64,000 nucleotides of DNA from Veillonella sp. KGMB01456 (GTDB lineage: Bacteria; Bacillota; Negativicutes; Veillonellales; Veillonellaceae). Below are positions 1-64,000 of the stretch, piece by piece. Below the pieces are notes generated by a model. That model saw only the letters and a list, made by a program, of their open reading frames with translations. It was not told the DNA's origin and ran no database searches. How positions within the stretch are numbered: the first letter of the stretch is position 1; each line of letters opens with the position of its first letter. The stretch lies in NCBI RefSeq assembly GCF_023051165.1, contig NZ_JALKIG010000001.1:1-64000 (forward strand), read 5' to 3'. The position numbers were made by a program, and so were the translations under genes.

Positions 1-40
1 AACTTTTAGCTTAAATTTAAAACTATATTTTGACATGAAA

Positions 41-95
41 AAACCGACCTCCTTAAAATTAGATTTTTAGGTCTAACTTTAAGGGGTCGGTTCAG
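41..95 (-). terminator. Terminator-like hairpin downstream of rhuM
   Basis: A 15-bp stem (AACCGACC then CCTTAAA, one bulged T, pairing with TTTAAGG and GGTCGGTT) closes a loop with its own small inner stem. Read on the minus strand it ends in a T-run, so it probably stops transcription from the rhuM gene about 260 bases upstream. The rest of bases 96-354 holds no gene that I can support. Confidence 0.55.
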
Positions 96-354
96 GCGGA
101 GGGTCCCTTTTTGAAAATTTAAGAGCACTTGATGAATATAAAAAGATATAAGCCTTGTAATTAGTATCATCAATCTGGCAGCTGCAATACTGATTTACAA
201 GGCTTCTAAAAAGTAAAAAAGCAAGAGGGTGAAACACCCTCCACCTCTTAAAAGTAATTATAGACTCAAGAGAATAAAAATGCAATATTGAGGAATGATA
301 TTAAATAATTGTAATGCAAAATATAATATCTATTGTATTAGGCGAGATAGTTTT

Positions 355-1383
355 TTACTTAATTTTCTTGACTATTTTATCAAAATCAGAGATATATTCT
401 TTGTCTTGGATGACGCGAAATTTTTTATATTCACTTTTAGCAAGTGATTTTGCTACCTCGGCGGATATTTTTCCTGCGTTATTTAAAATATCATACTCAT
501 TGAACTGCAAGAAATTATCAAGTCTGCCTGACCAATCGGACATGCTCATGGCAATTTGTCTTTCTGCCTGATTTTCCGCATAATCTAGGAACATTGTTAC
601 TACTCGGTTTAATTCTCGTAGCTCGGATTCAGTCAAATAGTTTTTTGCAGTGATAACATCGCTTTGGAGTATTTTGCCATCAGGCATATTTTTCCACGTT
701 GTTAATCCCATATGTGGTTTTTGATGATTCGCACGCTCATGAATAATTTCAGCCGCCGTATGATTTGTAATGGCCCAATGGAGCTTATTTTGAACAGTAG
801 AATAGAATAGTTGAGCCTCTTGGCTATTTTTATCGTAGTCATAGCTGCATTGTGAAAAAATATCGGTAATTTTTTGATAGAAACGTCTTTCAGAAGCACG
901 AATCTCCCTGATACGTTCTAATAATTCATCGAAATAGTCTTTGCCGAATTGACGACCATTTTTTAGTAAATCATCATTTAAGGCGAATCCTTTTACAATA
1001 TATTCTCGTAGTGTATTTGTGGCCCATATACGAAATTGAGTAGCCTCTTTACTATTAACTCGGTAGCCAACGGCGATGATGGCGTCAAGGTTATAATAGG
1101 TGACATTTTTGGTCTGAGTTTTTTCATCTATAGCACCATGTTTAGTGGTATGTGCAATTTCTGCACATACCACTGATTTATCAAGTTCGTGTTCATTAAA
1201 AATATTTTGTAAATGGCGGCTGATGGTTGAACGTTCAACATTGAACAATTGAGCTATATCTTTTTGAGGCATCCAAAATGTCTCATTTTTAAAAAGCACA
1301 TTAGTGGTAATATTGGTATCATTTGATTGATAAATAATTACATCTCCTTGAGGATGTAATCCGTCCGGGAAAGGAAAAAACAT
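355..1383 (-). CDS. RhuM family protein
   Basis: A 342-residue protein recognised as RhuM family: an N-terminal region with a helix-turn-helix-like segment (FNVERSTISRHLQNIF, about residues 43-58), then a Bro/KilA-like core (GYRVNSKEATQFRIWATNTL, about 105-125) and a helical C-terminal half. RhuM was first noted on a Salmonella pathogenicity island; its biochemical role is not settled, and homologues are common in mobile islands. The start is well supported by an AGGAGG Shine-Dalgarno a few bases upstream. It is a lone gene on the minus strand, flanked on both sides by large hairpins. Its composition matches the AT-rich host background. Confidence 0.85.
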   Translation of the reverse strand: MFFPFPDGLHPQGDVIIYQSNDTNITTNVLFKNETFWMPQKDIAQLFNVERSTISRHLQNIFNEHELDKSVVCAEIAHTTKHGAIDEKTQTKNVTYYNLDAIIAVGYRVNSKEATQFRIWATNTLREYIVKGFALNDDLLKNGRQFGKDYFDELLERIREIRASERRFYQKITDIFSQCSYDYDKNSQEAQLFYSTVQNKLHWAITNHTAAEIIHERANHQKPHMGLTTWKNMPDGKILQSDVITAKNYLTESELRELNRVVTMFLDYAENQAERQIAMSMSDWSGRLDNFLQFNEYDILNNAGKISAEVAKSLAKSEYKKFRVIQDKEYISDFDKIVKKIK

Positions 1384-1508
1384 ATTGAACCTCCTAAAAA
1401 TATTTTATTTCATATACTCACTAATTCTTTCTTAGAACAATTATAACATGAAAAGAGTTATAAGGATTAAAGGCGGCTTCGATGATAGGGATGGAATTAG
1501 TAAATTGA

Positions 1509-1570
1509 CATTAAAATCCCTCCCCCTTACGTTAGAATCTGAGCCTTAACGTTAAGAGGAGGGATTTATT
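1509..1570 (-). terminator. Terminator-like hairpin downstream of cooS
   Basis: AAATCCCTCC pairs with GGAGGGATTT, extended inward by CTTA/TAAG and CGTTA/TAACG. Minus-strand reading gives the stem followed by TTTTAATG, consistent with termination of cooS, whose stop lies about 160 bases upstream. Its overall layout resembles the hairpin at 41-95. The remainder of the 1384-1728 gap shows no coding sequence. Confidence 0.55.
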
Positions 1571-1728
1571 GAATACTATTTTTAGTTTTTATAAGAGCTG
1601 AATTAAATCACTTTCTATATCGATTCGCACATAAAAAGTAATTCTGATTTAGTTTATAGTAACTAGCAATTCTCACTTAGTTTTTACAAACCAGAAATTT
1701 TGACTAGTTTATACTAATAAGGCTTCCA

Positions 1729-3878
1729 CTAGTCCCAACCTAACTTACGACGTTTTTCTTCGATGCCTTCGATAATCTGTTTAGCCAAAGCTTTTGGATC
1801 TGTATTAACGGTCATAACAGAACCGAGCGTGTCTTTCGTGTCGTGTTTTAAGAAGTTTTCCACATTAGTGGAGCCTTGTACCGGTGGTTCTACGCAGTGG
1901 TAGGAGTTGATACCGAACATGCGGAATGCAAGGGAAGCGTCGAGACCTTTTTCATTGGACCATTCAGGACTGGTGAAGGCGTAAGGCATATCTTTAATGT
2001 CTTTGCCCGCTGCCTGAGCGACGCCGGCTAAAACGGTGGATACACGCGTGTTATCTACGCATTCGCCTACATGCCATACCGGTGGTAATTTGCCGCCCAA
2101 GAATTCCTGTAAGGATTTACCGGCTTTGGACGCACCGTCTTTACTGCAATAGCCCAATTTTAAGAGTGGGAAGGATGCACAACCGTTTGTGAAAATTAAA
2201 ATGTTGTTTTTCAATAATTCGTCGGCAATATCAACAATGGCTCGTTCGTAAATAACGCGCGGGTTGTTACAGCCAACCATGTTAACCATACCTTTGATTT
2301 GACCGCTCTTCAAAGCATCTACAAAAGCACCGAAACCATTGAATTCTTCAGCAATGTTTTCAGCATTGAAGCCTACATCGGCGGTTACTTCGTATGGTGG
2401 AATGAAAACCGGCACATCGCGACGATTAGCAAAGCTTTCGATAGCGCGGGTTACGATTTTGCGCGCCAATTTTTCAGTGTCTTCAATGTTGGAATGATGA
2501 TGATCATACGCATAATGTTCAGCGCCTGGGAGACGAGCTGCATCGTTAGTAGTCACGACCGTTGTTTTGAAGCAACGCGCCACATCCATGATGGCAGGGA
2601 ATACGTCCTGTACATCGGCTACCCATAAATCAAGCGCACCGGTACCTAAAACGAGTTCGGCACCAACGGCGTTTGACAAAGGAATAACGCCTTCGTAACG
2701 GTACATAGCGGACAAGCAGGAACAGCATACGCCGTAGAACTGAATCCCTTCGGCACCATGGGCTTTCGCCATGTCGATGAATTCCTGAGTGCGGCCGACA
2801 CGAACGATTTCGCTCACTAAGGTTGGTAAATGACCGTGAACGGCAATGTTAACATAGCCTTTTTTCAAAGCACCGACATTTACTTTTGAAGTCGCCCGAT
2901 GACCGATACCGAAGAGAACATCGGTAGCAATATCGGCAGCGACTACGCCGGTGTAGCAGAAAGCAAGACCGCAACGCAAGAATTGTTTCATAATGCTTTC
3001 CCAATCACCATCGGTACCGCAACCGGTGCGGTGGTAAGCATCGAATACTTCGTTATAAGCACTGATTGGAATAATGTCCAAATCTTGCCAAACTTTTTGG
3101 CGTTCAGCCGGAGCCAAGGCTTTGATGGCTTCGTAGTCATCCGGTGTGGCGCGAGATAAGTCGGCCAAGAGAACATCAGCCAATTTGCCGGCTAAGGCTT
3201 TAACATCATCCGTGTCATCCGGGATGCCAAAGGCTTTGCAAACTTGGTGTAATTTTTCAACACCGATAATCGGTAAATTCAAACGACCTTCAGCAACAAA
3301 TTTTAAGGAAAAATAACTTCGCGAGCGTGCGCACCGTGTTGAGCCACGCCGGCAGCGGCACTGCGCAATAAGTTACGAGATACGATGAGGTCTGCATCGG
3401 CACCACAGACACCGCGTGGCGCTTGTGGTGTAATCTTACATGGACCCATGTTACAGATTTTACAGCAGACACCGGCTAAACCGAAGGTACACTGTGGTTT
3501 TTGTTTGTCAAAACGATCAAAAGTAGTATCGCAACCGATTTGTTCCATACGAAGAATCATTTCACGTACCGCAGGATCCGGCGTTTTGTCCAAAACGTCT
3601 TGTTTGGAGGCAAAAGTTTTGCGATATTCCGCAACGGCTTTCATGTAGTCGTTAACGTCGCCATGTACATGAGGATGATTGTGGTCATGAGGATGTACGT
3701 GGTCGGCGAGACAATCATGTTCATGGTCGTGGTCGTGTGCGTGATCATGAGCGTGTTCATGAGTATGAGGATGATGGTGGTCATGGTCATGATCGTGAAG
3801 ATGCTCATGATTGTGGTGGTGATCATGGTTATGATCGTGAACGTGCTTTTTGTCTTGTTGATTGTCGTGTTCAGACAT
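1729..3878 (-). pseudogene. cooS: Anaerobic Ni-Fe carbon monoxide dehydrogenase catalytic subunit, frameshifted
   Basis: CooS interconverts CO and CO2 at a Ni-Fe-S C-cluster. Two minus-strand frames make up the gene. Bases 3303-3878 encode the His-rich N-terminus and the B/D-cluster cysteines (CTFGLAGVCCKICNMGPCKI then GVCGAD). Bases 1729-3282 encode the catalytic body (GHLPTLVSEI, GVCCSC, GCNNPRVIYERA, GCASFPLLKLGYC, GECVDNTR). The frames meet at a run of five T's (coding strand, around 3311-3315). One extra T would give the continuous reading EVIFSLKFVAEGRLNLPIIG, so the apparent TTG start at 3282 is not a real start. The intact protein would be about 716 residues, longer than usual because of the roughly 70-residue His/Asp-rich head. 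The Cys expected in the family's DVQC-type motif reads ADVQDVFP here. A GGAAG ribosome site precedes ATG 3878. Either a real null mutation or a sequence error explains the shift. Confidence 0.88.
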
Positions 3879-3940
3879 AAGAATTCACTTCCTTTAAGTG
3901 TAAAAAGAATAGTACTTACTACCGACTATTTGCTACTTTA

Positions 3941-3969
3941 AGTATAGAACTACTTCAGTGTATTATCAA
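3941..3969 (-). promoter_or_regulatory. Predicted sigma-70 type promoter of cooS
   Basis: On the minus strand TTGATA (3969-3964) and TATACT (3946-3941) are separated by exactly 17 bases, about 60 bases upstream of the cooS start. This is a near-consensus housekeeping promoter. No CO-sensor operator was recognised. Confidence 0.65.
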
Positions 3970-4028
3970 GAAGAAATCGTTGTTTTTGTAAAATTATCAA
4001 GTACATTTGTATATTTAGGAAAAACGAT

Positions 4029-4195
4029 TTTGCTGTATGCCCGAGTCATGTATAATGAGAGGTAATGAGACCAATGGTGGTCCGAAGATAAAAAATGAGT
4101 GGAATGGAAAGGGCGTTCCTGTCATTGCTTAAATAAAATACTACAAATAAATGAAAGGTCCCACTCGATTAATATCTGAGTGAGACCTTTTTCAG
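4029..4195 (+). ncRNA. Candidate small RNA between cooS and the hydrolase
   Basis: A plus-strand promoter-like pair, TTTGCT (4029-4034) and TATAAT (4051-4056) with 16-base spacing, is followed about 100 bases later by a strong hairpin and TTTTTC. No adequate ORF lies between; only a 13-codon reading frame starts at 4095. The predicted transcript would run from about 4063 to 4195. It is transcribed away from cooS and against the hydrolase, with its 3' end next to the hydrolase stop codon. This rests only on signals in the sequence. Confidence 0.3.
4154..4192. terminator. Bidirectional rho-independent terminator
   Basis: AAAGGTCCCACTC pairs with GAGTGAGACCTTT with one internal mismatch, around an 11-base loop. 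T-runs occur on the plus strand and, more weakly, on the minus strand. It lies 10 bases downstream of the minus-strand hydrolase gene and also ends the predicted plus-strand small RNA. Confidence 0.7.
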
Positions 4196-4202
4196 GTTTT
4201 AC

Positions 4203-5333
4203 TTATTTCAAATATTGTTGATAGAATGCATCGATTTTATCAAACGGAATGTAGTTTGGATTATCATAGAAATCAGTATGCCATGCACCCGGAACAATAA
4301 TCAACTCTTTGTTGTCCCCTTTAAGTTTTTTGAAGGCATCTTCACTGAAGTAACGGGAATGCGCTTCTTCACCGGCGATGATCAATACGGCACTCTGAAT
4401 TTCATCGGAGCGTTGTAAGAACGGCATGTTGATAAAAGATAAGGCGGATGTTTTATTCCAACCGCCAAGGGAGTTGACGGAACGTGGATGGTAGCCTCGG
4501 TCCGTTGCATAATACTCAGCATAGTCGCGGATAAATTTCGGTGCATCAGCTGGTAATAAATCCGGATTTACATTGGCACCGGTGCGGACGAAGGTATCGT
4601 TTTTATAATCTTCCGTACGCTGTGCATTAAGCTCTTCTAACGTCTGATGACGTGCTTCGGCGCTGTCATTGGCATCGTTATAGCCATTCGCATAGTAACG
4701 GGTCATGTCGTACATAGTTGTAATAACGCTGGCTTTTACACGAGTATCCATGGAAGCGTTATTTAAGGCAATCCCACCGAAGCCGCAGATACCTAAGATG
4801 CCTAAGCGGTCAGTATCAACCAGACTTTGTGTGGTAAGAAAATCGATGGCGGCAGAATAATCTTCCGTGTTGATTTCCGGTGATGCTACATTGCGGACAT
4901 TACCGCCACTTTCACCGGTGAAAGACGGGTCAAAGGCGATGGCAATATAACCGCGTTCTGCCAAAGTTTGGGCATACAGGCCGGATACCTGTTCCTTAAC
5001 GGCGCCGAACGGGCCCACCACTACGATAGCCGGTAATTTTTCGCCGGCTTTGATATTTTTAGGCACATACATATCGGCTGCGAGAGTAATGCCGTAGCGG
5101 TTGTGGAACGTTACTTTTTGATGATTTACTTTATCGCTCTTTTTAAACTTTTTATCCCATTCGTTGGTAAGTTTAAGGTCTTCGGTGATTACACCCGGTG
5201 AAATGAGTGCGTTGGCTTGTGCTACTGCAGGGCCGGCCGCCGAAACTGTTTGGGCCGCGATGCCGGTAGCTGTCATGAGTGTGCCTAATGCTAAGGTCAT
5301 AAGAATTCGTTTCGTTTTGAATAATTTCTTCAT
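4203..5333 (-). CDS. Secreted alpha/beta hydrolase (dienelactone-hydrolase-like)
   Basis: A 376-residue protein with a signal peptide: MKKLFKTKR, then a hydrophobic stretch, ending near TVSAAGPA. The mature part is an alpha/beta hydrolase of the DLH/BAAT-like group: the oxyanion region is PAIVVVGPFGAVKEQ, the nucleophile-elbow position reads GILGICGFGG (Cys instead of Ser in G-x-C-x-G, as in dienelactone hydrolases), and the C-terminal His is in PGAWHTDFYD. The substrate is unknown. A gene for an 80-residue protein lies 21 bases upstream on the same strand, so the two are probably co-transcribed. The divergent LysR gene is the likely regulator. Confidence 0.85.
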   Translation of the reverse strand: MKKLFKTKRILMTLALGTLMTATGIAAQTVSAAGPAVAQANALISPGVITEDLKLTNEWDKKFKKSDKVNHQKVTFHNRYGITLAADMYVPKNIKAGEKLPAIVVVGPFGAVKEQVSGLYAQTLAERGYIAIAFDPSFTGESGGNVRNVASPEINTEDYSAAIDFLTTQSLVDTDRLGILGICGFGGIALNNASMDTRVKASVITTMYDMTRYYANGYNDANDSAEARHQTLEELNAQRTEDYKNDTFVRTGANVNPDLLPADAPKFIRDYAEYYATDRGYHPRSVNSLGGWNKTSALSFINMPFLQRSDEIQSAVLIIAGEEAHSRYFSEDAFKKLKGDNKELIIVPGAWHTDFYDNPNYIPFDKIDAFYQQYLK

Positions 5334-5354
5334 AAGGGTCTCCTCCGTAATCGT

Positions 5355-5597
5355 TTACTTTTTAGATTTTGTTAATTGATAAATAAGATAATCCAGACAG
5401 TCGATTTGTTGTTGTTTACAATGAAGTACATTCAATAATTCCTTACGATGAGCCAATAAGCGTCTGTGTAGCTGGACTCGTTTACCTTGTGTGAATTCAT
5501 CCATACAAGATTTTGTCATCGTTTCACTACAGCCGGCATCAAGGAGATTTTGTCGAATGATACCCCTAATATCTGAAGCTTCGGGCATTCGTGTCAC
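5355..5597 (-). CDS. Small helical protein of unknown function
   Basis: An 80-residue protein, not recognised. The C-terminal half is predicted to be a long helix rich in Leu, Gln and His (LLAHRKELLNVLHCKQQQID, then CLDYLIYQL), similar in style to the coiled-coil tail of MerR-type regulators, but no DNA-binding domain is present. It is the first gene of the minus-strand pair with the secreted hydrolase and shares a control region with the divergent LysR gene. The start is supported by an AGAAAGGGGTGAC ribosome site. Confidence 0.7.
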   Translation of the reverse strand: MTRMPEASDIRGIIRQNLLDAGCSETMTKSCMDEFTQGKRVQLHRRLLAHRKELLNVLHCKQQQIDCLDYLIYQLTKSKK

Positions 5598-5621
5598 CCC
5601 TTTCTAATTGGTCGTTGTTTG

Positions 5622-5673
5622 TTTACTTCAACTGTATGACCATAGTATAATGGCTACAAAGACAAATTACCAA
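5622..5673. promoter_or_regulatory. Overlapping divergent promoters between the LysR gene and the hydrolase operon
   Basis: Plus strand: TTTACT (5622-5627) and TATAAT (5646-5651), 18-base spacer, driving the LysR gene. Minus strand: TTGGTA (5673-5668) and TATACT (5649-5644), 18-base spacer, driving the hydrolase operon. The two -10 boxes overlap, so polymerases compete, which is the classical LysR arrangement. A perfect 12-bp palindrome TTAATCGATTAA (5706-5717) in the LysR leader is a possible binding site. Confidence 0.5.
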
Positions 5674-5735
5674 TATCAATAATAAATTGAAATCTATTAA
5701 AAATCTTAATCGATTAAACCGAAAGGGGATGCAGT

Positions 5736-6608
5736 ATGGATACCACTATTTTGCGCCATTTCCTGACGATAGCAAGGGAAGGCAGTATGACAGCGGCTGC
5801 CAATGAATTGCATATATCACAACCCACCCTCTCTGTTCAGATGAAACAGTTGGAAGATACCTTGGGGAAGAAGGTTTTTCAAAAACAGGGGCGTAATCTT
5901 GTGCTCACGGAGGAAGGCGTTTTGCTGAGAAAACGAGCGGAGGATATTCTGTCTTTGGTCGATAAAACGATGCAGGAATTTCAAGACATGGATAATCTCA
6001 TAGGTGGCGAGATTCGTTTCGGTTGTGCAGAAACGTATTTGGTTCATCATATTGCCACTGTTTTTCACGAGTTACAACTACAGTATCCGTTACTTCATTT
6101 TCACATTACCAGCGGCAATACCGAGCAGGTTATTGAGCGCATTGAGCGAGGCATATTGGACTTCGCCTTAATTGTGGAGCCGCCGAGCCTTGATAACTTT
6201 AATTATATTGAACTGCCGGGCACTGATACCTATGGTGTATTGATGCGGCCTGACCATCCATTGGCAGCGAAACAGGCCATTGTTTTTGATGATCTTGTTA
6301 GTGAAAACCTGATTGCTTCGGAGCAGACGATTCAAAATGATATCTCCCGTTGGTGTGGTGAAAAAGTGAATCAGTTGAACTTTATCGGGAATGTAAACTT
6401 GTTTTATAATGGCAGTCAGTTTGTAAAAAACGGCGTAGGCCTGCAGCTTATTTTTGAACATTTAGTGCCGCAGTGTGATGAGTTAATATGGCGACCGCTG
6501 TCGCCTAAGCTGGAAACCCGTTGCTATATCGTGTGGAAAAAATATCAGATATTTACACCCATTACAGAAATATTTATAAAAGCGCTGACTAACTTGCTAG
6601 TGGCATGA
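5736..6608 (+). CDS. LysR family transcriptional regulator
   Basis: A 290-residue LysR regulator of standard length. The N-terminal winged helix-turn-helix spans about residues 1-60 (MTAAANELHISQPTLSVQMK contains the recognition helix). The effector-binding periplasmic-protein-like domain follows from about residue 90 (GGEIRFGCAET onward). An AAAGGGGATGCAGT ribosome site supports the start. It is divergent from the hydrolase/80-residue pair with overlapping promoters, so it probably controls that operon. The ligand cannot be told from sequence. Confidence 0.93.
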   Translation: MDTTILRHFLTIAREGSMTAAANELHISQPTLSVQMKQLEDTLGKKVFQKQGRNLVLTEEGVLLRKRAEDILSLVDKTMQEFQDMDNLIGGEIRFGCAETYLVHHIATVFHELQLQYPLLHFHITSGNTEQVIERIERGILDFALIVEPPSLDNFNYIELPGTDTYGVLMRPDHPLAAKQAIVFDDLVSENLIASEQTIQNDISRWCGEKVNQLNFIGNVNLFYNGSQFVKNGVGLQLIFEHLVPQCDELIWRPLSPKLETRCYIVWKKYQIFTPITEIFIKALTNLLVA

Positions 6609-6642
6609 GAACTATGTTTTTGTGTACCGGACAAAACGCTTG

Positions 6643-6651
6643 TGCTATACT
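6643..6651 (+). promoter_or_regulatory. Extended -10 promoter
   Basis: TG-C-TATACT matches an extended -10 element, and no good -35 box is visible. It sits about 50 bases upstream of the secreted hypothetical protein gene. Confidence 0.4.
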
Positions 6652-6701
6652 GTAAGTAAATATCAAGTAGTGCGTTTCATTGATTGAAAGGGATGAGGTA
6701 T

Positions 6702-7091
6702 ATGAAGCGGTTATGGCAGGGATTATTTATTTGTTGTTTAGGGTTAGTTTTTATGTTCGCCGGTATGAATTCGGCAAGCGCTACGGATGTTTGGGTAGAT
6801 CATTGGAATTATGAAAATATTGATATATATGTTATGAACGATGCAATAACATATAGTTCTGATTCGAATGGTCGAGGTTTTTCAGTGTCCACTAAGTTCG
6901 TCAAAAATGGCCAATTAAAGCAAATCGTGGTTTGGAATTTTTCTAAGTTCAGAAACGATATGTGGCGCTATCGTACAAATACGATGAGAGGTGGACACAC
7001 TACCGTAGTAATCCCTCATAATGGGGTATTTGAGTATGGCATGAATCAAATTGGCTGGCGTTATTATATTGATCAGACGTATTACTATTAA
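6702..7091 (+). CDS. Secreted protein of unknown function
   Basis: About 129 residues with a clear signal peptide: MKRLWQG, then a hydrophobic core, with cleavage expected after NSASA. The mature part is about 100 residues, rich in Tyr, Trp and Asn, with no recognised domain. The start at 6702 is chosen over upstream alternatives because GATGAGG lies at ribosome-site distance and the signal peptide begins there. Secreted proteins of this type occur in Veillonella genomes, but the function is unknown. Confidence 0.7.
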   Translation: MKRLWQGLFICCLGLVFMFAGMNSASATDVWVDHWNYENIDIYVMNDAITYSSDSNGRGFSVSTKFVKNGQLKQIVVWNFSKFRNDMWRYRTNTMRGGHTTVVIPHNGVFEYGMNQIGWRYYIDQTYYY

Positions 7092-7119
7092 AAGTGTATA
7101 AAATCAAGAGGGTACTATT

Positions 7120-7449
7120 ATGATGATAAGTCCGGAAGAGTTTGTAGAACAGCATAAGAATGACACACTTGAAGAATTAATAATGGTCCGTAGGCGTTTA
7201 GAAAAAGACCTTGTGGAATTAGAAAAGAAGTTGTTTTATATTGGTGTCGATGAGAATGATCCGAGTATATTTACCTTGGTTGAATTTGAGGTAAATCCGG
7301 GACCTGAAGTGGAATACCAATGTAATCTTATGTATTTGGCTGAACTTTGTAATTTTTTGCGTGAAAAATATAATCGCGAAGAAATATGGGGATATTTGAA
7401 CGACGATGATGACGATATTGATGACTTAGAGGCTGATATTGAAAAGTAA
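7120..7449 (+). CDS. Acidic hypothetical protein
   Basis: A 109-residue, strongly acidic protein, not recognised. A short amphipathic helical segment lies near residues 15-40 (LEELIMVRRRLEKDLVELEK), then a central part with several aromatic residues, and an Asp-rich tail (YLNDDDDDIDDLEADIEK). An AGAGGGTACTATT leader provides the ribosome site. It precedes the intracellular hydrolase by about 20 bases, suggesting one transcript. Confidence 0.6.
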   Translation: MMISPEEFVEQHKNDTLEELIMVRRRLEKDLVELEKKLFYIGVDENDPSIFTLVEFEVNPGPEVEYQCNLMYLAELCNFLREKYNREEIWGYLNDDDDDIDDLEADIEK

Positions 7450-7468
7450 TCATATGGAAGGGGAACTT

Positions 7469-8143
7469 ATGAAAGAGTGTTTTAAACTATCAGGCAAGGA
7501 TATAACCTTATATAAAGCTGAAAAGCCCAATCAACCATTAGTTGTACTGAATATGTTTGAAGACGATAGTTCCGGCGTGTTGGCAGAACTTCAGAAAATG
7601 GGCGATTTTGATATAAATCTTCTTGTTATCAGTAAGCTTAATTGGAATTCTGAGTTGTCACCGTGGGAAATTCCTCTCATTTCAAAACAAGAGCCGCCAT
7701 TTACCGGCGATGCTTCTGTGTATCTCGATTGGCTCCTAAATGAGGCGTTGCCAAAAGGACTTGAGTTAATAGACGGTACACCGACAAAAACATATATTGC
7801 CGGTTATTCTATGGCGGGACTTTTTGCTTTGTATGCTCTTTATAACTGTGATGTATTTGAACGGGCTGCCTGCATGTCCAGTTCGTTCTGGTTCCTGGAC
7901 TTTAAGGAATATGTTGAATCGCATCAAATGAAGCGTATTCCGGAAAAATTATACTTCTCTTTAGGTGATAAGGAATCTAAAACGAAACATCAGATTCTTA
8001 AAACGGTACAGGATAATACAGAAGCTATTGTTAAGCATTTAAGAGAACAGAATATAGATGTAACCTTTGAAATGAATGAAGGAAACCATTTTAAGGATAT
8101 AGATTGGCGGATAGCCAGGGGGATTGCGGAGATTTGCGGATAA
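7469..8143 (+). CDS. Intracellular alpha/beta hydrolase (esterase-like)
   Basis: A 224-residue protein with an esterase fold. The nucleophile elbow is YIAGYSMAGLFALYAL (G-x-S-x-G with Ser near residue 112). A downstream Asp (SLGDKESK) and a C-terminal His (NEGNHFKDIDWR) complete a plausible Ser-Asp-His triad. No signal peptide is seen, so it is cytoplasmic. ATG 7469 is preferred over an upstream TTG because GGAAGGGGA lies just ahead of it. The substrate is unknown. Confidence 0.8.
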   Translation: MKECFKLSGKDITLYKAEKPNQPLVVLNMFEDDSSGVLAELQKMGDFDINLLVISKLNWNSELSPWEIPLISKQEPPFTGDASVYLDWLLNEALPKGLELIDGTPTKTYIAGYSMAGLFALYALYNCDVFERAACMSSSFWFLDFKEYVESHQMKRIPEKLYFSLGDKESKTKHQILKTVQDNTEAIVKHLREQNIDVTFEMNEGNHFKDIDWRIARGIAEICG

Positions 8144-8180
8144 ATATGAAGTGCGAATGATTATAAAGGAGTGTATACGA

Positions 8181-9041
8181 ATGGCTAGGGGTAAATCAAT
8201 TGAATTATTTTTGGCCAATGGGACAGCTGATAGTCTTATTACGGCTGAGTTTTCAAATTGGAACGGTAAAGCAATTAAGATTCCAAGAATTGAAGTGAGT
8301 GAATGTAAACGCACAGATATAAAGGGAGCCGGTGTATATTTTCTGTTTTGCAAGGAAGAGGATGACACTGATTCTGTGTACATTGGTGAAGCTGAAAATA
8401 TTCAAGAAAGATTAATGCAGCATTTAAGAGATTATGCGGCTGAAAAAGAGACGTATTATTGGAATACAGTAGTATTATTTGTAGGTCGAGATTTAAATAA
8501 AGCTCTTATTAGATATCTTGAGTCTCGATTAGTTGATATGGCTAGAGATAGCAAACGTTATTTGGTGTTAACTAAAAATACTTATCGCAAAACGATTTTA
8601 AAAGAATCTCAAATTGCTGCTATGGAAGAATTTCTTGATAATATTAAGGTTTTAATTAATACGTTAGGGTATAAAGTTTTAGAACCTATTGTTCAAAAAA
8701 ATGAGATAACACGTCAAGAATATCCTAAGTTATATTTAAATATTGGAAGTGCAACAGCTACAGCTATGATTACATCTGAAGGTTTTGTATTGTTGTCAGG
8801 AGCTTCTGTTAATGAAAGAACAGCCCCTAGATCATTCAGTTCCGGATTGATTAAATTAAGAGATAAACATTATAAAGCTGGTAGAATTAAAGATTGGAAA
8901 ACAGTTGAAGATATATTATTTTCGAGTTCTTCCACCGCTGCATGTTTTGTCCTTGGATATAATGTTAGTGGGCCAGCAGTATGGAAAAACGAGGACGGTA
9001 AAACTTTAAAAGAGACTGAAGCGGAAAAATCATTCGAATAA
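8181..9041 (+). CDS. GIY-YIG nuclease domain protein with DUF4357
   Basis: About 286 residues. The GIY-YIG catalytic block appears as GVYFLFCKEED then SVYIGEAENIQERLMQHL (about residues 45-80), where the second Tyr-Ile-Gly, the Arg and the family spacing are conserved. The C-terminal part matches DUF4357 (GASVNERTAPRSF, then CFVLGYNVSGPAVWKN). Such proteins are widespread in Firmicutes and Negativicutes with unknown targets. ATG 8181 follows AAAGGAGTG at good spacing. Confidence 0.85.
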   Translation: MARGKSIELFLANGTADSLITAEFSNWNGKAIKIPRIEVSECKRTDIKGAGVYFLFCKEEDDTDSVYIGEAENIQERLMQHLRDYAAEKETYYWNTVVLFVGRDLNKALIRYLESRLVDMARDSKRYLVLTKNTYRKTILKESQIAAMEEFLDNIKVLINTLGYKVLEPIVQKNEITRQEYPKLYLNIGSATATAMITSEGFVLLSGASVNERTAPRSFSSGLIKLRDKHYKAGRIKDWKTVEDILFSSSSTAACFVLGYNVSGPAVWKNEDGKTLKETEAEKSFE

Positions 9042-9124
9042 ATAATGTTTTGGGAATAGTTTAATGATAAAAGCTTAGATTCTTTCGACATTCTACGCAG
9101 CGTAGGTAGCCAGTACCCCCATTT

Positions 9125-9136
9125 TATCTTAAGATA
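9125..9136. promoter_or_regulatory. Palindromic operator upstream of the HTH/iron-domain gene
   Basis: TATCTTAAGATA is a perfect 12-bp palindrome 24 bases before the start of the helix-turn-helix gene. That position suits autorepression by the encoded regulator. Confidence 0.45.
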
Positions 9137-9160
9137 GCCATAGCAAAAGAAAGAGGTGTA

Positions 9161-9760
9161 ATGGCTATGAATTATATATCAGGCACGATGTTAAAAGAAC
9201 TGCGTGAACGCAAGAAGCTCACGCAAAAAGAATTAGCTGAAAAGCTACTTATCAGTGACAAGACGATTTCTAAATGGGAGACCGGCAAGGGTCTACCGGA
9301 TATTACTTTGGTTACGCCATTGGCGGAGGCACTCAGTATCTCCGTAGCAGAATTGTTTGCCGGCGAATATGCTATCAATGATAACTGCTCCGCCAATGTA
9401 AAAAAACTCAAATTTTATGTCTGCCCAATCTGCGGCAATATCATTACAAGTTTTGGTGAAGGTGACTTCAATTGCTGCGGTGTTAAACTACCGGTTCTTA
9501 CTGTAGAAGAAGATTCACCGGAAGAATCTCCGGAACATATCATTAACGTTGAGAAGATTGAGCATGACTTTTTCGTGCATATGGAGCATCCCATGACGAA
9601 ACAGCACTATATTTCCTTTATGGCGTATGTGACATCAGATAGATATACATTAGTGAAACTCTATCCTGAACAAAATGCAGAGTGCCGTTTTATGAGTCGT
9701 GGGCATGGCATTATTTATGCCTATTGTAACCGTCATGGGCTGTTTAAATTGAATGTATAA
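9161..9760 (+). CDS. XRE-type regulator fused to a superoxide-reductase-like (desulfoferrodoxin) domain
   Basis: A 199-residue protein in two parts. Residues 5-65 are a Cro/C1 helix-turn-helix (LTQKELAEKLLISDKTISKW). Residues about 84-199 look like desulfoferrodoxin: a Cys motif (CPICGN then NCCGVKLPVL), then VHMEHPMTKQHYISF and CNRHGLFKL, which carry the His and Cys ligands expected of the SOR iron centre. Known SORs reduce superoxide; fused to a DNA-binding domain, the centre may sense oxygen or superoxide. An AGAGGTGTA ribosome site and a palindrome lie upstream. The gene is convergent with telA. The HTH call is certain; the redox role is inferred. Confidence 0.85.
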   Translation: MAMNYISGTMLKELRERKKLTQKELAEKLLISDKTISKWETGKGLPDITLVTPLAEALSISVAELFAGEYAINDNCSANVKKLKFYVCPICGNIITSFGEGDFNCCGVKLPVLTVEEDSPEESPEHIINVEKIEHDFFVHMEHPMTKQHYISFMAYVTSDRYTLVKLYPEQNAECRFMSRGHGIIYAYCNRHGLFKLNV

Positions 9761-9821
9761 AAGAATCTGAAGAGTTTGTATTAAAAACAGGCAGTAATTG
9801 AACATAAATTGACAAAACTAA

Positions 9822-9859
9822 AGGCCTACAAAGTTAGATATTTCTGACTTTGTAGGCCT
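9822..9859. terminator. Bidirectional terminator between convergent genes
   Basis: A perfect 13-bp stem, AGGCCTACAAAGT with ACTTTGTAGGCCT, around a 12-base loop. It lies between the plus-strand regulator and minus-strand telA and probably serves both. Confidence 0.7.
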
Positions 9860-9917
9860 AATTGTTTATATAGATTTTATAGTATAGCAATACTAGTCAA
9901 TTTGATGATTAAAGCAA

Positions 9918-11078
9918 CTATTTTTGTTCTTCCACCCGCCCCGCACTCTTAAGCAGTGCGTCTTTGAGCTTACCTTCAATCTGCAGCAATTCCTGTTCCG
10001 CAGCTTGGCGTTTTTGGCGTCCTTCACTCTGGATACGGATAGTATCCTCGATGGTAGCGATGAGATCTTCGTTAACCTGCTTAATTGTCTCGATGTCCAC
10101 GATGGCCCGTTCATTTTCAACGGCCGTTTCGTGCGAGTTTTGTTTGAGAAGCGCAGCATTGCGTTTTAAGAGCTCATTGGTAGTTTCGGAAACAGCTTGC
10201 TGCATCTTGAGCGCTTCTTGCTGACGCCCGAGGCCGAGGGCAAGAACCATCTGGTTTTTCCACAATGGAATAGTGTTGTAGATGGCTGTTTGGATGCGGT
10301 CCACCAAAATCTTGTCGTTATTTTGGATGATGCGGATTTGCGGCGCCGTTTGAATGGCAATCATTTTGCTGAGCTTCAAGTCATGCACTTTCTTTTCAAA
10401 CTGAATCACGGAGTTTTTAAAATCCTGCACCACTTGGTGAGCCATCGGATTATCGGAGAGCTGAGCATCGGCTTCCAGCTTAGGAATCGTTACTTCATTA
10501 AGTTCCTGGAGTTTTTCTTCGCCCGCTTGGATGTAGAGCTGAAGCTGTTTGAAGTATTCCAGGTTCTTTTCAAACAAACCGTCAAACATGGCCACGTCTT
10601 TCATGAGCACCATTTTTTGCTTGTCCAGACCGGCTTGAATCTTATCGATTTGAACAGCCAGCGTAGTGTAAGACTCTTTGAGGTTCGCCACTTTTTTGAA
10701 AAGGGAACCGACTACCGGCAGATTGGCCAACATGCCTTTAGTGCCATCCTGCTCTGCTTCGAATTCGTTAACCTGTTTTACCAAGTCGGTAAGCAAGGTG
10801 CCGGCCGCTTCGTGATTCGTGCTTTTCACGGTCGCCAAGATGCTGTCTGAAAACGTCGCAATGTTGTCCTGTGCCGCCATGCCGTATTGGGCGATAGCAT
10901 TGGACGTCACTAAATCGATGGAGTTTTTGATTTGATCTACTTGTTTACGTTCTTCCGGCGTGAGCGTCTCTACTTGTTGGTTAACGCGAACCAATTCCGT
11001 TGTTTCAATGGTTGGTGTATCTTCCGTAGCTTCTGCCTGTTTCTTCGCTAAGAGGTCGTTCAAATTAATTTCAGCCAT
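9918..11078 (-). CDS. telA: TelA family toxic-anion-resistance protein
   Basis: A 386-residue TelA/KlaA family protein. The family spans almost the whole chain, is mainly helical and has the usual length. Recognisable segments include RVNQQVETLTPEERKQVDQI near residue 30, the helical core (LPVVGSLFKKVANLKESYT) and KNQMVLALGLGRQQEALKMQ toward the C-terminus. TelA was linked to tellurite resistance on plasmids, and chromosomal copies act in envelope stress by unclear means. Together with the upstream xpaC gene it forms a conserved pair on the minus strand. Start ATG 11078 has AAAGTAGGGTG ahead of it. Confidence 0.92.
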   Translation of the reverse strand: MAEINLNDLLAKKQAEATEDTPTIETTELVRVNQQVETLTPEERKQVDQIKNSIDLVTSNAIAQYGMAAQDNIATFSDSILATVKSTNHEAAGTLLTDLVKQVNEFEAEQDGTKGMLANLPVVGSLFKKVANLKESYTTLAVQIDKIQAGLDKQKMVLMKDVAMFDGLFEKNLEYFKQLQLYIQAGEEKLQELNEVTIPKLEADAQLSDNPMAHQVVQDFKNSVIQFEKKVHDLKLSKMIAIQTAPQIRIIQNNDKILVDRIQTAIYNTIPLWKNQMVLALGLGRQQEALKMQQAVSETTNELLKRNAALLKQNSHETAVENERAIVDIETIKQVNEDLIATIEDTIRIQSEGRQKRQAAEQELLQIEGKLKDALLKSAGRVEEQK

Positions 11079-11148
11079 AATTGCACCCTACTTTCGTCTA
11101 CGATTTAAAAATTAACCAATGTTGCTGCCCAACTTCACGCAAGGTACA

Positions 11149-11239
11149 GGTGGGGATTCTGAGCCATATATTAGATGGGTATCCTACGCCATGCCTTAGG
11201 TGGGAATTCTGCACCCTGCATTAGGGTGGGTATCCTGCG
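11149..11239. repeat. Four-unit 25-bp degenerate tandem repeat between xpaC and telA
   Basis: Units start at 11149, 11174, 11199 and 11224, each opening with (G)GTGGG or GATGGG followed by ATTCTG or TATCCT and ending near TTA. The units are imperfect but phased at 25 bp. They occupy most of the gap between the two co-directional genes; no coding sequence is seen there. Confidence 0.75.
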
Positions 11240-11244
11240 TTCAT

Positions 11245-11937
11245 TTACTTACGATTTAAAAATTTATCACTAAGCTCAATCAGGGAATTGATGAGAGGAT
11301 TATTCGCTTTAGTGATTGGTGGACGCTCTTGAATATTCGGATTGAGCCCGTCCGCCGACATATTCTCCCTCATGACCTTCATCTCCGCATCGAGATCGAT
11401 GAGCTGTGAGTTAAGAACCTTGGTAAACTGATCGGCATAGGCTTCGTCGTAATAATGGAGGAGCTGTTTGATCTCTCGTTTAGAATGTTCCACTTCTGGC
11501 TCCTGAAGACCGGTCCGATCCAATTCTTTGTATTTTTGCACCAATAAGATGGCGCGGTCCTGATAATAATCGATGAAACGGCGCGCCAGCCCGATACGTT
11601 CCGGATGCTCTTGCAGATAGGTCAGAAAGTTCTTGGCAATACCTTGTGTTTTTTGTAACTGCTTGCGGAACGATTTATCGTTTAACGTTTTGATTTCCCG
11701 CTCCATTTTGTTGTAGTCCGTAATGGCTTTATTAAAAAGCTCCGTGTTGAAGCGGTCCAGCTCTTTGTTACCGCTGTTGAATTTTAGCTTAGGGTTAAAA
11801 CTCTTTTTCCAACGAATGGCACGGTAAAGAGCCAAAAAACCAAGGATAACAAGGCTTGTTGTTTCAAAACCGGAAAAATAAGATTCCGTTGAAAGGGTGA
11901 AGCAAAAAACTGCTATAAATAACCAAAAATATCGCAT
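11245..11937 (-). CDS. XpaC-like membrane protein
   Basis: About 230 residues. Two hydrophobic segments lie at the N-terminus (YFWLFIAVFCFTL and TTSLVILGFLALYRAI), followed by a long helical cytoplasmic domain ending in LNSQLIDLDAEMKVMRENM, a signature of the XpaC family (named for 5-bromo-4-chloroindolyl phosphate hydrolysis in Bacillus). The function is unclear, but XpaC and TelA are regularly encoded together, as here. ATG 11937 is chosen because AGGAGG lies at ideal distance; the open frame extends upstream to 12012 without a ribosome site. Confidence 0.82.
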   Translation of the reverse strand: MRYFWLFIAVFCFTLSTESYFSGFETTSLVILGFLALYRAIRWKKSFNPKLKFNSGNKELDRFNTELFNKAITDYNKMEREIKTLNDKSFRKQLQKTQGIAKNFLTYLQEHPERIGLARRFIDYYQDRAILLVQKYKELDRTGLQEPEVEHSKREIKQLLHYYDEAYADQFTKVLNSQLIDLDAEMKVMRENMSADGLNPNIQERPPITKANNPLINSLIELSDKFLNRK

Positions 11938-12165
11938 GTATGGTTCCTCCTTAATATGAAGAATCGCTTGTATTAATTTTATCATATTTTCATAAGCTCT
12001 GCCGATATCCATTTAGAACTCACAGGTGATAAATAGACCAATCGGGCGTGAAGTAAAAGGCATGCGAATATAGTCTGAGGGCCGTAGATTGACGAGGAAG
12101 TTTCTTAAGCCTATTTATTACATACTTGAAGAAATGCCGAAGAAAAGCTTGAAGAAAAACTCGAC

Positions 12166-12274
12166 AAAAAAATGCGGAATCCGCAATAAAAATTCGAATT
12201 GTCTTGAAGCAAGTTAATATCATTGCTATAATATAGTCGAGGAAAAAATGCGGAATCCGCAATAAAATTTCGAA
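12166..12274. repeat. Two near-identical 33-bp operator-like repeats
   Basis: Copies at 12166-12198 and 12243-12274 share an A-run, TGCGGA-A-TCCGCA (an inverted repeat), AATAAAA and TTCGAA. The palindrome centres are 76 bp apart, about seven helical turns, one upstream and one just downstream of a strong promoter. The rest of 11938-12297 has no gene that I can support. Confidence 0.75.
12204..12232 (+). promoter_or_regulatory. Promoter of the DUF4143 ATPase gene
   Basis: TTGAAG (12204-12209) and TATAAT (12227-12232) with a 17-base spacer. The downstream palindrome would overlap the first transcribed bases, so a repressor bound to both copies could shut it off. Confidence 0.65.
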
Positions 12275-12297
12275 ATATGAAGTGAGGTGAGAATATA

Positions 12298-13602
12298 ATG
12301 GAATTTGCCAGAGCGGAATATATTGAAAAATTAGTGGCTAAAAAACATAATGGTAGAATCAAAGTGATAACGGGGATTCGAAGATGCGGAAAGTCGTATT
12401 TACTTTTTAAATTATTTGTTAATTACTTACATCAAAATAATGTTCATGATAATCAAATTGTCCAATTAGCTCTCGATGAAATTGGCAATGCCAAATATAG
12501 AAATCCAATCGAGTTGGACGCGTATCTTAGATCGCAAATAGAGAGAACTTCAACACAATATTATATTTTAATTGACGAGATTCAATTTGTAGCTGAGATT
12601 AAGAATCCATACGTTAATGATAATACAGCAAAATTAACCTTCATAGATGTTTTGCTGGGGTTAATGAAGTTGCCTAATGTGGATATTTATGTAACCGGTA
12701 GTAATTCTAAAATGCTATCTTCAGATATTCTTACCCAATTTCGGGATCGTGCGGATGAAATTCAAGTATATCCTCTTTCCTTTGCAGAAATGTATGAAAA
12801 ATATGAGGGACCGGAACGCAATGCATGGCTTGATTATTATACCTATGGCGGGATGCCGGTAGTTTTTTCACTACAAACGCACGAAGAAAAGAGTAAGTAT
12901 TTAAGTGATTTATTTTTGCGAACCTATTTAAAGGATGTAGTAGAACGTTATCAAATTCAAAATGATACGTCCATTTTGGAAGATTTATTAAATATTATTG
13001 CTTCCAGTATAGGATCTTTAACGAATCCGACAAAATTAGCTAATACTTTTTTGAGTAAAAAACAAGTTAAAATCAATTCGACTACAATCAGTAGATATTT
13101 GAGTTATTTTGTTGATGCTTTTTTAATAAAGCAAGCTAATCGATATGATGTTAAAGGAAAAAAATATATCAAAACACCGTTAAAATATTATTACACTGAT
13201 GTGGGTATACGAAATGCAAGATTAAGTTTTCGTCAACAGGAAGAAAACCATATTATGGAAAATGTTTTGTACTGTGACTTAGTACGTCGGGGCTATAATG
13301 TGGATGTAGGTGTTGTTGAGGAGTATATTAGAACTGATTCCGGTAAAAATACTCGTAAGCAATTGGAAGTTGATTTTATAGTCAATCAATCCAATCAGAG
13401 ATACTACATACAATCGGCGCTATCGATTGATAAACCTGAAAAACGAAATCAGGAAATAGCTTCATTACTGCGGATCCCGGATTCGTTTGGCAAACTTGTG
13501 GTTATACGTGACTATATTAAACCTTGGCGTGATGATAATGGGATTGTTTATGTTGGCGTAGAGCAGTTCCTGTTAAATAAAGATATTACTCGATTATTTT
13601 AA
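12298..13602 (+). CDS. AAA ATPase with C-terminal DUF4143
   Basis: A 434-residue protein of the standard size for this family. Walker A is GIRRCGKSYLL (about residues 26-36), Walker B is YYILIDEIQFV (about 92-102), and YVTGSNSKML follows as a sensor-like strand. DUF4143 occupies the C-terminal half, ending in a nuclease-fold-like strand pair (LEVDFIVNQS then RYYIQSAL). The family is abundant and of unknown role; some members cluster with defence or mobile genes. GAGGTGAG precedes the ATG. The promoter with twin palindromes indicates repression. Confidence 0.9.
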   Translation: MEFARAEYIEKLVAKKHNGRIKVITGIRRCGKSYLLFKLFVNYLHQNNVHDNQIVQLALDEIGNAKYRNPIELDAYLRSQIERTSTQYYILIDEIQFVAEIKNPYVNDNTAKLTFIDVLLGLMKLPNVDIYVTGSNSKMLSSDILTQFRDRADEIQVYPLSFAEMYEKYEGPERNAWLDYYTYGGMPVVFSLQTHEEKSKYLSDLFLRTYLKDVVERYQIQNDTSILEDLLNIIASSIGSLTNPTKLANTFLSKKQVKINSTTISRYLSYFVDAFLIKQANRYDVKGKKYIKTPLKYYYTDVGIRNARLSFRQQEENHIMENVLYCDLVRRGYNVDVGVVEEYIRTDSGKNTRKQLEVDFIVNQSNQRYYIQSALSIDKPEKRNQEIASLLRIPDSFGKLVVIRDYIKPWRDDNGIVYVGVEQFLLNKDITRLF

Positions 13603-13614
13603 TAGTGTTATTTT

Positions 13615-13646
13615 GGCAATCATTTGATTAAATGATTGCCTGTTTT
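13615..13646 (+). terminator. Terminator of the DUF4143 ATPase gene
   Basis: GGCAATCATTT and AAATGATTGCC form a perfect 11-bp stem with a 4-base loop, followed by TGTTTT, 13 bases after the stop codon. Confidence 0.8.
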
Positions 13647-13727
13647 ACTTTAAAAATCAGTTAAATAGATCGGCCCACGTTTAATATTTAATAGATAAAT
13701 AAATTAGTAGATTAGAATTAAAATAGC

Positions 13728-13775
13728 AACCAAAACAATAACCAAAACAATAACCAAAACAATAACCCAAACAAC
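13728..13775. repeat. 12-bp tandem repeat, four units
   Basis: Three exact copies of AACCAAAACAAT and a fourth with two changes lie directly upstream of an inverted repeat and a promoter. No reading frame is likely here. Confidence 0.85.
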
Positions 13776-13786
13776 AACCAAGTGAA

Positions 13787-13835
13787 AAATGGTTGTTTAA
13801 AACCATTTGACTTCGTGTAATTTTGGTTGTACAAT
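13787..13835 (+). promoter_or_regulatory. Promoter with overlapping inverted repeat, leading into the repeat array
   Basis: TTGACT (13807-13812) and TACAAT (13830-13835) with a 17-base spacer. AAATGGTT/AACCATTT (13787-13808) overlaps the -35 box and reads as an operator. Transcription from here would give a leader of about 440 bases, all non-coding, before the methylase-like gene at 14282. Confidence 0.6.
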
Positions 13836-13938
13836 GAAAGTGCAGAGAGGGGTTGAAGCTCATAAATAGGAGAAAGCTCCTTAGAGGCTTAAGCGTAATA
13901 TACGGATGAGTCAATAACCGGTAGGCCTGAAACAATGT

Positions 13939-14240
13939 ATCCGGTAAAAGTGTTAGCTCATCCGGCAAGAGTGTTAGTTTATCTAGTAAGAGTGTTGCTT
14001 CATCCTGTAAAGGAGGTTTTAAAATCATCTAGTAAGAACGTTTTAAATTTTTTTAGCATTCTTTAAAATGGTTATACAAAACCAAAAAGAATAAAAGTGT
14101 TAGTCAATAGATTATCTAGTAAGCCCAAAAGTTATCTAGTAAATCTAAAAAGTATCTAGTCAGCAAAAACCATCTAGTAGAAAATATCTAGTAAAAACTA
14201 TCTAGTAAACCCATAAATTCATCTAGTTAGCTTACTAGAT
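13939..14240. repeat. Array of ATCTAGTAA-type repeats upstream of the methylase-like gene
   Basis: ATCTAGT occurs at 13981, 14027, 14114, 14134, 14154, 14172, 14186, 14200 and 14221, then inverted (ACTAGAT) at 14234. Degenerate relatives at 13939, 13959 and 14001 share a 20-21-bp unit of the type ATCYRGTAAGAGTGTTAGCT. Intervals range from 13 to 25 bases, apart from one 87-base gap. No coding sequence is seen between 13647 and 14281. Confidence 0.85.
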
Positions 14241-14281
14241 AAAAACGGACGAATTTGTATTCACGTAAGGAGGAGTTAGTT

Positions 14282-16213
14282 ATGTTAGGTTATTCAATTG
14301 GTATGTTAAAAGAATTCAGTGAGGATGTTCTTGAAAAGTTTGTCGGCAAAGTGGCGAGTGTTTTCGAATATTACTATTATGATTCTGACGATGATTTACC
14401 ACTTATCCCGTTCAAGGACAGCATTTTGTTTGCTACGTTAATGTTCACTATGAAACGTCATAGACTTACTGAAAGCGAGGCAGAGGACTACATTGCAAAA
14501 GAGGTTAAGCTGCCTTCAATTAAAAAGGATTATATTGATTTGAGACAATACTATCCGAACGTATTACCACCTTTAGAGCCTTGTAAAACGGAAGAGCTAT
14601 TTGCCTATATCCTTCTCGCCGAGCCAATTATTCGGTCGAAGTCTGAATACAATGTGGGAAGAAGTATTAATCGCTTGTTTGTTGAATTGTTAAGAGGTCA
14701 AGAGTCTGTATACGACTGGGGGTTTGCACAAGGTCAATTTCTGATTCAGTCACTCTTGAAAAATTCTTCAAAACCACAGGTATCGGGGATTGAAGTGAAA
14801 GAAAGTAACTATGTAGTTACTAAAATTCGGATGTGCATGGTGGGTGAAGCAGCAGACCTTCAACTGGGAAACCTTTTTATTGAAAAACAGGCCAATAGTG
14901 AAGGGGCCGCCGCCGTTATTTGCCCACCGCGTAAAAACCCGCTAACGGAGATTCAATATCGTGGCTATTATTTACAAAGCTCACTGGCTGAGTTGTTTTA
15001 TAGCAGTTCAGACAGAGCTATGCATAACGGAGAATGGCCCTATGTTCTTAAAGCGTTGGATTCACTGCAACCCGGCGGTAAACTCATGGCCCTTACATCG
15101 ACTGAGGCCGCTTCAGATAAACTTTATAGGGCGATTCGTCGTAAACTGCTTGAAGAAGGTTTGGTGGAGAGCGTTATCTTATTATCGAATCGCCTGATTC
15201 CGGGAAATAAGAAAGCCGCTATCCTCTGGATTTTTTCAAAAAAAGATAATCGCTACGTACGCATGATTAATGCCGGTGAAATCAGGACTAAGAGAGAGCC
15301 GGTGTACTATTTATCGGACGAGAATATAAAACAGATTGCCGATCTTTATCGCTATGGTGAAAAATACACGGGAACTATGACTGATGACGAAACTGTCATT
15401 GAAGATATAGTGAGGGATGTAGCTGTTGAAGACCTCTTGAAGGCCCCTATGTCTCATAGACGGCACCATCGTTTTGATGACGAAGAAATTGTTAACGTAT
15501 GGAATTTAGGCCGGGATGAAGGGCCGCAATGTGATTTGGCGCCGGATCGATACACCAATAGAAACGCTACGGCAACGACTGATACGGAGGAGCTGTTTAA
15601 GGGTCCATCCTATTTCCTCGGCGATGTGTGCAAGATTCGACGTGGCGCCGATGAAAAAGTCGATGAGTCGGATACGGCGGATACCGGTGATTTGGCAAAA
15701 TACATTACGCCGAAACATCTAAATAACCGCACGATTGATGTTTTGAAAATGCCTTCGCTTACGACAGTCACAGTAACGGGAAATCGGAAACCGCTGAAGA
15801 CAAACACAATTATTATGAGTAAATCGGCACCGTTTAAATTCGGCTTTATCGATGATTTGAAGGGGCGCAATGTATATTGCAGCGGCAATACCTATAAGCT
15901 GACCGTTGATGAAAATGAAATAAATTCCATCTATTTGTTTATGTATCTGACTTCGGATTTGGCAAAAGAACAATTGACTCGAATTAGTGAAAACATGAAT
16001 CCTTCATCGCGCACGAAGACAATCAGTATCACCGATTTAGGGGAGGTTCAAATTCCAATCGTGCCTCGTGACGAACAAGAGATGCTTGCTAAGGAATTTT
16101 TGAAAATGGCAGCTGAAGAAGAAAACATTCAAAGGCAATTAGATACGATTTCAGAAGGCAAAAAGGCACTCATTGAGAACGCGATGGCTAAAGCAGAACA
16201 AGAGAATAAATAG
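14282..16213 (+). CDS. Degenerate type I methylase (HsdM-like) fused to an HsdS-like specificity domain
   Basis: About 643 residues. The middle part (about 170-350) has the N6-adenine methylase fold of HsdM (VYDWGFAQGQFLI, LKALDSLQPGGKLMALTS, LIPGNKKAAILWIFSKK). The catalytic NPPY/F motif reads ICPPRKNPL, and the AdoMet motif I is not evident, so methylation is doubtful. From about 440 on it resembles a type I target-recognition domain (FLGDVCKIRRGA, then TKTISITDLGEVQIPIVPRD) with a closing coiled coil. No hsdR partner is adjacent. ATG 14282 follows AAGGAGGAG. It may be a DNA-binding pseudo-methylase. Confidence 0.75.
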   Translation: MLGYSIGMLKEFSEDVLEKFVGKVASVFEYYYYDSDDDLPLIPFKDSILFATLMFTMKRHRLTESEAEDYIAKEVKLPSIKKDYIDLRQYYPNVLPPLEPCKTEELFAYILLAEPIIRSKSEYNVGRSINRLFVELLRGQESVYDWGFAQGQFLIQSLLKNSSKPQVSGIEVKESNYVVTKIRMCMVGEAADLQLGNLFIEKQANSEGAAAVICPPRKNPLTEIQYRGYYLQSSLAELFYSSSDRAMHNGEWPYVLKALDSLQPGGKLMALTSTEAASDKLYRAIRRKLLEEGLVESVILLSNRLIPGNKKAAILWIFSKKDNRYVRMINAGEIRTKREPVYYLSDENIKQIADLYRYGEKYTGTMTDDETVIEDIVRDVAVEDLLKAPMSHRRHHRFDDEEIVNVWNLGRDEGPQCDLAPDRYTNRNATATTDTEELFKGPSYFLGDVCKIRRGADEKVDESDTADTGDLAKYITPKHLNNRTIDVLKMPSLTTVTVTGNRKPLKTNTIIMSKSAPFKFGFIDDLKGRNVYCSGNTYKLTVDENEINSIYLFMYLTSDLAKEQLTRISENMNPSSRTKTISITDLGEVQIPIVPRDEQEMLAKEFLKMAAEEENIQRQLDTISEGKKALIENAMAKAEQENK

Positions 16214-16239
16214 GATTTTGTATAGTGAGGAGGATGTGT

Positions 16240-16602
16240 ATGTTTACGAAAAAAAGCATTTTTTACGACCCAATCGAAGACGGCACCGCCGAAATTTTAC
16301 GTATCAATGCGGATGGCAGCTATAACGTCATATCGGTTAATGTTTTTTACAGCATCGGTGGCGTTGCGCCGGGGTATTTGGAATTTAGAGAACGGGCGGA
16401 AGGCATGGTATTTGAAGACGTAACCATTGGTGAACGAAACTATGGCATGTGGATGCCTATCGGCAAAACGGCCTATAACGAAAAGGCCTCAAAGCTGCTT
16501 GGCAAACCGGTGCAAGGCAATGTGTATATCATTCGCACCGACAGCTATAGAGAATTTCTGGAAGACGAGGATATGGAATATATCCAAAAGGTGCTTGGTT
16601 AA
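16240..16602 (+). CDS. Small DUF3846-like protein, paralogue A
   Basis: 120 residues, not firmly recognised. The C-terminal third (NEKASKLLGKPVQGNVYIIRT) matches the same region of two downstream genes (17142-17555 and 17732-18157), so the three form a local family. The pattern resembles DUF3846 proteins of phages and plasmids. ATG 16240 follows GAGGAGG. The gene begins 26 bases after the pseudo-methylase stop, suggesting co-transcription. Confidence 0.6.
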   Translation: MFTKKSIFYDPIEDGTAEILRINADGSYNVISVNVFYSIGGVAPGYLEFRERAEGMVFEDVTIGERNYGMWMPIGKTAYNEKASKLLGKPVQGNVYIIRTDSYREFLEDEDMEYIQKVLG

Positions 16603-16629
16603 TCAGGCCTGCCGGCGGATATATACGCG

Positions 16630-16730
16630 AAGAGGCATATACGAAGATGCATACATGAAGAGGCATATAGAAAGATGTATAGATGAAGTGGCATATAGAA
16701 AGATGTATAGATGAAGAGGCCTATGCTGAG
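16630..16730. repeat. 28-bp tandem repeat, 3.5 units
   Basis: Units begin at 16630, 16658 and 16686 with a partial fourth at 16714; units 2 and 3 differ at one base. Each contains AAG(A/T)GGCATATA and ends AGATG or ACATG. The unit length is not a multiple of three, so a conserved peptide is unlikely. Confidence 0.85.
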
Positions 16731-16808
16731 TTAAGGGGGATACTATGTTTCGCAAAGACTTTTATCGAAGGCAGTCGAGGCCTTCATTATGAAGACGAAG
16801 AGGAGTAC

Positions 16809-17111
16809 ATGAAGATGCATAAAGTTATGTTGCCGTATAAAAAAGACGGGCGCGTGGTGGCATCCATTCGCGGGGAAATGCGCGGGAGCATGACCTTGCG
16901 TGATGAAAAAGGCAAGGTGTTGGCCCGTTATAGCTTGGTTAATAATTCTACGAAGGTTGTGAATGGTAAAAGCCTTGGTAGGGGCAATTGGTTGGCACAA
17001 CTTTTAGTGGAGTATGTAGCGAGTTTGTCCTGTGAAAAAACTGCTGTGGCTGAGGTTGATAGCGGGAATGAGCCGGAGACGTTGAATAAAATGGCCGAAT
17101 CGGATAATTAG
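16809..17111 (+). CDS. Hypothetical protein in the paralogue cluster
   Basis: About 100 residues if begun at ATG 16809, which follows GAGGAG; the frame stays open upstream into the 28-bp repeats, where coding is unlikely. Visible segments are KKDGRVVASIRGEMRGSMTL and LVNNSTKVVNGKSLGRGNWL; nothing was recognised. It lacks the shared motif of its neighbours. Confidence 0.4.
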   Translation: MKMHKVMLPYKKDGRVVASIRGEMRGSMTLRDEKGKVLARYSLVNNSTKVVNGKSLGRGNWLAQLLVEYVASLSCEKTAVAEVDSGNEPETLNKMAESDN

Positions 17112-17141
17112 TTGTCGTGTGGGAGTAAGGAGCGTGTTTTT

Positions 17142-17555
17142 ATGAAAAAATATAAAGAACTGGAGATTGGGCGTGATGGTGTATCTCGATTTGTAGAAGT
17201 AGAGGCGGGGCCCTATGGTCAAGACGGAATAGCCGGTGCCGCACGACATAGACACTTCTGTAGTATACGGAAAATTAAAGTTAAAAATTTAGGCAAGAAT
17301 TTTTATATCGTTGTAAATGGTCACAACACGATTAATCCGTTTAATAAAGACCCCCGGAAGGGATTTACTAAAGCCGATGATGCCGAACTTTTCAATGAAA
17401 ATGCCTCAAAGCTTGCGGAACGAAATATATTCGGAAATGCCTATGTCGTGAAATTTGATAATGGCACTTACCGTGCCCTCTATGATGAGGATATTAGGGA
17501 GTTGAAAAAAGTATATCCATTTCCGATTAAAGGGGACGATGAGGAGCCAAAATAG
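17142..17555 (+). CDS. Small DUF3846-like protein, paralogue B
   Basis: 137 residues. The C-terminal motif NENASKLAERNIFGNAYVVK matches paralogues A and C, and its N-terminus (YKELEIGRDGVSRFVEVE) matches paralogue C (DKVLKIGYDGHSEFITIE). ATG 17142 is chosen because an AAGGAG site precedes it; the frame also offers a TTG at 17112. A strong terminator follows. The function is unknown. Confidence 0.65.
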   Translation: MKKYKELEIGRDGVSRFVEVEAGPYGQDGIAGAARHRHFCSIRKIKVKNLGKNFYIVVNGHNTINPFNKDPRKGFTKADDAELFNENASKLAERNIFGNAYVVKFDNGTYRALYDEDIRELKKVYPFPIKGDDEEPK

Positions 17556-17627
17556 CACCAAGCGAGCCATATGAAATTAGTAAGAAAAAGCAGGTAAAAT
17601 ACCCGAAAAATTAGCTCATAAAAGAGG

Positions 17628-17673
17628 AAACGCATTACATGTAGTCGAATATTATAAGGTAATGCGTTTTTTT
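17628..17673 (+). terminator. Terminator after paralogue B
   Basis: AAACGCATTAC ... GTAATGCG followed by seven T's, a textbook rho-independent terminator ending the unit that begins at the pseudo-methylase. Confidence 0.8.
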
Positions 17674-17731
17674 ACAAAACTTATTAGGCTATAGGAGATC
17701 GTTGCTATTTAGGGGATAGAGGACTGCTGCT

Positions 17732-18157
17732 ATGAAACGGGATAAAGTGTTAAAAATCGGGTATGACGGCCATTCTGAATTTATTACCATTGAGACCGAT
17801 AACCATGGTTGGGGCAAGATACTGGATATTTGCAAGCACGAAAGTTTTCACAAAGTCGATATATTTGGGGCCTATCGTCTGGCGGGCTATGTATTTGTGG
17901 TTGATGCTAAAAACTCCATCAAGAGGATGGAAGCTGAATTGATAAATCCCTTCTTTTGCCCGCTTGATGACAACTATTATAATGGCAACGCCAGCATGCT
18001 AATCGGCACGAACATCTACGGCAATGCCTATGTGGTGAAGGCCTATGGGATGAAGTACGGGGCTTTTAGCAAAAAAGATATGGGGGATCTGGCAAGGAAA
18101 TATCCGTTTACCATTGATAATTTGAGTGAAATGGGGATTACGCCGAAGGGGCGTTAA
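17732..18157 (+). CDS. Small DUF3846-like protein, paralogue C
   Basis: 141 residues. NGNASMLIGTNIYGNAYVVK aligns with paralogue B, as do the N-terminal 20 residues. It lies beyond the terminator, so it probably has its own promoter. The start ATG has a weak upstream GGGGATAGAGGA. The function is unknown; the local triplication points to diversification. Confidence 0.65.
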   Translation: MKRDKVLKIGYDGHSEFITIETDNHGWGKILDICKHESFHKVDIFGAYRLAGYVFVVDAKNSIKRMEAELINPFFCPLDDNYYNGNASMLIGTNIYGNAYVVKAYGMKYGAFSKKDMGDLARKYPFTIDNLSEMGITPKGR

Positions 18158-18227
18158 AACCGGGAAACGTGAAAATGCGTTAGTTCTGTTGATTGATTTA
18201 AGATGAAACAATATATGCTGATTTGAA

Positions 18228-18265
18228 AATGCGGTTTGAGCGGATATGTGAATTCAAACCGCATT
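18228..18265 (+). terminator. Hairpin after paralogue C
   Basis: AATGCGGTTTGA pairs perfectly with TCAAACCGCATT around a 14-base loop. The stem is strong, but no T-run follows on the plus strand, so termination is possible rather than certain. Confidence 0.5.
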
Positions 18266-18390
18266 AATGCTATATAAGTTTATTTTTATCAAGCCAAAAC
18301 TCCTTGATTAAGGTATAATTAAATATAAGATTAAAAGTGACGATAACTTAGTAAGATGATTAGGTAAAAGGTATCTGTTGAGGTGAGTTT

Positions 18391-19311
18391 ATGGCTATAC
18401 CTAAGTATTTTGAGTTTTTTCCTACAGTTATTGAATGTTTAAGTGATGCTACGTTGCATACTTCAAAAGAAATTCGAGAGTATTGTATTTCTGCATTTAA
18501 ATTGACAAAAGATGATTGCCTTGAACAGTTAGAAAGTGGTCAACTAGTTGTTAATACACGCATAAGCTGGGCTTGTACTTATTTAAAGAAAGCAGGACTG
18601 ATTGATAGACCTCAAAGAGGTTCTTATTTGTTAACTAAATTAGGTAAAGCTGCTTTAAAAGATGGTGTAGATAATATTACATTGGACTATTTAAAACAAT
18701 TTGAAGCTTTTCGCGATTTTGTGCACGTTGAGCCAGGAATACAAAGTAGCGGAAATACCCCTCTTGCTCCTAAATCTGATGATAAAAGTCCGGAGGAGCT
18801 AATTGAATATGCAATGAATCAACTAAATTCATCATTAGCGGATGCATTATTGATTGAAGTAATGAAAATGACACCATATGAATTTGAGAAACTTGTTGTT
18901 AAGTTGTTAATTAAAATGGGGTATGGATCAGCTGAGTTATCTTTAAATTCTGTTACAAAGTTATCTGGTGATGAAGGTGTAGATGGTATGGTTGCTGCGG
19001 ATCGATTAGGATTTGATGTAATTTATACGCAAGCAAAACAATGGAAACCGGATTCGGTAGTAGGACGCCCGGAAATTCAGAAGTTTTTAGGGGCATTAGC
19101 CGGCCAAGGTGTGGCTAAAGGAATATTTATTACAACGGCTAAGGTTTCATCAGAAGCTAGAGAATATGTGGCGAAACAATTGCTACAAAAAATAGTTCTC
19201 ATTGATGGCAAACGACTTATGGAATTGATGATAGAATACAATCTTGGAGTTTCTGTTGAAAATCTTTACACCGTGAAGAAGCTTGATACAGACTTCTTTA
19301 CTGAGGATTAA
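18391..19311 (+). CDS. mrr: Mrr family restriction endonuclease
   Basis: A 306-residue protein, normal for Mrr. The N-terminal Mrr_N winged-helix domain (about 1-95: SWACTYLKKAGLIDRPQRGS) precedes the Mrr catalytic domain (about 165-300). There the PD-(D/E)xK core appears as LSGDEGVDGMV followed by VIYTQAKQW. Family members cut DNA carrying methylated bases. GAGGTGAG supports the start. A truncated hsdM begins 24 bases downstream, so both are part of a restriction locus. Confidence 0.93.
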   Translation: MAIPKYFEFFPTVIECLSDATLHTSKEIREYCISAFKLTKDDCLEQLESGQLVVNTRISWACTYLKKAGLIDRPQRGSYLLTKLGKAALKDGVDNITLDYLKQFEAFRDFVHVEPGIQSSGNTPLAPKSDDKSPEELIEYAMNQLNSSLADALLIEVMKMTPYEFEKLVVKLLIKMGYGSAELSLNSVTKLSGDEGVDGMVAADRLGFDVIYTQAKQWKPDSVVGRPEIQKFLGALAGQGVAKGIFITTAKVSSEAREYVAKQLLQKIVLIDGKRLMELMIEYNLGVSVENLYTVKKLDTDFFTED

Positions 19312-19335
19312 TTAGGCTTGTAAAGGAGAAAAATT

Positions 19336-19974
19336 GTGGCGGACAAAAATACAGTTAATGTTGGATTTGAAAAACAAATATGGGATGCAGCCTGTGTACT
19401 ACGAGGTAATATGGATGCCTCAGAATATAAGGGAGTAGTATTAGGCTTAATCTTTTTAAAATATATTTCAGATAGATTTGAAGATAAACATAAGGCGTTA
19501 GTGGCAGAAGGCGATGGATTTGAGGAAGATATTGACGAATACACTTCAGAAGGTATTTTCTTTGTCCCTAGTGGTGCGCGCTGGAGTGATATAGCTTCTA
19601 AATCTCATACCCCTGAAATTGGTGTAGTTATTGACAATGCAATGCGTGCTATTGAGAAGGAAAATAAACGACTTAAAGACATTTTACCTAAAAACTTTGC
19701 TCGCCCAGAATTAGATAAAGGCAGACTTGGCAATGTTGTTGATCTATTTTCTAATATTAAGATGATTGAGCATGGCAGTGAAAAGGATATACTTGGACGT
19801 ACGTATGAATATTGCTTATCAATGTTTGCGGAACAAGAAGGTAAACGAGGCGGTGAGTTTTTCACACCTTCGTGCATTGTAAGAACCTTAGTTGAGATTT
19901 TACAACCGTATAAAGGGCGAGTATATGAGCAAAGATGCTTGGGATTGATACAATTTAAAGAAAGGTACGCATAG
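19336..19974 (+). pseudogene. hsdM: Type I restriction methylase subunit HsdM, truncated
   Basis: The first 200 or so residues are an authentic HsdM N-terminus (NMDASEYKGVVLGLIFLKYI, then GGEFFTPSCIVRTLVEILQ). The match stops at PYKGRVYE, where the family continues with the AdoMet-binding DP-x-CGSGG motif; a short unrelated tail (QRCLGLIQFKERYA) follows. About 300 residues, including all catalytic motifs, are missing, and no hsdS or hsdR is present. The start is GTG 19336 with AAAGGAG upstream. The breakpoint near 19930 marks the left edge of foreign DNA or a deletion. Confidence 0.85.
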
Positions 19975-20011
19975 CCTAAAAGTCCATATTTAGCGAGGTT
20001 TTAACGTATTC

Positions 20012-20033
20012 CGGCAAAAGGCCGTTTTTTTTT
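20012..20033 (+). terminator. Short terminator after truncated hsdM
   Basis: A short stem CGGC/GCCG is followed by nine T's. It lies just past the chimeric hsdM stop and would end that transcript. Confidence 0.4.
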
Positions 20034-20098
20034 ATGCCCGAAAATAGAGGGGGTGGCTATGAGTAATGAAAGCTGATGGAGGAGAGAAATGAATACGA

Positions 20099-20126
20099 CA
20101 GTAACGATAGCTTTTTATCGTTACTG
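20099..20126 (-). terminator. Hairpin downstream of the RloC-like gene
   Basis: CAGTAACGATA pairs perfectly with TATCGTTACTG around a six-base loop, nine bases beyond the minus-strand stop codon. It lacks a good T-run, so it may be a terminator or a 3' stabiliser. Confidence 0.5.
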
Positions 20127-20134
20127 CCGTTATT

Positions 20135-22405
20135 TTATGCTGGATCCATCATCATGTCATAATGCTGGGACTGTTCCATTACGTCGAATATGAGCTTGAA
20201 CGTATACCTAATTTGTTCAACGCTTTCTGTATCTTCCACGTAGTCCAGCCCGTCATTAAATCGTTGATTTTCGGCTCCTATATATCTTAAAAGTGCATTC
20301 AGTAAATGTTGTTTTTCTCTGTTTTCAGTTCCGTCTGGAGCGATTTCCAGGAAGTCATCTTTTCGTTTCATGATACGGTCGGCCAAAGTTTGACCTTCGT
20401 AACCGCTGATTTGGATAAAGTAGTATTCTAGAATTTGTCTGGCTGTACGCATAATTACAGTAGAAGATGTTGCTTCCTTGTATTCTTTCCATAACGCCGC
20501 GTATGCATCACGCACTGTTGTAAAGTTTTTTTCGATTGCAGGCGTATCACTATTGACATCTTGTTTGACACACAGTTTAACTGTTGAGACATTTCGTTTC
20601 TTTTGAATGAGATAAAAATTTACGCAATGATAGTATTTGAGGCGGTTATATGAAACTTCCTTATGGAAAAAGGCATTATGCGTCAGAATAAAAATTTGTT
20701 TTATATAGCGCGGTGTATCTTGCTTTGAAGCAGAACCGTTATTAAAACAAATGGAAATCATTTCACGGATGATGGCACTGACAATAAAAAGTGACGAACT
20801 ATCCATGCTTGAAACTGGATCATCAATGACAACGATGCGGTCTTTAAAATCACTGTCAGCATGTTCCCTTCCTTTCACTTTGTGATAAAAATAAAGAAAT
20901 GCAATGAAATTGCGTTCACCTTCACTTAAGCCATGCGCCGGGGAGCCATCGTCCCGGATAATTTCATATTTGGCAGAATCGGGTTTATTCTTTTGAAGCC
21001 GAAACCCTTGAAACCCTGAATCCAGCAGCTCCTTATTGATAGCTTCCATTGTCGAATCAACATTGACAATTTGACTATTCAGTTCGGCAATCTGTGATTT
21101 TAAAGAAAGGCCTTTTTGGGTAATGTCATTTTGTTCTTTTGTTAATTTTGAAATTTCTGCATTCACATTTTTTAGACTGGTGCGGTAAGCATCAAGTTCT
21201 TTTTTAGATAAGAAAGCCATATGCTGCCAGACTGATTTTTTACACTCGGCCTGTTTTTCCTGTAAAGAAGCAATGATGTCGTTGTTAGCTTGGATAGCGG
21301 CATTGAATTTTTTTATTAAAGCATTTAGGCTATCAATAAGTTCAGATGTATCTTCTAAGTAAATAGGGCGTGAAGGTGCATCTAATTTCTCCTGTATGAG
21401 ACCTTGGTTAATCTGTACAGTCTTTTTCAGGTTAATAAGCTGTTCTTTGTATACTGTGAAATCAATGTGAGAAAACTCGCAGTTTAGATTATTATCGAAC
21501 TGGGTTAATAATCGAGCAAATGTATTATTGTAAGACTGTTGGAAATTTTCTAGTGAATCGATATCAGACTTATATTCTTCATCAAAACAGGCGGCAAGCT
21601 GTTTTGCAAAATCAGCAGGAAGAAGCTGATGACAATAAGGGCAATGGCCATCTGTTTTTTCTGCAAATAACTCGTGACCTTGTTTGACCCAGTCCGTTGC
21701 ACCTACCGCTTGTATGAATTTGGCAAAAGGAGTATCGGCACTGCTGATGATAGGTTGGGAAAGTAATACCGAATCCAGAGGTTCTTCAGGTAACTCCTTA
21801 CATCCTTCTTTTAAAAGAGGATAAGATTTGGCGCTTTTATCAAATGCAGTTTCATATAAAGCTTTCAGTACCTTGAAATCTTGCTCCTTAGGTTCCTTGA
21901 TGGAGAGCAATTCATCGGTGAATACGGATTTTTTTCCTCTTTTACCTGCAAGTGCCTTTGCAAAGCGGTTGCGGATATCTGCTGTGGTTTCCCAGCAAGA
22001 GGACTCCAATGCGATTCTTAATGCGGGAAGCTTTCCCTTTGCATCTGTAAGTGCATTTTTCTTTTCTTGATACTGCACTGCAAGTTTGTTGCGTTCTTCA
22101 TTTAATTCGGCCACTTTATTCTGAATTTCGATATTTCCTTCGTTCAAACTGAAAACGCCAGGCATAGCAGCATCTTCCTTAATGTTTTTTGCGATGAAGT
22201 CCTGATCATAGACCAGAACCTCAAAGTTGCTGATGTCCGGGGTAATTCCGGATTTTGAACGAATAAGACGGGCAATCGTGGATTTTCCGCTGCCATTTTT
22301 ACCGTAGAAATAGTTAATGAGCGTAGGGTTTATTGTAACGCCATGAAACGTATTGTCGTCGAGAAAAATTGCTTTTATTGCGCCTTGCATTTTCTTTTCT
22401 GTCAT
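20135..22405 (-). CDS. RloC-like AAA ATPase with zinc hook, putative anticodon nuclease
   Basis: 756 residues of the AAA_13/RloC type. Walker A is FYGKNGSGKST (about 33-43), a long coiled coil is interrupted by a zinc hook CPYC (255-258), the ABC signature is LSEGERNF (493-500), Walker B is RIVVIDDPVSSMD (523-535), and LTHN (574-577) is the H-loop. RloC cuts tRNA anticodon loops after DNA damage or phage attack. The tail has R656-x3-E660 (RQILE) and H748, which could be the Arg-Glu-His nuclease triad; that assignment is inferred. It is the last gene of a minus-strand operon whose other three products share a motif, and it sits next to a broken hsd locus, a typical setting for rlo genes. Confidence 0.82.
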   Translation of the reverse strand: MTEKKMQGAIKAIFLDDNTFHGVTINPTLINYFYGKNGSGKSTIARLIRSKSGITPDISNFEVLVYDQDFIAKNIKEDAAMPGVFSLNEGNIEIQNKVAELNEERNKLAVQYQEKKNALTDAKGKLPALRIALESSCWETTADIRNRFAKALAGKRGKKSVFTDELLSIKEPKEQDFKVLKALYETAFDKSAKSYPLLKEGCKELPEEPLDSVLLSQPIISSADTPFAKFIQAVGATDWVKQGHELFAEKTDGHCPYCHQLLPADFAKQLAACFDEEYKSDIDSLENFQQSYNNTFARLLTQFDNNLNCEFSHIDFTVYKEQLINLKKTVQINQGLIQEKLDAPSRPIYLEDTSELIDSLNALIKKFNAAIQANNDIIASLQEKQAECKKSVWQHMAFLSKKELDAYRTSLKNVNAEISKLTKEQNDITQKGLSLKSQIAELNSQIVNVDSTMEAINKELLDSGFQGFRLQKNKPDSAKYEIIRDDGSPAHGLSEGERNFIAFLYFYHKVKGREHADSDFKDRIVVIDDPVSSMDSSSLFIVSAIIREMISICFNNGSASKQDTPRYIKQIFILTHNAFFHKEVSYNRLKYYHCVNFYLIQKKRNVSTVKLCVKQDVNSDTPAIEKNFTTVRDAYAALWKEYKEATSSTVIMRTARQILEYYFIQISGYEGQTLADRIMKRKDDFLEIAPDGTENREKQHLLNALLRYIGAENQRFNDGLDYVEDTESVEQIRYTFKLIFDVMEQSQHYDMMMDPA

Positions 22406-22472
22406 TGAACTCGCCTCGTTTGTGATAGCAAAAGAACAAGCCTTAGCCGGGAAGGCTTAACAATCAGTAGGT

Positions 22473-23093
22473 TTAAATCGGGAACCCCAATTCACGGAAT
22501 TCAGAAATCAAATTGACCTTTTTGACAGTCCAGTGTGTCCGATTGAGTTCACAGAAGCCTTTATGCCCATATATATCAAAATTCAGCAAGTTCTCGTTTA
22601 ATATCTGCTGACTGAATTTCCAAAGAATGGATGGTTTGATGATAATTCCTTCATGGCGTACCTTTATTTTCAGGATGTAGCCGAACCCCGCTTGCTGATC
22701 CGGAGCGGCTAAACCATATCCTTCGTTTTCATGTGCAAAAATAGTAGGAAAGGTTTGAAGCGACTGAATTGCATCATCTGATAGAAGTGCGAACATTTTT
22801 TTTACGTCATCATCAATATATTCTGTAAGTGCTCTTGATGGTTCTATTGAAAAGCAGATTTCTGGATTTTCGATATCAATCATCCCGTCAACTATTAGAT
22901 TGTAATAATCCGTATTAGGAGTCAGCGTCTGGTTGGGCACGATGGTTGGAATTGTTTTTTGTGTGGCATTTATGATTACATTATCAGCATGCTGAATCAA
23001 CGTGTTTTTTTGTCCTTGCTGTGAGATGGACGGCGTAATTGAAGTCGTCGGCTGAGATATAGTGGTTTTGCTCAGAGTTAAATCATTGGACAA
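22473..23093 (-). CDS. Shared-motif protein 3 of the RloC-like operon
   Basis: 206 residues, function unknown. Residues about 22-42 carry ISQQGQKNTLIQHADNVII, the same motif found in the two genes upstream. The remaining domain (GYGLAAPDQQAGFGYILKIK, then FCELNRTHWTVKKVNLISEF) resembles uncharacterised Firmicute proteins, but I cannot name a family. The start is TTG 23093 with GGAG upstream. The RloC-like gene follows after a 67-base gap. Confidence 0.7.
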   Translation of the reverse strand: MSNDLTLSKTTISQPTTSITPSISQQGQKNTLIQHADNVIINATQKTIPTIVPNQTLTPNTDYYNLIVDGMIDIENPEICFSIEPSRALTEYIDDDVKKMFALLSDDAIQSLQTFPTIFAHENEGYGLAAPDQQAGFGYILKIKVRHEGIIIKPSILWKFSQQILNENLLNFDIYGHKGFCELNRTHWTVKKVNLISEFRELGFPI

Positions 23094-23122
23094 TTAGAAT
23101 CACACTCCACTAATTTTTTTTA

Positions 23123-23749
23123 TTACTTGGGTGTTGGCTCTTTTGCTGGCCAAAGTTCGAGATACCGGTCACGTAATTCTTCGCGGATGCGAATAGAATT
23201 AGGCCTTAATTCTTCACGTAATCTTTCTCCTTCTTCAATGGACTGATTTTTACAGATTAAAAAATCAGGGTTAGAGGGGAGTAGCCGCATATATTTATCA
23301 GAGAGATAGTACAAATATTCATTGAAATTGTTTAACGTATGGCAGACGATTTCCTGTATTTTTTCAGATTCGAAATCTCTCCAATCAAACTGCCATTTAT
23401 TGTAGTTACGTTCAATCAATTCAATACAATGGATATCAAAAGCATCGCCTGTCGGATCGATGTGTATGCAGTATTTCAGAATATTTTTATAAGAATTTTT
23501 AAATTCTGCCAATAATTTTGCATCGTTATTGGAAATTTTTATATCACCAAATATAGTACTAGGGAATGTAGATGAGTTTCTGCCTGGCTTTATATTGATG
23601 TTGACCGTGTCAGCATGCTGTATGACTGTGTTTTTTTCCCCATACTGATTGATGCTTTTATCAGTTACTGCATCAACAGAAACATCTGTTGGCTTTATTT
23701 GGCCCTTAGCTGGGAATTTGTTTGACATCTTAACCGCCCCTTTTGCCAT
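23123..23749 (-). CDS. Shared-motif protein 2 of the RloC-like operon
   Basis: 208 residues (201 if begun at ATG 23728, which has a better AAAGGGG site). SINQYGEKNTVIQHADTVNI lies near residues 30-50; the rest is helical and charged with a Pro/Glu-rich tail. No family is recognised. Its first ATG overlaps the stop of the preceding gene (TGATG), indicating translational coupling. Confidence 0.7.
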   Translation of the reverse strand: MAKGAVKMSNKFPAKGQIKPTDVSVDAVTDKSINQYGEKNTVIQHADTVNINIKPGRNSSTFPSTIFGDIKISNNDAKLLAEFKNSYKNILKYCIHIDPTGDAFDIHCIELIERNYNKWQFDWRDFESEKIQEIVCHTLNNFNEYLYYLSDKYMRLLPSNPDFLICKNQSIEEGERLREELRPNSIRIREELRDRYLELWPAKEPTPK

Positions 23750-24609
23750 CAGATATTTAGCGTATCGACATGAGTGATATGGATGTTTTTTTCACCATGC
23801 TGGTTGACTATAGTCGCATTTTGAATGATTTGTGTTTTTGAATAGTTGTTTTCTTCGGTGGTAGACGAATCGTCGGCTTCATAAGCCTTTTCTGAACTTT
23901 GATTGTTTTCTCCGTCAAGTACAGATGCGGATGCCGACTGATGGGATGTGTTGCTGCAAGTAACTTGCAGCTCCTGTTTAATATCGGCTCCTACACGTCC
24001 CTTATATTCTTTAGGGTTGTCGGGATACCAGGAGTGGTAGGTGTCGGCACCTTTTATATTTTCATTAGAACGATTTATGGCGATATAATGCCAAATGCCC
24101 AAAAGGAGATCAGGAAGATTTATCTCTGTACGGGTTATCAGACTCTTCTTTTCGACCCATTTAGGCCAAATGAAAAATTTTTCATTCGTTGGAATTGAGG
24201 AATCCTCCTGTATCAGCCCGAGTAAATTACGGACTAGTTGTTTGTATGCTGATTCATCAATGAAATCCCGGACAAATTGTACCATTGCGGAAAAAGCTTT
24301 AGAATCCTCTTTCTGGATATCTTCCTTAAAGTTTCTGCGTTTGTCATAATCATTAAACTCAATAAAGAGAATAAAATTGTCTTTACATTGTTTAAAACGG
24401 CTGGCATTGGTCTTAAGGCTGCTGCCTTCTGGTTTAAAATCATTATTTAGGTGATAAATTGAAATAAGCCTCCTGAACAGTTCTGGTTCAGAGAGGCTTT
24501 CTTTTTGTCCTTTTGCAAGCTCGGCAGGTGACTTTCTGTGTCTTCGTGCCCTAAGAATCTGGGCAAAGAACGTACCGCCGCAAAGGAAGGGAATAGTTGT
24601 TTTTTCCAT
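23749..24609 (-). CDS. Shared-motif protein 1 of the RloC-like operon
   Basis: 286 residues. The N-terminal part (FLCGGTFFAQILRARRHRKS, then PELFRRLISIYHLNNDF) resembles an uncharacterised family common in Firmicutes that begins with a CGGTFF block. A low-complexity Ser/Glu linker (about 225-255) leads to the C-terminal motif VNQHGEKNIHITHVDTLNI, which ends the protein. In its two neighbours this motif is N-terminal. It is the first gene of the operon, with AGAGGCAA before ATG 24609. Confidence 0.75.
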   Translation of the reverse strand: MEKTTIPFLCGGTFFAQILRARRHRKSPAELAKGQKESLSEPELFRRLISIYHLNNDFKPEGSSLKTNASRFKQCKDNFILFIEFNDYDKRRNFKEDIQKEDSKAFSAMVQFVRDFIDESAYKQLVRNLLGLIQEDSSIPTNEKFFIWPKWVEKKSLITRTEINLPDLLLGIWHYIAINRSNENIKGADTYHSWYPDNPKEYKGRVGADIKQELQVTCSNTSHQSASASVLDGENNQSSEKAYEADDSSTTEENNYSKTQIIQNATIVNQHGEKNIHITHVDTLNI

Positions 24610-24729
24610 GATTGCCTCTGATTTTCAAAATAAACTCAATAAACTCGTTGTCCCATTGCAATAAACCCGATAAACAATATTCTGAAATCACAGATGGGGC
24701 AATGGGGCCGACATAGTTGCCTTTCCATC

Positions 24730-24758
24730 ATTATATCACGTGATGGCATGATTGTCGT
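24730..24758 (-). promoter_or_regulatory. Predicted promoter of the shared-motif/RloC operon
   Basis: Minus strand: ACGACA (24758-24753) and a perfect TATAAT (24735-24730), 17-base spacer, giving a leader of about 110 bases before the first gene. Confidence 0.5.
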
Positions 24759-24759
24759 A

Positions 24760-24969
24760 CTCCTGAAGTCCTCAATCTGTAGTTAAAAAATCCGTTTCGC
24801 GAGGTTCATCTTTCGACGGGAAGATGCCTGGAGCCGAGAGATGGATATTAGATTTCTGTGTCAACCCACCAGGACGGTTGACCATGCGGAGCGAGGAGCA
24901 TCCAAATGGTCAAGATGGGCGGCCCTGTGCGAAAACTCGCTTCGTTCGTTTATGAAAGCGAGTTAAACG
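24760..24969. other. Non-coding junction between accessory operon and prophage, with inverted repeats
   Basis: No gene is seen. TTGACCAT (24878-24885) pairs with ATGGTCAA (24906-24913). AACTCGCTT (24934-24942) pairs with AAGCGAGTT (24956-24964), directly ahead of the sigma-like gene, placing its only ribosome-site-like bases inside a stem. Base composition changes from AT-rich to GC-rich here. Confidence 0.55.
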
Positions 24970-25470
24970 ATGGCCAATCTACAGACAAACAAACAGAAGC
25001 AATACTACATTCCTCTGGAACTCACGCCAGAAACCGTCATCACCGAGGCGTACAAGGACTGTGAAGTCCGCTGGTCAAAAATCGGTTGCCGTAAGGTACG
25101 TACTGTCCTGATTCCGGCAACTGAAGAACAGTATCGTGAATACATGCGTCCGCTCTGGCGGGAAGATAAGCGCCAGCAGCGGCATGGTGCCGATGAGGTA
25201 TCGGCGGACAAAGTGCGGGATGACTACGAGGTGGAGGTGCCTGATGACTTCAACCTAGAGGAAGAAGTCGTGAAGGAAGAGTTACTGGCAGCACTGCGCC
25301 ATGAACTGGCAGCTCTGCAGGATATCGACCGGACCATCCTGCTGATGATTGCCGATGGTTCTAGCGAAGCGGCGACCGGGAAGGCCGTCGGCTTGAGCCA
25401 GAAAGCGGTGAACAAGCGCAAACACAAGCTGTATGCACTCCTGAAGGAACAACTCAAAGACTTCCGTTAA
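24970..25470 (+). CDS. Sigma-70-like regulatory protein
   Basis: 166 residues. The C-terminal third is a sigma region 4-type helix-turn-helix (LQDIDRTILLMIADGSSEAA, then VGLSQKAVNKRKHKLYALLK). Similar proteins occur in Firmicute mobile elements as transcription activators. It opens the prophage and is followed by a terminator. Translation may be limited by a hairpin over its start. Confidence 0.75.
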   Translation: MANLQTNKQKQYYIPLELTPETVITEAYKDCEVRWSKIGCRKVRTVLIPATEEQYREYMRPLWREDKRQQRHGADEVSADKVRDDYEVEVPDDFNLEEEVVKEELLAALRHELAALQDIDRTILLMIADGSSEAATGKAVGLSQKAVNKRKHKLYALLKEQLKDFR

Positions 25471-25483
25471 GAAGAAAAAAGCC

Positions 25484-25514
25484 CCGGTCACAAAAAATGT
25501 GGCCGGATTTTTTT
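25484..25514 (+). terminator. Terminator after the sigma-like gene
   Basis: CCGGTCAC and GTGGCCGG (one G-T pair) around an A-rich loop, followed by seven T's. Confidence 0.8.
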
Positions 25515-25598
25515 CGGAATCGGTACTTAACGATAACGCGGTTGTCCTATTACTGGTGAAGGGCGAACGAAGAAGCTCTTCAGGAAGGAGGCAGACAG

Positions 25599-25769
25599 AT
25601 GATTCACACACAGACACCTGAAAAACTGGCACAGCGGCAAAAGCTGGACCGGGAACTGGCGGCGGTGCTGATGGCCATCAGCGTCACGACCCGCAGTATT
25701 GCCAGGAACATCCATCTCTTATCAATGCAAAGACATGTGAAAGGAGTCAATCCGTATGACAAACGATGA
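25599..25769 (+). CDS. Small phage protein, 56 residues
   Basis: Begins MIHTQTPEKLAQRQKLDREL and ends GVNPYDKR. AAGGAGGCAGACAG gives a strong ribosome site, and the end overlaps the next start by 14 bases. No family is recognised. The size, site and overlap argue that it is real. Confidence 0.55.
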   Translation: MIHTQTPEKLAQRQKLDRELAAVLMAISVTTRSIARNIHLLSMQRHVKGVNPYDKR

Positions 25770-26067
25770 ACTGCAGAAACTGATAGCGGCCCTGGCCGAT
25801 TGTGGCAAGGCGCTGCTGAAGATTTCCGAAACCATGGCGGTGAAGAAAGACAATCTGCCACCTTCAGAAACAAAATCAAAGAAGGCTGAAGAGCCGCTGA
25901 CACTGGAAGCTGTCCGCAAAGTCGCTGCTGACAAGGCCCGCAAGGGATTCACCGCAGAAGTCCGCAACCTTATCCAGAAGTACGGAGCGGACAAGCTGTC
26001 CGGTATTGATGCGGTACAGTACGAAGCATTCCTGAAGGAACTGGAGGTGATTGGCTATGCCGGATAA
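25756..26067 (+). CDS. Small phage protein of the replication module
   Basis: 103 residues. A helical, Lys-rich middle and a C-terminal block (FTAEVRNLIQKYGADKLSGI) match a family often annotated as rRNA biogenesis-like in Firmicute phages, where it precedes DUF2800 as here. Function unknown. Its end overlaps the next gene. Confidence 0.75.
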   Translation: MTNDELQKLIAALADCGKALLKISETMAVKKDNLPPSETKSKKAEEPLTLEAVRKVAADKARKGFTAEVRNLIQKYGADKLSGIDAVQYEAFLKELEVIGYAG

Positions 26068-27184
26068 ACATGCGGTGCTGTCCGCATCTTCCTGCTACCG
26101 CTGGCTGGCCTGCCCACCGTCTGCAAAGGAATGTGCCAAGCTGCCGGATACCTCCAGTGAATTCGCCCGCCAGGGAACGGATGCCCATACGCTCTGTGAA
26201 TTCAAGGTGAAGACGGCGCTGGGGCAGAAGCTGGAAGACCCGACGAAGGGACTCACGTTCTTTGATGAGGAGATGGCGGAATGCACTGATGAATACGCGC
26301 AGTTCGTCATGGAATGCCTGGCCACAGCCAAAGTATCCTGCAAGGACCCGATGATCATGATCGAACAGCGGCTGGACTTTTCCCAGTGGGTGCCAGGCGG
26401 GTTTGGAACAGGCGACTGCCTCATCGTAGCCGACGATACCCTGACAGTCATCGATTACAAGCACGGCCTGGGAGTCCTGGTGGATGCAGAGAGGAATCCG
26501 CAGATGATGTGCTATGCCCTCGGTGCGCTGAACCTATTTGAAGGCATCTATGATATCCGCCAGGTGTCCATGACGATCTTCCAGCCCCGCCGGGACAACG
26601 TCAGCACCTGCACCATGAGCAAGGAAGAACTGCTCCAGTGGGCCGAAACGGTGCTGAAGCCTGCGGCAGAACTGGCGGCGAAAGGTGAGGGCGAATATAA
26701 AGCCGGTGACCACTGCCGCTTCTGCAAGATCAAGGCAACCTGCCGCAAGCGGGCCGAGTACAATCTGGAACTGGCCCGGTATGATTTTGCCGTCCCGTCC
26801 ACGCTGCAGGATGAAGAAATCGAAGCCGTCCTGGAGAGAGCCGATGAACTGGTGAACTGGGCCGGGGATGTCAAGGAATACGCATTGCAGCAAGCCCTTT
26901 CCGGCAAGCAGTGGGACGGATGGAAACTGGTCGAAGGCCGGTCGAACCGCCGCTACGTAAGTGAAGAAGCAGTCGCCGCCAAAGTGGAAGAAGCGGGCTT
27001 CGACCCATATGAAAAGAAGCTGCTCGGCATCACGGCAATGACAAAACAGCTCGGCAAGAAGCGGTTCGAAGAACTTTTGTCAAATTTAGTCGAAAAGCCG
27101 CAGGGAAAACCGGTTCTGGTACCGGAATCGGACAAGCGTCCGGCGATGCATACGGCGGCTGATGATTTTAACGCTGCAAATTAA
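26057..27184 (+). CDS. DUF2800 protein, RecB/Cas4-like nuclease
   Basis: About 375 residues. It begins MPDKHAVLSASSCYRWLACP, typical of DUF2800. A PD-(D/E)xK core is visible as GTGDCLIVADDTLTVIDYK (Asp and D-Y-K), and Cys residues in CRFCKIKATC resemble the Fe-S cluster site of Cas4/AddB-type nucleases. It probably acts in phage recombination or replication with the following DUF2815 gene. ATG 26057 follows GGAGGTGATT. Confidence 0.87.
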   Translation: MPDKHAVLSASSCYRWLACPPSAKECAKLPDTSSEFARQGTDAHTLCEFKVKTALGQKLEDPTKGLTFFDEEMAECTDEYAQFVMECLATAKVSCKDPMIMIEQRLDFSQWVPGGFGTGDCLIVADDTLTVIDYKHGLGVLVDAERNPQMMCYALGALNLFEGIYDIRQVSMTIFQPRRDNVSTCTMSKEELLQWAETVLKPAAELAAKGEGEYKAGDHCRFCKIKATCRKRAEYNLELARYDFAVPSTLQDEEIEAVLERADELVNWAGDVKEYALQQALSGKQWDGWKLVEGRSNRRYVSEEAVAAKVEEAGFDPYEKKLLGITAMTKQLGKKRFEELLSNLVEKPQGKPVLVPESDKRPAMHTAADDFNAAN

Positions 27185-27197
27185 GGAGGAAACTACT

Positions 27198-27764
27198 ATG
27201 TCTAACAACTACGTCAATCCGTGCAAGGTAATCACCGGAGTCAATACGCGCTGGTCTTACGCCAACGTCTGGGAACCGAAGTCCATCAACGGCGGTACGC
27301 CGAAATACAGCGTCAGCCTGATCATCCCTAAGTCGGATACAAAGACCGTAGAAAAAATCCGCGCTGCCATCAAGGCTGCTTACGAAGAAGGCGAAAGCAA
27401 GCTCAAGGGCAATGGCCGCACTGTACCGGATCTCGAAGCCATCAAAACGCCGCTCCGTGACGGTGACCTGGAACGCCCGGGCGATGATGCCTATAAAGAC
27501 AGCTTCTTCGTCAATGCCAACTCGGCGACCAAGCCGGGCATCGTTGATGCTGACTGCCAGCATATCCTGGAACGCTCTGAAGTCTACTCCGGCGTCTATG
27601 GCCGTGCATCCATCAACTTCTATGCCTTCAACAGCAATGGCAACAAGGGTATCGCCTGCGGCCTGAACAACCTGCAGAAAATCCGTGATGGTGAACCCCT
27701 TGGCGGCAAGCCGCGTGCAGAAGATGACTTTGCTACGGCTGACGATGATGATTTCCTGGCATAA
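27198..27764 (+). CDS. DUF2815 protein (probable ssDNA-binding)
   Basis: 188 residues, of standard family length. It begins MSNNYVNPCKVITGVNTRWS; typical later blocks are ASINFYAFNSNGNKGIACGL and an acidic tail (ADDDDFLA), as in single-strand DNA-binding proteins. Regularly found between DUF2800 and the phage polymerase, as here. AAGGAGGAAACTACT supports the start. Confidence 0.88.
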   Translation: MSNNYVNPCKVITGVNTRWSYANVWEPKSINGGTPKYSVSLIIPKSDTKTVEKIRAAIKAAYEEGESKLKGNGRTVPDLEAIKTPLRDGDLERPGDDAYKDSFFVNANSATKPGIVDADCQHILERSEVYSGVYGRASINFYAFNSNGNKGIACGLNNLQKIRDGEPLGGKPRAEDDFATADDDDFLA

Positions 27765-27776
27765 GGAGGTGCAATT

Positions 27777-27965
27777 ATGGAAACTATGATGAGACTGATT
27801 CTGGATGGCCTGTACTGCCTGGTTGCACTGTGCGCTGGAGGATTCTTCGTGGCTATGATCTATACGGATATCAAAAAAGACCAGCGGGATGAAGAAATGG
27901 CTCGGCACCGGGATGAACGGGAAGAAGAGTACCACCGCAAGCAGATGGAATCCTTCCGGAAATAA
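27777..27965 (+). CDS. Small membrane-anchored phage protein
   Basis: 62 residues: one hydrophobic segment (DGLYCLVALCAGGFFVAMIY) then a very charged tail rich in Glu, Arg and His. AAGGAGGTGCAATT precedes the ATG. The function is unknown. A terminator follows. Confidence 0.65.
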   Translation: METMMRLILDGLYCLVALCAGGFFVAMIYTDIKKDQRDEEMARHRDEREEEYHRKQMESFRK

Positions 27966-27977
27966 GTAGTAGTGAAT

Positions 27978-28008
27978 AGCGGCGGGGCCTTGTGCCTCGC
28001 CGCTTTTT
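27978..28008 (+). terminator. Terminator upstream of the DNA polymerase gene
   Basis: AGCGGCGGGGC pairs with GCCTCGCCGCT allowing one mismatch, followed by TTTTT. Confidence 0.7.
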
Positions 28009-28021
28009 CGAGGTGAAGCGT

Positions 28022-30010
28022 ATGAAAACCATCAGTATCGATATTGAAACATTCAGCGATATCAATCTGGCAAAATGCGGCGTGTACAAATATGCCGAAT
28101 CGCCAGCCTTTGAAATCCTTCTTTTTGGATATTCGGTGGACGGCGGCAAAGTGCAGATCGTTGACCTGGCGCAGAGAGAGCGTATCCCCAACGCTATCCT
28201 GGATGCCCTGACCGATGAATCCGTTACCAAGTGGGCGTTCAATGCCAGCTTTGAACGGGTCTGCCTGTCGCGCTACCTGTGTGACCTGGGGATGAGCCTG
28301 GATCCGTTCCGTGACCATCATCCGCTTTCCCAGGACTGTGCCAGGTTTCTCAATCCGGTAGGATGGAAATGCTCCATGATCTGGTCGGCCTATATGGGCC
28401 TGCCCCTTTCCCTGGAAGGCGCAGGAGCCGTGCTGAAGCTGGACAGCCAGAAGATGAAGGAAGGCAAAGACCTGATCCGCTATTTCTGCGTTCCCTGTAA
28501 GGAAACCAAATCGAATGGCGGCAGGACAAGAAACCTTCCTCAGCATGCGCTGGATAAATGGACACTGTTCAAGTCCTACAACAAAAGGGATGTGGAAGTG
28601 GAAATGGACATCCAGGAGCGGCTGAAGAAGTATCCCGTCCCGGAACCGATATGGGATGAATATCATCTCGACCAGGAAATCAATGACCGGGGCATCGCCA
28701 TCGACCGGACGCTGGCTAAAAATGCCATCGTTATCGATGCCCGCAGCCGGGACAGCCTGATGGCTGTGCTGAAGGAAAAGACGGGCCTGGAGAACCCGAA
28801 CTCCGTCATACAGATGATCGGCTGGCTGGAACAGCATGGGATGAAGACCGATTCCTTGGGCAAGAAGCAGGTACAAAAGCTGCTGAAGACGGCAGAAGAA
28901 CCGCTACGCAGCGTACTGATGATTCGGCAGAAACTGGCCAAATCATCAGTACGTAAATACCAGTCCATGGAGATGACGGCCTGCGAGGATGGCCGGGCCA
29001 GGGGCATGTTCCAGTTCTATGGGGCCAACCGGACCGGGCGGTTTGCCGGCCGGCACATCCAGCTGCAGAATCTTCCCCAGAATCATCTGCCGGATCTTTC
29101 GGAAGCCCGGGAACTGGTACGCCAGGGAAATTACGAAGCCATGGAACTCCTATATGATTCCATCCCCGATGTCCTTTCCCAGCTGATCCGTACGGCCTTT
29201 GTGCCCCGGCAGGGACTGAAGTTTGCCATAGCGGATTTTTCGGCCATTGAAGCCAGGGTGCTTTCATGGCTGGCAGGAGAAACATGGCGTTCGGATGTCT
29301 TTGCCAGGAACGGCGACATTTACTGCGCCTCGGCCAGCTCCATGTTCGGCGTTCCCGTGGAAAAGCATGGTGTCAACGGGCATCTCAGGCAGAAAGGGAA
29401 AATCGCAGAACTGGCCCTTGGCTATGGCGGCTCCGTAGGAGCGCTGAAGGCCATGGGTGCCCTGGACATGGGACTTTCGGAAGATGAGCTGTATCCTCTG
29501 GTGCAGTCCTGGCGGTCGGCCAATCCGCACATCGTCGATTTCTGGTGGCAGGTGGACGCCGCCGTGAAGACAGCCATCAAGGAACGTATCCCCATGCGGA
29601 CTGGCTGCATCCGCTTTCTGTATCAGAGCGGCATGCTGTTCATACAGCTCCCCAGCGGACGGCGGCTTTCTTACGTAAAGCCCCGAATAGGCGAGAACCG
29701 CTTCGGCGGGGAATCCGTCACCTATGAAGGCATCGGCGCAACAAAGAAGTGGGAACGGCTCGAAAGCTATGGCCCGAAGTTCGTGGAGAACATCGTCCAG
29801 GGCATCAGCCGGGACATCCTCTGCTATGCCATGCAGACGCTGCGATGCTGCGCCATCGTCGGCCATGTCCATGATGAACTGATTATCGAGTGTCCCAAAG
29901 ACACTAGCGTCGATGCCATCTGTGAGCAGATGGGCCGGACACCGTCGTGGGCTGAAGGGCTATTGCTCCGGGCAGACGGGTATGAGTGCGAATTTTATAA
30001 AAAAGATTGA
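28022..30010 (+). CDS. Phage family A DNA polymerase
   Basis: 662 residues. An N-terminal 3'-5' exonuclease domain starts with TISIDIETFSD. The polymerase domain shows motif A (DFSAIEARVLSWLAG), motif B (KGKIAELALGYGGSVGALK) and motif C (VGHVHDELIIE). No 5'-3' exonuclease domain is present, as usual in phage enzymes. It replicates the phage genome with the primase-helicase downstream. ATG 28022 is chosen for its GAGGTGAAG site. Confidence 0.95.
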   Translation: MKTISIDIETFSDINLAKCGVYKYAESPAFEILLFGYSVDGGKVQIVDLAQRERIPNAILDALTDESVTKWAFNASFERVCLSRYLCDLGMSLDPFRDHHPLSQDCARFLNPVGWKCSMIWSAYMGLPLSLEGAGAVLKLDSQKMKEGKDLIRYFCVPCKETKSNGGRTRNLPQHALDKWTLFKSYNKRDVEVEMDIQERLKKYPVPEPIWDEYHLDQEINDRGIAIDRTLAKNAIVIDARSRDSLMAVLKEKTGLENPNSVIQMIGWLEQHGMKTDSLGKKQVQKLLKTAEEPLRSVLMIRQKLAKSSVRKYQSMEMTACEDGRARGMFQFYGANRTGRFAGRHIQLQNLPQNHLPDLSEARELVRQGNYEAMELLYDSIPDVLSQLIRTAFVPRQGLKFAIADFSAIEARVLSWLAGETWRSDVFARNGDIYCASASSMFGVPVEKHGVNGHLRQKGKIAELALGYGGSVGALKAMGALDMGLSEDELYPLVQSWRSANPHIVDFWWQVDAAVKTAIKERIPMRTGCIRFLYQSGMLFIQLPSGRRLSYVKPRIGENRFGGESVTYEGIGATKKWERLESYGPKFVENIVQGISRDILCYAMQTLRCCAIVGHVHDELIIECPKDTSVDAICEQMGRTPSWAEGLLLRADGYECEFYKKD

Positions 30011-30099
30011 TTTCCCGGTACTTAACATAGTGATTCCTGTCCTTTCACTATCAGAGGGAATTTCCTCGGATGTTTATTTTAAGAAAGGCGGGATTCGCT

Positions 30100-30762
30100 A
30101 TGAAGTTTTTGATTCCAGAAGATGAATTTGGCGTGTTTGCTGATCAGAGAGGTGTACCAAGGGTCGACAGCCTGTTTGTTGCAGCGACTTTTGAAAAACA
30201 GCATTATAACGTTCTGCGTGATATCGGACGAATCACTGCATCCAATTCTGGATTAAGCCCAGAATTCATTGCACTCAATTTTGAGGGCAATACATATCGT
30301 GATGCCAGGGGAAGAAAACTGCCACGTTACCTGCTGACCCGCGATGGGTTCACCATGCTGGTCATGGGCTACACAGGCTCGAAGGCGATGCATTTCAAGG
30401 AACTCTATATCCATCGCTTCAATGAGATGGAGCAGTGCATCCGGTCGCTCCTGTCTGCCCGGCAGGAATTCCCGATGCTGACGGAAATGATCTGCCGGCT
30501 GCATGAAAGCCCGAAGGCATATCACTTCAGCAATGAAGCCGACATGCTGAACCGCATTGTCCTGGGGATGTCTGCCAAGCAGTTCCGGCTGGCCAACGGC
30601 ATCGAAAAAGGGCAGAGCATCCGGCCTTATCTGACTGCACAGCAAATCCATGCTCTGGACCGGCTGCAGCACCTGGATTACGGCCTGCTGTATTCCTGCC
30701 CGGATTTCCAGCAGCGCAAGCAGATGCTCATGACCTATTACAAGACGGAACTGGAGGGATGA
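30100..30762 (+). CDS. Rha family phage regulatory protein
   Basis: 220 residues. The Rha domain is clear (FEKQHYNVLRDIGRITASNS, then LTRDGFTMLVMGYTGSKAMH). A helical C-terminal domain follows. Rha proteins are phage regulators, possibly affecting growth in particular hosts. ATG 30100 has AAAGGCGGG upstream. Confidence 0.87.
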   Translation: MKFLIPEDEFGVFADQRGVPRVDSLFVAATFEKQHYNVLRDIGRITASNSGLSPEFIALNFEGNTYRDARGRKLPRYLLTRDGFTMLVMGYTGSKAMHFKELYIHRFNEMEQCIRSLLSARQEFPMLTEMICRLHESPKAYHFSNEADMLNRIVLGMSAKQFRLANGIEKGQSIRPYLTAQQIHALDRLQHLDYGLLYSCPDFQQRKQMLMTYYKTELEG

Positions 30763-30765
30763 ATC

Positions 30766-30987
30766 ATGTTTTACGTAAAAGAACCACTTAAAGATGGTGT
30801 TGATGTGACGGTCGAAATCAATGACGAAAACGTCTTCTGCCGCTGCCCGGTCTGCGGCAGGGAAGTACCTGTCAATCTGAAGGATGTCCTGTCAGACAGT
30901 GACGCTGACCTGATGGGAACGGCAGTATTGTGCGATGAATGTGCGGAGGGGTGGATGGAACTGCATGGAAAACAATCCGAAACGTAA
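30766..30987 (+). CDS. Small zinc-ribbon phage protein
   Basis: 73 residues with four cysteines spaced as a zinc ribbon: CRCPVCGREV and VLCDECAEGW. The start is four bases after the rha stop. Probably binds zinc; role unknown. Confidence 0.7.
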   Translation: MFYVKEPLKDGVDVTVEINDENVFCRCPVCGREVPVNLKDVLSDSDADLMGTAVLCDECAEGWMELHGKQSET

Positions 30988-31363
30988 TGCAGAGTACTAT
31001 CCGGACCCGACAGCGTATCAGGCAATCAGGAACGTGGAACCCCAAAGGTTCCCGTTCATGCCTGTTGTGTACGTGTGTTCGCCCTATGCCGGGGATGTGG
31101 AAGAAAATATCCGGAAAGCCTGTGCCTACTGCCGCTATACGGTAGACCAGGGATGTATCCCTCTGGCACCGCATCTGTATCTGCCGCAGTTCCTCGATGA
31201 AGAATCGGAACGGGAACTGGCACTCTTTATGGATATCGCACTATTGTCCCGCTGCGTCGAACTCTGGGTCTTTGGCGATGTGATTTCGGCGGGAATGGAA
31301 AAAGAAATCCAGTACGCCCAAAGAAAAGGAAAACCAATTCGGTATATTAACGAGGTGAAATAA
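30965..31363 (+). CDS. DUF4406-like protein (nucleoside deoxyribosyltransferase fold)
   Basis: 132 residues. VYVCSPYAGDVEENIRKACA, PLAPHLYLPQFLDEESERE and MDIALLSRCVELWVFGDVIS, then SAGMEKEIQYA, follow the order of nucleoside 2-deoxyribosyltransferase-like proteins. Such phage proteins may act in nucleotide salvage or NAD-related hydrolysis. It overlaps the preceding gene by 23 bases. Confidence 0.8.
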   Translation: MENNPKRNAEYYPDPTAYQAIRNVEPQRFPFMPVVYVCSPYAGDVEENIRKACAYCRYTVDQGCIPLAPHLYLPQFLDEESERELALFMDIALLSRCVELWVFGDVISAGMEKEIQYAQRKGKPIRYINEVK

Positions 31364-31364
31364 G

Positions 31365-33608
31365 ATGGATTTTACACTTTATAGGTCAGACTTTGCTGGC
31401 GTGGAAGCGAATTGCCGCTATCCCAGGCAGCAGAAAATCAGCTGTGCCGAGGACCTGAAGGCGGCAGCCGCCTTCGATCATGTCTGCGTAGCCTTCAAAG
31501 ATTGTTATCGGAAGCGGGAAAATTTCCTCTCCGCCGACGTCCTGGTCATGGATTGTGACAACACCCACTCGGAGAATCCTGCTGACTGGATTTCCATGGA
31601 AAATCTCCTGGCCATGTTGCCGAAAGTCTCGGTGGCCGTCGTGCCATCAAGGAATCACATGAAACCCAAGGACGGGAAGTGTGCCAGACCGCGCTTCCAT
31701 GCTTATTTCGGGATCCCGGATATTACGGATGAACAGCACTATACAGAACTGAAACGGGCAATCCACCGGGCGTATCCCTTCTTCGATGAAGCGGCTCTCG
31801 ATGCAGCCCGGTTCATCTATGGCTGCCCTGTCGAGAAAGTATTGTGGCAGGACGGGGAAACGACAATCGACCAGGTACTCAAAGTGGGAGATACCGAGTC
31901 ACGCAGTATCCCGGCCGGACGCCGGAACAGCACTATGAGCCGTTTTGCCGGCCGCGTCATCAAACGTTACGGGGCGACGGAAAAGGCGTACCAGATTTTC
32001 CTCGACGAAGCGGAAAAGTGCGACCCGCCGCTTCCCGACACCGAGCTGAACACTATCTGGGGCAGTGCCGTACGGTTCGGCAAGCGCATCGAAAAGCAGG
32101 AAGGTTACGTCAGCCCGGATGAATACAACAACGATTTCGGCACCCGGGACTCCTTGCGGCCGGAGGATTATTCGGATATCGGCCAGGCCAAGGTTATCGC
32201 TAGAGAATACGGCAACGAGCTGCGCTACACCGACAGCACGGATTTCATCCGCTACGATGGCATCTGCTGGGAAGAATCGCGGCAGGCAGCGGTCGGTGCA
32301 GCGGAAGAATTCCTGGATTTGCAGCTGGCTGATGCTAATGAACAGTCCGAGCAGGCACTCAGGGAATTAGCAGGGACAGGGATTTCGGAAGATATCATCC
32401 GTAAGGGCGGACGGAACCTGGAGAAGATGATTGAGGAAAAGCAGACTAAAGCCTACGCCGCCTACCTTGCCGCAGAAGCGTACCGGAAGTTTGTCCTGAA
32501 ACGCCGCGATATGCGCTATATCCTGTCGGCCTTGCAGGCATTGAAACCCATGGTCCAGATGCCTATCCAGGCACTGGATGCAGATGAATTCCTGCTGAAC
32601 ACCCCGTCTTATACATATGATCTGCGGAAAGGGATGCGGGGACGGCAGGAACACCGAGCGACGGACTTCATCACGAAATGTACCTCTGTAGACCCGGGCA
32701 GCGAAGGGAAAGCTATTTGGGAACAGGCCGTCCGGCAGTTCTTTACCGGCGATACGGCGCTCATCGACTACGCCCAGGAAATCAGCGGTCTCATGGCTAT
32801 CGGCAAAGTCTATGTAGAAGCCCTGGTCATCGCGTACGGCGACGGCCGCAACGGCAAGTCGACCTACTGGAATTCCCTGGCCCGCGTCCTTGGCAGCTAC
32901 TGCGGCGGCATCTCTGCCGATGCCCTGACGGCAGGCTGCAAGCGGAACGTCCGTCCGGAAATGGCGGAGCTGAAGGGGAAGCGCATGATCATTGCCGCCG
33001 AAATGGAAGAAGGTGTCCGGCTTTCTACATCCATCTTGAAACAGCTCTGCTCAACGGATGAAGTGAGCGGCGAAAAGAAGTATAAGGATCCTTTTAAGTT
33101 CGTACCGACACACACGCTGGTTCTCTACACGAACCACCTGCCCAGGGTGGGGGCTAATGACGAAGGGACATGGCGGCGTCTTATCGTCATGCCCTTCAAG
33201 GCCCAGTTCGATGGGAAGAGCGACATCAAAAACTACGCAGACTACCTGGTGGAGAAAGCCGGTCCTGCCATCCTGCAATGGATCATCGAAGGGGCGGAGA
33301 GGGTCATTGCCAAGAACTATCACCTGGATACGCCTGATTGCGTCGCATCTGCCATCAATGAATACCGCGGGCAGAATGACTGGCTTCGGCATTTCCTGGA
33401 TGACTGCTGTGAAGAAGATGCCTCTTTCAGCGAGAAGTCCGGGGAACTTTATACGGCCTATCGGCTGTACTGCCAGCAGATGAACGAGTATACCCGCAGT
33501 ACGACGGATTTTTACGGAGCATTAGAGAAAACTGGGTTTGACAGGCGTAAGCGGAAAGCCGGGTATTTCATTTATGGGCTGAAGCTGAAAGTCACAGATT
33601 TCCTGTAA
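31365..33608 (+). CDS. Primase-helicase, phage/plasmid P4 family
   Basis: 747 residues. The N-terminal archaeo-eukaryotic-type primase part has the Asp pair VLVMDCDNTHSENP and a later RPRFHAYFGI. The D5/P4 helicase domain shows Walker A AYGDGRNGKSTYW and Walker B IIAAEMEEG, then FVPTHTLVLYTNHLP. It unwinds and primes the phage replication fork. A symmetric repeat that may be an origin lies immediately downstream. Confidence 0.93.
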   Translation: MDFTLYRSDFAGVEANCRYPRQQKISCAEDLKAAAAFDHVCVAFKDCYRKRENFLSADVLVMDCDNTHSENPADWISMENLLAMLPKVSVAVVPSRNHMKPKDGKCARPRFHAYFGIPDITDEQHYTELKRAIHRAYPFFDEAALDAARFIYGCPVEKVLWQDGETTIDQVLKVGDTESRSIPAGRRNSTMSRFAGRVIKRYGATEKAYQIFLDEAEKCDPPLPDTELNTIWGSAVRFGKRIEKQEGYVSPDEYNNDFGTRDSLRPEDYSDIGQAKVIAREYGNELRYTDSTDFIRYDGICWEESRQAAVGAAEEFLDLQLADANEQSEQALRELAGTGISEDIIRKGGRNLEKMIEEKQTKAYAAYLAAEAYRKFVLKRRDMRYILSALQALKPMVQMPIQALDADEFLLNTPSYTYDLRKGMRGRQEHRATDFITKCTSVDPGSEGKAIWEQAVRQFFTGDTALIDYAQEISGLMAIGKVYVEALVIAYGDGRNGKSTYWNSLARVLGSYCGGISADALTAGCKRNVRPEMAELKGKRMIIAAEMEEGVRLSTSILKQLCSTDEVSGEKKYKDPFKFVPTHTLVLYTNHLPRVGANDEGTWRRLIVMPFKAQFDGKSDIKNYADYLVEKAGPAILQWIIEGAERVIAKNYHLDTPDCVASAINEYRGQNDWLRHFLDDCCEEDASFSEKSGELYTAYRLYCQQMNEYTRSTTDFYGALEKTGFDRRKRKAGYFIYGLKLKVTDFL

Positions 33609-33620
33609 GAAAAAGGGAAG

Positions 33621-33724
33621 GGTGCAGGTCGGTGCAGGTCAATATATAAACCCCCTTTAGGGCTGAAAAATAGAAAAAATGTCTTTAAGGGAAGTTTATG
33701 AAACGACCTTCACCGACCTGCACC
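33621..33724. repeat. Symmetric 10-bp iterons flanking an AT-rich core: candidate replication origin
   Basis: Two direct copies of GGTGCAGGTC (33621-33640) face two inverted copies, GACCTTCACC (one mismatch) and GACCTGCACC (33705-33724). The 64 bases between are AT-rich. It can also fold as a long-range stem with 15 perfect pairs (33620-33634 with 33711-33725). The position after the primase-helicase gene suits an origin. Confidence 0.55.
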
Positions 33725-33747
33725 CCTATAAAAAAGAGGTGAGTAAT

Positions 33748-34056
33748 ATGCGAGAAAAAGTAATCGAACACCACCTGGTGATGGAAACGGAGAAGGCTGG
33801 CGGTAAGGCAGTGAAGCTTGTTTCGCCATCATTTGCAGGTATGCCGGACCGCTTGATTCTATTGGCTGATGGGAAGATGGGCTTTGTGGAAGTAAAGGCG
33901 CCGGGGCAGAAGCCAAGGCCGCTGCAGCTGAAGCGCCATGCCATGTTGCGACGGCTGGGCTACCAGGTATTCGTCCTGGATGCCATGGAGGATATTCCCG
34001 CAGTCCTGAAGGCTATCGCCCACATGCCTGATGGGAAAGGGGGCGGAGGTGCATGA
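33748..34056 (+). CDS. VRR-NUC domain nuclease
   Basis: 102 residues, the size of stand-alone phage VRR-NUC proteins. The PD-(D/E)xK core is AGMPDRLILLADGKMGFVEV followed by KAPG; the Q of PLQLKRH completes the site. Probably a structure-specific nuclease acting with the adjacent SNF2 helicase, with which it overlaps by four bases. ATG 33748 follows AGAGGTGAG. Confidence 0.9.
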   Translation: MREKVIEHHLVMETEKAGGKAVKLVSPSFAGMPDRLILLADGKMGFVEVKAPGQKPRPLQLKRHAMLRRLGYQVFVLDAMEDIPAVLKAIAHMPDGKGGGGA

Positions 34057-35423
34057 AGTTCATGCCGCATGATTATCAGAAATACGCCATCGAATACATC
34101 AAGTCCCATCCCATTACAGCCCTGTTCCTAGACATGGGCCTTGGCAAGACGGTGACAACGCTGACGGCCATCCGTGACCTCATGTATGATGCCTTTGAAG
34201 TTAAGCGGGTGCTGGTGATAGCTCCGCTGCGGGTGGCGAGAGACACCTGGCCGGATGAACTCAGGAAGTGGGATCACCTGAAAGAGCTGACCTGCAGTGT
34301 GGTCGTGGGAACCGTGGCAGAACGGCGGCGGGCTTTGCAGCAGGATGCGGATATCTATATCGTGAACCGCGAGAACCTGGCCTGGCTCTATGAGAACAGT
34401 CGCCTGGATTTCGATATGGTCGTCCTGGACGAGCTGTCGAGTTTCAAGAACCACCAGTCGAAGCGGTTCCGTGCCATGAAGGCCATGCGTCCTAAAGTGA
34501 AACGCATCGTCGGCCTTACAGGGACGCCCAGCGGCAATGGCTTGATGGACCTCTGGGCTGAGTTCCGCATCCTGGATATGGGAGAGCGGCTGGGAAGATA
34601 TATCAGCCAGTACCGGAACCTCTACTTCCAGCCGGACAAACGCAACGGCATGGTGGTGTATTCCTACAAGCCACTGCCGGGAGCGGAAAAAGCCATCTAT
34701 CACCAGATTGCCGACATCACTGTGTCCATGAAGGCAACAGATTATCTGGAGATGCCGGAATTGGTGAGCGTAGCGAAGGAAGTCAGACTGAGTGAAAAGG
34801 AGAAGGAACGGTATGACGAACTGAAGAAGTCCCTGATACTGAAGCTTCCAGGCGGCGAGGTCACCTCTGCCAATGCCGCGTCGCTTACCCTGAAGCTTTC
34901 GCAGATGGCGAACGGTGCCATTTACACAGATGACAAGAACGTCGTGAATATCCATGACCGTAAACTGGAGACCCTGGAAGACCTAGTAGAAAGTGCCAAC
35001 GGGAAGTCTGTCCTGGTGGCGTACTGGTTCAAGCACGATAAGGACCGCATCCGGGAGCGGATGGAAGCCAGGGAACTGAAGGAGCCGCAGGATTTCGCCG
35101 ACTGGAACGCAGGAAAGATTCCTGTGGCCCTCATCCATCCAGCTTCTGCCGGACACGGCCTAAACCTGCAGCAAGGCGGTTCCATCCTGATCTGGTTCGG
35201 CCTGACCTGGAGCCTGGAGCTGTACCAGCAGACCAACGCCCGGCTCTGGCGGCAGGGGCAGGCGGACAAGACGGTCATCATACAGCACATCGTAGCCAAG
35301 GACACGATTGACGAACGCATCCTGAACGTCTTGAAACACAAAGACGGAACCCAGGCCGCACTGATTGAAGCCGTAAAGGCTGACCTGGGCATGACGGAAA
35401 CAGAAAATGGGGGTATACTATGA
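34053..35423 (+). CDS. SNF2-like DEAD/DEAH-box helicase
   Basis: 456 residues. Motif I is DMGLGKTVTTLTAI, motif II VVLDELSSFK, motif III GLTGTPSGN, and motifs V-VI HPASAGHGLNLQQGG and QTNARLWRQGQADKT. This is the common phage SNF2 protein coupled to VRR-NUC, likely remodelling or translocating on DNA during replication or recombination. Confidence 0.93.
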   Translation: MKFMPHDYQKYAIEYIKSHPITALFLDMGLGKTVTTLTAIRDLMYDAFEVKRVLVIAPLRVARDTWPDELRKWDHLKELTCSVVVGTVAERRRALQQDADIYIVNRENLAWLYENSRLDFDMVVLDELSSFKNHQSKRFRAMKAMRPKVKRIVGLTGTPSGNGLMDLWAEFRILDMGERLGRYISQYRNLYFQPDKRNGMVVYSYKPLPGAEKAIYHQIADITVSMKATDYLEMPELVSVAKEVRLSEKEKERYDELKKSLILKLPGGEVTSANAASLTLKLSQMANGAIYTDDKNVVNIHDRKLETLEDLVESANGKSVLVAYWFKHDKDRIRERMEARELKEPQDFADWNAGKIPVALIHPASAGHGLNLQQGGSILIWFGLTWSLELYQQTNARLWRQGQADKTVIIQHIVAKDTIDERILNVLKHKDGTQAALIEAVKADLGMTETENGGIL

Positions 35424-35869
35424 AACAGGAAACAGAAGGAGAAGAAAAGCGTATGGAAGCCAAGGCGTACCTGGAACAGGCACGGAACATCAACATACAG
35501 ATAGACAGCAAGCTGGAGCAGGTATCGTCTTTGCGGCAGCTGGCTATCAAGGCGTCATCGACACTCAGCCCGGTGCCGCCAAGCGGGACACCCAATCCGC
35601 ACCGTCTGGAAGAAACCATCGCCCGTATGATGGATATGGAACAGGAAGTGGATGAAGCTATCGACGTCCTGGTCGAACTCAAGGCAGACATCATGAAGGC
35701 TGTCAGCCGAGTGCCAGATGCCCGGGAACGGGTCGTCTTGGAACTCCGCTACTTGGCCTTTAAAGACTGGGCATCCATTGCCGATACTCTCGGACTTCAT
35801 ATCCGCCAGGTGTACCGGCTGCATGACGAAGCCCTGAAACACATCGAGATTTCTGGCGAATGTCACTGA
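35420..35869 (+). CDS. Late-gene activator, DUF1492/ArpU-like
   Basis: 149 residues. A helical N-terminal part is followed by a sigma region 4-like helix-turn-helix (ARERVVLELRYLAFKDWASI, then LGLHIRQVYRLHDEALK). Proteins of this type sit between early and late operons of Firmicute phages and control late transcription. An internal ATG at 35453 is an alternative start. Its last codons overlap the first TGTCAC repeat of the putative late control site. Confidence 0.82.
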   Translation: MKQETEGEEKRMEAKAYLEQARNINIQIDSKLEQVSSLRQLAIKASSTLSPVPPSGTPNPHRLEETIARMMDMEQEVDEAIDVLVELKADIMKAVSRVPDARERVVLELRYLAFKDWASIADTLGLHIRQVYRLHDEALKHIEISGECH

Positions 35870-35917
35870 ATGTCACTAAAGCAGCACTTGATGTCACAGG
35901 CTTCTGTAAGATATACT
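35861..35917 (+). promoter_or_regulatory. Putative late promoter with phased TGTCAC activator repeats
   Basis: TGTCAC lies at 35861, 35871 and 35892, 10 and 21 bases apart and so on one DNA face. The last overlaps a -35 box TTGATG (35888-35893); TATACT (35912-35917) follows after 18 bases. The protein encoded just upstream is the natural candidate to bind. Confidence 0.6.
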
Positions 35918-35938
35918 ATAATCAGCAAGAAAAGAATG

Positions 35939-35973
35939 AAGGACCGAGGCTTGAACGCCATCGGTCCTTTTTT
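35939..35973 (+). terminator. Terminator just downstream of the late promoter
   Basis: AAGGACCGA pairs with TCGGTCCTT, followed by a T-run. It ends the early operon and also lies about 15 bases inside the transcript from the putative late promoter, so it may act as an antitermination checkpoint. Confidence 0.75.
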
Positions 35974-35992
35974 GATGCCGGAGATGATGTAA

Positions 35993-36352
35993 ATGCCCAG
36001 AAGACCGAAGACGCCCTGCAAATATCCGGGCTGCCCCAGGCTGGTGCCGTATGGAAGAAAATATTGTGAGGAACATGAACGGCAGTGCCAGGGCGACCGG
36101 GCTGATGCAGAAACACGTGGTTACGGATGGGAGTGGCAGAAGGCTAGGAAGTTTTTCCTGAAACGTCATCCCTGGTGCATCCGCTGCAAAGCAAAAGGCC
36201 GTCTCGTCCCGGCAACGGTCGTTGACCATATCAAACCGCATCGCGGTGATGAGAAACTGTTCTGGGACGAAACGAACTGGCAGCCCCTTTGCAAGAGCTG
36301 TCATGACCATAAGACGATGACCGAAGACCGGAACATCGAGTACAAGTACTGA
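35993..36352 (+). CDS. HNH endonuclease (packaging-associated)
   Basis: 119 residues. Zinc-binding cysteines CKYPGCPRLV ... YCEEH precede the HNH core VVDHIKPHRGDEKLFWDE, then NWQPLCKSCHDHKT. This is the small HNH protein encoded near terminase genes that assists cos-type DNA cleavage in HK97-like packaging. Here it is separated from the terminase by the methylase and amidoligase modules. Confidence 0.92.
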   Translation: MPRRPKTPCKYPGCPRLVPYGRKYCEEHERQCQGDRADAETRGYGWEWQKARKFFLKRHPWCIRCKAKGRLVPATVVDHIKPHRGDEKLFWDETNWQPLCKSCHDHKTMTEDRNIEYKY

Positions 36353-36479
36353 ATCCGTCCGTAGGGCGGGGGGGATGCAACTCTCTGCAGCCCTTCCGTC
36401 CATGACCGCCGCCCCCTCAAACGTGAAAAAACGCGAAATTCATAAGGGGGGATACCCGGCATCTAAAATCGAATCATCT

Positions 36480-36509
36480 GCTCCAGGCTATTTGGCCCGG
36501 AGCTTTTTT
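36480..36509 (+). terminator. Terminator after the HNH gene
   Basis: GCTCCAGGC and GCCCGGAGC (one mismatch) around a 6-base loop, then six T's. Confidence 0.75.
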
Positions 36510-36530
36510 GTTGTGTGAAAGGAGCCTGTC

Positions 36531-36770
36531 ATGAACGACTGCCAGCGTCGGCAGATAGAAGCCATGCGGAAGCAGGGGATGGGCTACAAAGCCATCGCCA
36601 GGAAGACCAAGCTGTCACGGGACAGCGTACGGAATTATTGCAGGTGGCACCACCTCGCCGGTTACGGCAGAGCGGTGGCGGCTGCCTTCAGAGAGGAGCA
36701 AGCGTGTGAAGACATCGGATATGGAATGGAAGATGCTGCCCATCGGCCAGCTGAAGCCTGCGGCATATAA
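36531..36770 (+). CDS. Small helix-turn-helix protein
   Basis: 79 residues. The N-terminal 45 form a resolvase/terminase-small-subunit-like helix-turn-helix (QGMGYKAIARKTKLSRDSVR). The tail overlaps the next gene by 65 bases. It is preceded by AAAGGAGCCTGTC. Possibly a DNA-recognition partner of the adjacent methylase. Confidence 0.6.
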   Translation: MNDCQRRQIEAMRKQGMGYKAIARKTKLSRDSVRNYCRWHHLAGYGRAVAAAFREEQACEDIGYGMEDAAHRPAEACGI

Positions 36771-37956
36771 CCCCAGGAAGCAGCTGAAGCCTGGCGACAA
36801 GGAATACGAGAAAATCAAGAAGTCCATTCAGGAGTTTGGCTATGTGGAACCCATCATCGTCAATTACGACATGACGGTCATCGGCGGGCATCAGCGCCTG
36901 ACCGTACTGAAGAATCTGGGCTACGAAGAAGTCCAGTGTGTCGTTGTCCATATCGAGGATGAGCATAAGGTCAAGGCGCTCAACATCGCACTCAATAAAA
37001 TCACGGGTGCTTGGAACGAACAGCTCCTGGCCGACCTCATCGTCGATTTGCAGAGCGTCGACTTCAACGTCGACCTGACGGGCTTTGAAGCACCGGAAGT
37101 CGAGCAGCTCTTCTCGAAAGTGTACAACAAGAAAATCAAGGAAGATGACTTTGATGTCGACGGTGAACTGGCAAAGCCGACCGTCGCCCGGGCGGGAGAT
37201 ATCTGGTTCCTGGGTGACCACCGCGTCATCTGTGGCGATGCGACGCTGCCGGAAACCTATGAACGGCTGATGGCGGGGAAGAAGGCCAACATGGTGCTGA
37301 CGGATCCGCCGTATAACGTCGATGTCGAAGAAACGGCCGGCAAGATTAAGAACGACAATATGCCGGATGACAAGTTCTACCAGTTCCTTTTCGCGGCCTT
37401 CGTCAATATGGAACAGAACATGGAGCAGGATGCTTCCATCTATGTATTCCACGCAGATACCCAGGGACTGAACTTCCGCAAGGCATTCAAGGACGCAGGA
37501 TTCTACCTGTCTGGCTGCTGCATCTGGAAGAAGAACGCCCTGGTACTGGGACGTAGCCCGTATCAATGGCAGCACGAGCCGTGCCTTTTTGGCTGGAAGC
37601 TGAACGGCAGGCATCAATGGTATTCCGACCGCAAGCAGACGACCATCTGGGAATACGACCGGCCGAAAGCCAGCAAAGAGCATCCCACCATGAAGCCTGT
37701 AGCTCTCATGGCCTATCCTATACAGAATTCATCCATGAGCCACTGCATCATCCTGGACCCGTTCCTCGGTTCCGGTTCGACGCTCATGGCTTGCCAGCAG
37801 ACGGGCCGTATCTGTTACGGCATCGAGCTGGATGAGAAATTCGTCGACGTCATCGTCAGGCGCTACATCAGCGAATATGGGGACGCAGGTGTGTTTGTCC
37901 TGCGCGGGGATGAAAAAATCCCCTATGGTGATATTGCACCTGAAACAGATGAATAG
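36706..37956 (+). CDS. ParB-domain DNA methyltransferase
   Basis: 416 residues. A ParB/Srx-like N-terminal domain (LKPAAYNPRKQLKPGDKEYE, then GYVEPIIVNYDMTVIGGHQR) is fused to a beta-class methyltransferase with motif IV DPPYNVD (about 200) and motif I DPFLGSGST (about 348). Likely N6-adenine or N4-cytosine methylation of phage DNA to resist host restriction. It starts with GTG 36706 behind GAGAGGAG. Confidence 0.92.
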   Translation: MKTSDMEWKMLPIGQLKPAAYNPRKQLKPGDKEYEKIKKSIQEFGYVEPIIVNYDMTVIGGHQRLTVLKNLGYEEVQCVVVHIEDEHKVKALNIALNKITGAWNEQLLADLIVDLQSVDFNVDLTGFEAPEVEQLFSKVYNKKIKEDDFDVDGELAKPTVARAGDIWFLGDHRVICGDATLPETYERLMAGKKANMVLTDPPYNVDVEETAGKIKNDNMPDDKFYQFLFAAFVNMEQNMEQDASIYVFHADTQGLNFRKAFKDAGFYLSGCCIWKKNALVLGRSPYQWQHEPCLFGWKLNGRHQWYSDRKQTTIWEYDRPKASKEHPTMKPVALMAYPIQNSSMSHCIILDPFLGSGSTLMACQQTGRICYGIELDEKFVDVIVRRYISEYGDAGVFVLRGDEKIPYGDIAPETDE

Positions 37957-37980
37957 TTTCTCCCAAAGATGCAGAATAAC

Positions 37981-38009
37981 TTGCTATTATCGGAGTTCAG
38001 AGTGATATA
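37981..38009 (+). promoter_or_regulatory. Repeated phage promoter, copy 1
   Basis: TTGCTA, 17 bases, GATATA, with CAGAGT before the -10 and ATATGTACTAAC after it. One of four matched elements between 37.9 and 41 kb. Drives the 257-residue protein. Confidence 0.65.
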
Positions 38010-38039
38010 TGTACTAACAAAAAAAGGAGGTACATACCT

Positions 38040-38813
38040 ATGACCATCAAAACCAATCTGGACGACCGCAAGGAACTGGCGAAACACCTGATTCCCTTCA
38101 ACCATAACGAAAAACTGCACTATGCAGGAACTCCGACCTTTGCTTTTGAAGGCTGCGGCTTCCGCATCCTCCGAAGCGGAGAAATCGAATGCGATGACGA
38201 AAAGACGCAGAAGGCCCTGCGCCGCTTCCTCGAAGAGGAAGGGCTGGTGGAACCGGAAGCAGAAGCCGAAACAGAAACCATCGAAGTCGGTGTTCCCATT
38301 GACGGGATGGACGGCATCCATCTCCGCAGCCTGATCTTCACCCTCAGCGCCCAGCAGTACCTGCTGAACCGCGCGGCAGGCTCCGAGAACTTCCATATTA
38401 CAGAAGACTGCGTGACGGCCCTGAAAGAAGCCGCACTTACTGACGCCGCTTCCTTCTTCAAGGTGTACGGTACTTGCCTAAGCGGCAATAAGGGTATCCG
38501 TCTGAATGAAGAATCGGCGACCTTCTGCTTTGCCGACAAGGGGAACGCCGTAAAGAACCGGGCCATGGTGGAACTTTTCGCCTTCCTGATTAGCGCGGCC
38601 CGCAAAGCAAAGCGGGTACAGCCTGCGGTGAAGAAACCGGAGAACGAAAAGTACTATTTCAGGAGCTGGCTCCTGCGCATCGGCATGGGGACCAAGGCCA
38701 GCCATGAATCCCGCATGGCCCTGATGAAGGACCTCAACGGCTGGAGTGCTTTCCGCACGGAAGAAGAAGCAAAGCGTCATGCAGAGCGGGTGAAAGCACA
38801 CCGGAACCTGTAA
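38040..38813 (+). CDS. Hypothetical protein of the amidoligase module
   Basis: 257 residues, not recognised. The N-terminal part (FEGCGFRILRSGEIECDDE) is followed by an acidic linker (EPEAEAETET) and a helical C-terminal domain (YYFRSWLLRIGMGTKASHES) whose wording parallels the C-terminus of the amidoligase downstream (KYAFRCWMLRLGLIGDEF), suggesting a shared domain. AAAAAGGAGGTACATACCT gives a strong start. Confidence 0.7.
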   Translation: MTIKTNLDDRKELAKHLIPFNHNEKLHYAGTPTFAFEGCGFRILRSGEIECDDEKTQKALRRFLEEEGLVEPEAEAETETIEVGVPIDGMDGIHLRSLIFTLSAQQYLLNRAAGSENFHITEDCVTALKEAALTDAASFFKVYGTCLSGNKGIRLNEESATFCFADKGNAVKNRAMVELFAFLISAARKAKRVQPAVKKPENEKYYFRSWLLRIGMGTKASHESRMALMKDLNGWSAFRTEEEAKRHAERVKAHRNL

Positions 38814-38842
38814 AATTAATCAATAATTATTCTCAAAATGAC

Positions 38843-38871
38843 TTGCTATTGTGTGCCTTTAGAGTGATATA
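38843..38871 (+). promoter_or_regulatory. Repeated phage promoter, copy 2
   Basis: TTGCTA, 17 bases, GATATA; the stretch GTGCCTTTAGAGTGATATAT matches copy 4 almost exactly. Drives the amidoligase gene. Confidence 0.65.
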
Positions 38872-38919
38872 TGGTGTACCGTAAGGACACACGCACACAT
38901 AGAAAGGACAGAGAGAATT

Positions 38920-39819
38920 ATGAAAACACAGCACTTTGGCATCGAAATCGAAATGACAGGGATTACCCGCAGCAAGGCGGCCAGCCTGATGGCCACCTTC
39001 TTCGGGACGGAACGCAAATACCACGAAGGCGGCGCCTACGACACCTACATCGCAGAAGACGGACAGGGACGGAAATGGAAAGCCATGAACGATTCCAGCC
39101 TGGTTCCCGAAAAGAAGGTCGGCGGACGCACTGTTGAAGCCTCGACAAACTACCGCACCGAAGTGGTCAGCCCCATCCTTTCCTACGACGACATCCCGAG
39201 CCTGCAGGAACTCATCCGCACCCTGCGCAAGGCCGGCGCTTTCGCCAACAGCTCCTGCGGCATCCACATCCATGTGGGGGCGGAACGGTTCACGCCGAAG
39301 ACACTGCGGAATCTGGTGAACGTCTTTTACAGCAAGGAAGATCTGATCTACCGCGCACTGAGCATCAACCCGGGCAGGGAACACCGCTACTGCCGCAAGA
39401 CCAATGAAAAGTTTCTCAGGGAGCTGAATAAGAAACGGCCGGCGACGATGGCGAAATTCGCAGACCTCTGGTACATGGAAGCCCCCTGCGGACGGAACAT
39501 GCATTACAACAGCAGCCGCTACCACGGCCTGAACATCCACGCCACCTTCACCAAAGGCACCGTCGAGTTCCGCCTTTTCAACGGCACCCTCCACGCCGGC
39601 GAAATCAAAGCCTACATCCAGTTCTGCCTTGCCATGACCCACCAGGCCCTGACCCAGAAGAAAGCCTCGGCACGGAAAACGGAAACGGACAATGAAAAAT
39701 ACGCCTTCCGCTGCTGGATGCTCCGGCTTGGCCTAATTGGCGACGAGTTCAAGACCTGCCGCCATCACCTTTTGAAGAACCTGACGGGCAACGCCGCATG
39801 GAGACACGCAGCCGCCTGA
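38920..39819 (+). CDS. Phage amidoligase (COOH-NH2 ligase family)
   Basis: 299 residues. GIEIEMTGITRSKAAS is the glutamine-synthetase-like N-terminal strand with the metal-binding Glu pair; RTEVVSPIL, SCGIHIHVGAERF and KGTVEFRLFNGTLHAGEI follow in family order. These enzymes are predicted to ligate amino acids or amines to peptides using ATP. In phages they pair with a GGCT gene, as here, and may modify host wall peptides or block superinfection. The C-terminal 40 residues resemble the neighbour at 38040. Confidence 0.88.
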   Translation: MKTQHFGIEIEMTGITRSKAASLMATFFGTERKYHEGGAYDTYIAEDGQGRKWKAMNDSSLVPEKKVGGRTVEASTNYRTEVVSPILSYDDIPSLQELIRTLRKAGAFANSSCGIHIHVGAERFTPKTLRNLVNVFYSKEDLIYRALSINPGREHRYCRKTNEKFLRELNKKRPATMAKFADLWYMEAPCGRNMHYNSSRYHGLNIHATFTKGTVEFRLFNGTLHAGEIKAYIQFCLAMTHQALTQKKASARKTETDNEKYAFRCWMLRLGLIGDEFKTCRHHLLKNLTGNAAWRHAAA

Positions 39820-39840
39820 AGGGAACAATAAACTACACAC

Positions 39841-39860
39841 AGGGCAGCCCCGGCTGCCCT
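39841..39860. other. GC-rich hairpin between amidoligase and GGCT genes
   Basis: AGGGCAGC pairs with GCTGCCCT around four bases. No T-run follows, so it may be a processing or attenuation structure rather than a terminator. Confidence 0.45.
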
Positions 39861-39902
39861 TAAGGGGGTAGAAGGACATTCCCTTCAGAAAGGATGAGCA
39901 AT

Positions 39903-40511
39903 ATGAAGAAATACTACATCGCTTACGGAAGCAATATGGACGAACAGCAGATGGCCGTACGGTGCCGCGACGCCGGCCTTGTGGGGACAGGATTCATTCA
40001 GGGATACGAGTTGCTTTTCAAAGGCTCGCTGACAGGCTGCTACGCCACCATCGAACCCAAGGAAGAAAGCACTGTTCCCGTCACGGTCTGGGCCATCTCC
40101 AAGGCCGACGAGAAGCGGCTGGACCGTTACGAAGGCTTCCCGACGTTCTACTACAAGAAGGATATCGAAGTGCAGATGAAAGATGGGGCGATTACAGGGC
40201 TGGTCTACATCATGCATGAAGACCGTCACTGCGGGATGCCATTCCCTTGGTATTATGAGCAGATGGAACGGGATTACCGGAAATTCGGCTTCGACCGCGT
40301 CATCCTGAAAAAAGCACTGGAAGCCAGTAAAGCAGGCATGGCCGGGATGCGGGTGAAGCTAATCTATATGGAGGACCCGCAGGCACCGGCACTGGAGACG
40401 GAAGGCACCGTCCAGTTCATCGACGATATAGGGACCATCCACGTGGCATGGGATACGGGCTGCAGCCTTGGTCTGGTGCCGGGAGTCGATGAATGGAAAA
40501 TCCTCAACTAA
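39903..40511 (+). CDS. Gamma-glutamylcyclotransferase-like protein
   Basis: 202 residues. The AIG2/GGCT signature is at the start (YYIAYGSNMDEQQMAVRC), and the catalytic Glu lies in LDRYEGFPTFYYKKD. A C-terminal extension of about 70 residues (LIYMEDPQAPALETEGTVQF) is similar to an SH3-like strand set (DUF4314-like). GGCTs open gamma-glutamyl links with release of 5-oxoproline, and the amidoligase upstream would make such links. ATG 39903 is preferred by ribosome-site spacing. Confidence 0.85.
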   Translation: MKKYYIAYGSNMDEQQMAVRCRDAGLVGTGFIQGYELLFKGSLTGCYATIEPKEESTVPVTVWAISKADEKRLDRYEGFPTFYYKKDIEVQMKDGAITGLVYIMHEDRHCGMPFPWYYEQMERDYRKFGFDRVILKKALEASKAGMAGMRVKLIYMEDPQAPALETEGTVQFIDDIGTIHVAWDTGCSLGLVPGVDEWKILN

Positions 40512-40526
40512 TCTATCAGAAATGAC

Positions 40527-40555
40527 TTGCTATATTATGCATTTAGAGTGATATA
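40527..40555 (+). promoter_or_regulatory. Repeated phage promoter, copy 3
   Basis: TTGCTA, 17 bases, GATATA with TTTAGAGTGATATATATACA. Drives the 59-residue gene. Confidence 0.65.
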
Positions 40556-40608
40556 TATACATACCGAAAGGGAAAACACTCAAAGCATAAGAAAGCGGGG
40601 AAATAACG

Positions 40609-40788
40609 ATGAGAACAATCATTACCTTGGATGGAAAGAAAATCAGCAAGAAAGCCGCCTGTGAACAGTTCGGCAAGGAAGACATGGAAAGAAAAATTAA
40701 GGAAGCGAAACAGACCTTCATGGAAGATCCATGGGTCGAAAACAGCTGGTGGATGGGGAAAGGGATGCTGACCATCAGCTTCTGCTAA
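40609..40788 (+). CDS. Small phage protein, 59 residues
   Basis: Begins MRTIITLDGKKISKKAACEQ and ends GKGMLTISFC. AAAGCGGGGAAATAACG provides a ribosome site. A matched promoter lies upstream and a terminator downstream, making a monocistronic unit. Function unknown. Confidence 0.65.
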   Translation: MRTIITLDGKKISKKAACEQFGKEDMERKIKEAKQTFMEDPWVENSWWMGKGMLTISFC

Positions 40789-40800
40789 GAAGCAGGCGCC

Positions 40801-40829
40801 AAAAGAGGGCTGGGAATCAGCCCTCTTTT
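40801..40829 (+). terminator. Terminator after the 59-residue gene
   Basis: AAAAGAGGGCTG and CAGCCCTCTTTT, a perfect 12-bp stem with a 5-base loop. Confidence 0.8.
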
Positions 40830-40874
40830 CTCATCAAGCTCCTCAAGAAAATGCATAAATTCTCAATATAAAGC

Positions 40875-40903
40875 TCGCTATTATGTGCCTTTAGAGTGAT
40901 ATA
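40875..40903 (+). promoter_or_regulatory. Repeated phage promoter, copy 4
   Basis: TCGCTA (one change from the other copies), 17 bases, GATATA; the downstream ATATATACATACC matches copy 3. Drives the next small gene. Confidence 0.6.
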
Positions 40904-40960
40904 TATACATACCAAATGGGAACACCCACAAAGGAAAAACACATGAAAGCGAGGAAAAAC

Positions 40961-41266
40961 ATGAAAGACTTGAACGCAATCGACAAACAGAACCTGGACG
41001 GAGCATACGGAGCCACCGCAGTAGCGATGGACTGGCCGGAAGACCTTTCCGAAAAGGCGAAAGAAGCTTTGGGTTACCTGGATGACACTGCTTACCTTTT
41101 CCATTATCTTGGGAAGTACATCATCACCGACGAAAGCCTCTGGCTTACAGAATTTGGAAACGGCACCATGGACAGCCCTTACGGTTTTCCCAGAGCCGAA
41201 TTTAGCAGTCTTGAAGAAGTCGGCCCCTGGCTGGAAAGTGTGGCGGACGAACTGGAAGATTTCTAA
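40961..41266 (+). CDS. Small acidic phage protein
   Basis: About 101 residues (107 from ATG 40943). DLSEKAKEALGYLDDTAYLF and a closing SLEEVGPWLESVADELEDF are the main helical parts; acidic overall, no family recognised. Transcribed from its own copy of the repeated promoter and ended by a strong terminator. Confidence 0.65.
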   Translation: MKDLNAIDKQNLDGAYGATAVAMDWPEDLSEKAKEALGYLDDTAYLFHYLGKYIITDESLWLTEFGNGTMDSPYGFPRAEFSSLEEVGPWLESVADELEDF

Positions 41267-41277
41267 CTTAACACACA

Positions 41278-41302
41278 AACAGCCCTGCGGGGCTGTTTTT
41301 TA
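41278..41302 (+). terminator. Terminator before the terminase operon
   Basis: AACAGCCC, TGCG, GGGCTGTT followed by a T-run. Confidence 0.85.
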
Positions 41303-41324
41303 TTACAGAAAGGAGGTGTATGGC

Positions 41325-41795
41325 TTGGCAGTACGAGGAAGGAAGCCGAAACCGACAGCCCTCAAAGTATTGGAGGGCAATCCCGGCCATCGTCCCCTCA
41401 ATAAGAAGGAACCCATGCCAAAGGGACGGCTCCCTCGCTGCCCGGACTGGCTGGAATACGATGCCAAGAAAGAATGGAAGCGGCTGGGGAAAGTCCTCGC
41501 TGAGATGGGGATGCTGACCAATCTGGATATGATGGCCTTTGCCGGGTACTGCCAGGCATATGCCCGATGGAAAGGAGCGGAAGAGTTCATCACCCAGCAT
41601 GGGGATATGGTGCGGACGCCGAACGGATACCTGCAGCAGGTACCGCAAGTATCCATTGCCCAGACGAACCTCAAGATCATGCTGAAATTCTGTGAGCAGT
41701 TTGGCCTGACCCCGTCAGCCCGGAGCCGCATGATTGGGGAAGAGAACGGTGCAGAAAAAGAAACGGATGAAATGGAACTGCTGTTAAGGGGGTGA
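41325..41795 (+). CDS. Terminase small subunit, P27 family
   Basis: 156 residues starting at TTG 41325, eight bases after AAGGAGG. The opening AVRGRKPKPTALKVLEGNPG and PGHRPLNKKEP are the P27 family signature. It recognises phage DNA ends and delivers them to the large subunit. Longer open frame upstream is untranslated. Four-base overlap with terL. Confidence 0.9.
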   Translation: MAVRGRKPKPTALKVLEGNPGHRPLNKKEPMPKGRLPRCPDWLEYDAKKEWKRLGKVLAEMGMLTNLDMMAFAGYCQAYARWKGAEEFITQHGDMVRTPNGYLQQVPQVSIAQTNLKIMLKFCEQFGLTPSARSRMIGEENGAEKETDEMELLLRG

Positions 41796-43393
41796 CAAGT
41801 TTGGCATTTGTATATAAGCCGTCAGCGTTCATGCTGCCGGATTCCCATTACGACAAGGACAAGGCCGACAGGGCGGTTGCCTTCATCGAGCATCTCTGTC
41901 ATACCAAAGGCAAATGGGCCGGGCAGCCGTTCCTGCTCCTGCCGTGGCAGGAACAGATTGTGCGTGATCTCTTCGGCATCGTCAAGGAAAACGGGAAGCG
42001 GCAGTTCCTGACGGCCTATATAGAGATTCCAAAGAAGAACGGGAAAAGCGAGCTGGCTGCAGCCATCGCCCTGTACCTTCTTTATGCCGATAACGAGCCG
42101 AGTGCCGAAGTGTATGGTGCGGCCTGTGACCGCAACCAGGCTTCCATTGTCTTTGATGTGGCACGGCAGATGGTCGAGATGAGTCCGGCCCTGATGCGCC
42201 GCTCCAAGATACGGACGGCGGGCAAGCGCATCATCAATTATCGCAACGCCGGGTTCTACCAGGTGCTGTCGGCGGAAACCGGGACCAAACACGGACTCAA
42301 TGTGTCGGGCCTGGTCTTTGACGAAATCCACGCCCAGCCGAACCGCAAGCTCTATGATGTCCTGACCAAAGGCTCCGGCGATGCCCGGGAGCAGCCGCTC
42401 TTCTTCATCATCACGACGGCGGGCAACGACAAGAACAGTATCTGCTATGAGTTGCACACAAAGGCCCTTGACTTGATGGCGGGCCGAAAGAAAGATTCCA
42501 CCTTTTACCCCGTGGTCTATGGCCTGGAACATGAGGAAGACTGGACGGATGAAGCCAATTGGTACAAAGCCAATCCTTCTCTGGGGCATACCATTCAGAT
42601 TGATCGCGTCCGGGAAGCCTATCGGAATGCCGTCGAAAATCCGGCGGAAGAGAATGTCTTTAAGCAGCTCCGGCTCAATATCTGGACTTCGGCCAGCATC
42701 CGCTGGATACCAGAACAGGTCTACGACAAGGGGAGCCTTCCTATTGACCTGGATTCCCTGCGGGGACGGATGTGCTACGGCGGGCTGGACTTGTCCAGTA
42801 CATCGGATATCACGGCCCTGGTACTGGCTTTCCCGCCACGGAGCGATGATGAGAAATACATCCTGTTGCCTTTCTTCTGGCTGCCGGAAGACACGCTGGA
42901 ACTGCGGTGCCGCCGGGACCATGTTCTCTACGACATCTGGCAGAAGCAGGGCTTCATCCAGACGACGGAAGGGAACGTCATCCATTACGGCTTCATCGAG
43001 AAGTTTATCGAACGCCTGGGGGAAACGTACCGCATACGGGAAATCGCCTATGACCGCTGGAACGCCACCCAGATGGTGCAGAACCTGGAAGATATGGGCT
43101 TCACTATGGTGCCTTTCGGCCAGGGGTTCAAGGATATGTCGCCGCCGTCGAAGGAGCTGTTCAAGCTCCTGATGGAAGGGAACATCATCCATGGCGGCAA
43201 TCCCGTTCTCAAATGGATGGCCAGCAACGTCGTCATGCGCCAAGATCCTGCGGGGAACATCAAGCCGGACAAAGAAAAATCCGTCGAAAAGATTGACGGA
43301 ATCGTGGCGTCCATCATGGCACTAGACCGCTGCATCCGCAACGGGACTGGCAGTGGCAGTGTCTATGACGAACGAGGTGTTATTGCATTTTAA
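41792..43393 (+). CDS. terL: Terminase large subunit
   Basis: 533 residues. ATPase Walker A-like IPKKNGKSELAAAIALYLL (about 75-93) and Walker B-like VSGLVFDEIHAQP; the nuclease domain holds CYGGLDLSSTSDITALVLAF (metal Asp). Powers DNA packaging into the HK97-type head. GTG 41792 is the likely start. Confidence 0.94.
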   Translation: MTSLAFVYKPSAFMLPDSHYDKDKADRAVAFIEHLCHTKGKWAGQPFLLLPWQEQIVRDLFGIVKENGKRQFLTAYIEIPKKNGKSELAAAIALYLLYADNEPSAEVYGAACDRNQASIVFDVARQMVEMSPALMRRSKIRTAGKRIINYRNAGFYQVLSAETGTKHGLNVSGLVFDEIHAQPNRKLYDVLTKGSGDAREQPLFFIITTAGNDKNSICYELHTKALDLMAGRKKDSTFYPVVYGLEHEEDWTDEANWYKANPSLGHTIQIDRVREAYRNAVENPAEENVFKQLRLNIWTSASIRWIPEQVYDKGSLPIDLDSLRGRMCYGGLDLSSTSDITALVLAFPPRSDDEKYILLPFFWLPEDTLELRCRRDHVLYDIWQKQGFIQTTEGNVIHYGFIEKFIERLGETYRIREIAYDRWNATQMVQNLEDMGFTMVPFGQGFKDMSPPSKELFKLLMEGNIIHGGNPVLKWMASNVVMRQDPAGNIKPDKEKSVEKIDGIVASIMALDRCIRNGTGSGSVYDERGVIAF

Positions 43394-43447
43394 AGACATT
43401 TGCAAAAATAGCAGGTGCTTTTTTGTGCCCGTTTTTGGAGGTATTTT

Positions 43448-44704
43448 ATGAGAATCCCCTTTTTATCCAGCCTGTTCCGTACCCGGGACAAGCCTCAGAA
43501 CTATTATATCGGCACGGATTTCCGTTATCTGTTCGGCCCCTCTGCCAGTGGCAAGACGGTGAACGAGTTCACGGCTATGCAGACGACGGCAGTGTATGCC
43601 TGCGTCCGCATCCTGGCGGAAACTCTGGCGGCCTTGCCGCTCCAGCTGTACCGTTACACGCCTGGCGGCAAGGAGCGGGTCTATGACCATCCGCTGTACC
43701 ATCTGCTCCATGATGAGCCGAATCCGGAGATGACTTCGTTTATCTTTCGGGAAACGCTCATGAGCCACCTGCTCATCTGGGGCAATGCTTACGCCCAGAT
43801 CATCCGCGACCGATTAGGGCGGGTACAGGGACTATACCCGCTCAGGCCGGACAAGATGACCGTCTGCCGGGATGACCGGGGAAAGATTTTTTATCTGTAT
43901 ACCAAGACGGGAGACGAGAATCCGAACATCAAGCCGTACGGGCAGGTGGCCCTGCAGAAGGAAGAAGTGCTGCATATCCCCGGCCTTGGGTTTGACGGCC
44001 TGGTAGGTTATTCGCCGATTGCCATGGCCCGCAATGCCGTGGGCATGACCATGGCCTGTGAGGAATACGGTGCCTCTTTCTTTGCGAACGGGGCCAGCCC
44101 CAGCGGGGTGCTGGAACATCCAGGCGTTCTGAAGGATCCGGCCAAAGTCCGGGATTCGTGGAATGCCGTCTACCGGGGGACGGGCAATGCCCACAAGGTG
44201 GCTGTGCTGGAAGAAGGCATGAAGTACCAGCAGATCGGCATCCCGCCGGAAGAAGCACAGTTCCTGGAAACACGGAAGTTCCAGCTCGATGAGATTGCCC
44301 GGCTCTACCGCATCCCGCCACATATGATTGGCGACCTGGAGAAAAGTTCCTTCAATAATATTGAGCAGCAGTCCATGGAATTTGTGAAGTACACGCTGGA
44401 TCCATGGGTCATCCGCTGGGAACAGGCCATGCAGAAAGCCCTGTTCCTGCCGGAAGAGAAGAAACAGTATTTCCTGAAGTTCAACGTGAACGGTCTCATG
44501 CGCGGCGACTATGAGAGCCGCATGACCGGGTACAGCATCGGCCGGCAGAACGGCTGGCTGTCCGCCAACGATATCCGGGAGATGGAAGACATGAATCCCG
44601 TCCCCGATGAGGAAGGCGGTAATCTGTACCTGGTGAACGGCAGCATGACCAAGCTCAAAGATGCCGGGGCCTTTGCCCGGAAGGGAGAAACGAATGAAAC
44701 ATAA
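43448..44704 (+). CDS. Portal protein, HK97 family
   Basis: 418 residues. MRIPFLSSLFRTRD start, then TAVYACVRILAETLAALPLQ, LIWGNAYAQIIRDRLGRVQG and YRIPPHMIGDLEKSSFNNIE, all family hallmarks. Forms the dodecameric DNA channel. ATG 43448 follows TTGGAGG. Confidence 0.94.
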   Translation: MRIPFLSSLFRTRDKPQNYYIGTDFRYLFGPSASGKTVNEFTAMQTTAVYACVRILAETLAALPLQLYRYTPGGKERVYDHPLYHLLHDEPNPEMTSFIFRETLMSHLLIWGNAYAQIIRDRLGRVQGLYPLRPDKMTVCRDDRGKIFYLYTKTGDENPNIKPYGQVALQKEEVLHIPGLGFDGLVGYSPIAMARNAVGMTMACEEYGASFFANGASPSGVLEHPGVLKDPAKVRDSWNAVYRGTGNAHKVAVLEEGMKYQQIGIPPEEAQFLETRKFQLDEIARLYRIPPHMIGDLEKSSFNNIEQQSMEFVKYTLDPWVIRWEQAMQKALFLPEEKKQYFLKFNVNGLMRGDYESRMTGYSIGRQNGWLSANDIREMEDMNPVPDEEGGNLYLVNGSMTKLKDAGAFARKGETNET

Positions 44705-45401
44705 ATTTTGGAAGTGGGTGACCAATGCGGCCCCCGATGCCTTCGGCAGTGAACGGACGCTGTACCTGGACGGCCAGATCTCGAACGAGACCTGGTGGGG
44801 CGATGAGGTAACGCCGAAGGCGTTCAAGGAAGAACTGAATGCGGGCAGCGGCGATATCACCCTCTGGATCAACAGTCCGGGCGGTGACTGCTTTGCGGCT
44901 GCCCAGATTTATAACATGCTCATGGAGTATCCAGGAAATGTCACCGTGAAGATTGATGGCCTGGCAGCTTCTGCGGCCTCGGTCATTGCCATGGCCGGGA
45001 CCAAGGTCTGTATGTCGCCAGTGGCCATGCTGATGATCCATAATCCGGCGACCCTGGCCTATGGTGACCAGGCAGAGATGGAAAAGACCATCGGTATGCT
45101 GAGCGAAGTCAAGGAAAGCATCATCAATGCTTACGAAATCAAGAGCGGCCTGGCCCGCACGAAGATTTCCCACATGATGGATGACGAGACCTGGCTCAAC
45201 GCAAAGAAGGCTGTGGAACTTGGCTTTGCCGATGACATCCTGTTCGACCAGAAAAAGGGAAATGAAGAACAGCCGGAAGCCATGCTCTACAGCCCGGTCA
45301 CCGTCACCAGTTCCTTCGTACAAAAACTGAAACCACATGAACCTGTCAATAAAGTGCCAGCCGCTTCCCTGGAGAACCGGCTGGCATTGCTCATTCATTA
45401 A
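44694..45401 (+). CDS. Head maturation protease, ClpP-like
   Basis: 235 residues. LWINSPGGDCFAAAQIYNML, then IDGLAASAASVIAMAGTKV (catalytic Ser in the ASAAS strand) and MLMIHNPATLAYG (His) give the ClpP-type site. Cleaves scaffold and capsid precursors. Overlaps the portal gene by 11 bases. Confidence 0.93.
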   Translation: MKHKFWKWVTNAAPDAFGSERTLYLDGQISNETWWGDEVTPKAFKEELNAGSGDITLWINSPGGDCFAAAQIYNMLMEYPGNVTVKIDGLAASAASVIAMAGTKVCMSPVAMLMIHNPATLAYGDQAEMEKTIGMLSEVKESIINAYEIKSGLARTKISHMMDDETWLNAKKAVELGFADDILFDQKKGNEEQPEAMLYSPVTVTSSFVQKLKPHEPVNKVPAASLENRLALLIH

Positions 45402-45412
45402 GGAGGACAACA

Positions 45413-46603
45413 ATGGATACGATTTTAGCACTGCGTGAGAAACGCAAGAATCTGTGGGATGCCGCCAAGAATTTTCTGGATACCGTCCGTGATGAGAACG
45501 GCATGGTGTCTGCGGAAGACGCGGCTCGCTACGACAAGATGGAAGCAGATGTGGTGAACCTCGGCAAAGAAATTGACCGCCTGGAACGCCAGCAGCAGCT
45601 CGATGCCCAGCTGGCACAGCCGACCACGACACCGATTACCGAACTCCCTGGCGCAGGTCAGAATGGAGCAGAAAAGAAAGGCCGTGCGTCCGATGCCTAT
45701 CGTAAGGCTTTCTGGGACAGCATCCGCCATAAGAACTTCATCGATGTACAGAACGCCCTGAGTGCAGGCACCGATGCCGATGGCGGTTACCTGGTGCCGG
45801 ATGAATTCGAACACCAACTCATCGACAAGCTGCAGGAAGAAAACTTCTTCCGCAGCCTGGCCACGGTCATCCACACCAGCGGCGACCGCAAGATTCCCAT
45901 CGTGACGGGTCATGGCGAAGCGTCCTGGATGGAAGAGAACGGCCTCTACCCGGACAGCCAGGATACCTTCGGCCAGCAGTCCATCGGGGCGTACAAGCTG
46001 GGGACGGCTATCCGTGTGTCGGAAGAACTCCTGAACGACAGCGCTTTCGACCTGGAAAGCTATATCGCCGGTGAATTTGCCCGCCGTATCGGTACGAAGG
46101 AAGAAGAAGCCTTCCTGGTAGGCGACGGAAAGAACAAGCCGACCGGCGTTTTCCCGTCTGCCGAAGTGGGGGTGACGGTCACGACGGCTTCTATTACCTT
46201 CGATGATGTCATCGACCTCTATCATTCCCTGCGCATCCCGTACCGCCGCAAGGCTGTCTGGCTCCTGAACGATGCAACCATCAAGGCCCTGCGCAAGGTG
46301 AAGGACAACAACGGCAACTACATCTGGCAGCCGTCTGTCACGGCAGGCACACCGGATACCATCCTGAACCGTCCCTGCTACTGCACTTCCTTTGCACCGG
46401 AACTGGCCGCGGGCAACCGTCCCATGCTCTTCGGGGACTTCAGCTACTACTGGATTGCCGACCGGGAATACCGCTCCTTCAAGCGGCTTAACGAATTGTA
46501 TGCCGCCAACGGCCAGATCGGCTTCCTTGCCAGCCAGCGCGTCGATGGCATGCTGATGCTCAAGGAAGCGGTCAAGGCCCTGGAGATGAAAGCGAAGGGA
46601 TAA
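45413..46603 (+). CDS. Major capsid protein, HK97 fold
   Basis: 396 residues. An N-terminal coiled-coil scaffold (delta) domain of about 100 residues precedes the mature part beginning near SAGTDADGGYLVPDEFEHQL. IAGEFARRIGTKEEEAFLVG and the C-terminal RVDGMLMLKEAVKALEMK are typical. Cleavage by the upstream protease is expected near residue 115. Confidence 0.95.
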   Translation: MDTILALREKRKNLWDAAKNFLDTVRDENGMVSAEDAARYDKMEADVVNLGKEIDRLERQQQLDAQLAQPTTTPITELPGAGQNGAEKKGRASDAYRKAFWDSIRHKNFIDVQNALSAGTDADGGYLVPDEFEHQLIDKLQEENFFRSLATVIHTSGDRKIPIVTGHGEASWMEENGLYPDSQDTFGQQSIGAYKLGTAIRVSEELLNDSAFDLESYIAGEFARRIGTKEEEAFLVGDGKNKPTGVFPSAEVGVTVTTASITFDDVIDLYHSLRIPYRRKAVWLLNDATIKALRKVKDNNGNYIWQPSVTAGTPDTILNRPCYCTSFAPELAAGNRPMLFGDFSYYWIADREYRSFKRLNELYAANGQIGFLASQRVDGMLMLKEAVKALEMKAKG

Positions 46604-46606
46604 GCC

Positions 46607-46888
46607 ATGATTGTGACGCTGGAAGAAGCCAGGGAATACCTGCGGATTGATGAAGATGACACGAGTAATGATGACGTCATCCAGTCTTCCCTGGAAACAG
46701 CCCAGGCCCTCTGCCTGGATATATCCCGCTGCGAGGAAGCCGATGCCGAAGAGAATCCCGTGGTTTTTCACGAAGCGATTCTCTTCGCTGCGGCTTTTTT
46801 ATATGAGCACCGGGAGGAAGCGGACTACGCAGGCCTTTTGAAACGTCTGCGCTGGCTGCTGTTCGGGGTCCGGCGGAGCTGTTTTTGA
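46607..46888 (+). CDS. Head-tail connector protein (gp6-like)
   Basis: 93 residues. Opens MIVTLEEAREYLRIDEDDTS, the signature of phage DNA-packaging/connector proteins; all helical. Confidence 0.88.
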   Translation: MIVTLEEAREYLRIDEDDTSNDDVIQSSLETAQALCLDISRCEEADAEENPVVFHEAILFAAAFLYEHREEADYAGLLKRLRWLLFGVRRSCF

Positions 46889-46902
46889 AAAGGGGGATGC
46901 CC

Positions 46903-47244
46903 ATGAAGACGGGACTTTTGAATAAACGGATTGAGATTCTGGGAAAGCAGGCCGTGACGGATGAATATGGTTTCGATACCCAGGCCGACGTCGTAGTGTA
47001 CCGCTGCTGGGCATCCATCGAGCCTGCCCGGGGCAAAGTGTTCTATGAGATGGAACGCAAGGCGGACACGGAGTACAGCAAGATCACCATTCGCTGGCGT
47101 CCGGGTGTCACCCACGATATGAAGGTGAAGTATCAGGATCACCTCTACGACATCGATACCATAGTAGACCCGTATATGCGCCATGAATCTCTGGAACTGT
47201 ACTGTACGGAAGAAACCAGGGGGCAGGACGATGAGCAGGGGTGA
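46903..47244 (+). CDS. Head-tail adaptor (stopper) protein
   Basis: About 113 residues, SPP1 gp16-like. MKTGLLNKRIEILGKQAVTD and ARGKVFYEMERKADTEYSKI identify the family. Starts at ATG 46903 (46897 is an alternative) after AAAAGGGGG. Confidence 0.87.
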   Translation: MKTGLLNKRIEILGKQAVTDEYGFDTQADVVVYRCWASIEPARGKVFYEMERKADTEYSKITIRWRPGVTHDMKVKYQDHLYDIDTIVDPYMRHESLELYCTEETRGQDDEQG

Positions 47245-47650
47245 TTTGGATATCCAGGGAATAGACGAGCTGTCCGGCAAACTGCTCTCTGCGATTGAGG
47301 AATTTCCAGGAACTGCTGAAAAGGGGCTGGTAACGATTGGCAACAAACTGAAGAAGGAATGTGTGAATCAGACCCCGGAAGGCAGTACGGGCAAGCTGAA
47401 GAAGGGATGGAAGCACAAGGTAACGGGCTATAACGGTTCGGAGCTGACCTATGAACTGGTCAACAGGCATCCGGTCCATCACCTCTTGAATAACGGCCAT
47501 GTCAAGAAAACGCCGGGCGGCAGGACCGTTGGCTATTATGAAGGCCGGCACTATACGGAGAAATCCGTCAAGCAGTTCGAAGCCAGCGACTTGCAGTCGG
47601 GGCTGGAGAGACTCACGAAGAAGCTCCTCAAGAAAGCAGGCGGCACATGA
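47231..47650 (+). CDS. HK97 gp10-like tail/neck protein
   Basis: 139 residues. GIDELSGKLLSAIEEFPGTA, then GSTGKLKKGWKHKV and YHLLNNGHVKK-type ending (HHLLNNGHVKKTPGG), characteristic of gp10-like proteins. Overlaps both neighbours. ATG 47231. Confidence 0.88.
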   Translation: MSRGDLDIQGIDELSGKLLSAIEEFPGTAEKGLVTIGNKLKKECVNQTPEGSTGKLKKGWKHKVTGYNGSELTYELVNRHPVHHLLNNGHVKKTPGGRTVGYYEGRHYTEKSVKQFEASDLQSGLERLTKKLLKKAGGT

Positions 47651-48087
47651 TCCATGACCTCGATATCCTGCAGGCGGTGCAGCAGAAACTCAAAGAGCGG
47701 TTCCCGTATCCCGTCTACCTGCAGGAAGTCAAGGAAGGCTTTGCGCCGCCGGCCTTCTTCCTGAAGACGATGACGGTAGCGACGCCGCAGAAAGAAAATG
47801 AGGTCTACCGGGATACGGACCTCTACATTACGTATCTGCCGAAGAAGCAGGAAAAAAGCACGGCTATCTACGCCGTGCTTTTTGCTGCGGAAAATTTATT
47901 CCGGGACGGACTGAAAGTCGGCAACCGTTATCTCCCTGTCGTGTCTATGAGTGAGGAGCTGATGGGGACGGACAATGACGGCGGGCGTCTGACGCTGACC
48001 TTCCAGTACTATGACGCCCGGGAAAAAGAAGAAACGGCAGAAATCATGAAGGTACTGCATCAGCGGTATCAGGGAAAGGAGACGTAA
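47647..48087 (+). CDS. Tail terminator-like protein (DUF6838 type)
   Basis: 146 residues. FPYPVYLQEVKEGFAPPAFF and a C-terminal DNDGGRLTLTFQYYDARE match the tail-completion protein that precedes the sheath gene in PBSX-like myophages. Confidence 0.82.
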   Translation: MIHDLDILQAVQQKLKERFPYPVYLQEVKEGFAPPAFFLKTMTVATPQKENEVYRDTDLYITYLPKKQEKSTAIYAVLFAAENLFRDGLKVGNRYLPVVSMSEELMGTDNDGGRLTLTFQYYDAREKEETAEIMKVLHQRYQGKET

Positions 48088-48090
48088 CCC

Positions 48091-49173
48091 ATGAAAATGC
48101 CATCCATTAATATCGCGTTCAAAGAAAAAGGCATCAGTGCCGTCGAACGCAGCGAACGCGGTATTGTCCTTCTGATTCTGAAAGAAGAGACACTGCCGTC
48201 CCAGACGGAAGTGAACCTGTATACGGCAGATGACATCCCCAAAGAACTCTCGGACAGCAACCGTGAGCAGCTGGAACTGACCCTTCGCGGCTACGTGAAC
48301 AGCCCGAAGAAAGTCATCGCCGAAATCATCAGCAAGGATGCAGAAGATTATACCGATGTCCTCAAGGCCATCGAGAACAAGCGCTTCGATTACCTGGTCA
48401 TCCCGGATATCGAAGAAAACCACATCGACACCATCGCGACCTGGATCAAGGGGATGCGGACGAATAAGAACAAACGCATCAAGGCCGTCCTGCCGGACTG
48501 CACGGCGGATACGGAAGGAGTCATCAACTTCGTCAATCAAGTCATCCGTACGAAAACGAAGACCTACACGACGGCCCAGTACTGCGGGCGCATCGCGGGC
48601 ATCATCGCAGGAACGCCGATGACCATTGCCTGTACGTATGCGCCGCTGCCGGAAGTCATCGGCTGTGACGTCTGGACGAAGGAAGAAATGGATACCATGA
48701 CGGATGCCGGCAAGCTGTTCTTTTTCTTTGACGGGGAAAAGGTCAAGCTGGGCCGCGGAATCAACTCCCTGGTTACGACAGTCCAGGGCAAAGGGGTATC
48801 GTTCCAGAAAATCAAGCTCGTCGATTTGATGGACATGATGTATGACGATATCCGCACCACCGCCCAGGACCATTACCTTGGCAAGTACGCGAACAGCTAT
48901 GCCAACCGATGCCTCCTGGTGACGGCTATCCAGGGCTATCTGGACCAGCTGGCCCAGGAGGGCCTGCTGGAACAGGGGCAGAACACGGCTTATATCGATG
49001 TGGAATCCACCAAGATCTGGCTGGCATCCAATGGCAAATATACGAAAGAGGAACTGGCAGACATGTCAGAAATGGACATCAAGCTGGCCAACATCGGCAG
49101 CAATGTCTTCATCGCCGTAGATGCTTCGCTCCTGGATGCCATGGAAGATGTCACGATTGCCGTCAATATCTGA
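48091..49173 (+). CDS. Contractile tail sheath protein
   Basis: 360 residues. MPSINIAFKEKGISAVERSE and RGIVLLILKEE start, then TAQYCGRIAGIIAGTPMTIA and INSLVTTVQGKGVSFQKIKL in sheath-family order. This defines the phage as a myovirus. Confidence 0.94.
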   Translation: MKMPSINIAFKEKGISAVERSERGIVLLILKEETLPSQTEVNLYTADDIPKELSDSNREQLELTLRGYVNSPKKVIAEIISKDAEDYTDVLKAIENKRFDYLVIPDIEENHIDTIATWIKGMRTNKNKRIKAVLPDCTADTEGVINFVNQVIRTKTKTYTTAQYCGRIAGIIAGTPMTIACTYAPLPEVIGCDVWTKEEMDTMTDAGKLFFFFDGEKVKLGRGINSLVTTVQGKGVSFQKIKLVDLMDMMYDDIRTTAQDHYLGKYANSYANRCLLVTAIQGYLDQLAQEGLLEQGQNTAYIDVESTKIWLASNGKYTKEELADMSEMDIKLANIGSNVFIAVDASLLDAMEDVTIAVNI

Positions 49174-49187
49174 GGAGGTGAGGTACA

Positions 49188-49616
49188 GTGAACAGCATGG
49201 AAGCCAAACGGGTGATGAACGGCAAGTATGCCGACCTCTATATCGACGGCGACCTCATGGCCGAAGCCACGGCTTTCAAGGCCGAGGTCACGCTGACCAA
49301 GGAAGAAGTGAAGATGCTCCGTCATGTCGGCAAGGGCTACAAGGTCACAGGCTATGACTGCAAAGGGCAGCTGAAGCTCCATAAAGTCTCGAGCTACATG
49401 ATTAAGAAGATGAACGACAACATTAAGGCGGGCAAGCAGACCGTCGTGACCATCGTCTCTGTCCTTGACGATAAGGACGCCATCGGCAGCGAACGTATCG
49501 TCATCAAGGATGCGACCTTTGACAGCCTGATCCTGGCGGATTGGGAAGTGGACAAGATGGGCGAAGAAAGCTACAGCTTCACCTTCTCGGATTGGGACCT
49601 CTTGGATTTAGCATAA
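49188..49616 (+). CDS. Tail tube protein (XkdM-like)
   Basis: 142 residues. NSMEAKRVMNGKYADLYIDG and GKGYKVTGYDCKGQLKLHK, then WEVDKMGEESYSFTFSDWDL, match XkdM. GTG 49188 with GGAGGTGAGGT is preferred; ATG 49197 is possible. Confidence 0.93.
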   Translation: MNSMEAKRVMNGKYADLYIDGDLMAEATAFKAEVTLTKEEVKMLRHVGKGYKVTGYDCKGQLKLHKVSSYMIKKMNDNIKAGKQTVVTIVSVLDDKDAIGSERIVIKDATFDSLILADWEVDKMGEESYSFTFSDWDLLDLA

Positions 49617-49629
49617 GGAGAACAAGCAC

Positions 49630-50046
49630 ATGAATATGGTAGACCGACTTCTGAAAGCAGATGTAGTGAACAAGCTGGCCGAACGGCCTGAAAAGAAAGT
49701 GAAGATGGAACGGCTCTCGAAGCTGTTCGGATTCGATTTTATCATCACGCTCCGGGCTATCGACCCGGAACGCTACGCCGATATCCAGAAGATGGCCGTG
49801 GACTTCACCAACGGCAGCGCCGATAACATCGACATTTATCAGATGCAGACCCAGACGCTCCTGGCGGGGATTGCCGACCCGGACCTCAAGAACAAGGATC
49901 TGCTGGAAAAATTCGGGGCCGTACTTCCTGGTGACATCATCCGCAAGCTCTTCCTGGCAGGTGAGATTGCTGATCTCACAGCGCAGATCACAGAACTTAA
50001 CGGCTATACGACCCAGGAAAAGGCGGATAAAGCCGTAAAAAACTGA
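49630..50046 (+). CDS. Tail assembly chaperone, short form (gpG-like, XkdN type)
   Basis: 138 residues. RPEKKVKMERLSKLFGFDFI and DFTNGSADNIDIYQMQTQTL are XkdN-like. It ends in AAG-type Lys/Asn codons directly followed by TGA, with a slippery site at the last two sense codons, so a longer form is expected. Confidence 0.9.
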   Translation: MNMVDRLLKADVVNKLAERPEKKVKMERLSKLFGFDFIITLRAIDPERYADIQKMAVDFTNGSADNIDIYQMQTQTLLAGIADPDLKNKDLLEKFGAVLPGDIIRKLFLAGEIADLTAQITELNGYTTQEKADKAVKN

Positions 50047-50216
50047 TCCGGACCGATGGCGAAGTGCAGGCGATGTATCTCCTGTTCCGGGAGCATCACC
50101 TGCTGCCGTCAGCGGTCATGAAGCTGGGATACGGCGAACGGCAGGTGCTGTATGCTTTCATCCGCTATGAGATGGAAGAACGCGATAAAAAAGTATCTTC
50201 AGCATTATCGGATTAA
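50037..50216 (+). other. Programmed -1 frameshift site and gpT-like extension of the tail chaperone
   Basis: The heptamer A-AAA-AAC (50037-50043) is in the correct frame immediately before the stop codon of the short form. Slipping by -1 continues KKLIRTDGEVQAMYLLFREH for 58 codons to TAA 50214, yielding a fusion of about 195 residues encoded by 49630-50216. This copies the lambda G/GT arrangement. Confidence 0.85.
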
Positions 50217-50246
50217 CTGCTGAAAATACGGCTATCTGCCATAAAG

Positions 50247-50942
50247 TCATAAGGCAGGCTCAAGCCACTTAGATATTTCATAGACGAAGTCGCTTTTTTT
50301 CTTGCATTGTGGGTGGCCGACACGTAGTACATGAAAGGTTTGATTGCCCAGAGTGGAAATGGCTTCCTGCCAGGGCATTTTTCTTTTCCCAATGTCTTTA
50401 AAACCGTTGTAATGAATATTATAACGGTCAAAAACGTTAGGGATGTAATCGTCATAATACCAAGATGTATAAAAAATGATATGAGTAGGATGTATTACCT
50501 TTAATTCCTGCTGAAGGACTTTTAGGTTTAGGATACAGTTGGATTTTACAAAATCTGAGGTAGTATCCTTTCCTCCGGAATTGTTGGATTTGACAATATT
50601 GGTAAATGCGATGTGTTCTATAGAATCGTCACCGAATATTCTCTGAGTGATAGCACGAGTATAGCTCCAATATGGCCAGCTTTTGTTCCACAGAGATTCA
50701 CGGGTATATTGAAAGGGATTGCGGAAGCCGTCTTCAATCGTGCCGGGATTGTTTCTGGCATTTTTACCGACAAATAGAATTCTCTTGGAAGTTTTATTAA
50801 AATCGGAACCTACGCACCAGCAGCCAATCGGTAAGGATAAATGTTCTTTCTTGTGACATTCTTCACAGATTTTGCAAGTACCAAGCTCCATATGGTGATA
50901 TCGTTCAGCTAATCTTTTTTCTGTTTCATTGAAATAGCGCAT
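50247..50942 (-). CDS. Antisense cargo gene: uracil-DNA-glycosylase-like protein
   Basis: 231 residues on the strand opposite to all phage genes, with visibly lower GC. N-terminal cysteines (CKICEEC, CWC; C23, C26, C29, C41, C43) suggest a zinc or Fe-S site. ILFVGKNARNNPG (about 55-67) and VGHPQ (H210-P211) resemble motifs 1 and 2 of the UDG superfamily. Some UDG-fold proteins act in anti-phage defence against modified DNA. It lies between tail chaperone and tape measure as a moron with its own leader (ATTCC-rich upstream). The family call is tentative. Confidence 0.65.
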   Translation of the reverse strand: MRYFNETEKRLAERYHHMELGTCKICEECHKKEHLSLPIGCWCVGSDFNKTSKRILFVGKNARNNPGTIEDGFRNPFQYTRESLWNKSWPYWSYTRAITQRIFGDDSIEHIAFTNIVKSNNSGGKDTTSDFVKSNCILNLKVLQQELKVIHPTHIIFYTSWYYDDYIPNVFDRYNIHYNGFKDIGKRKMPWQEAISTLGNQTFHVLRVGHPQCKKKSDFVYEISKWLEPAL

Positions 50943-51022
50943 TGGAATTCCTCCGTAACGATAGATTTCTTTTATCTTACTATATTTTTAATATCTGTAA
51001 CAACATTGAGAGGTGAAACAGC

Positions 51023-53143
51023 ATGGCCAATAATGTTATCGATGCCGCCATCCGGCTGCGGGATTTGTTCACGCCGACCGTGCGTAGCGTCAATGCCAGC
51101 CTGGGGACCATGAAGACCCAGATGGCGGCGGCGAAACAATCGGTCAGCGGACTGTCGGACAAGCTGACGGAGCATGAGCGCATCCAGAAACGGACGGCGA
51201 AGAGCATCGAGCAGACGGGAAGCAAGATTTCCGGCTTATCAGACAAGATGGCCCTGCTGTCAGCCCCCATCCTGGCAGCCGCAACGGCAGGCTTCAAGCT
51301 GCACAGCGACTTTGCCAACGGTATCGCCAAGATTTCGACTTTGGTCGACACGACGGTCGTTTCCATGCAGAAGGTCAGTGATGAGATTCGTGCAGTCAGC
51401 GATGAAACGGGCGCAGGTGTCGCTGATCTTTCGGAATCGGTCTACCAGGCCATTTCCGCTGGTGTCAATGCGGCCCATGCCGTGGGCTTTGTCAAAGACA
51501 TGACAATTGCTGCGAAAGCCGGCTTCACCGACACGACGACTGCCGTTAACGGTGTGACCACGGTCCTCAATGCCTATGGAAAATCGGCAGAAGAAGCCAC
51601 GGCGGTGACGGACCAGATGCTCCTGGCACAGAACTTCGGCAAGACATCCTTTGGCGAGATGGCCCAGTCCATGGGCAATGTCATCCCCATTGCGGCACAG
51701 CTCAATGTCAGTACCCAGGAACTGTTCGGTTCCATCGCCGTCCTGACCAAGAACGGTATCCGGACCAGCGAGGCCATTACCGGACTCAAGGCGGCTTACA
51801 GCAACATCCTGAAGCCGTCTGCCGAAGCGGCGAAACTGGCTCAGTCCCTTGGCCTTGAGTTCAATGCGGCTCATCTGCAGAGCGTGGGCTGGGTGAAGTT
51901 CCTGGACGAAGTGAAGCGGGTGACAGGCGGCGATGCCGAACAGATGGCCCAGCTCTTTGGCTCTGTCGAGGGCCTGAACAGCATCCTGGTCCTGACGGGC
52001 AAGGGAGCCGGGGACTTCGATAAGGTCATGGACCAGATGGCCCAGTCTGCCGGCATGACCCGGGAAGCCTATGAGAAGATGCTGACCCCGTCGGAGCAGA
52101 TGCAGATTGCCATGAACCAGCTGAAGAATGCCGGCATGGATTTAGCAGTGTCGTTTACGCCGTACTTCAAGGCCATGTCGATGCGCGTCAAGGAACTGGC
52201 TGCCTGGTTTCGTGCGCTTACACCGGAACAGAAAACGCTGATCGGACAGGTGGCTTTTGGCATCGTGACCTTCCAGCTCTTCGGTTCCACCCTAGGGCGG
52301 GTGCTGACGGTCGGCGGCAGGGCTTTTGGTACTTTCAACTCTATTGCTACGGGCATCAGCAAAGCTGGCAGTGTCTCGAAGTATCTCTTGACTCAGTTCA
52401 AAGGACTCATTCCAGTGTGCCGGGGCATTGCCATCGTGGCCAGAGGCATGGGCAGTACCTTTCTGACTGCCGGACGCATGATGATCACCATAATCCGTGC
52501 TGTAGGCGCCGCAGCCATGGCCAATCCCATTCTTATCGTCATCACGGCCATCATCGCAGGGCTGTATCTCCTCTGGAGTAACTGGGATACGGTGTCGCAA
52601 TATATCGAACAGGCTATACAGGCTGTATCGGACGCCGTCGATGCGGGGATGAACTGGATCAGTTCTGCCTGGGACGGAGCCATGAATGGCATCAGCGAGA
52701 CGGCCTCCAGTATCTGGGAGAGCATCAAGGACACCTTTCGCAGCGGTGTGAACTGGGTCATTGACCAGGTGAACGGACTCATTGCCAGCGTCAATAGTCT
52801 GTCCATCGACATTCCGTCCCTTACGGGCGGGGCGCCGACCCACGTGGGCTTTGATATCCCAAGCATCAGCCACTTTGAAAGCGGTGTCGAGAACTTTCGT
52901 GGCGGCTTTGCCGTCATCAATGAAGACCGCCGGGGCGAGCTGGTACACCTGCCCAATGGCAGTACGGTCATACCTCATGATGAAAGCATCCGCCAGGCCA
53001 TGAACGCCGGCAGCGGCGGCATTACCATCTGCATTGATACGATGAACGTCCGCAGCGAGCAGGACATCGACGCCGTCGCTGAAAAACTCGTCGAAAAAAT
53101 GAGACTGTACGGCATGAACCGCATGAAAGGAGCGACCCTCTGA
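51023..53143 (+). CDS. Tail tape measure protein
   Basis: 706 residues, short for this class, implying a short tail. TP901-type core: VSDETGAGVADLSESVYQAI and AAYSNILKPSAEAAKLAQSL. Hydrophobic segments at ILIVITAIIAGLYLLWSNW (about 500). The C-terminal IINEDRRGELVHLPNGSTV-like strand (FAVINEDRRGELVHLPNGST) is typical. GAGAGGTGAAACAGC gives the start. Confidence 0.94.
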   Translation: MANNVIDAAIRLRDLFTPTVRSVNASLGTMKTQMAAAKQSVSGLSDKLTEHERIQKRTAKSIEQTGSKISGLSDKMALLSAPILAAATAGFKLHSDFANGIAKISTLVDTTVVSMQKVSDEIRAVSDETGAGVADLSESVYQAISAGVNAAHAVGFVKDMTIAAKAGFTDTTTAVNGVTTVLNAYGKSAEEATAVTDQMLLAQNFGKTSFGEMAQSMGNVIPIAAQLNVSTQELFGSIAVLTKNGIRTSEAITGLKAAYSNILKPSAEAAKLAQSLGLEFNAAHLQSVGWVKFLDEVKRVTGGDAEQMAQLFGSVEGLNSILVLTGKGAGDFDKVMDQMAQSAGMTREAYEKMLTPSEQMQIAMNQLKNAGMDLAVSFTPYFKAMSMRVKELAAWFRALTPEQKTLIGQVAFGIVTFQLFGSTLGRVLTVGGRAFGTFNSIATGISKAGSVSKYLLTQFKGLIPVCRGIAIVARGMGSTFLTAGRMMITIIRAVGAAAMANPILIVITAIIAGLYLLWSNWDTVSQYIEQAIQAVSDAVDAGMNWISSAWDGAMNGISETASSIWESIKDTFRSGVNWVIDQVNGLIASVNSLSIDIPSLTGGAPTHVGFDIPSISHFESGVENFRGGFAVINEDRRGELVHLPNGSTVIPHDESIRQAMNAGSGGITICIDTMNVRSEQDIDAVAEKLVEKMRLYGMNRMKGATL

Positions 53144-53877
53144 TGAGTTCTTTCTTAGCATCCCTGTTGAACGCCATCGGCCAGGCTGCGTCTTCCCTCA
53201 CGATTTCACTCTCTTCTGAATCGGCAGCGGTGGTCTTTCCCGTCCTGCCTTCGGAGCTGATGGTATCTGTCAATACGAATCATGGCACGGTGAACATCAA
53301 TAACTTCGGCGACTACCTTATGATGGGAAAGACGGGACTCAAGACACTGACCCTTTCCGGCTTTTTTCCGGCCCAGGATTATCCCTTTGCCATGATGGGG
53401 CTGGCACCTTATACGTACATTGCCCAACTGGAAACGATGCGTACCGGTGACAGCGTCTGTCAGCTGACGGTATCAGACACGCCACTTTCCATGCCCTGCC
53501 TGATTTCATCCTTCAAGTTTGGCGAAAAGGACGGCAGCGGCGATGTCTATTACGAGCTGGGCCTGACAGAGTACCGCTACGTTACGGCGCCTGAGACAGG
53601 AAAGACCGAGACTGCTACGGGACTGAAGAAGCGGCCGGAGTCGTTCTGGTCGAAGATGAAGAAGAACATCACCTATTATCCCGGTGACAGTATCGGGAAC
53701 GTCATCGGCCGGGCCGTGGGGAAATCGGTGACGCTCAACAATGAGCAGTTCTCGAAGTTCCAAATCTATCGCAGCATTGTCCGTAACGGCGGTCTTTCGC
53801 CCGGGGATATCATCCGCCTGACGACGATGAACCTCAAAAGGAATGATGAAAATGTTCCAGTTGCAAAGAATCAATAA
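53143..53877 (+). CDS. Baseplate protein (XkdP/LysM-type without obvious LysM)
   Basis: 244 residues. FPVLPSELMVSVNTNHGTVN and DYLMMGKTGLKTLTLSGFFP match XkdP-like spike/baseplate proteins. A C-terminal segment (NNGGLSPGDIIRLT-like, here RNGGLSPGDIIRLTTMN) is LysM-like. Overlaps the tape measure stop and the next gene. Confidence 0.85.
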   Translation: MSSFLASLLNAIGQAASSLTISLSSESAAVVFPVLPSELMVSVNTNHGTVNINNFGDYLMMGKTGLKTLTLSGFFPAQDYPFAMMGLAPYTYIAQLETMRTGDSVCQLTVSDTPLSMPCLISSFKFGEKDGSGDVYYELGLTEYRYVTAPETGKTETATGLKKRPESFWSKMKKNITYYPGDSIGNVIGRAVGKSVTLNNEQFSKFQIYRSIVRNGGLSPGDIIRLTTMNLKRNDENVPVAKNQ

Positions 53878-55372
53878 GAAAACCAATACCGAGGATGCTC
53901 AGACGGAAGGCCTGAAAAAGCCCGAGAACGCAGACCTTACGGGCTGGCTGATTTGTGCAACCTGGTCCGGGGACGTCGAGCAGGCCGGACGCAGGCTGGA
54001 ATTCGACCTGGCCTATACGACGCGGGATAAATCTTGGCAGAATCCGGAACTGGAACTGGGGGACGAGGTGCTGTTTATCCACATTGACGATAAAACGCAG
54101 CAGACTGTCCACCTGTTCCAGGGACGTATTTTTGGCCGCAGCCGGGAGAGCGGCTCTTCCGTGATGCATTTTACATCCTTTGACAATATCGTCTATCTGG
54201 CCAAGTCCCGCATAACCAAGAAGTACACGAACGTCACAGTGGCCGACGCCATCCGCCAGACCATCAATGACTTTTCTATTCCGGCCGGGACTATTCCTGA
54301 CCTGTCCGTCACCTGCAATTTCATTGCCGATGATATCTCGGCTACGGAGGCTATCAAGCAGGCATTATCCTATCAGTCTGCACAGGATGGCAAGGGATAC
54401 CATATCTACATGACCGAAGGGAAGCTCAACGTGGTCTGCATGAACAACCAGGTGGTGGAAGATTTCCTGATCAGCGATGTGACAAACCTGACCGGCGCTT
54501 CCGTGTCGGAGTCGGTCGAAGACATGGTTTCTAAGGTCATCGTCGTCGACAGTACCGGGCAGACGAAAGGCGAACTGCCCAATCAGACGGATATCGACCG
54601 ATTCGGTCTCATCCAGGCCATTTGCAAGGCCGACCCCAAGCAGGACGATGCCTCGCAGGCAAGGGCCATGCTGAAGACCGTCGCCCATGACATGTCCATC
54701 CGGGCCATCGGTCATATCCAGTGTATCGCCGGGTTTTCTGTCTCAGTCCAGGAAGAACAGCTCAAGGGCCAGTTCTTCATCAAGTCAGACAGCCATAAAA
54801 TCGAAGGCAACAAGCACCTGATGGAGCTGCATCTGGTATTCAACAAACTGCTGGATGAGCAGAAACAGGAACTGGACAGTACATCGTACAATGCCAACCC
54901 GGATTATGTGCCGCCAGCGGAAACGGAATCGACATCTTCTGTTTCTACAGGTGGCGCTGTGGCTGGCAGCAGTGTGGTCGATGCGTGCATGGCCAATTTC
55001 GAGGGTACCGTTTCTCCCTATGGCTCAGAAGGCTGTGTCGACCGGGCAACCATCGCCGCGGCGGGCTATTCCCCTTTCGCAGCGCAGGAATATAACAATG
55101 GCGTGAAAGGCTGCGACCAGCTCCGGGCCGATGCCGAAGCGCAGGGTCTGGCTATCCCTTATGACCCGTCGCAGCTCGAAAAGGGCGACATCATCATGTA
55201 CAACCGCTACAGCAAGCCGGATCCGAACTGGCATGTCGTCGTCTATGACGGGAGCGGCGGCTGCTGGGGCAACAGCTCCAATGTCTATGGCTGTTTTCAT
55301 CACTACGAAGGCAGCATCGATATGGGAAGCGACTATTATCCGGCAACGATTATCAAGACCTCAAGGGGGTGA
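53852..55372 (+). CDS. XkdQ-like baseplate hub with C-terminal peptidoglycan hydrolase
   Basis: About 506 residues. The first 350 are the XkdQ/YqbQ hub (LTGWLICATWSGDVEQAGRR, then SRITKKYTNVTVADAIRQTI). After a Ser/Thr-rich linker a C-terminal NlpC/P60-like domain has a Cys in SEGCVDRAT and a His in PNWHVVVYDG, so the tail tip can cut peptidoglycan on entry. Standard XkdQ lacks this domain. The start may be 53843, 53846 or 53852. Confidence 0.88.
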   Translation: MFQLQRINKKTNTEDAQTEGLKKPENADLTGWLICATWSGDVEQAGRRLEFDLAYTTRDKSWQNPELELGDEVLFIHIDDKTQQTVHLFQGRIFGRSRESGSSVMHFTSFDNIVYLAKSRITKKYTNVTVADAIRQTINDFSIPAGTIPDLSVTCNFIADDISATEAIKQALSYQSAQDGKGYHIYMTEGKLNVVCMNNQVVEDFLISDVTNLTGASVSESVEDMVSKVIVVDSTGQTKGELPNQTDIDRFGLIQAICKADPKQDDASQARAMLKTVAHDMSIRAIGHIQCIAGFSVSVQEEQLKGQFFIKSDSHKIEGNKHLMELHLVFNKLLDEQKQELDSTSYNANPDYVPPAETESTSSVSTGGAVAGSSVVDACMANFEGTVSPYGSEGCVDRATIAAAGYSPFAAQEYNNGVKGCDQLRADAEAQGLAIPYDPSQLEKGDIIMYNRYSKPDPNWHVVVYDGSGGCWGNSSNVYGCFHHYEGSIDMGSDYYPATIIKTSRG

Positions 55373-55376
55373 GCGT

Positions 55377-55796
55377 GTGCAGAAAAATCCGTATATCAGC
55401 CTGCTGGATCTGATGGAGCAGGTCAGCCGCAGCAGCAACAGCCCGGACATTCAAATCGGGCAGATCCTTGCTTCGCCGCCAGATATCAAGGTCCGCTACA
55501 ATGGCATCATTTTGACCAAAGAGGAGCTGTGGATTTCCCATTATCTCCTGGCAGGTTATGGCCGCACAGCTAAAGGGCATCTGGTATCGGCGACACAGAA
55601 TCGTGCCGGCGGCAGCGGTGATGCGGCTTACCAGTCCCATAATCATGATATCGATAATGACTACACCGATTCCGTCATCTATACGGATACGCTGAAGCCC
55701 GGCATGTATGTGGCCATCATGCCCATGCTCATCAATGGCCGGATCCAGCAGTACATCATTTTGGACGAGATTGTGAGGATTGATGGCCATGGCTGA
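55377..55796 (+). CDS. DUF2577 protein (XkdR-like)
   Basis: 139 residues from GTG 55377 behind AAGGGGGTGAG. NPYISLLDLMEQVSRSSNSP and RYNGIILTKEELWISHYLLA are family features. Baseplate assembly. The longer open frame upstream is a shadow of the hub gene. Confidence 0.88.
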   Translation: MQKNPYISLLDLMEQVSRSSNSPDIQIGQILASPPDIKVRYNGIILTKEELWISHYLLAGYGRTAKGHLVSATQNRAGGSGDAAYQSHNHDIDNDYTDSVIYTDTLKPGMYVAIMPMLINGRIQQYIILDEIVRIDGHG

Positions 55797-56238
55797 TCCT
55801 TTTGTAGCAATGAACAGCATCCAGGCAGCGAACCGGAATGAGTCGCTGCCTCTTTTCGTAGAATACGGCTATGACTTTGATAAGCAGTGCTTCCGCTACG
55901 ACGAAAAAGGCCAGAACCTGATGGTGACGGAAAACGAAGCCCTCAAGGTCTGGATTTATAAAGCGATTCTCACCGAACGATACCGCTACTTAGCGTATGA
56001 TGACAGCTATGGCATTACCATCGAGCCGTATCAGGGGAGAGCGCCAAACAGCCAGTATACAGCAGACAGGATTTGTCAGAATATCCGTGAGGGATTGATG
56101 GTGAATCCGTACATTGCCCGCATTAACCATATCGAGGTGGAGAAGCGGGAACGGGATGATTTGGCCATTACGGTTGACGTCACTTCCATTTACAGTGACG
56201 AATCATTGATTGTGACGGCAGGAAGGAGCGAGGCATGA
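55789..56238 (+). CDS. DUF2634 protein (XkdS-like)
   Basis: 149 residues. YDEKGQNLMVTENEALKVWI and RYRYLAYDDSYGITIEPYQG are diagnostic; it is the gp25-like baseplate wedge. ATG 55783 is an alternative start. ATGA overlap with the next gene. Confidence 0.9.
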   Translation: MADPFVAMNSIQAANRNESLPLFVEYGYDFDKQCFRYDEKGQNLMVTENEALKVWIYKAILTERYRYLAYDDSYGITIEPYQGRAPNSQYTADRICQNIREGLMVNPYIARINHIEVEKRERDDLAITVDVTSIYSDESLIVTAGRSEA

Positions 56239-57302
56239 GCAATTTATTTGATGCACAGACCAAAGATGTGATTGAGAGCCGCATGGCCCAGACCCTGCAC
56301 ACCATTACGGAAAAAGAGCAAAGTACCATGGAAGGCACCTTTGCCCGCGACCTGATCGACGCCAATGCTGTGGAATTTGAGAGCAGCTATGCCGAGATGG
56401 CCATGTTGCGCGACGCGGCCTTTGCCGAAACGTCCTGGGGCGACTACCTGACGCTGCGGGCAGCGGAATTTGGCGTCGATCGCAAGAAAGCCGTCAAGGC
56501 CAAAGGAGAAGTTACGGTGACGGGGATGGCAGGAGCCTACATCATTCGCAGCAGTCTCTTCCAGACAAAAGACGGCCAGCGATTTTATACCCTGGAGTCG
56601 GCCACCATTCCTGCCGATGCCTCTGAGGTTACGATTCCCGTGGAAGCTGCCGATGACGGGGCGAGTGGCAATGTGGCCGAAGGAACGATTACAGAAATCC
56701 CCTATTCCATCCCGAATATCTCGGCAGTCGTTAACCATAAGAAATGCACCGATGGGGCGGATGAAGAAACGGATGACGCACTCCTTGCCCGGCTCCTGTT
56801 CCGGGTGCGCCAGCCTATCACCTCGGGCAATGCCAATCATTATCGTGACTGGGCCATGTCTGTCGATGGCGTCGGGAACTGCAAAGTCATCCCGCTCTGG
56901 CAGGGCAATGGTACAGTGAAGGTCATTATCGTCACGGCAGAGAACGAATCGGCATCGGCGGAACTGATTCAGGAAGTTTACGACTACATCGAAAGCCAGC
57001 GGCCTATTGGAGCGACTGTGACCGTCGTTTCACCGGCACCTTTAACCATTGATTTGACGGCAGATGTCTATGGCACAGCCAGCCCCGATGCCGTAAAAGC
57101 AGCCATGACAGCCTATCTCAAGCAGACGGGCTTCACGCTTTCCTATGTCAGCCTGGCCCAGATGGGGAAACTTCTTCTTTCCATCAGCGGCATTACGGAT
57201 TATAAGGATTTGAAGCTTAATGGGAAAGCGGCCAACGTGGAACTGACGAACGAGCAGATCCCCGTGGCAGGGAAGGTGGTGCTGAACCTTGTCAGCCAAT
57301 GA
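56235..57302 (+). CDS. Baseplate J-like protein (XkdT)
   Basis: 355 residues. MRDAAFAETSWGDYLTLRA-type start region, VTIPVEAADDGASGNVAEGT and LLARLLFRVRQPITSGNANH, all typical of the baseplate J wedge. Confidence 0.94.
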   Translation: MSNLFDAQTKDVIESRMAQTLHTITEKEQSTMEGTFARDLIDANAVEFESSYAEMAMLRDAAFAETSWGDYLTLRAAEFGVDRKKAVKAKGEVTVTGMAGAYIIRSSLFQTKDGQRFYTLESATIPADASEVTIPVEAADDGASGNVAEGTITEIPYSIPNISAVVNHKKCTDGADEETDDALLARLLFRVRQPITSGNANHYRDWAMSVDGVGNCKVIPLWQGNGTVKVIIVTAENESASAELIQEVYDYIESQRPIGATVTVVSPAPLTIDLTADVYGTASPDAVKAAMTAYLKQTGFTLSYVSLAQMGKLLLSISGITDYKDLKLNGKAANVELTNEQIPVAGKVVLNLVSQ

Positions 57303-57855
57303 CTGGATGCGGCAGAGCCGGATGGATATCCTGAAGTATTTGCCGCATTTCTTATCGAAAGACCCGATGTTCCGCCGGGTGGCAGAAACCTGCAATGAGG
57401 AGCATGACCGCCTGCGCCTGGCTCTGCAGGATCTGGCGGACAACTTCTTCGTGAACACCGCCACCTGGGCGCTGCCGCTCTATGAATCGTTCCTGGGCAT
57501 CAAGCCCGGTGACGGAGATAGCGACGAATTCCGCAGGCAGCGGATTCTCTTCAAGCTGCAGCACGTGGATGTGTCTACGAAAGATTTCATGAACTCCATC
57601 ATCAATCTCTACAGTGCCGGCCATATCGAGGAAGTCAATAAGGAGTATTACTTCAAGGTGTACTGCATCATGAACGACAAAGATACCACGACCTTGCAGA
57701 AGCTCATCACGCAGCTCAACATCTACAAGCCGGCCCATCTGGGGTATGCCATCTACCTGGGTTATTCCTGGAATGGCAAGATTCACTGGAACGGAGAAGC
57801 CACCTTCTCGACGGCGACCATCGTATCCAAGAAAGGAGTGATGACAAATGGATGA
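57289..57855 (+). CDS. DUF2313 tail protein (YmfQ/XkdU-like)
   Basis: 188 residues from TTG 57289. MDILKYLPHFLSKDPMFRRV and STKDFMNSIINLYSAGHIEE, then YKPAHLGYAIYLGYSW, match YmfQ-type baseplate proteins. Overlaps both neighbours. Confidence 0.9.
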   Translation: MSANDWMRQSRMDILKYLPHFLSKDPMFRRVAETCNEEHDRLRLALQDLADNFFVNTATWALPLYESFLGIKPGDGDSDEFRRQRILFKLQHVDVSTKDFMNSIINLYSAGHIEEVNKEYYFKVYCIMNDKDTTTLQKLITQLNIYKPAHLGYAIYLGYSWNGKIHWNGEATFSTATIVSKKGVMTNG

Positions 57856-58831
57856 TTATAGCAAAGAGAAATGGTCTGCCGACTTCCCGGACCGTGCCGG
57901 ACAGGAAGTCCGGCCCACAGAAGCTGTGGAGAATACGCTGGATTATGATGTGCTTTTCCCACAGTATCTTTCGGAAGACCCGGTTGTCTTCAACCAGCAG
58001 AACAAGACCGTGTCCCAGCTGGTCAGCAATGATGCCCGGCTCTATGAGCGGATTTCCGCTACGGCAGCTGACATCAATGCCCATCTGACCGATGCCAAGG
58101 CCCATGCCAGCGGCATCAGCGGCAATGCGGCCAGTGCGTCGAAGTTGCAGACGGGGCGTAAGATTCACCGGGTTGTTTTTGACGGCACGAAGGATATCAC
58201 CCTGCCGGATTTCAGTGGCTGCGGCGAAAAGACAGCAGGCCAGAGCGGAATGGTCCCGTCACCTTCAGCCGGGAAGCTGAATACCGTCCTGCACAGCAAT
58301 GGCAGCTGGGGCAAGGTCACCTATGCCGATATGGATGAAGAAGCCGTGGCCAAAATCCAGGCATGCCCTTTTCCCGTCAATGCCATCTACATTTCTGCGG
58401 ACGGGAAGAATCCGGCAACGTACTGGCCGGGAACGACCTGGGTGGCTTTTGCCATGGGACGTTGCTTGATCGGGGCCGGAGCGGCAGACAGCGGAACTAT
58501 GTACAAGGCCGGGGACAAGCTGGGCGAGGAGAAGCACAACCTTACGATTCCAGAAACTCCGGCTCATGGCCATACAGTCGGAGACAGCGGAAATCATCGT
58601 CACTGGTCCTGCGGGTCATTGCCGCGCAACTTCCAGTGGGATGCCTGTGAAGGCAATGATGCACCTGTTGCCGTAGGGTATGGCGACGGCTGCTGGCATG
58701 GCAATCAGGTGGATGGGCATACATCTTGGGATGGAAATCATTCCCACAGCCTTTCCCGGACGGGTGGTGGCCAGCCGCACAACAACATGCAGCCGTCCAT
58801 CGTCGTGTACATGTTCCAGCGGACAGGCTAG
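57848..58831 (+). CDS. Tail fibre / collar-domain protein
   Basis: 327 residues. The N-terminal part anchors to the baseplate. The C-terminal 140 are a short-fibre or collar tip: NPATYWPGTTWVAFAMGRCL, then several HxH pairs (HGHTVGDSGNHRHW, GNHSHSL) and the final HNNMQPSIVVYMFQRTG, a phage T4 gp12-like metal-binding receptor tip. Host-range determinant. Confidence 0.88.
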   Translation: MDDYSKEKWSADFPDRAGQEVRPTEAVENTLDYDVLFPQYLSEDPVVFNQQNKTVSQLVSNDARLYERISATAADINAHLTDAKAHASGISGNAASASKLQTGRKIHRVVFDGTKDITLPDFSGCGEKTAGQSGMVPSPSAGKLNTVLHSNGSWGKVTYADMDEEAVAKIQACPFPVNAIYISADGKNPATYWPGTTWVAFAMGRCLIGAGAADSGTMYKAGDKLGEEKHNLTIPETPAHGHTVGDSGNHRHWSCGSLPRNFQWDACEGNDAPVAVGYGDGCWHGNQVDGHTSWDGNHSHSLSRTGGGQPHNNMQPSIVVYMFQRTG

Positions 58832-58843
58832 GAGGTGAGGAAT

Positions 58844-59116
58844 ATGGCTGAATGGTTACAGATGGCCGCATCCTTGGTATCGGTCCTGATGCTCTGCGGC
58901 GTCATCTTTAATTTCAGCGTCATCAAGCCGTTGAATGAATCGGTGCGGAGCCTCCGGGACTGTATCGCAGAACTTCGCCGCCAGCTGTCGGATACGGAAG
59001 CTAAGCGGCAGAAAATGGCGGAACGGCTGTCCCGGGTGGAAGCCCTGGCAGAACATGCCCACCGCAGGCTGGATGCCATGGAACAGCGGCAGCCGGAACA
59101 GGGGGGATGGAAATGA
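58844..59116 (+). CDS. Small membrane coiled-coil protein
   Basis: 90 residues. One hydrophobic helix (AASLVSVLMLCGVIFNFSVI) then a coiled coil (LRDCIAELRRQLSDTEAKRQ). Possibly a holin-associated or fibre-anchoring protein; unrecognised. Confidence 0.68.
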   Translation: MAEWLQMAASLVSVLMLCGVIFNFSVIKPLNESVRSLRDCIAELRRQLSDTEAKRQKMAERLSRVEALAEHAHRRLDAMEQRQPEQGGWK

Positions 59117-59478
59117 GCTTCTCCGTGGTGCAGAACCGGATTCGCCTGGTGAGGGGCGATTCGGCAGAAATCCGCCTGGTCATTTGCGACCGTGTGACGG
59201 GGGAACCTTTCATCCCTGGAAAGCGCGATGAGCTGACGTTCACGCTGAAGCGCAGTCTCACCGATGAAAGACCTGTTCTGACCAAGACACTGGAACAGGG
59301 CATCCGGCAGGAAGGGGCGGCGTGCTTCCTGGTTTTCTGGCCGGACGATACCCGGAACCTTCCCTGCGGCCGTTATATCTATGATGTGGAGCTGGTGCGG
59401 GAGAACGGATACACCGATACCCTTATTCCGCCCCGGCCTTTTTTCCTGGAAAGGGGCGTGACGGACAATGGCACATAA
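59113..59478 (+). CDS. Baseplate/fibre accessory protein
   Basis: 121 residues, predicted beta-rich, resembling BppU-type N-terminal domains (IRLVRGDSAEIRLVICDRVT, CGRYIYDVELVRENGYTDTL). Start ATG 59113 behind GGGGGG; overlaps the previous stop. Confidence 0.7.
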   Translation: MSFSVVQNRIRLVRGDSAEIRLVICDRVTGEPFIPGKRDELTFTLKRSLTDERPVLTKTLEQGIRQEGAACFLVFWPDDTRNLPCGRYIYDVELVRENGYTDTLIPPRPFFLERGVTDNGT

Positions 59479-59680
59479 GGGGAACAACCTTGTCGGCATT
59501 CTTTCCATGCCCCAAGCCCCTTCCGGGGACTTTCAGGAAAAATGCATCGTCCCATCCGACGAGGAACAGGTCGTCACCGCTGACAGCGGTCATGCGGCCC
59601 TTTCCCGGGTGACGGTAGCTGCCATCCCGTCGAACTATGGCAGAATCAGCTTTAATGGCTATGAGTTGAAAGTCGAGTAA
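59468..59680 (+). CDS. Small fibre-region protein, 70 residues
   Basis: No family recognised. Middle part PSDEEQVVTADSGHAALSRV is common to fibre-region proteins with a short beta repeat; ends FNGYELKVE. Overlaps the previous gene by 11 bases. Confidence 0.6.
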   Translation: MAHKGNNLVGILSMPQAPSGDFQEKCIVPSDEEQVVTADSGHAALSRVTVAAIPSNYGRISFNGYELKVE

Positions 59681-59693
59681 AGGAGCAATCAAC

Positions 59694-60200
59694 ATGGCGA
59701 AAAACGTAAAAATCAATTCGGTCGTGTATGCGGAAGTGCCGCAGGTTTCCATCCCTTTGGCAGAAGGGCAGGGGACAGCTGTCTTTTATGATACGACCGG
59801 GGCTGCGGCGGCATCGGGCGATATCCTGACGGGAAAATCCGCTTTTATCGGGAACGGCTTCGTCGCGGGTTCCATGCCCAATAACGGAGCCATCAGCGGC
59901 AGTATCAGCAAGGCCGATGGCACGTATACCATCCCGGCCGGGTTCCATAACGGCAAAGGGGCAGTCCGCATCAGCAGCGAGGAACAGGCCAAGCTGGTCA
60001 GCGGGAACATCAAGTCCGGGGTGACGGTCCTCGGCATCAGCGGCAAGTCCAGCGTAGTCGATACCAGTGATGCCACCGCCGCCGCGGGGACGATTGTCAG
60101 CGGTAAGACGGCCTACATCAATGGTACCAAGGTGACGGGCAGTCTGACGACCGTTTCCGTTTCCCAGGACAGCCTGACGAAAATCCTGACTGTCGAGTAA
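59694..60200 (+). CDS. Fibre-region protein with repeated beta module
   Basis: 168 residues. The N-terminal module (VYAEVPQVSIPLAEGQGTAV) is homologous to the start of the next gene. Further repeats of a G-x-x-V-x-G type follow (IGNGFVAGSMPNNGAIS; YINGTKVTGSL), typical of tail fibre shafts. Confidence 0.7.
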   Translation: MAKNVKINSVVYAEVPQVSIPLAEGQGTAVFYDTTGAAAASGDILTGKSAFIGNGFVAGSMPNNGAISGSISKADGTYTIPAGFHNGKGAVRISSEEQAKLVSGNIKSGVTVLGISGKSSVVDTSDATAAAGTIVSGKTAYINGTKVTGSLTTVSVSQDSLTKILTVE

Positions 60201-60212
60201 GGAGGGAAGGCC

Positions 60213-61070
60213 ATGAAGGTAAATGTGACGATAGCCGGAGCCAGTTACAGCGAAGTGCCATCCATCCTGATTCCCCTAAAAAAAGGCGGCAGGGCACGGT
60301 TCTGCGAAGTGTCTGACACAACGGCGAAAGCCGCCGATGTGGCTAAGGGGAAAAAGTTTTATACTTCAGAGGGTGAACTGGTGACGGGGACGGCTGACCT
60401 GTCACAGGCAGATGCACGAAAGACGATAACCCTGATTCAAAAAGAGCATCAGACCATTACGCTTACCTGCAACCATCCGGAGTTATCCTCACAAACAGAC
60501 TCAGATGGAAATACCGTATATGCTACAACGTATCAGGATACCTTGAGCATCAACTTGAAAGCAGATACCGATTATTATGCGGGGAAAATCACTATCAACG
60601 GGGAAGAGCAGGAAAACAGCAGTACCAATCCTCAACTTGCTTATATATCGGCACCCATCAGTAATGGCATGATTGTCAGTGCAACCGACGCCGCCCCGAT
60701 TCCCACTGTTCCTTTTACAGATGTAAGCCTTACGATGACGGGACAGGGCACGCAGTGGCTGACTGGCCATATGCTTATGACGACGAAGCAATCCCCGGAA
60801 AGCCCTAAGATAGTCGGCGTGGGGGCTCTGGAAAATGGAAGCCGTAAAGGGCTGCTGTTCCTGTTGGATGAAGAAAAACGATATGCAGGTTGCAAAGTTG
60901 AACTTACGACAGGGACAGGAATATCGGATACCACAGAATTGTTCTATGAGAAAGATAATGATCTGGGGGTCATAATGATTGGGGAAATATCAGATGCTTT
61001 ATATTCTTATCTGGCAGAATCTTCAGAGACAAATGCAGAAGTCATACTGACAGTTAAGGTGGTGGGATGA
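60213..61070 (+). CDS. Fibre-region protein with distinct C-terminal head
   Basis: 285 residues. The first 65 repeat the module of the preceding gene (SYSEVPSILIPLKKGGRARF, GELVTGTADLS). The rest (about 70-285) is unrelated, with lower GC, and may be a swapped receptor-binding head. Adjacent to the holin gene. Confidence 0.7.
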   Translation: MKVNVTIAGASYSEVPSILIPLKKGGRARFCEVSDTTAKAADVAKGKKFYTSEGELVTGTADLSQADARKTITLIQKEHQTITLTCNHPELSSQTDSDGNTVYATTYQDTLSINLKADTDYYAGKITINGEEQENSSTNPQLAYISAPISNGMIVSATDAAPIPTVPFTDVSLTMTGQGTQWLTGHMLMTTKQSPESPKIVGVGALENGSRKGLLFLLDEEKRYAGCKVELTTGTGISDTTELFYEKDNDLGVIMIGEISDALYSYLAESSETNAEVILTVKVVG

Positions 61071-61312
61071 GTTTGTTTGAGAAAGTGAATATCCCCGACT
61101 GTATCGTCATTATCGGTCTGGTCACAGCACTAATCCTGGCGATTTTTTATGCCCTGAACGAACTGGCTATGTCCATTGCGTCAGGGCTTCTCGGTTACAT
61201 CGGCGGCACCGTGAAGTCCGCCGTTCATCAGAAAGGAGAAGAAAAACATGAAAGTATTCCTGAATCCCGGCCATGCGCCGGGCGGCCATCCCGATCCGGG
61301 GGCCGTCAATAG
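61067..61312 (+). CDS. Putative holin
   Basis: 81 residues. A strong hydrophobic segment (CIVIIGLVTALILAIFYAL), then a weaker one (MSIASGLLGYIGGTVKSAVH), and a charged C-terminal tail. Size and position just before the amidase suit a holin. Its end overlaps the amidase start by 65 bases. Confidence 0.65.
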   Translation: MSLFEKVNIPDCIVIIGLVTALILAIFYALNELAMSIASGLLGYIGGTVKSAVHQKGEEKHESIPESRPCAGRPSRSGGRQ

Positions 61313-61805
61313 TGAAAGCGGTCTGCGTGAGTGCGATGTCGCTTTGGCAGTCGGTCAATCTGCGGAAAGTTACCTGAATGCGGCAGGAGTAGCAACAGAA
61401 CTGCTCCAGTCTGACAGCCTGGAGGAAATCTGCGAGGCCACCAATGCCAGTGATGCGGACATCTTCGTGTCCATCCACTGCAATGCCGCTGAATCCGAAG
61501 AAGCCAACGGCACGGAAACCTGGGCCTGTGCCGGCAGTTACCGTGGCAGCATGCTGGCTAGTTGCATCCAGAACCAGATTGTCGATGCCCTGGATACGAC
61601 AGACCGGGGCGTGAAGATTGCCACGCCCGGCGTCAACGGCCTGTATGTCCTCACGAACACGGACATGCCCGCTGTCCTGGTCGAACTGGCCTTCATCACC
61701 AATCCTAGTGATGAAGAAATCCTGGCCAATGCTCAGGATGCCTTGGCCAGAGCAGTGGCACGGGGCATCACCGATTACGAACAGCTGATTCTAGGAGGTA
61801 AGTGA
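61248..61805 (+). CDS. N-acetylmuramoyl-L-alanine amidase (endolysin)
   Basis: 185 residues, Amidase_3 catalytic domain alone. Zinc ligands are the His in FLNPGHAPGG, the Glu in SGLRECDV and the His in FVSIHCNAA; the catalytic Glu lies in AVLVELAFITNPSDE. No cell-wall-binding domain. Cuts the amide bond between MurNAc and the peptide for lysis. Confidence 0.93.
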   Translation: MKVFLNPGHAPGGHPDPGAVNSESGLRECDVALAVGQSAESYLNAAGVATELLQSDSLEEICEATNASDADIFVSIHCNAAESEEANGTETWACAGSYRGSMLASCIQNQIVDALDTTDRGVKIATPGVNGLYVLTNTDMPAVLVELAFITNPSDEEILANAQDALARAVARGITDYEQLILGGK

Positions 61806-61807
61806 CT

Positions 61808-62074
61808 ATGAATCGTGATGAAATCAAGAAAGCCGTCGCCGATGCCGTCGTATCCTTTGCCAGGAGCGAAGCCGAAGCGGCCATCAAGTCCATCGACCTG
61901 GATGATGTCCAGAAGCTGGTGGAAGCGCAGATGAAGAACCTCACAGACCCGCTGGAAGCCGAAATCCAGACCACCACAAGCTGGTGGGTGAAGATCCGGA
62001 ACAGGCTGTATATCACCTTGATGCAGCAGGCGGTCAAAGCCATCGTGGCTGATGTAAAACAGAAGATTGCATGA
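61808..62074 (+). CDS. Small lysis-region protein
   Basis: 88 residues. A helical, charged N-terminal part (DEIKKAVADAVVSFARSEAE) and a C-terminal amphipathic helix; no clear membrane span. ATG 61808 follows GGAGGTAAG. Last GC-rich gene of the phage. Confidence 0.65.
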   Translation: MNRDEIKKAVADAVVSFARSEAEAAIKSIDLDDVQKLVEAQMKNLTDPLEAEIQTTTSWWVKIRNRLYITLMQQAVKAIVADVKQKIA

Positions 62075-62189
62075 AAAGAGCCGGTATGGGACATCGGGAA
62101 GGATGTTCTGTACTGGCTTTTTATGTTACAATGAAAAATAAGAACTTTCAATGTCTGGACTGTAAATGGCTGATTGAGAGGAAAGCAAC

Positions 62190-62483
62190 ATGTGGAAGGT
62201 ACTCACCGAAGAATTAAATCAAATCGGCTCTGAAGGCGGCAAGATTCTAAAAGATGAAGAATATAAAGGACAATGCCGTATTACCTTAGAACGATGCATT
62301 CGTTACGATGCCATCACCTGTGGTGTGTACGGCGAAATGGTTCACACTGCTTATTCTGATGCCAAAGATTCATCTTCTCTGTATGAATCAATGAAGAAAG
62401 AACTGCAGATGTTCATTGATGCAGATTTCGATGATGAAGAGAAACGTAGTGACTTTTATGAAGTCTTTGTAAATCGGTATTAA
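62190..62483 (+). CDS. AT-rich hypothetical protein after the lysis cassette
   Basis: 97 residues, acidic, with helical TLERCIRYDAITCGVYGEMV; no family recognised. Ribosome site GAGAGGAAAGC. Composition differs from the phage, so it is probably accessory cargo. Confidence 0.6.
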   Translation: MWKVLTEELNQIGSEGGKILKDEEYKGQCRITLERCIRYDAITCGVYGEMVHTAYSDAKDSSSLYESMKKELQMFIDADFDDEEKRSDFYEVFVNRY

Positions 62484-62569
62484 GAATAGCCGTAAGCCCT
62501 GTTTTTACTTGATATTGTTCGCTTAATGGTATAAAATCAGACATACGTAAATTCTGGAGATAAGTAATC

Positions 62570-62761
62570 ATGGAATATATGACGGTTAAGGAAGCTTCTA
62601 AGAAGTGGAATATTACTATGCGACGTATTCAAGTGTTATGCAGCGAAGGAAGAATTGAAGGCGCTTTTCGTTTCAGTAGAGTGTGGGCAATTCCGATTGA
62701 TGCACTTAAACCTATCGATGCAAGAATACATACAGGAAAATATATAAAAGCCAATAAATAA
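62570..62761 (+). CDS. Excisionase-like helix-turn-helix protein
   Basis: 63 residues of MerR/excisionase type: MTVKEASKKWNITMRRIQVL, then CSEGRIEGAFRFSRVWAIP. Similar small proteins control recombination or act as regulators of nearby modules. It sits 19 bases before the methyltransferase, so it may regulate it. Confidence 0.72.
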   Translation: MEYMTVKEASKKWNITMRRIQVLCSEGRIEGAFRFSRVWAIPIDALKPIDARIHTGKYIKANK

Positions 62762-62780
62762 AGAAAGTAGAGTTGTTCAT

Positions 62781-63848
62781 ATGGATAAGAAAAAAACTGC
62801 GATTTCATTGTTTTCAGGTGCGGGAGGAATGGATGTTGGCTTTGAAAAAGCGGGAATCCAAGTTCTTGTTGCAAACGAAATTATGCCAGAAGCATCAGAA
62901 ACTTATAAAGCCAATCATCAGGAAAGCAGAATGATTAATGATGACATCAACAATGTCATTAATGAGCTTGATAAGTATTCTGGAGTAGATTTTGTTTTTG
63001 GGGGGCCGCCTTGCCAAGGGTTTTCTGTAGCGGGTAAAATGGACCCTGATGATAGTCGAAGTAAATTGATTTTTACATTTCTGGATGTTATAAAAAAAGT
63101 ACGGCCCAAGGCATTCGTGATGGAAAATGTAAAAGCTTTGGCAAAGTTAGAAAAGTGGGGGGACGTCAGAAAACGATATTTAGATACAGCCGCAATGTTA
63201 GGCTACCAATGCTTACCCTTTGTTTTGAATGCAACTGAGTTTAATGTTTCGCAAAAAAGGGAACGTGTATTTTTTGTTGGGGTTAGGGATAATTCAGACA
63301 TCTTTTTCGAGTACCATATGAATGAGCTTTTAGATGAGGAAAAGAAAAAAGCCCCTATCATTAGAGACTTATTAAAAGATTTAGGAAAGGCTGGTACGGA
63401 TAAAAACCCAAATACATGTACGGCCAAAATTACATTCGCAACTCATCCAATTATGAGAAAATCACCATATGCAGGAATGTACTTCAATGGCCAGGGAAGA
63501 CCAATCAATATCGATGGATATGCAAATACGCTGCCAGCTTCTATGGGAGGAAACAAAACTCCTTTTGTAGATGAAGAATATTTGTACGGAAAGGCTGATG
63601 AAGACTGGGTAGTAAAATACCATAAAGGATTACTTGATGGATCAATAACTCCCCAATTCGAAGAAGCTCCAAAACGATTACGTCGTTTGACAATCAATGA
63701 AGCTATTCGTATACAGACTTTCCCTGATGACTATATTTTTTGTGGAAATAAAGGGAAAATATATACACAAATTGGTAATGCTGTACCTTGCAATCTAGCC
63801 GAGGCTGTAGCTAAAGCTACATTGAAGTACATGGAGAAGTATGAGTAA
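62781..63848 (+). CDS. dcm: DNA cytosine-5 methyltransferase
   Basis: 355 residues, complete. Motif I SLFSGAGGMDVGFEKAG, motif IV GGPPCQGFSVAG (catalytic Cys), motif VI VMENVKALAK, motif VIII QKRERVFFVGVR, motif X QIGNAVPCNLAEAVAK. The target is not predictable. It could be part of a restriction system whose nuclease lies beyond the window, or a solitary protective enzyme. Confidence 0.95.
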   Translation: MDKKKTAISLFSGAGGMDVGFEKAGIQVLVANEIMPEASETYKANHQESRMINDDINNVINELDKYSGVDFVFGGPPCQGFSVAGKMDPDDSRSKLIFTFLDVIKKVRPKAFVMENVKALAKLEKWGDVRKRYLDTAAMLGYQCLPFVLNATEFNVSQKRERVFFVGVRDNSDIFFEYHMNELLDEEKKKAPIIRDLLKDLGKAGTDKNPNTCTAKITFATHPIMRKSPYAGMYFNGQGRPINIDGYANTLPASMGGNKTPFVDEEYLYGKADEDWVVKYHKGLLDGSITPQFEEAPKRLRRLTINEAIRIQTFPDDYIFCGNKGKIYTQIGNAVPCNLAEAVAKATLKYMEKYE

Positions 63849-63861
63849 GGAACTCATATTT
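63840..63861 (+). terminator. Weak terminator overlapping the methyltransferase stop
   Basis: TATGAGT pairs with ACTCATA around five bases, followed by TTTCT. Confidence 0.4.
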
Positions 63862-63876
63862 CTCCATCTTTATTAG

Positions 63877-64000
63877 TCAAATATGCTTCAACCCAAAAAT
63901 TTGTTGACCTAAGGCGTCTAGGTATGCGATGACTTCTTCTTTGAATTTAGTGTCATGCGCAACTTTTAGAATGAACTTCATAAATTCTTTAGTGTCTGGT
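63877..64000 (-). CDS. C-terminal end of an unidentified gene (partial)
   Basis: Forty codons read from the window edge to TGA at 63879-63877, with the sequence PDTKEFMKFILKVAHDTKFK then EEVIAYLDALGQQIFGLKHI. It is open in one frame only and converges on the methyltransferase gene. The family is not recognised from this fragment; it could be a host gene or the matching nuclease. Confidence 0.4.
   Translation of the reverse strand, partial: PDTKEFMKFILKVAHDTKFKEEVIAYLDALGQQIFGLKHI

Follow-up and report, generated by a model that had tools for sequence, protein, structure and literature searches.

What holds together three adjacent genes whose products share one short motif in otherwise dissimilar bodies, and what have they to do with the RloC-like ATPase encoded beside them? 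These questions are raised by a minus-strand operon in the window, the 64,000-nucleotide stretch of Veillonella sp. KGMB01456 DNA that was analysed. The first-pass annotation had reported three minus-strand open reading frames with a near-identical motif and an ATPase gene downstream, and all four were found at the positions given below. It had also called the bodies of the three proteins unrelated, and A, P3 and B indeed match no significant family in Pfam, PHROGs, NCBIfam or PADLOC. A sequence search of the PDB with the ATPase, A and B as queries gave no usable match.

Table 1. Positions and parts of the tagged cassette in the window.
Feature	Position	Strand	Description
Gene A	23749-24609	-	286 aa; helical body 1-220, disordered linker, C-terminal tag; homologues in ~75 loci
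Tag of A, NQHGEKNIHITHVDTLNI	23752-23805	-	Residues 269-286, the last 18 residues
Gene P3	23123-23749	-	208 aa; N-terminal tag and a domain usually inside A in relatives
Tag of P3, NQYGEKNTVIQHADTVNI	23597-23650	-	Residues 34-51
Gene B	22473-23093	-	206 aa, TTG start; N-terminal tag, linker, predicted PUA-like domain ~57-206
Tag of B, SQQGQKNTLIQHADNVII	22971-23024	-	Residues 24-41
RloC-like ABC-ATPase	20135-22405	-	756 aa; AAA_13 and PADLOC PDC-S06 matches
ATPase motifs			Walker A, CxxC zinc hook C255/C258, ABC signature, Walker B, H-loop
ATPase C-terminus			R656-x3-E660 and H748

The motif that A, P3 and B have in common in the window is a tag of 18 residues. Its pattern (CARNNNGGNSARAARAAYNNNNNNATHNNNCAYNNNGAY), when back-translated, has exactly three occurrences in the genome (2.47 Mb), all of them in this operon, and the reversed control pattern has none there. 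The linked recurrence that the first-pass annotation had expected a motif profile to find was seen among 299 genomes of the phylum, where a tag profile gave nine matches at E < 0.003, none of them outside the four genomes in which the system occurs. This profile contained the tags of the window and of related loci and their recovery was expected; what counts is that no other sequence scores as highly. Together with the permutations within loci described below, the genome pattern count and the 299-genome profile exclude a chance origin of the tags, and confirm that the tag is a real feature linked to this operon rather than the random, unlinked occurrence that had been entertained at first.

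The placing of the tag is constant. In 62 of the 63 distinct loci that we compared, the A tag lies within 10 residues of the C-terminus (median 3), and that of B lies near the N-terminus, again in 62 of 63; the tag profiles used for this count were built from a subset of the counted loci. AlphaFold models put both tags in disordered tails (residues 224-286 of A and 1-53 of B, pLDDT < 50), so that the tag is not part of one ordinary folded domain shared by these proteins, a reading that the first-pass annotation had left room for and which is thereby ruled out.

Relatives were sought with a profile of B, because A varies too much for its profile to serve in pattern scans, and were found on 29 viral contigs and at 42 loci in species genomes, the latter mostly of Clostridia, Negativicutes and Bacilli, with two in Corynebacterium. 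Firmicutes, with their prophages, account for most of the 63 distinct B sequences, the others being from Corynebacterium and a single Lactococcus plasmid. A stands immediately upstream of B in almost all loci, and 74 A-B pairs were extracted, 63 of them with a distinct B. A-B is the conserved core pair in relatives, and the three-protein set of the first-pass annotation holds for the three tagged genes of the window, but not as the core of the family, in which P3 is a domain inside A. This domain is inserted in A between the body and the C-terminal tag in L021, L038, L045 and L065, and lies within A, but behind a different N-terminal domain, in L046, L077, L080, L081 and L084. Stand-alone P3 was seen twice (in the window and in L024), each time with its own N-terminal tag, of the type found at that locus.

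The tags diverge strongly between loci yet match within each locus, as may be seen from the A/B tags of L011 (NQSGSGVNIGQATNVII / EQSGQGTNIGLAQNVHN), L012 (QNGDGNVVMPNYGTITI / QDGNENVMVPNYGTVNI), L045 (QTNIGHSVSKTYNIKDSTV / QTNIGNQVIKTYNIQDSNV) and L073 (NQRAEKIVNIEHVEHLQI / NQQAEKIVNVNRADSIT). Over 29 loci, non-redundant at 70% identity of the B body, local A/B tag scores averaged 51.5 for a locus's own pair versus 31.3 between loci, and the maximum in 100,000 permutations of the A/B pairing was 41.2. The own score exceeded the mean of distant loci (B bodies < 45% identical) in 28 of 29 cases (Wilcoxon 3.7e-8); the weakest locus in the test was L029, where the predicted start of B falls after the tag. 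The window A tag places its own B no higher than seventh among the 29, since several other loci have tags of the same type, and the statistical claim of matching rests on the whole locus set, not on the window pair.

Natural variants show what happens when the parts are rearranged. On one metagenome-derived contig (L054), the A and B bodies form a single 395-residue protein from which both tags are gone, which is what would be expected if the tags only join A and B. Elsewhere a further protein carries the local tag: at L086:7907-8992 a Ser/Thr kinase, identified by catalytic motifs read by eye from the sequence, is encoded 3′ of the RloC-like ATPase, and its N-terminus begins QEAEKIYNIEHADNVNI, of the local tag type; the tag may have recruited the kinase as a second effector. 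When such additional tags were scored against 28 loci, their own locus ranked first for the window P3, second for the L086 kinase and third for the L024 P3. An A-B pair on the Lactococcus plasmid pUCCL628C (L103:5266-6718), beside a recombinase, was found independently and stands outside the permutation test; its tags (MNQYANNIYNIEHVENLN / LQQNADRIYNIEQANNVNN) match each other with a score of 53, against 48-49 for the best other. The pair at this plasmid locus is without an ATPase, and is either a remnant or a unit working alone. The homotypic assembly tag suggested by the first-pass annotation thus draws strong support from the matching within loci, from the tagless A-B fusion and from the tagged third parties, and the tags most likely co-assemble A, B and the extra modules into one complex.

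The bodies that the tags would bring together differ in how much can be said of their folds. The model of A is all-helical over residues 1-220 (pLDDT mostly above 80-90), and its tail holds a low-confidence strand-turn-strand at the tag (267-271, 274-278). A fold search of A against the PDB and viral models gave nothing at E < 0.1, and weak all-helical matches, for example to Mcl-1 and AbiV, were judged not meaningful. The model of B is confident over residues 57-206 (pLDDT mostly > 90), with the first 53 residues disordered. In structure comparison, 50 of 50 rows among the matches listed were PUA-like, with EVE proteins, YTH domains, the McrB N-domain, THYN1, DrmAB and the Lon N-domain among them; the best Z was 6.2 over 121 residues, which is below 8, and the Foldseek match was modest (E 0.03). 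Since Z stays under 8 and a Pfam scan of 48 B members gave no EVE, YTH or ASCH match, we call B ‘predicted PUA-like’ and not EVE; it is predicted to belong to the PUA-like superfamily of EVE/YTH modified-base readers.

The ATPase is recognised by AAA_13 in Pfam (E 8e-122) and by PDC-S06 in PADLOC (E 2e-206). Residues G35, G38, K41, S494, E497, D528, D529 and H576, of the Walker A and B, signature and H-loop motifs, are kept in 55/55 ATPases, as are C255 and C258 of the CxxC zinc hook that interrupts the ATPase domain; R656 and E660 are each present in 51/55 of the sequences and H748 in 55/55. These ATPase motifs, the hook and the R-x3-E pair support the RloC-type label given by the first-pass annotation. 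The triad of Geobacillus kaustophilus RloC is R692, E696 and H737 (PMC2610378), and the E-H spacing of the putative triad, compared by residue position, is 88 here versus 41 there.

B is present in 4 of the 299 phylum genomes, and the ATPase, at E < 1e-190, in exactly the same four. In three of these the ATPase lies ~11 kb downstream of A-B on the same strand and in the same operon, with genes read by eye as PLD-type helicase, DUF4391-like, methylase and restriction-type genes in between. In a fifth genome, an RloC that is only distantly related (31% identity) sits within an hsdM-hsdS-RloC-hsdR order (names read by eye), without A or B. Across the 63 distinct loci the ATPase is within reach in 56; those of L046, L051, L075 and L091 came from tblastn searches and are possibly interrupted, and that of L025 is partial. 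The similarity matrices of B and the ATPase correlate (r = 0.71, p = 2e-4). As the ATPase sequence has no recognisable tag, its link to A and B rests on co-inheritance: A-B is co-inherited with this RloC clade.

In the window the cassette lies between a truncated N-terminal fragment of hsdM (19336-19974, +) and phage genes, which begin with an open reading frame at 24970 and continue with a DNA polymerase (by reading), terminase, portal and tail genes. We read this as a position at the edge of a prophage. The first-pass annotation had noticed neither this setting nor the restriction-modification genes in the operons of many relatives. Right next to the cassette the hsdM reading frame stops after ~200 residues, as would be seen if hsdM had been the integration site of the prophage; the other half is outside the window. 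A near-identical copy of the open reading frame at 24970 flanks a P3-like locus in a genome of the same genus (G026), where a 278-residue protein with a P3-like domain (L022:5204-6040), without tag, A or B, occupies the same phage site, as an alternative cassette in a prophage hotspot. In Streptococcus phage Javan105 and in human-gut phages a similar cassette adjoins phage replication genes, and the order in Javan105 is A, B, a VrlI-like HTH gene and a gene deposited as ‘translation-disabling ACNase RloC’.

In many loci the genes directly after A-B-HTH are those of a PLD-type helicase, a DUF4391-like protein and a methylase, or type I hsdM, and RloC comes later; the restriction genes vary among loci, and none is beside the window cassette. 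L018-L020 and L100-L102, where A-B-HTH is followed by a 1077-residue PLD-type helicase, DUF4391-like, methylase, restriction-type helicase and DUF2130-like genes and then RloC, read as long composite defence operons. Elsewhere in the window, an unusual fusion at 14255-16213 (+) combines N6-methylase and type I specificity domains in one 652-residue protein. Between this gene and one for an Mrr-like type IV restriction enzyme, 16225-18157 (+) holds a run of small, related-looking open reading frames (at 16225, 16683, 17112 and 17732), two of them with the residues G-N-A-Y-V-V-K; three of the run were scanned with Pfam and gave no match.

How the tags came to match, and what they do, can be explained in more than one way. 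The shared motif might be a by-product of local DNA duplication at the A-B junction, with no function in binding, as the two tags are close together in the DNA of most loci and those of P3 and B in the window are 72% identical over 61 nt. We regard this as highly improbable: codons at identical A/B tag residues agree in 139 of 284 cases, versus 130 expected from codon usage, so that the matching is at protein level, which speaks against recent duplication, and on this count DNA duplication or gene conversion was rejected as the source of the tags. Moreover, the L024 P3 and L086 kinase tags lie kilobases away, and matching has persisted through deep divergence. A much stronger contender, to which we give a little less than an even chance, is that the tag is a finite docking element, formed by tag-tag beta pairing or a small closed bundle, in a constitutive A-B-(P3) complex that silences RloC until disrupted, with no amyloid-like propagation. 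The same matching within loci would serve this reading, and it fits with the shortness of the tags, with the two low-confidence strands predicted in the A tag, with the tagless L054 fusion, which suggests that simple 1:1 linkage suffices, and with the silencing of PrrC by a partner complex (PMC2610378). Against it stands the likeness of the tag pattern, N/Q-x-G-x-x-N-x-x-I, to known amyloid signalling peptides: BASS3 and the archaeal AEB69175 peptide, both experimentally shown to aggregate as amyloid (PMC8086366), score z 5.3 and z 4.0 against the tags, each above all 300 shuffles, whereas a peptide that failed to form amyloid scores z -0.5. The sigma peptide reaches z 1.7 and is not above all shuffles, and ten tag peptides matched no Pfam model, hence no RHIM, HET-S, Ses_B or NACHT_sigma. 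Amyloid formation by the tags is a lead rather than a result.

Another reading detaches A-B from the ATPase, making the pair an accessory (sensor or regulator) of the linked restriction-modification genes, with RloC a mere fellow traveller in the defence cassette. Restriction or methylase genes do directly follow A-B-HTH in many loci, with RloC farther on, and PUA-like domains are known in modification-dependent restriction enzymes (PMC7897488). Yet it is the RloC clade that is the constant partner, in the same four genomes and in 56 of the 63 loci, while the restriction genes come and go and are missing beside the window cassette, and the distant RloC of the hsdMS-RloC-hsdR locus is without A and B; we find an accessory role of this kind improbable.

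We propose, as the rather more probable account, a prophage module in which an operon-specific tag holds A, B and the add-ons together in a complex that controls an RloC-like anticodon nuclease. The tag, C-terminal on A and N-terminal on B and the add-ons, would probably be a beta-arch or beta-strand element that stacks tag on tag. B, through its predicted PUA-like domain, may be the sensor, probably of a modified base on invading DNA or tRNA (a model-based suggestion of moderate confidence), and A, a helical protein, may serve as scaffold or transducer. Once assembled, the complex of A, B and add-ons would gate the ABC-ATPase/zinc-hook protein, by analogy with PrrC gated by EcoprrI, and the trigger could be a challenge to the linked restriction-modification defence or to the prophage; the C-terminal nuclease would then cut tRNA, leading to translation arrest and protecting the lysogen. 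From the prophage location, the linkage to restriction genes and the PDC-S06 label we infer a possible role in phage defence. A bolder form of this proposal, which we think possible though rather unlikely, is an NLR-free relay of amyloid type, in which the PUA-like reader nucleates tag-templated assembly and so switches on a tRNA-cutting, Rad50-like nuclease, the kinase and P3 having been recruited by gaining the locus-specific tag.

If the module works in this way, a clade of RloC-like proteins gains a conserved partner set, which would make its control directly testable. Matched-tag signalling, so far described for NLR immunity, would be extended to a prophage tRNA-nuclease module, and the locus-matched tags would form a ready set of candidates for orthogonal protein assembly.

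The description of RloC dates from 2008, and no dedicated regulator is named in the RloC literature that we searched; nor did a literature search, which covered subscription journals little, bring up an operon of this kind. The ABC-3C conflict systems likewise set several small partners next to an ABC-ATPase, but A, B and P3 gave no match to any ABC-3C model in Pfam, and an assignment to these systems was rejected. The PADLOC candidate defence gene PDC-S06 covers the ATPase only, and A, B and P3 match nothing in that library. With the EVE/YTH/McrB-N readers (PMC7641849, PMC7897488), B has in common its predicted fold and a restriction-gene context; it differs in having no Pfam EVE/YTH match, in Z values of at most 6.2 and in its N-terminal tag, which is new.

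Closest are the RloC/PrrC anticodon nucleases, which join an ABC-ATPase to a HEPN-type ACNase (PMC2610378, PMC3710099) and of which PrrC is gated by EcoprrI (PrrC/RloC literature). Our ATPase resembles them in its ABC motifs, CxxC zinc hook and conserved C-terminal R-x3-E and H, and its relatives share their operons with restriction genes, type I or type III-like; it departs from them in histidine spacing and in having dedicated, tagged partners, A, B and (P3), which are not in the published descriptions that we found. The tags recall BASS, the amyloid signalling sequences that pair NLRs with Bell effectors (PMC8086366, PMC12261475): both are motifs of 20-30 residues that stand C-terminally in one protein and N-terminally in that of the adjacent gene, in disordered tails and matched within the locus, and the tag pattern is close to BASS3/RHIM-like peptides. 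No NLR (NACHT/NB-ARC STAND ATPase) was found in the window operon and B has no NLR domain; in contrast to BASS pairs, the partner is a predicted PUA-like protein, the associated ATPase is RloC-like, and third and fourth kinds of protein carry the tag. What appears new is the combination of RloC/PrrC logic with a tag pairing like that of amyloid signalling, in a system without an NLR.
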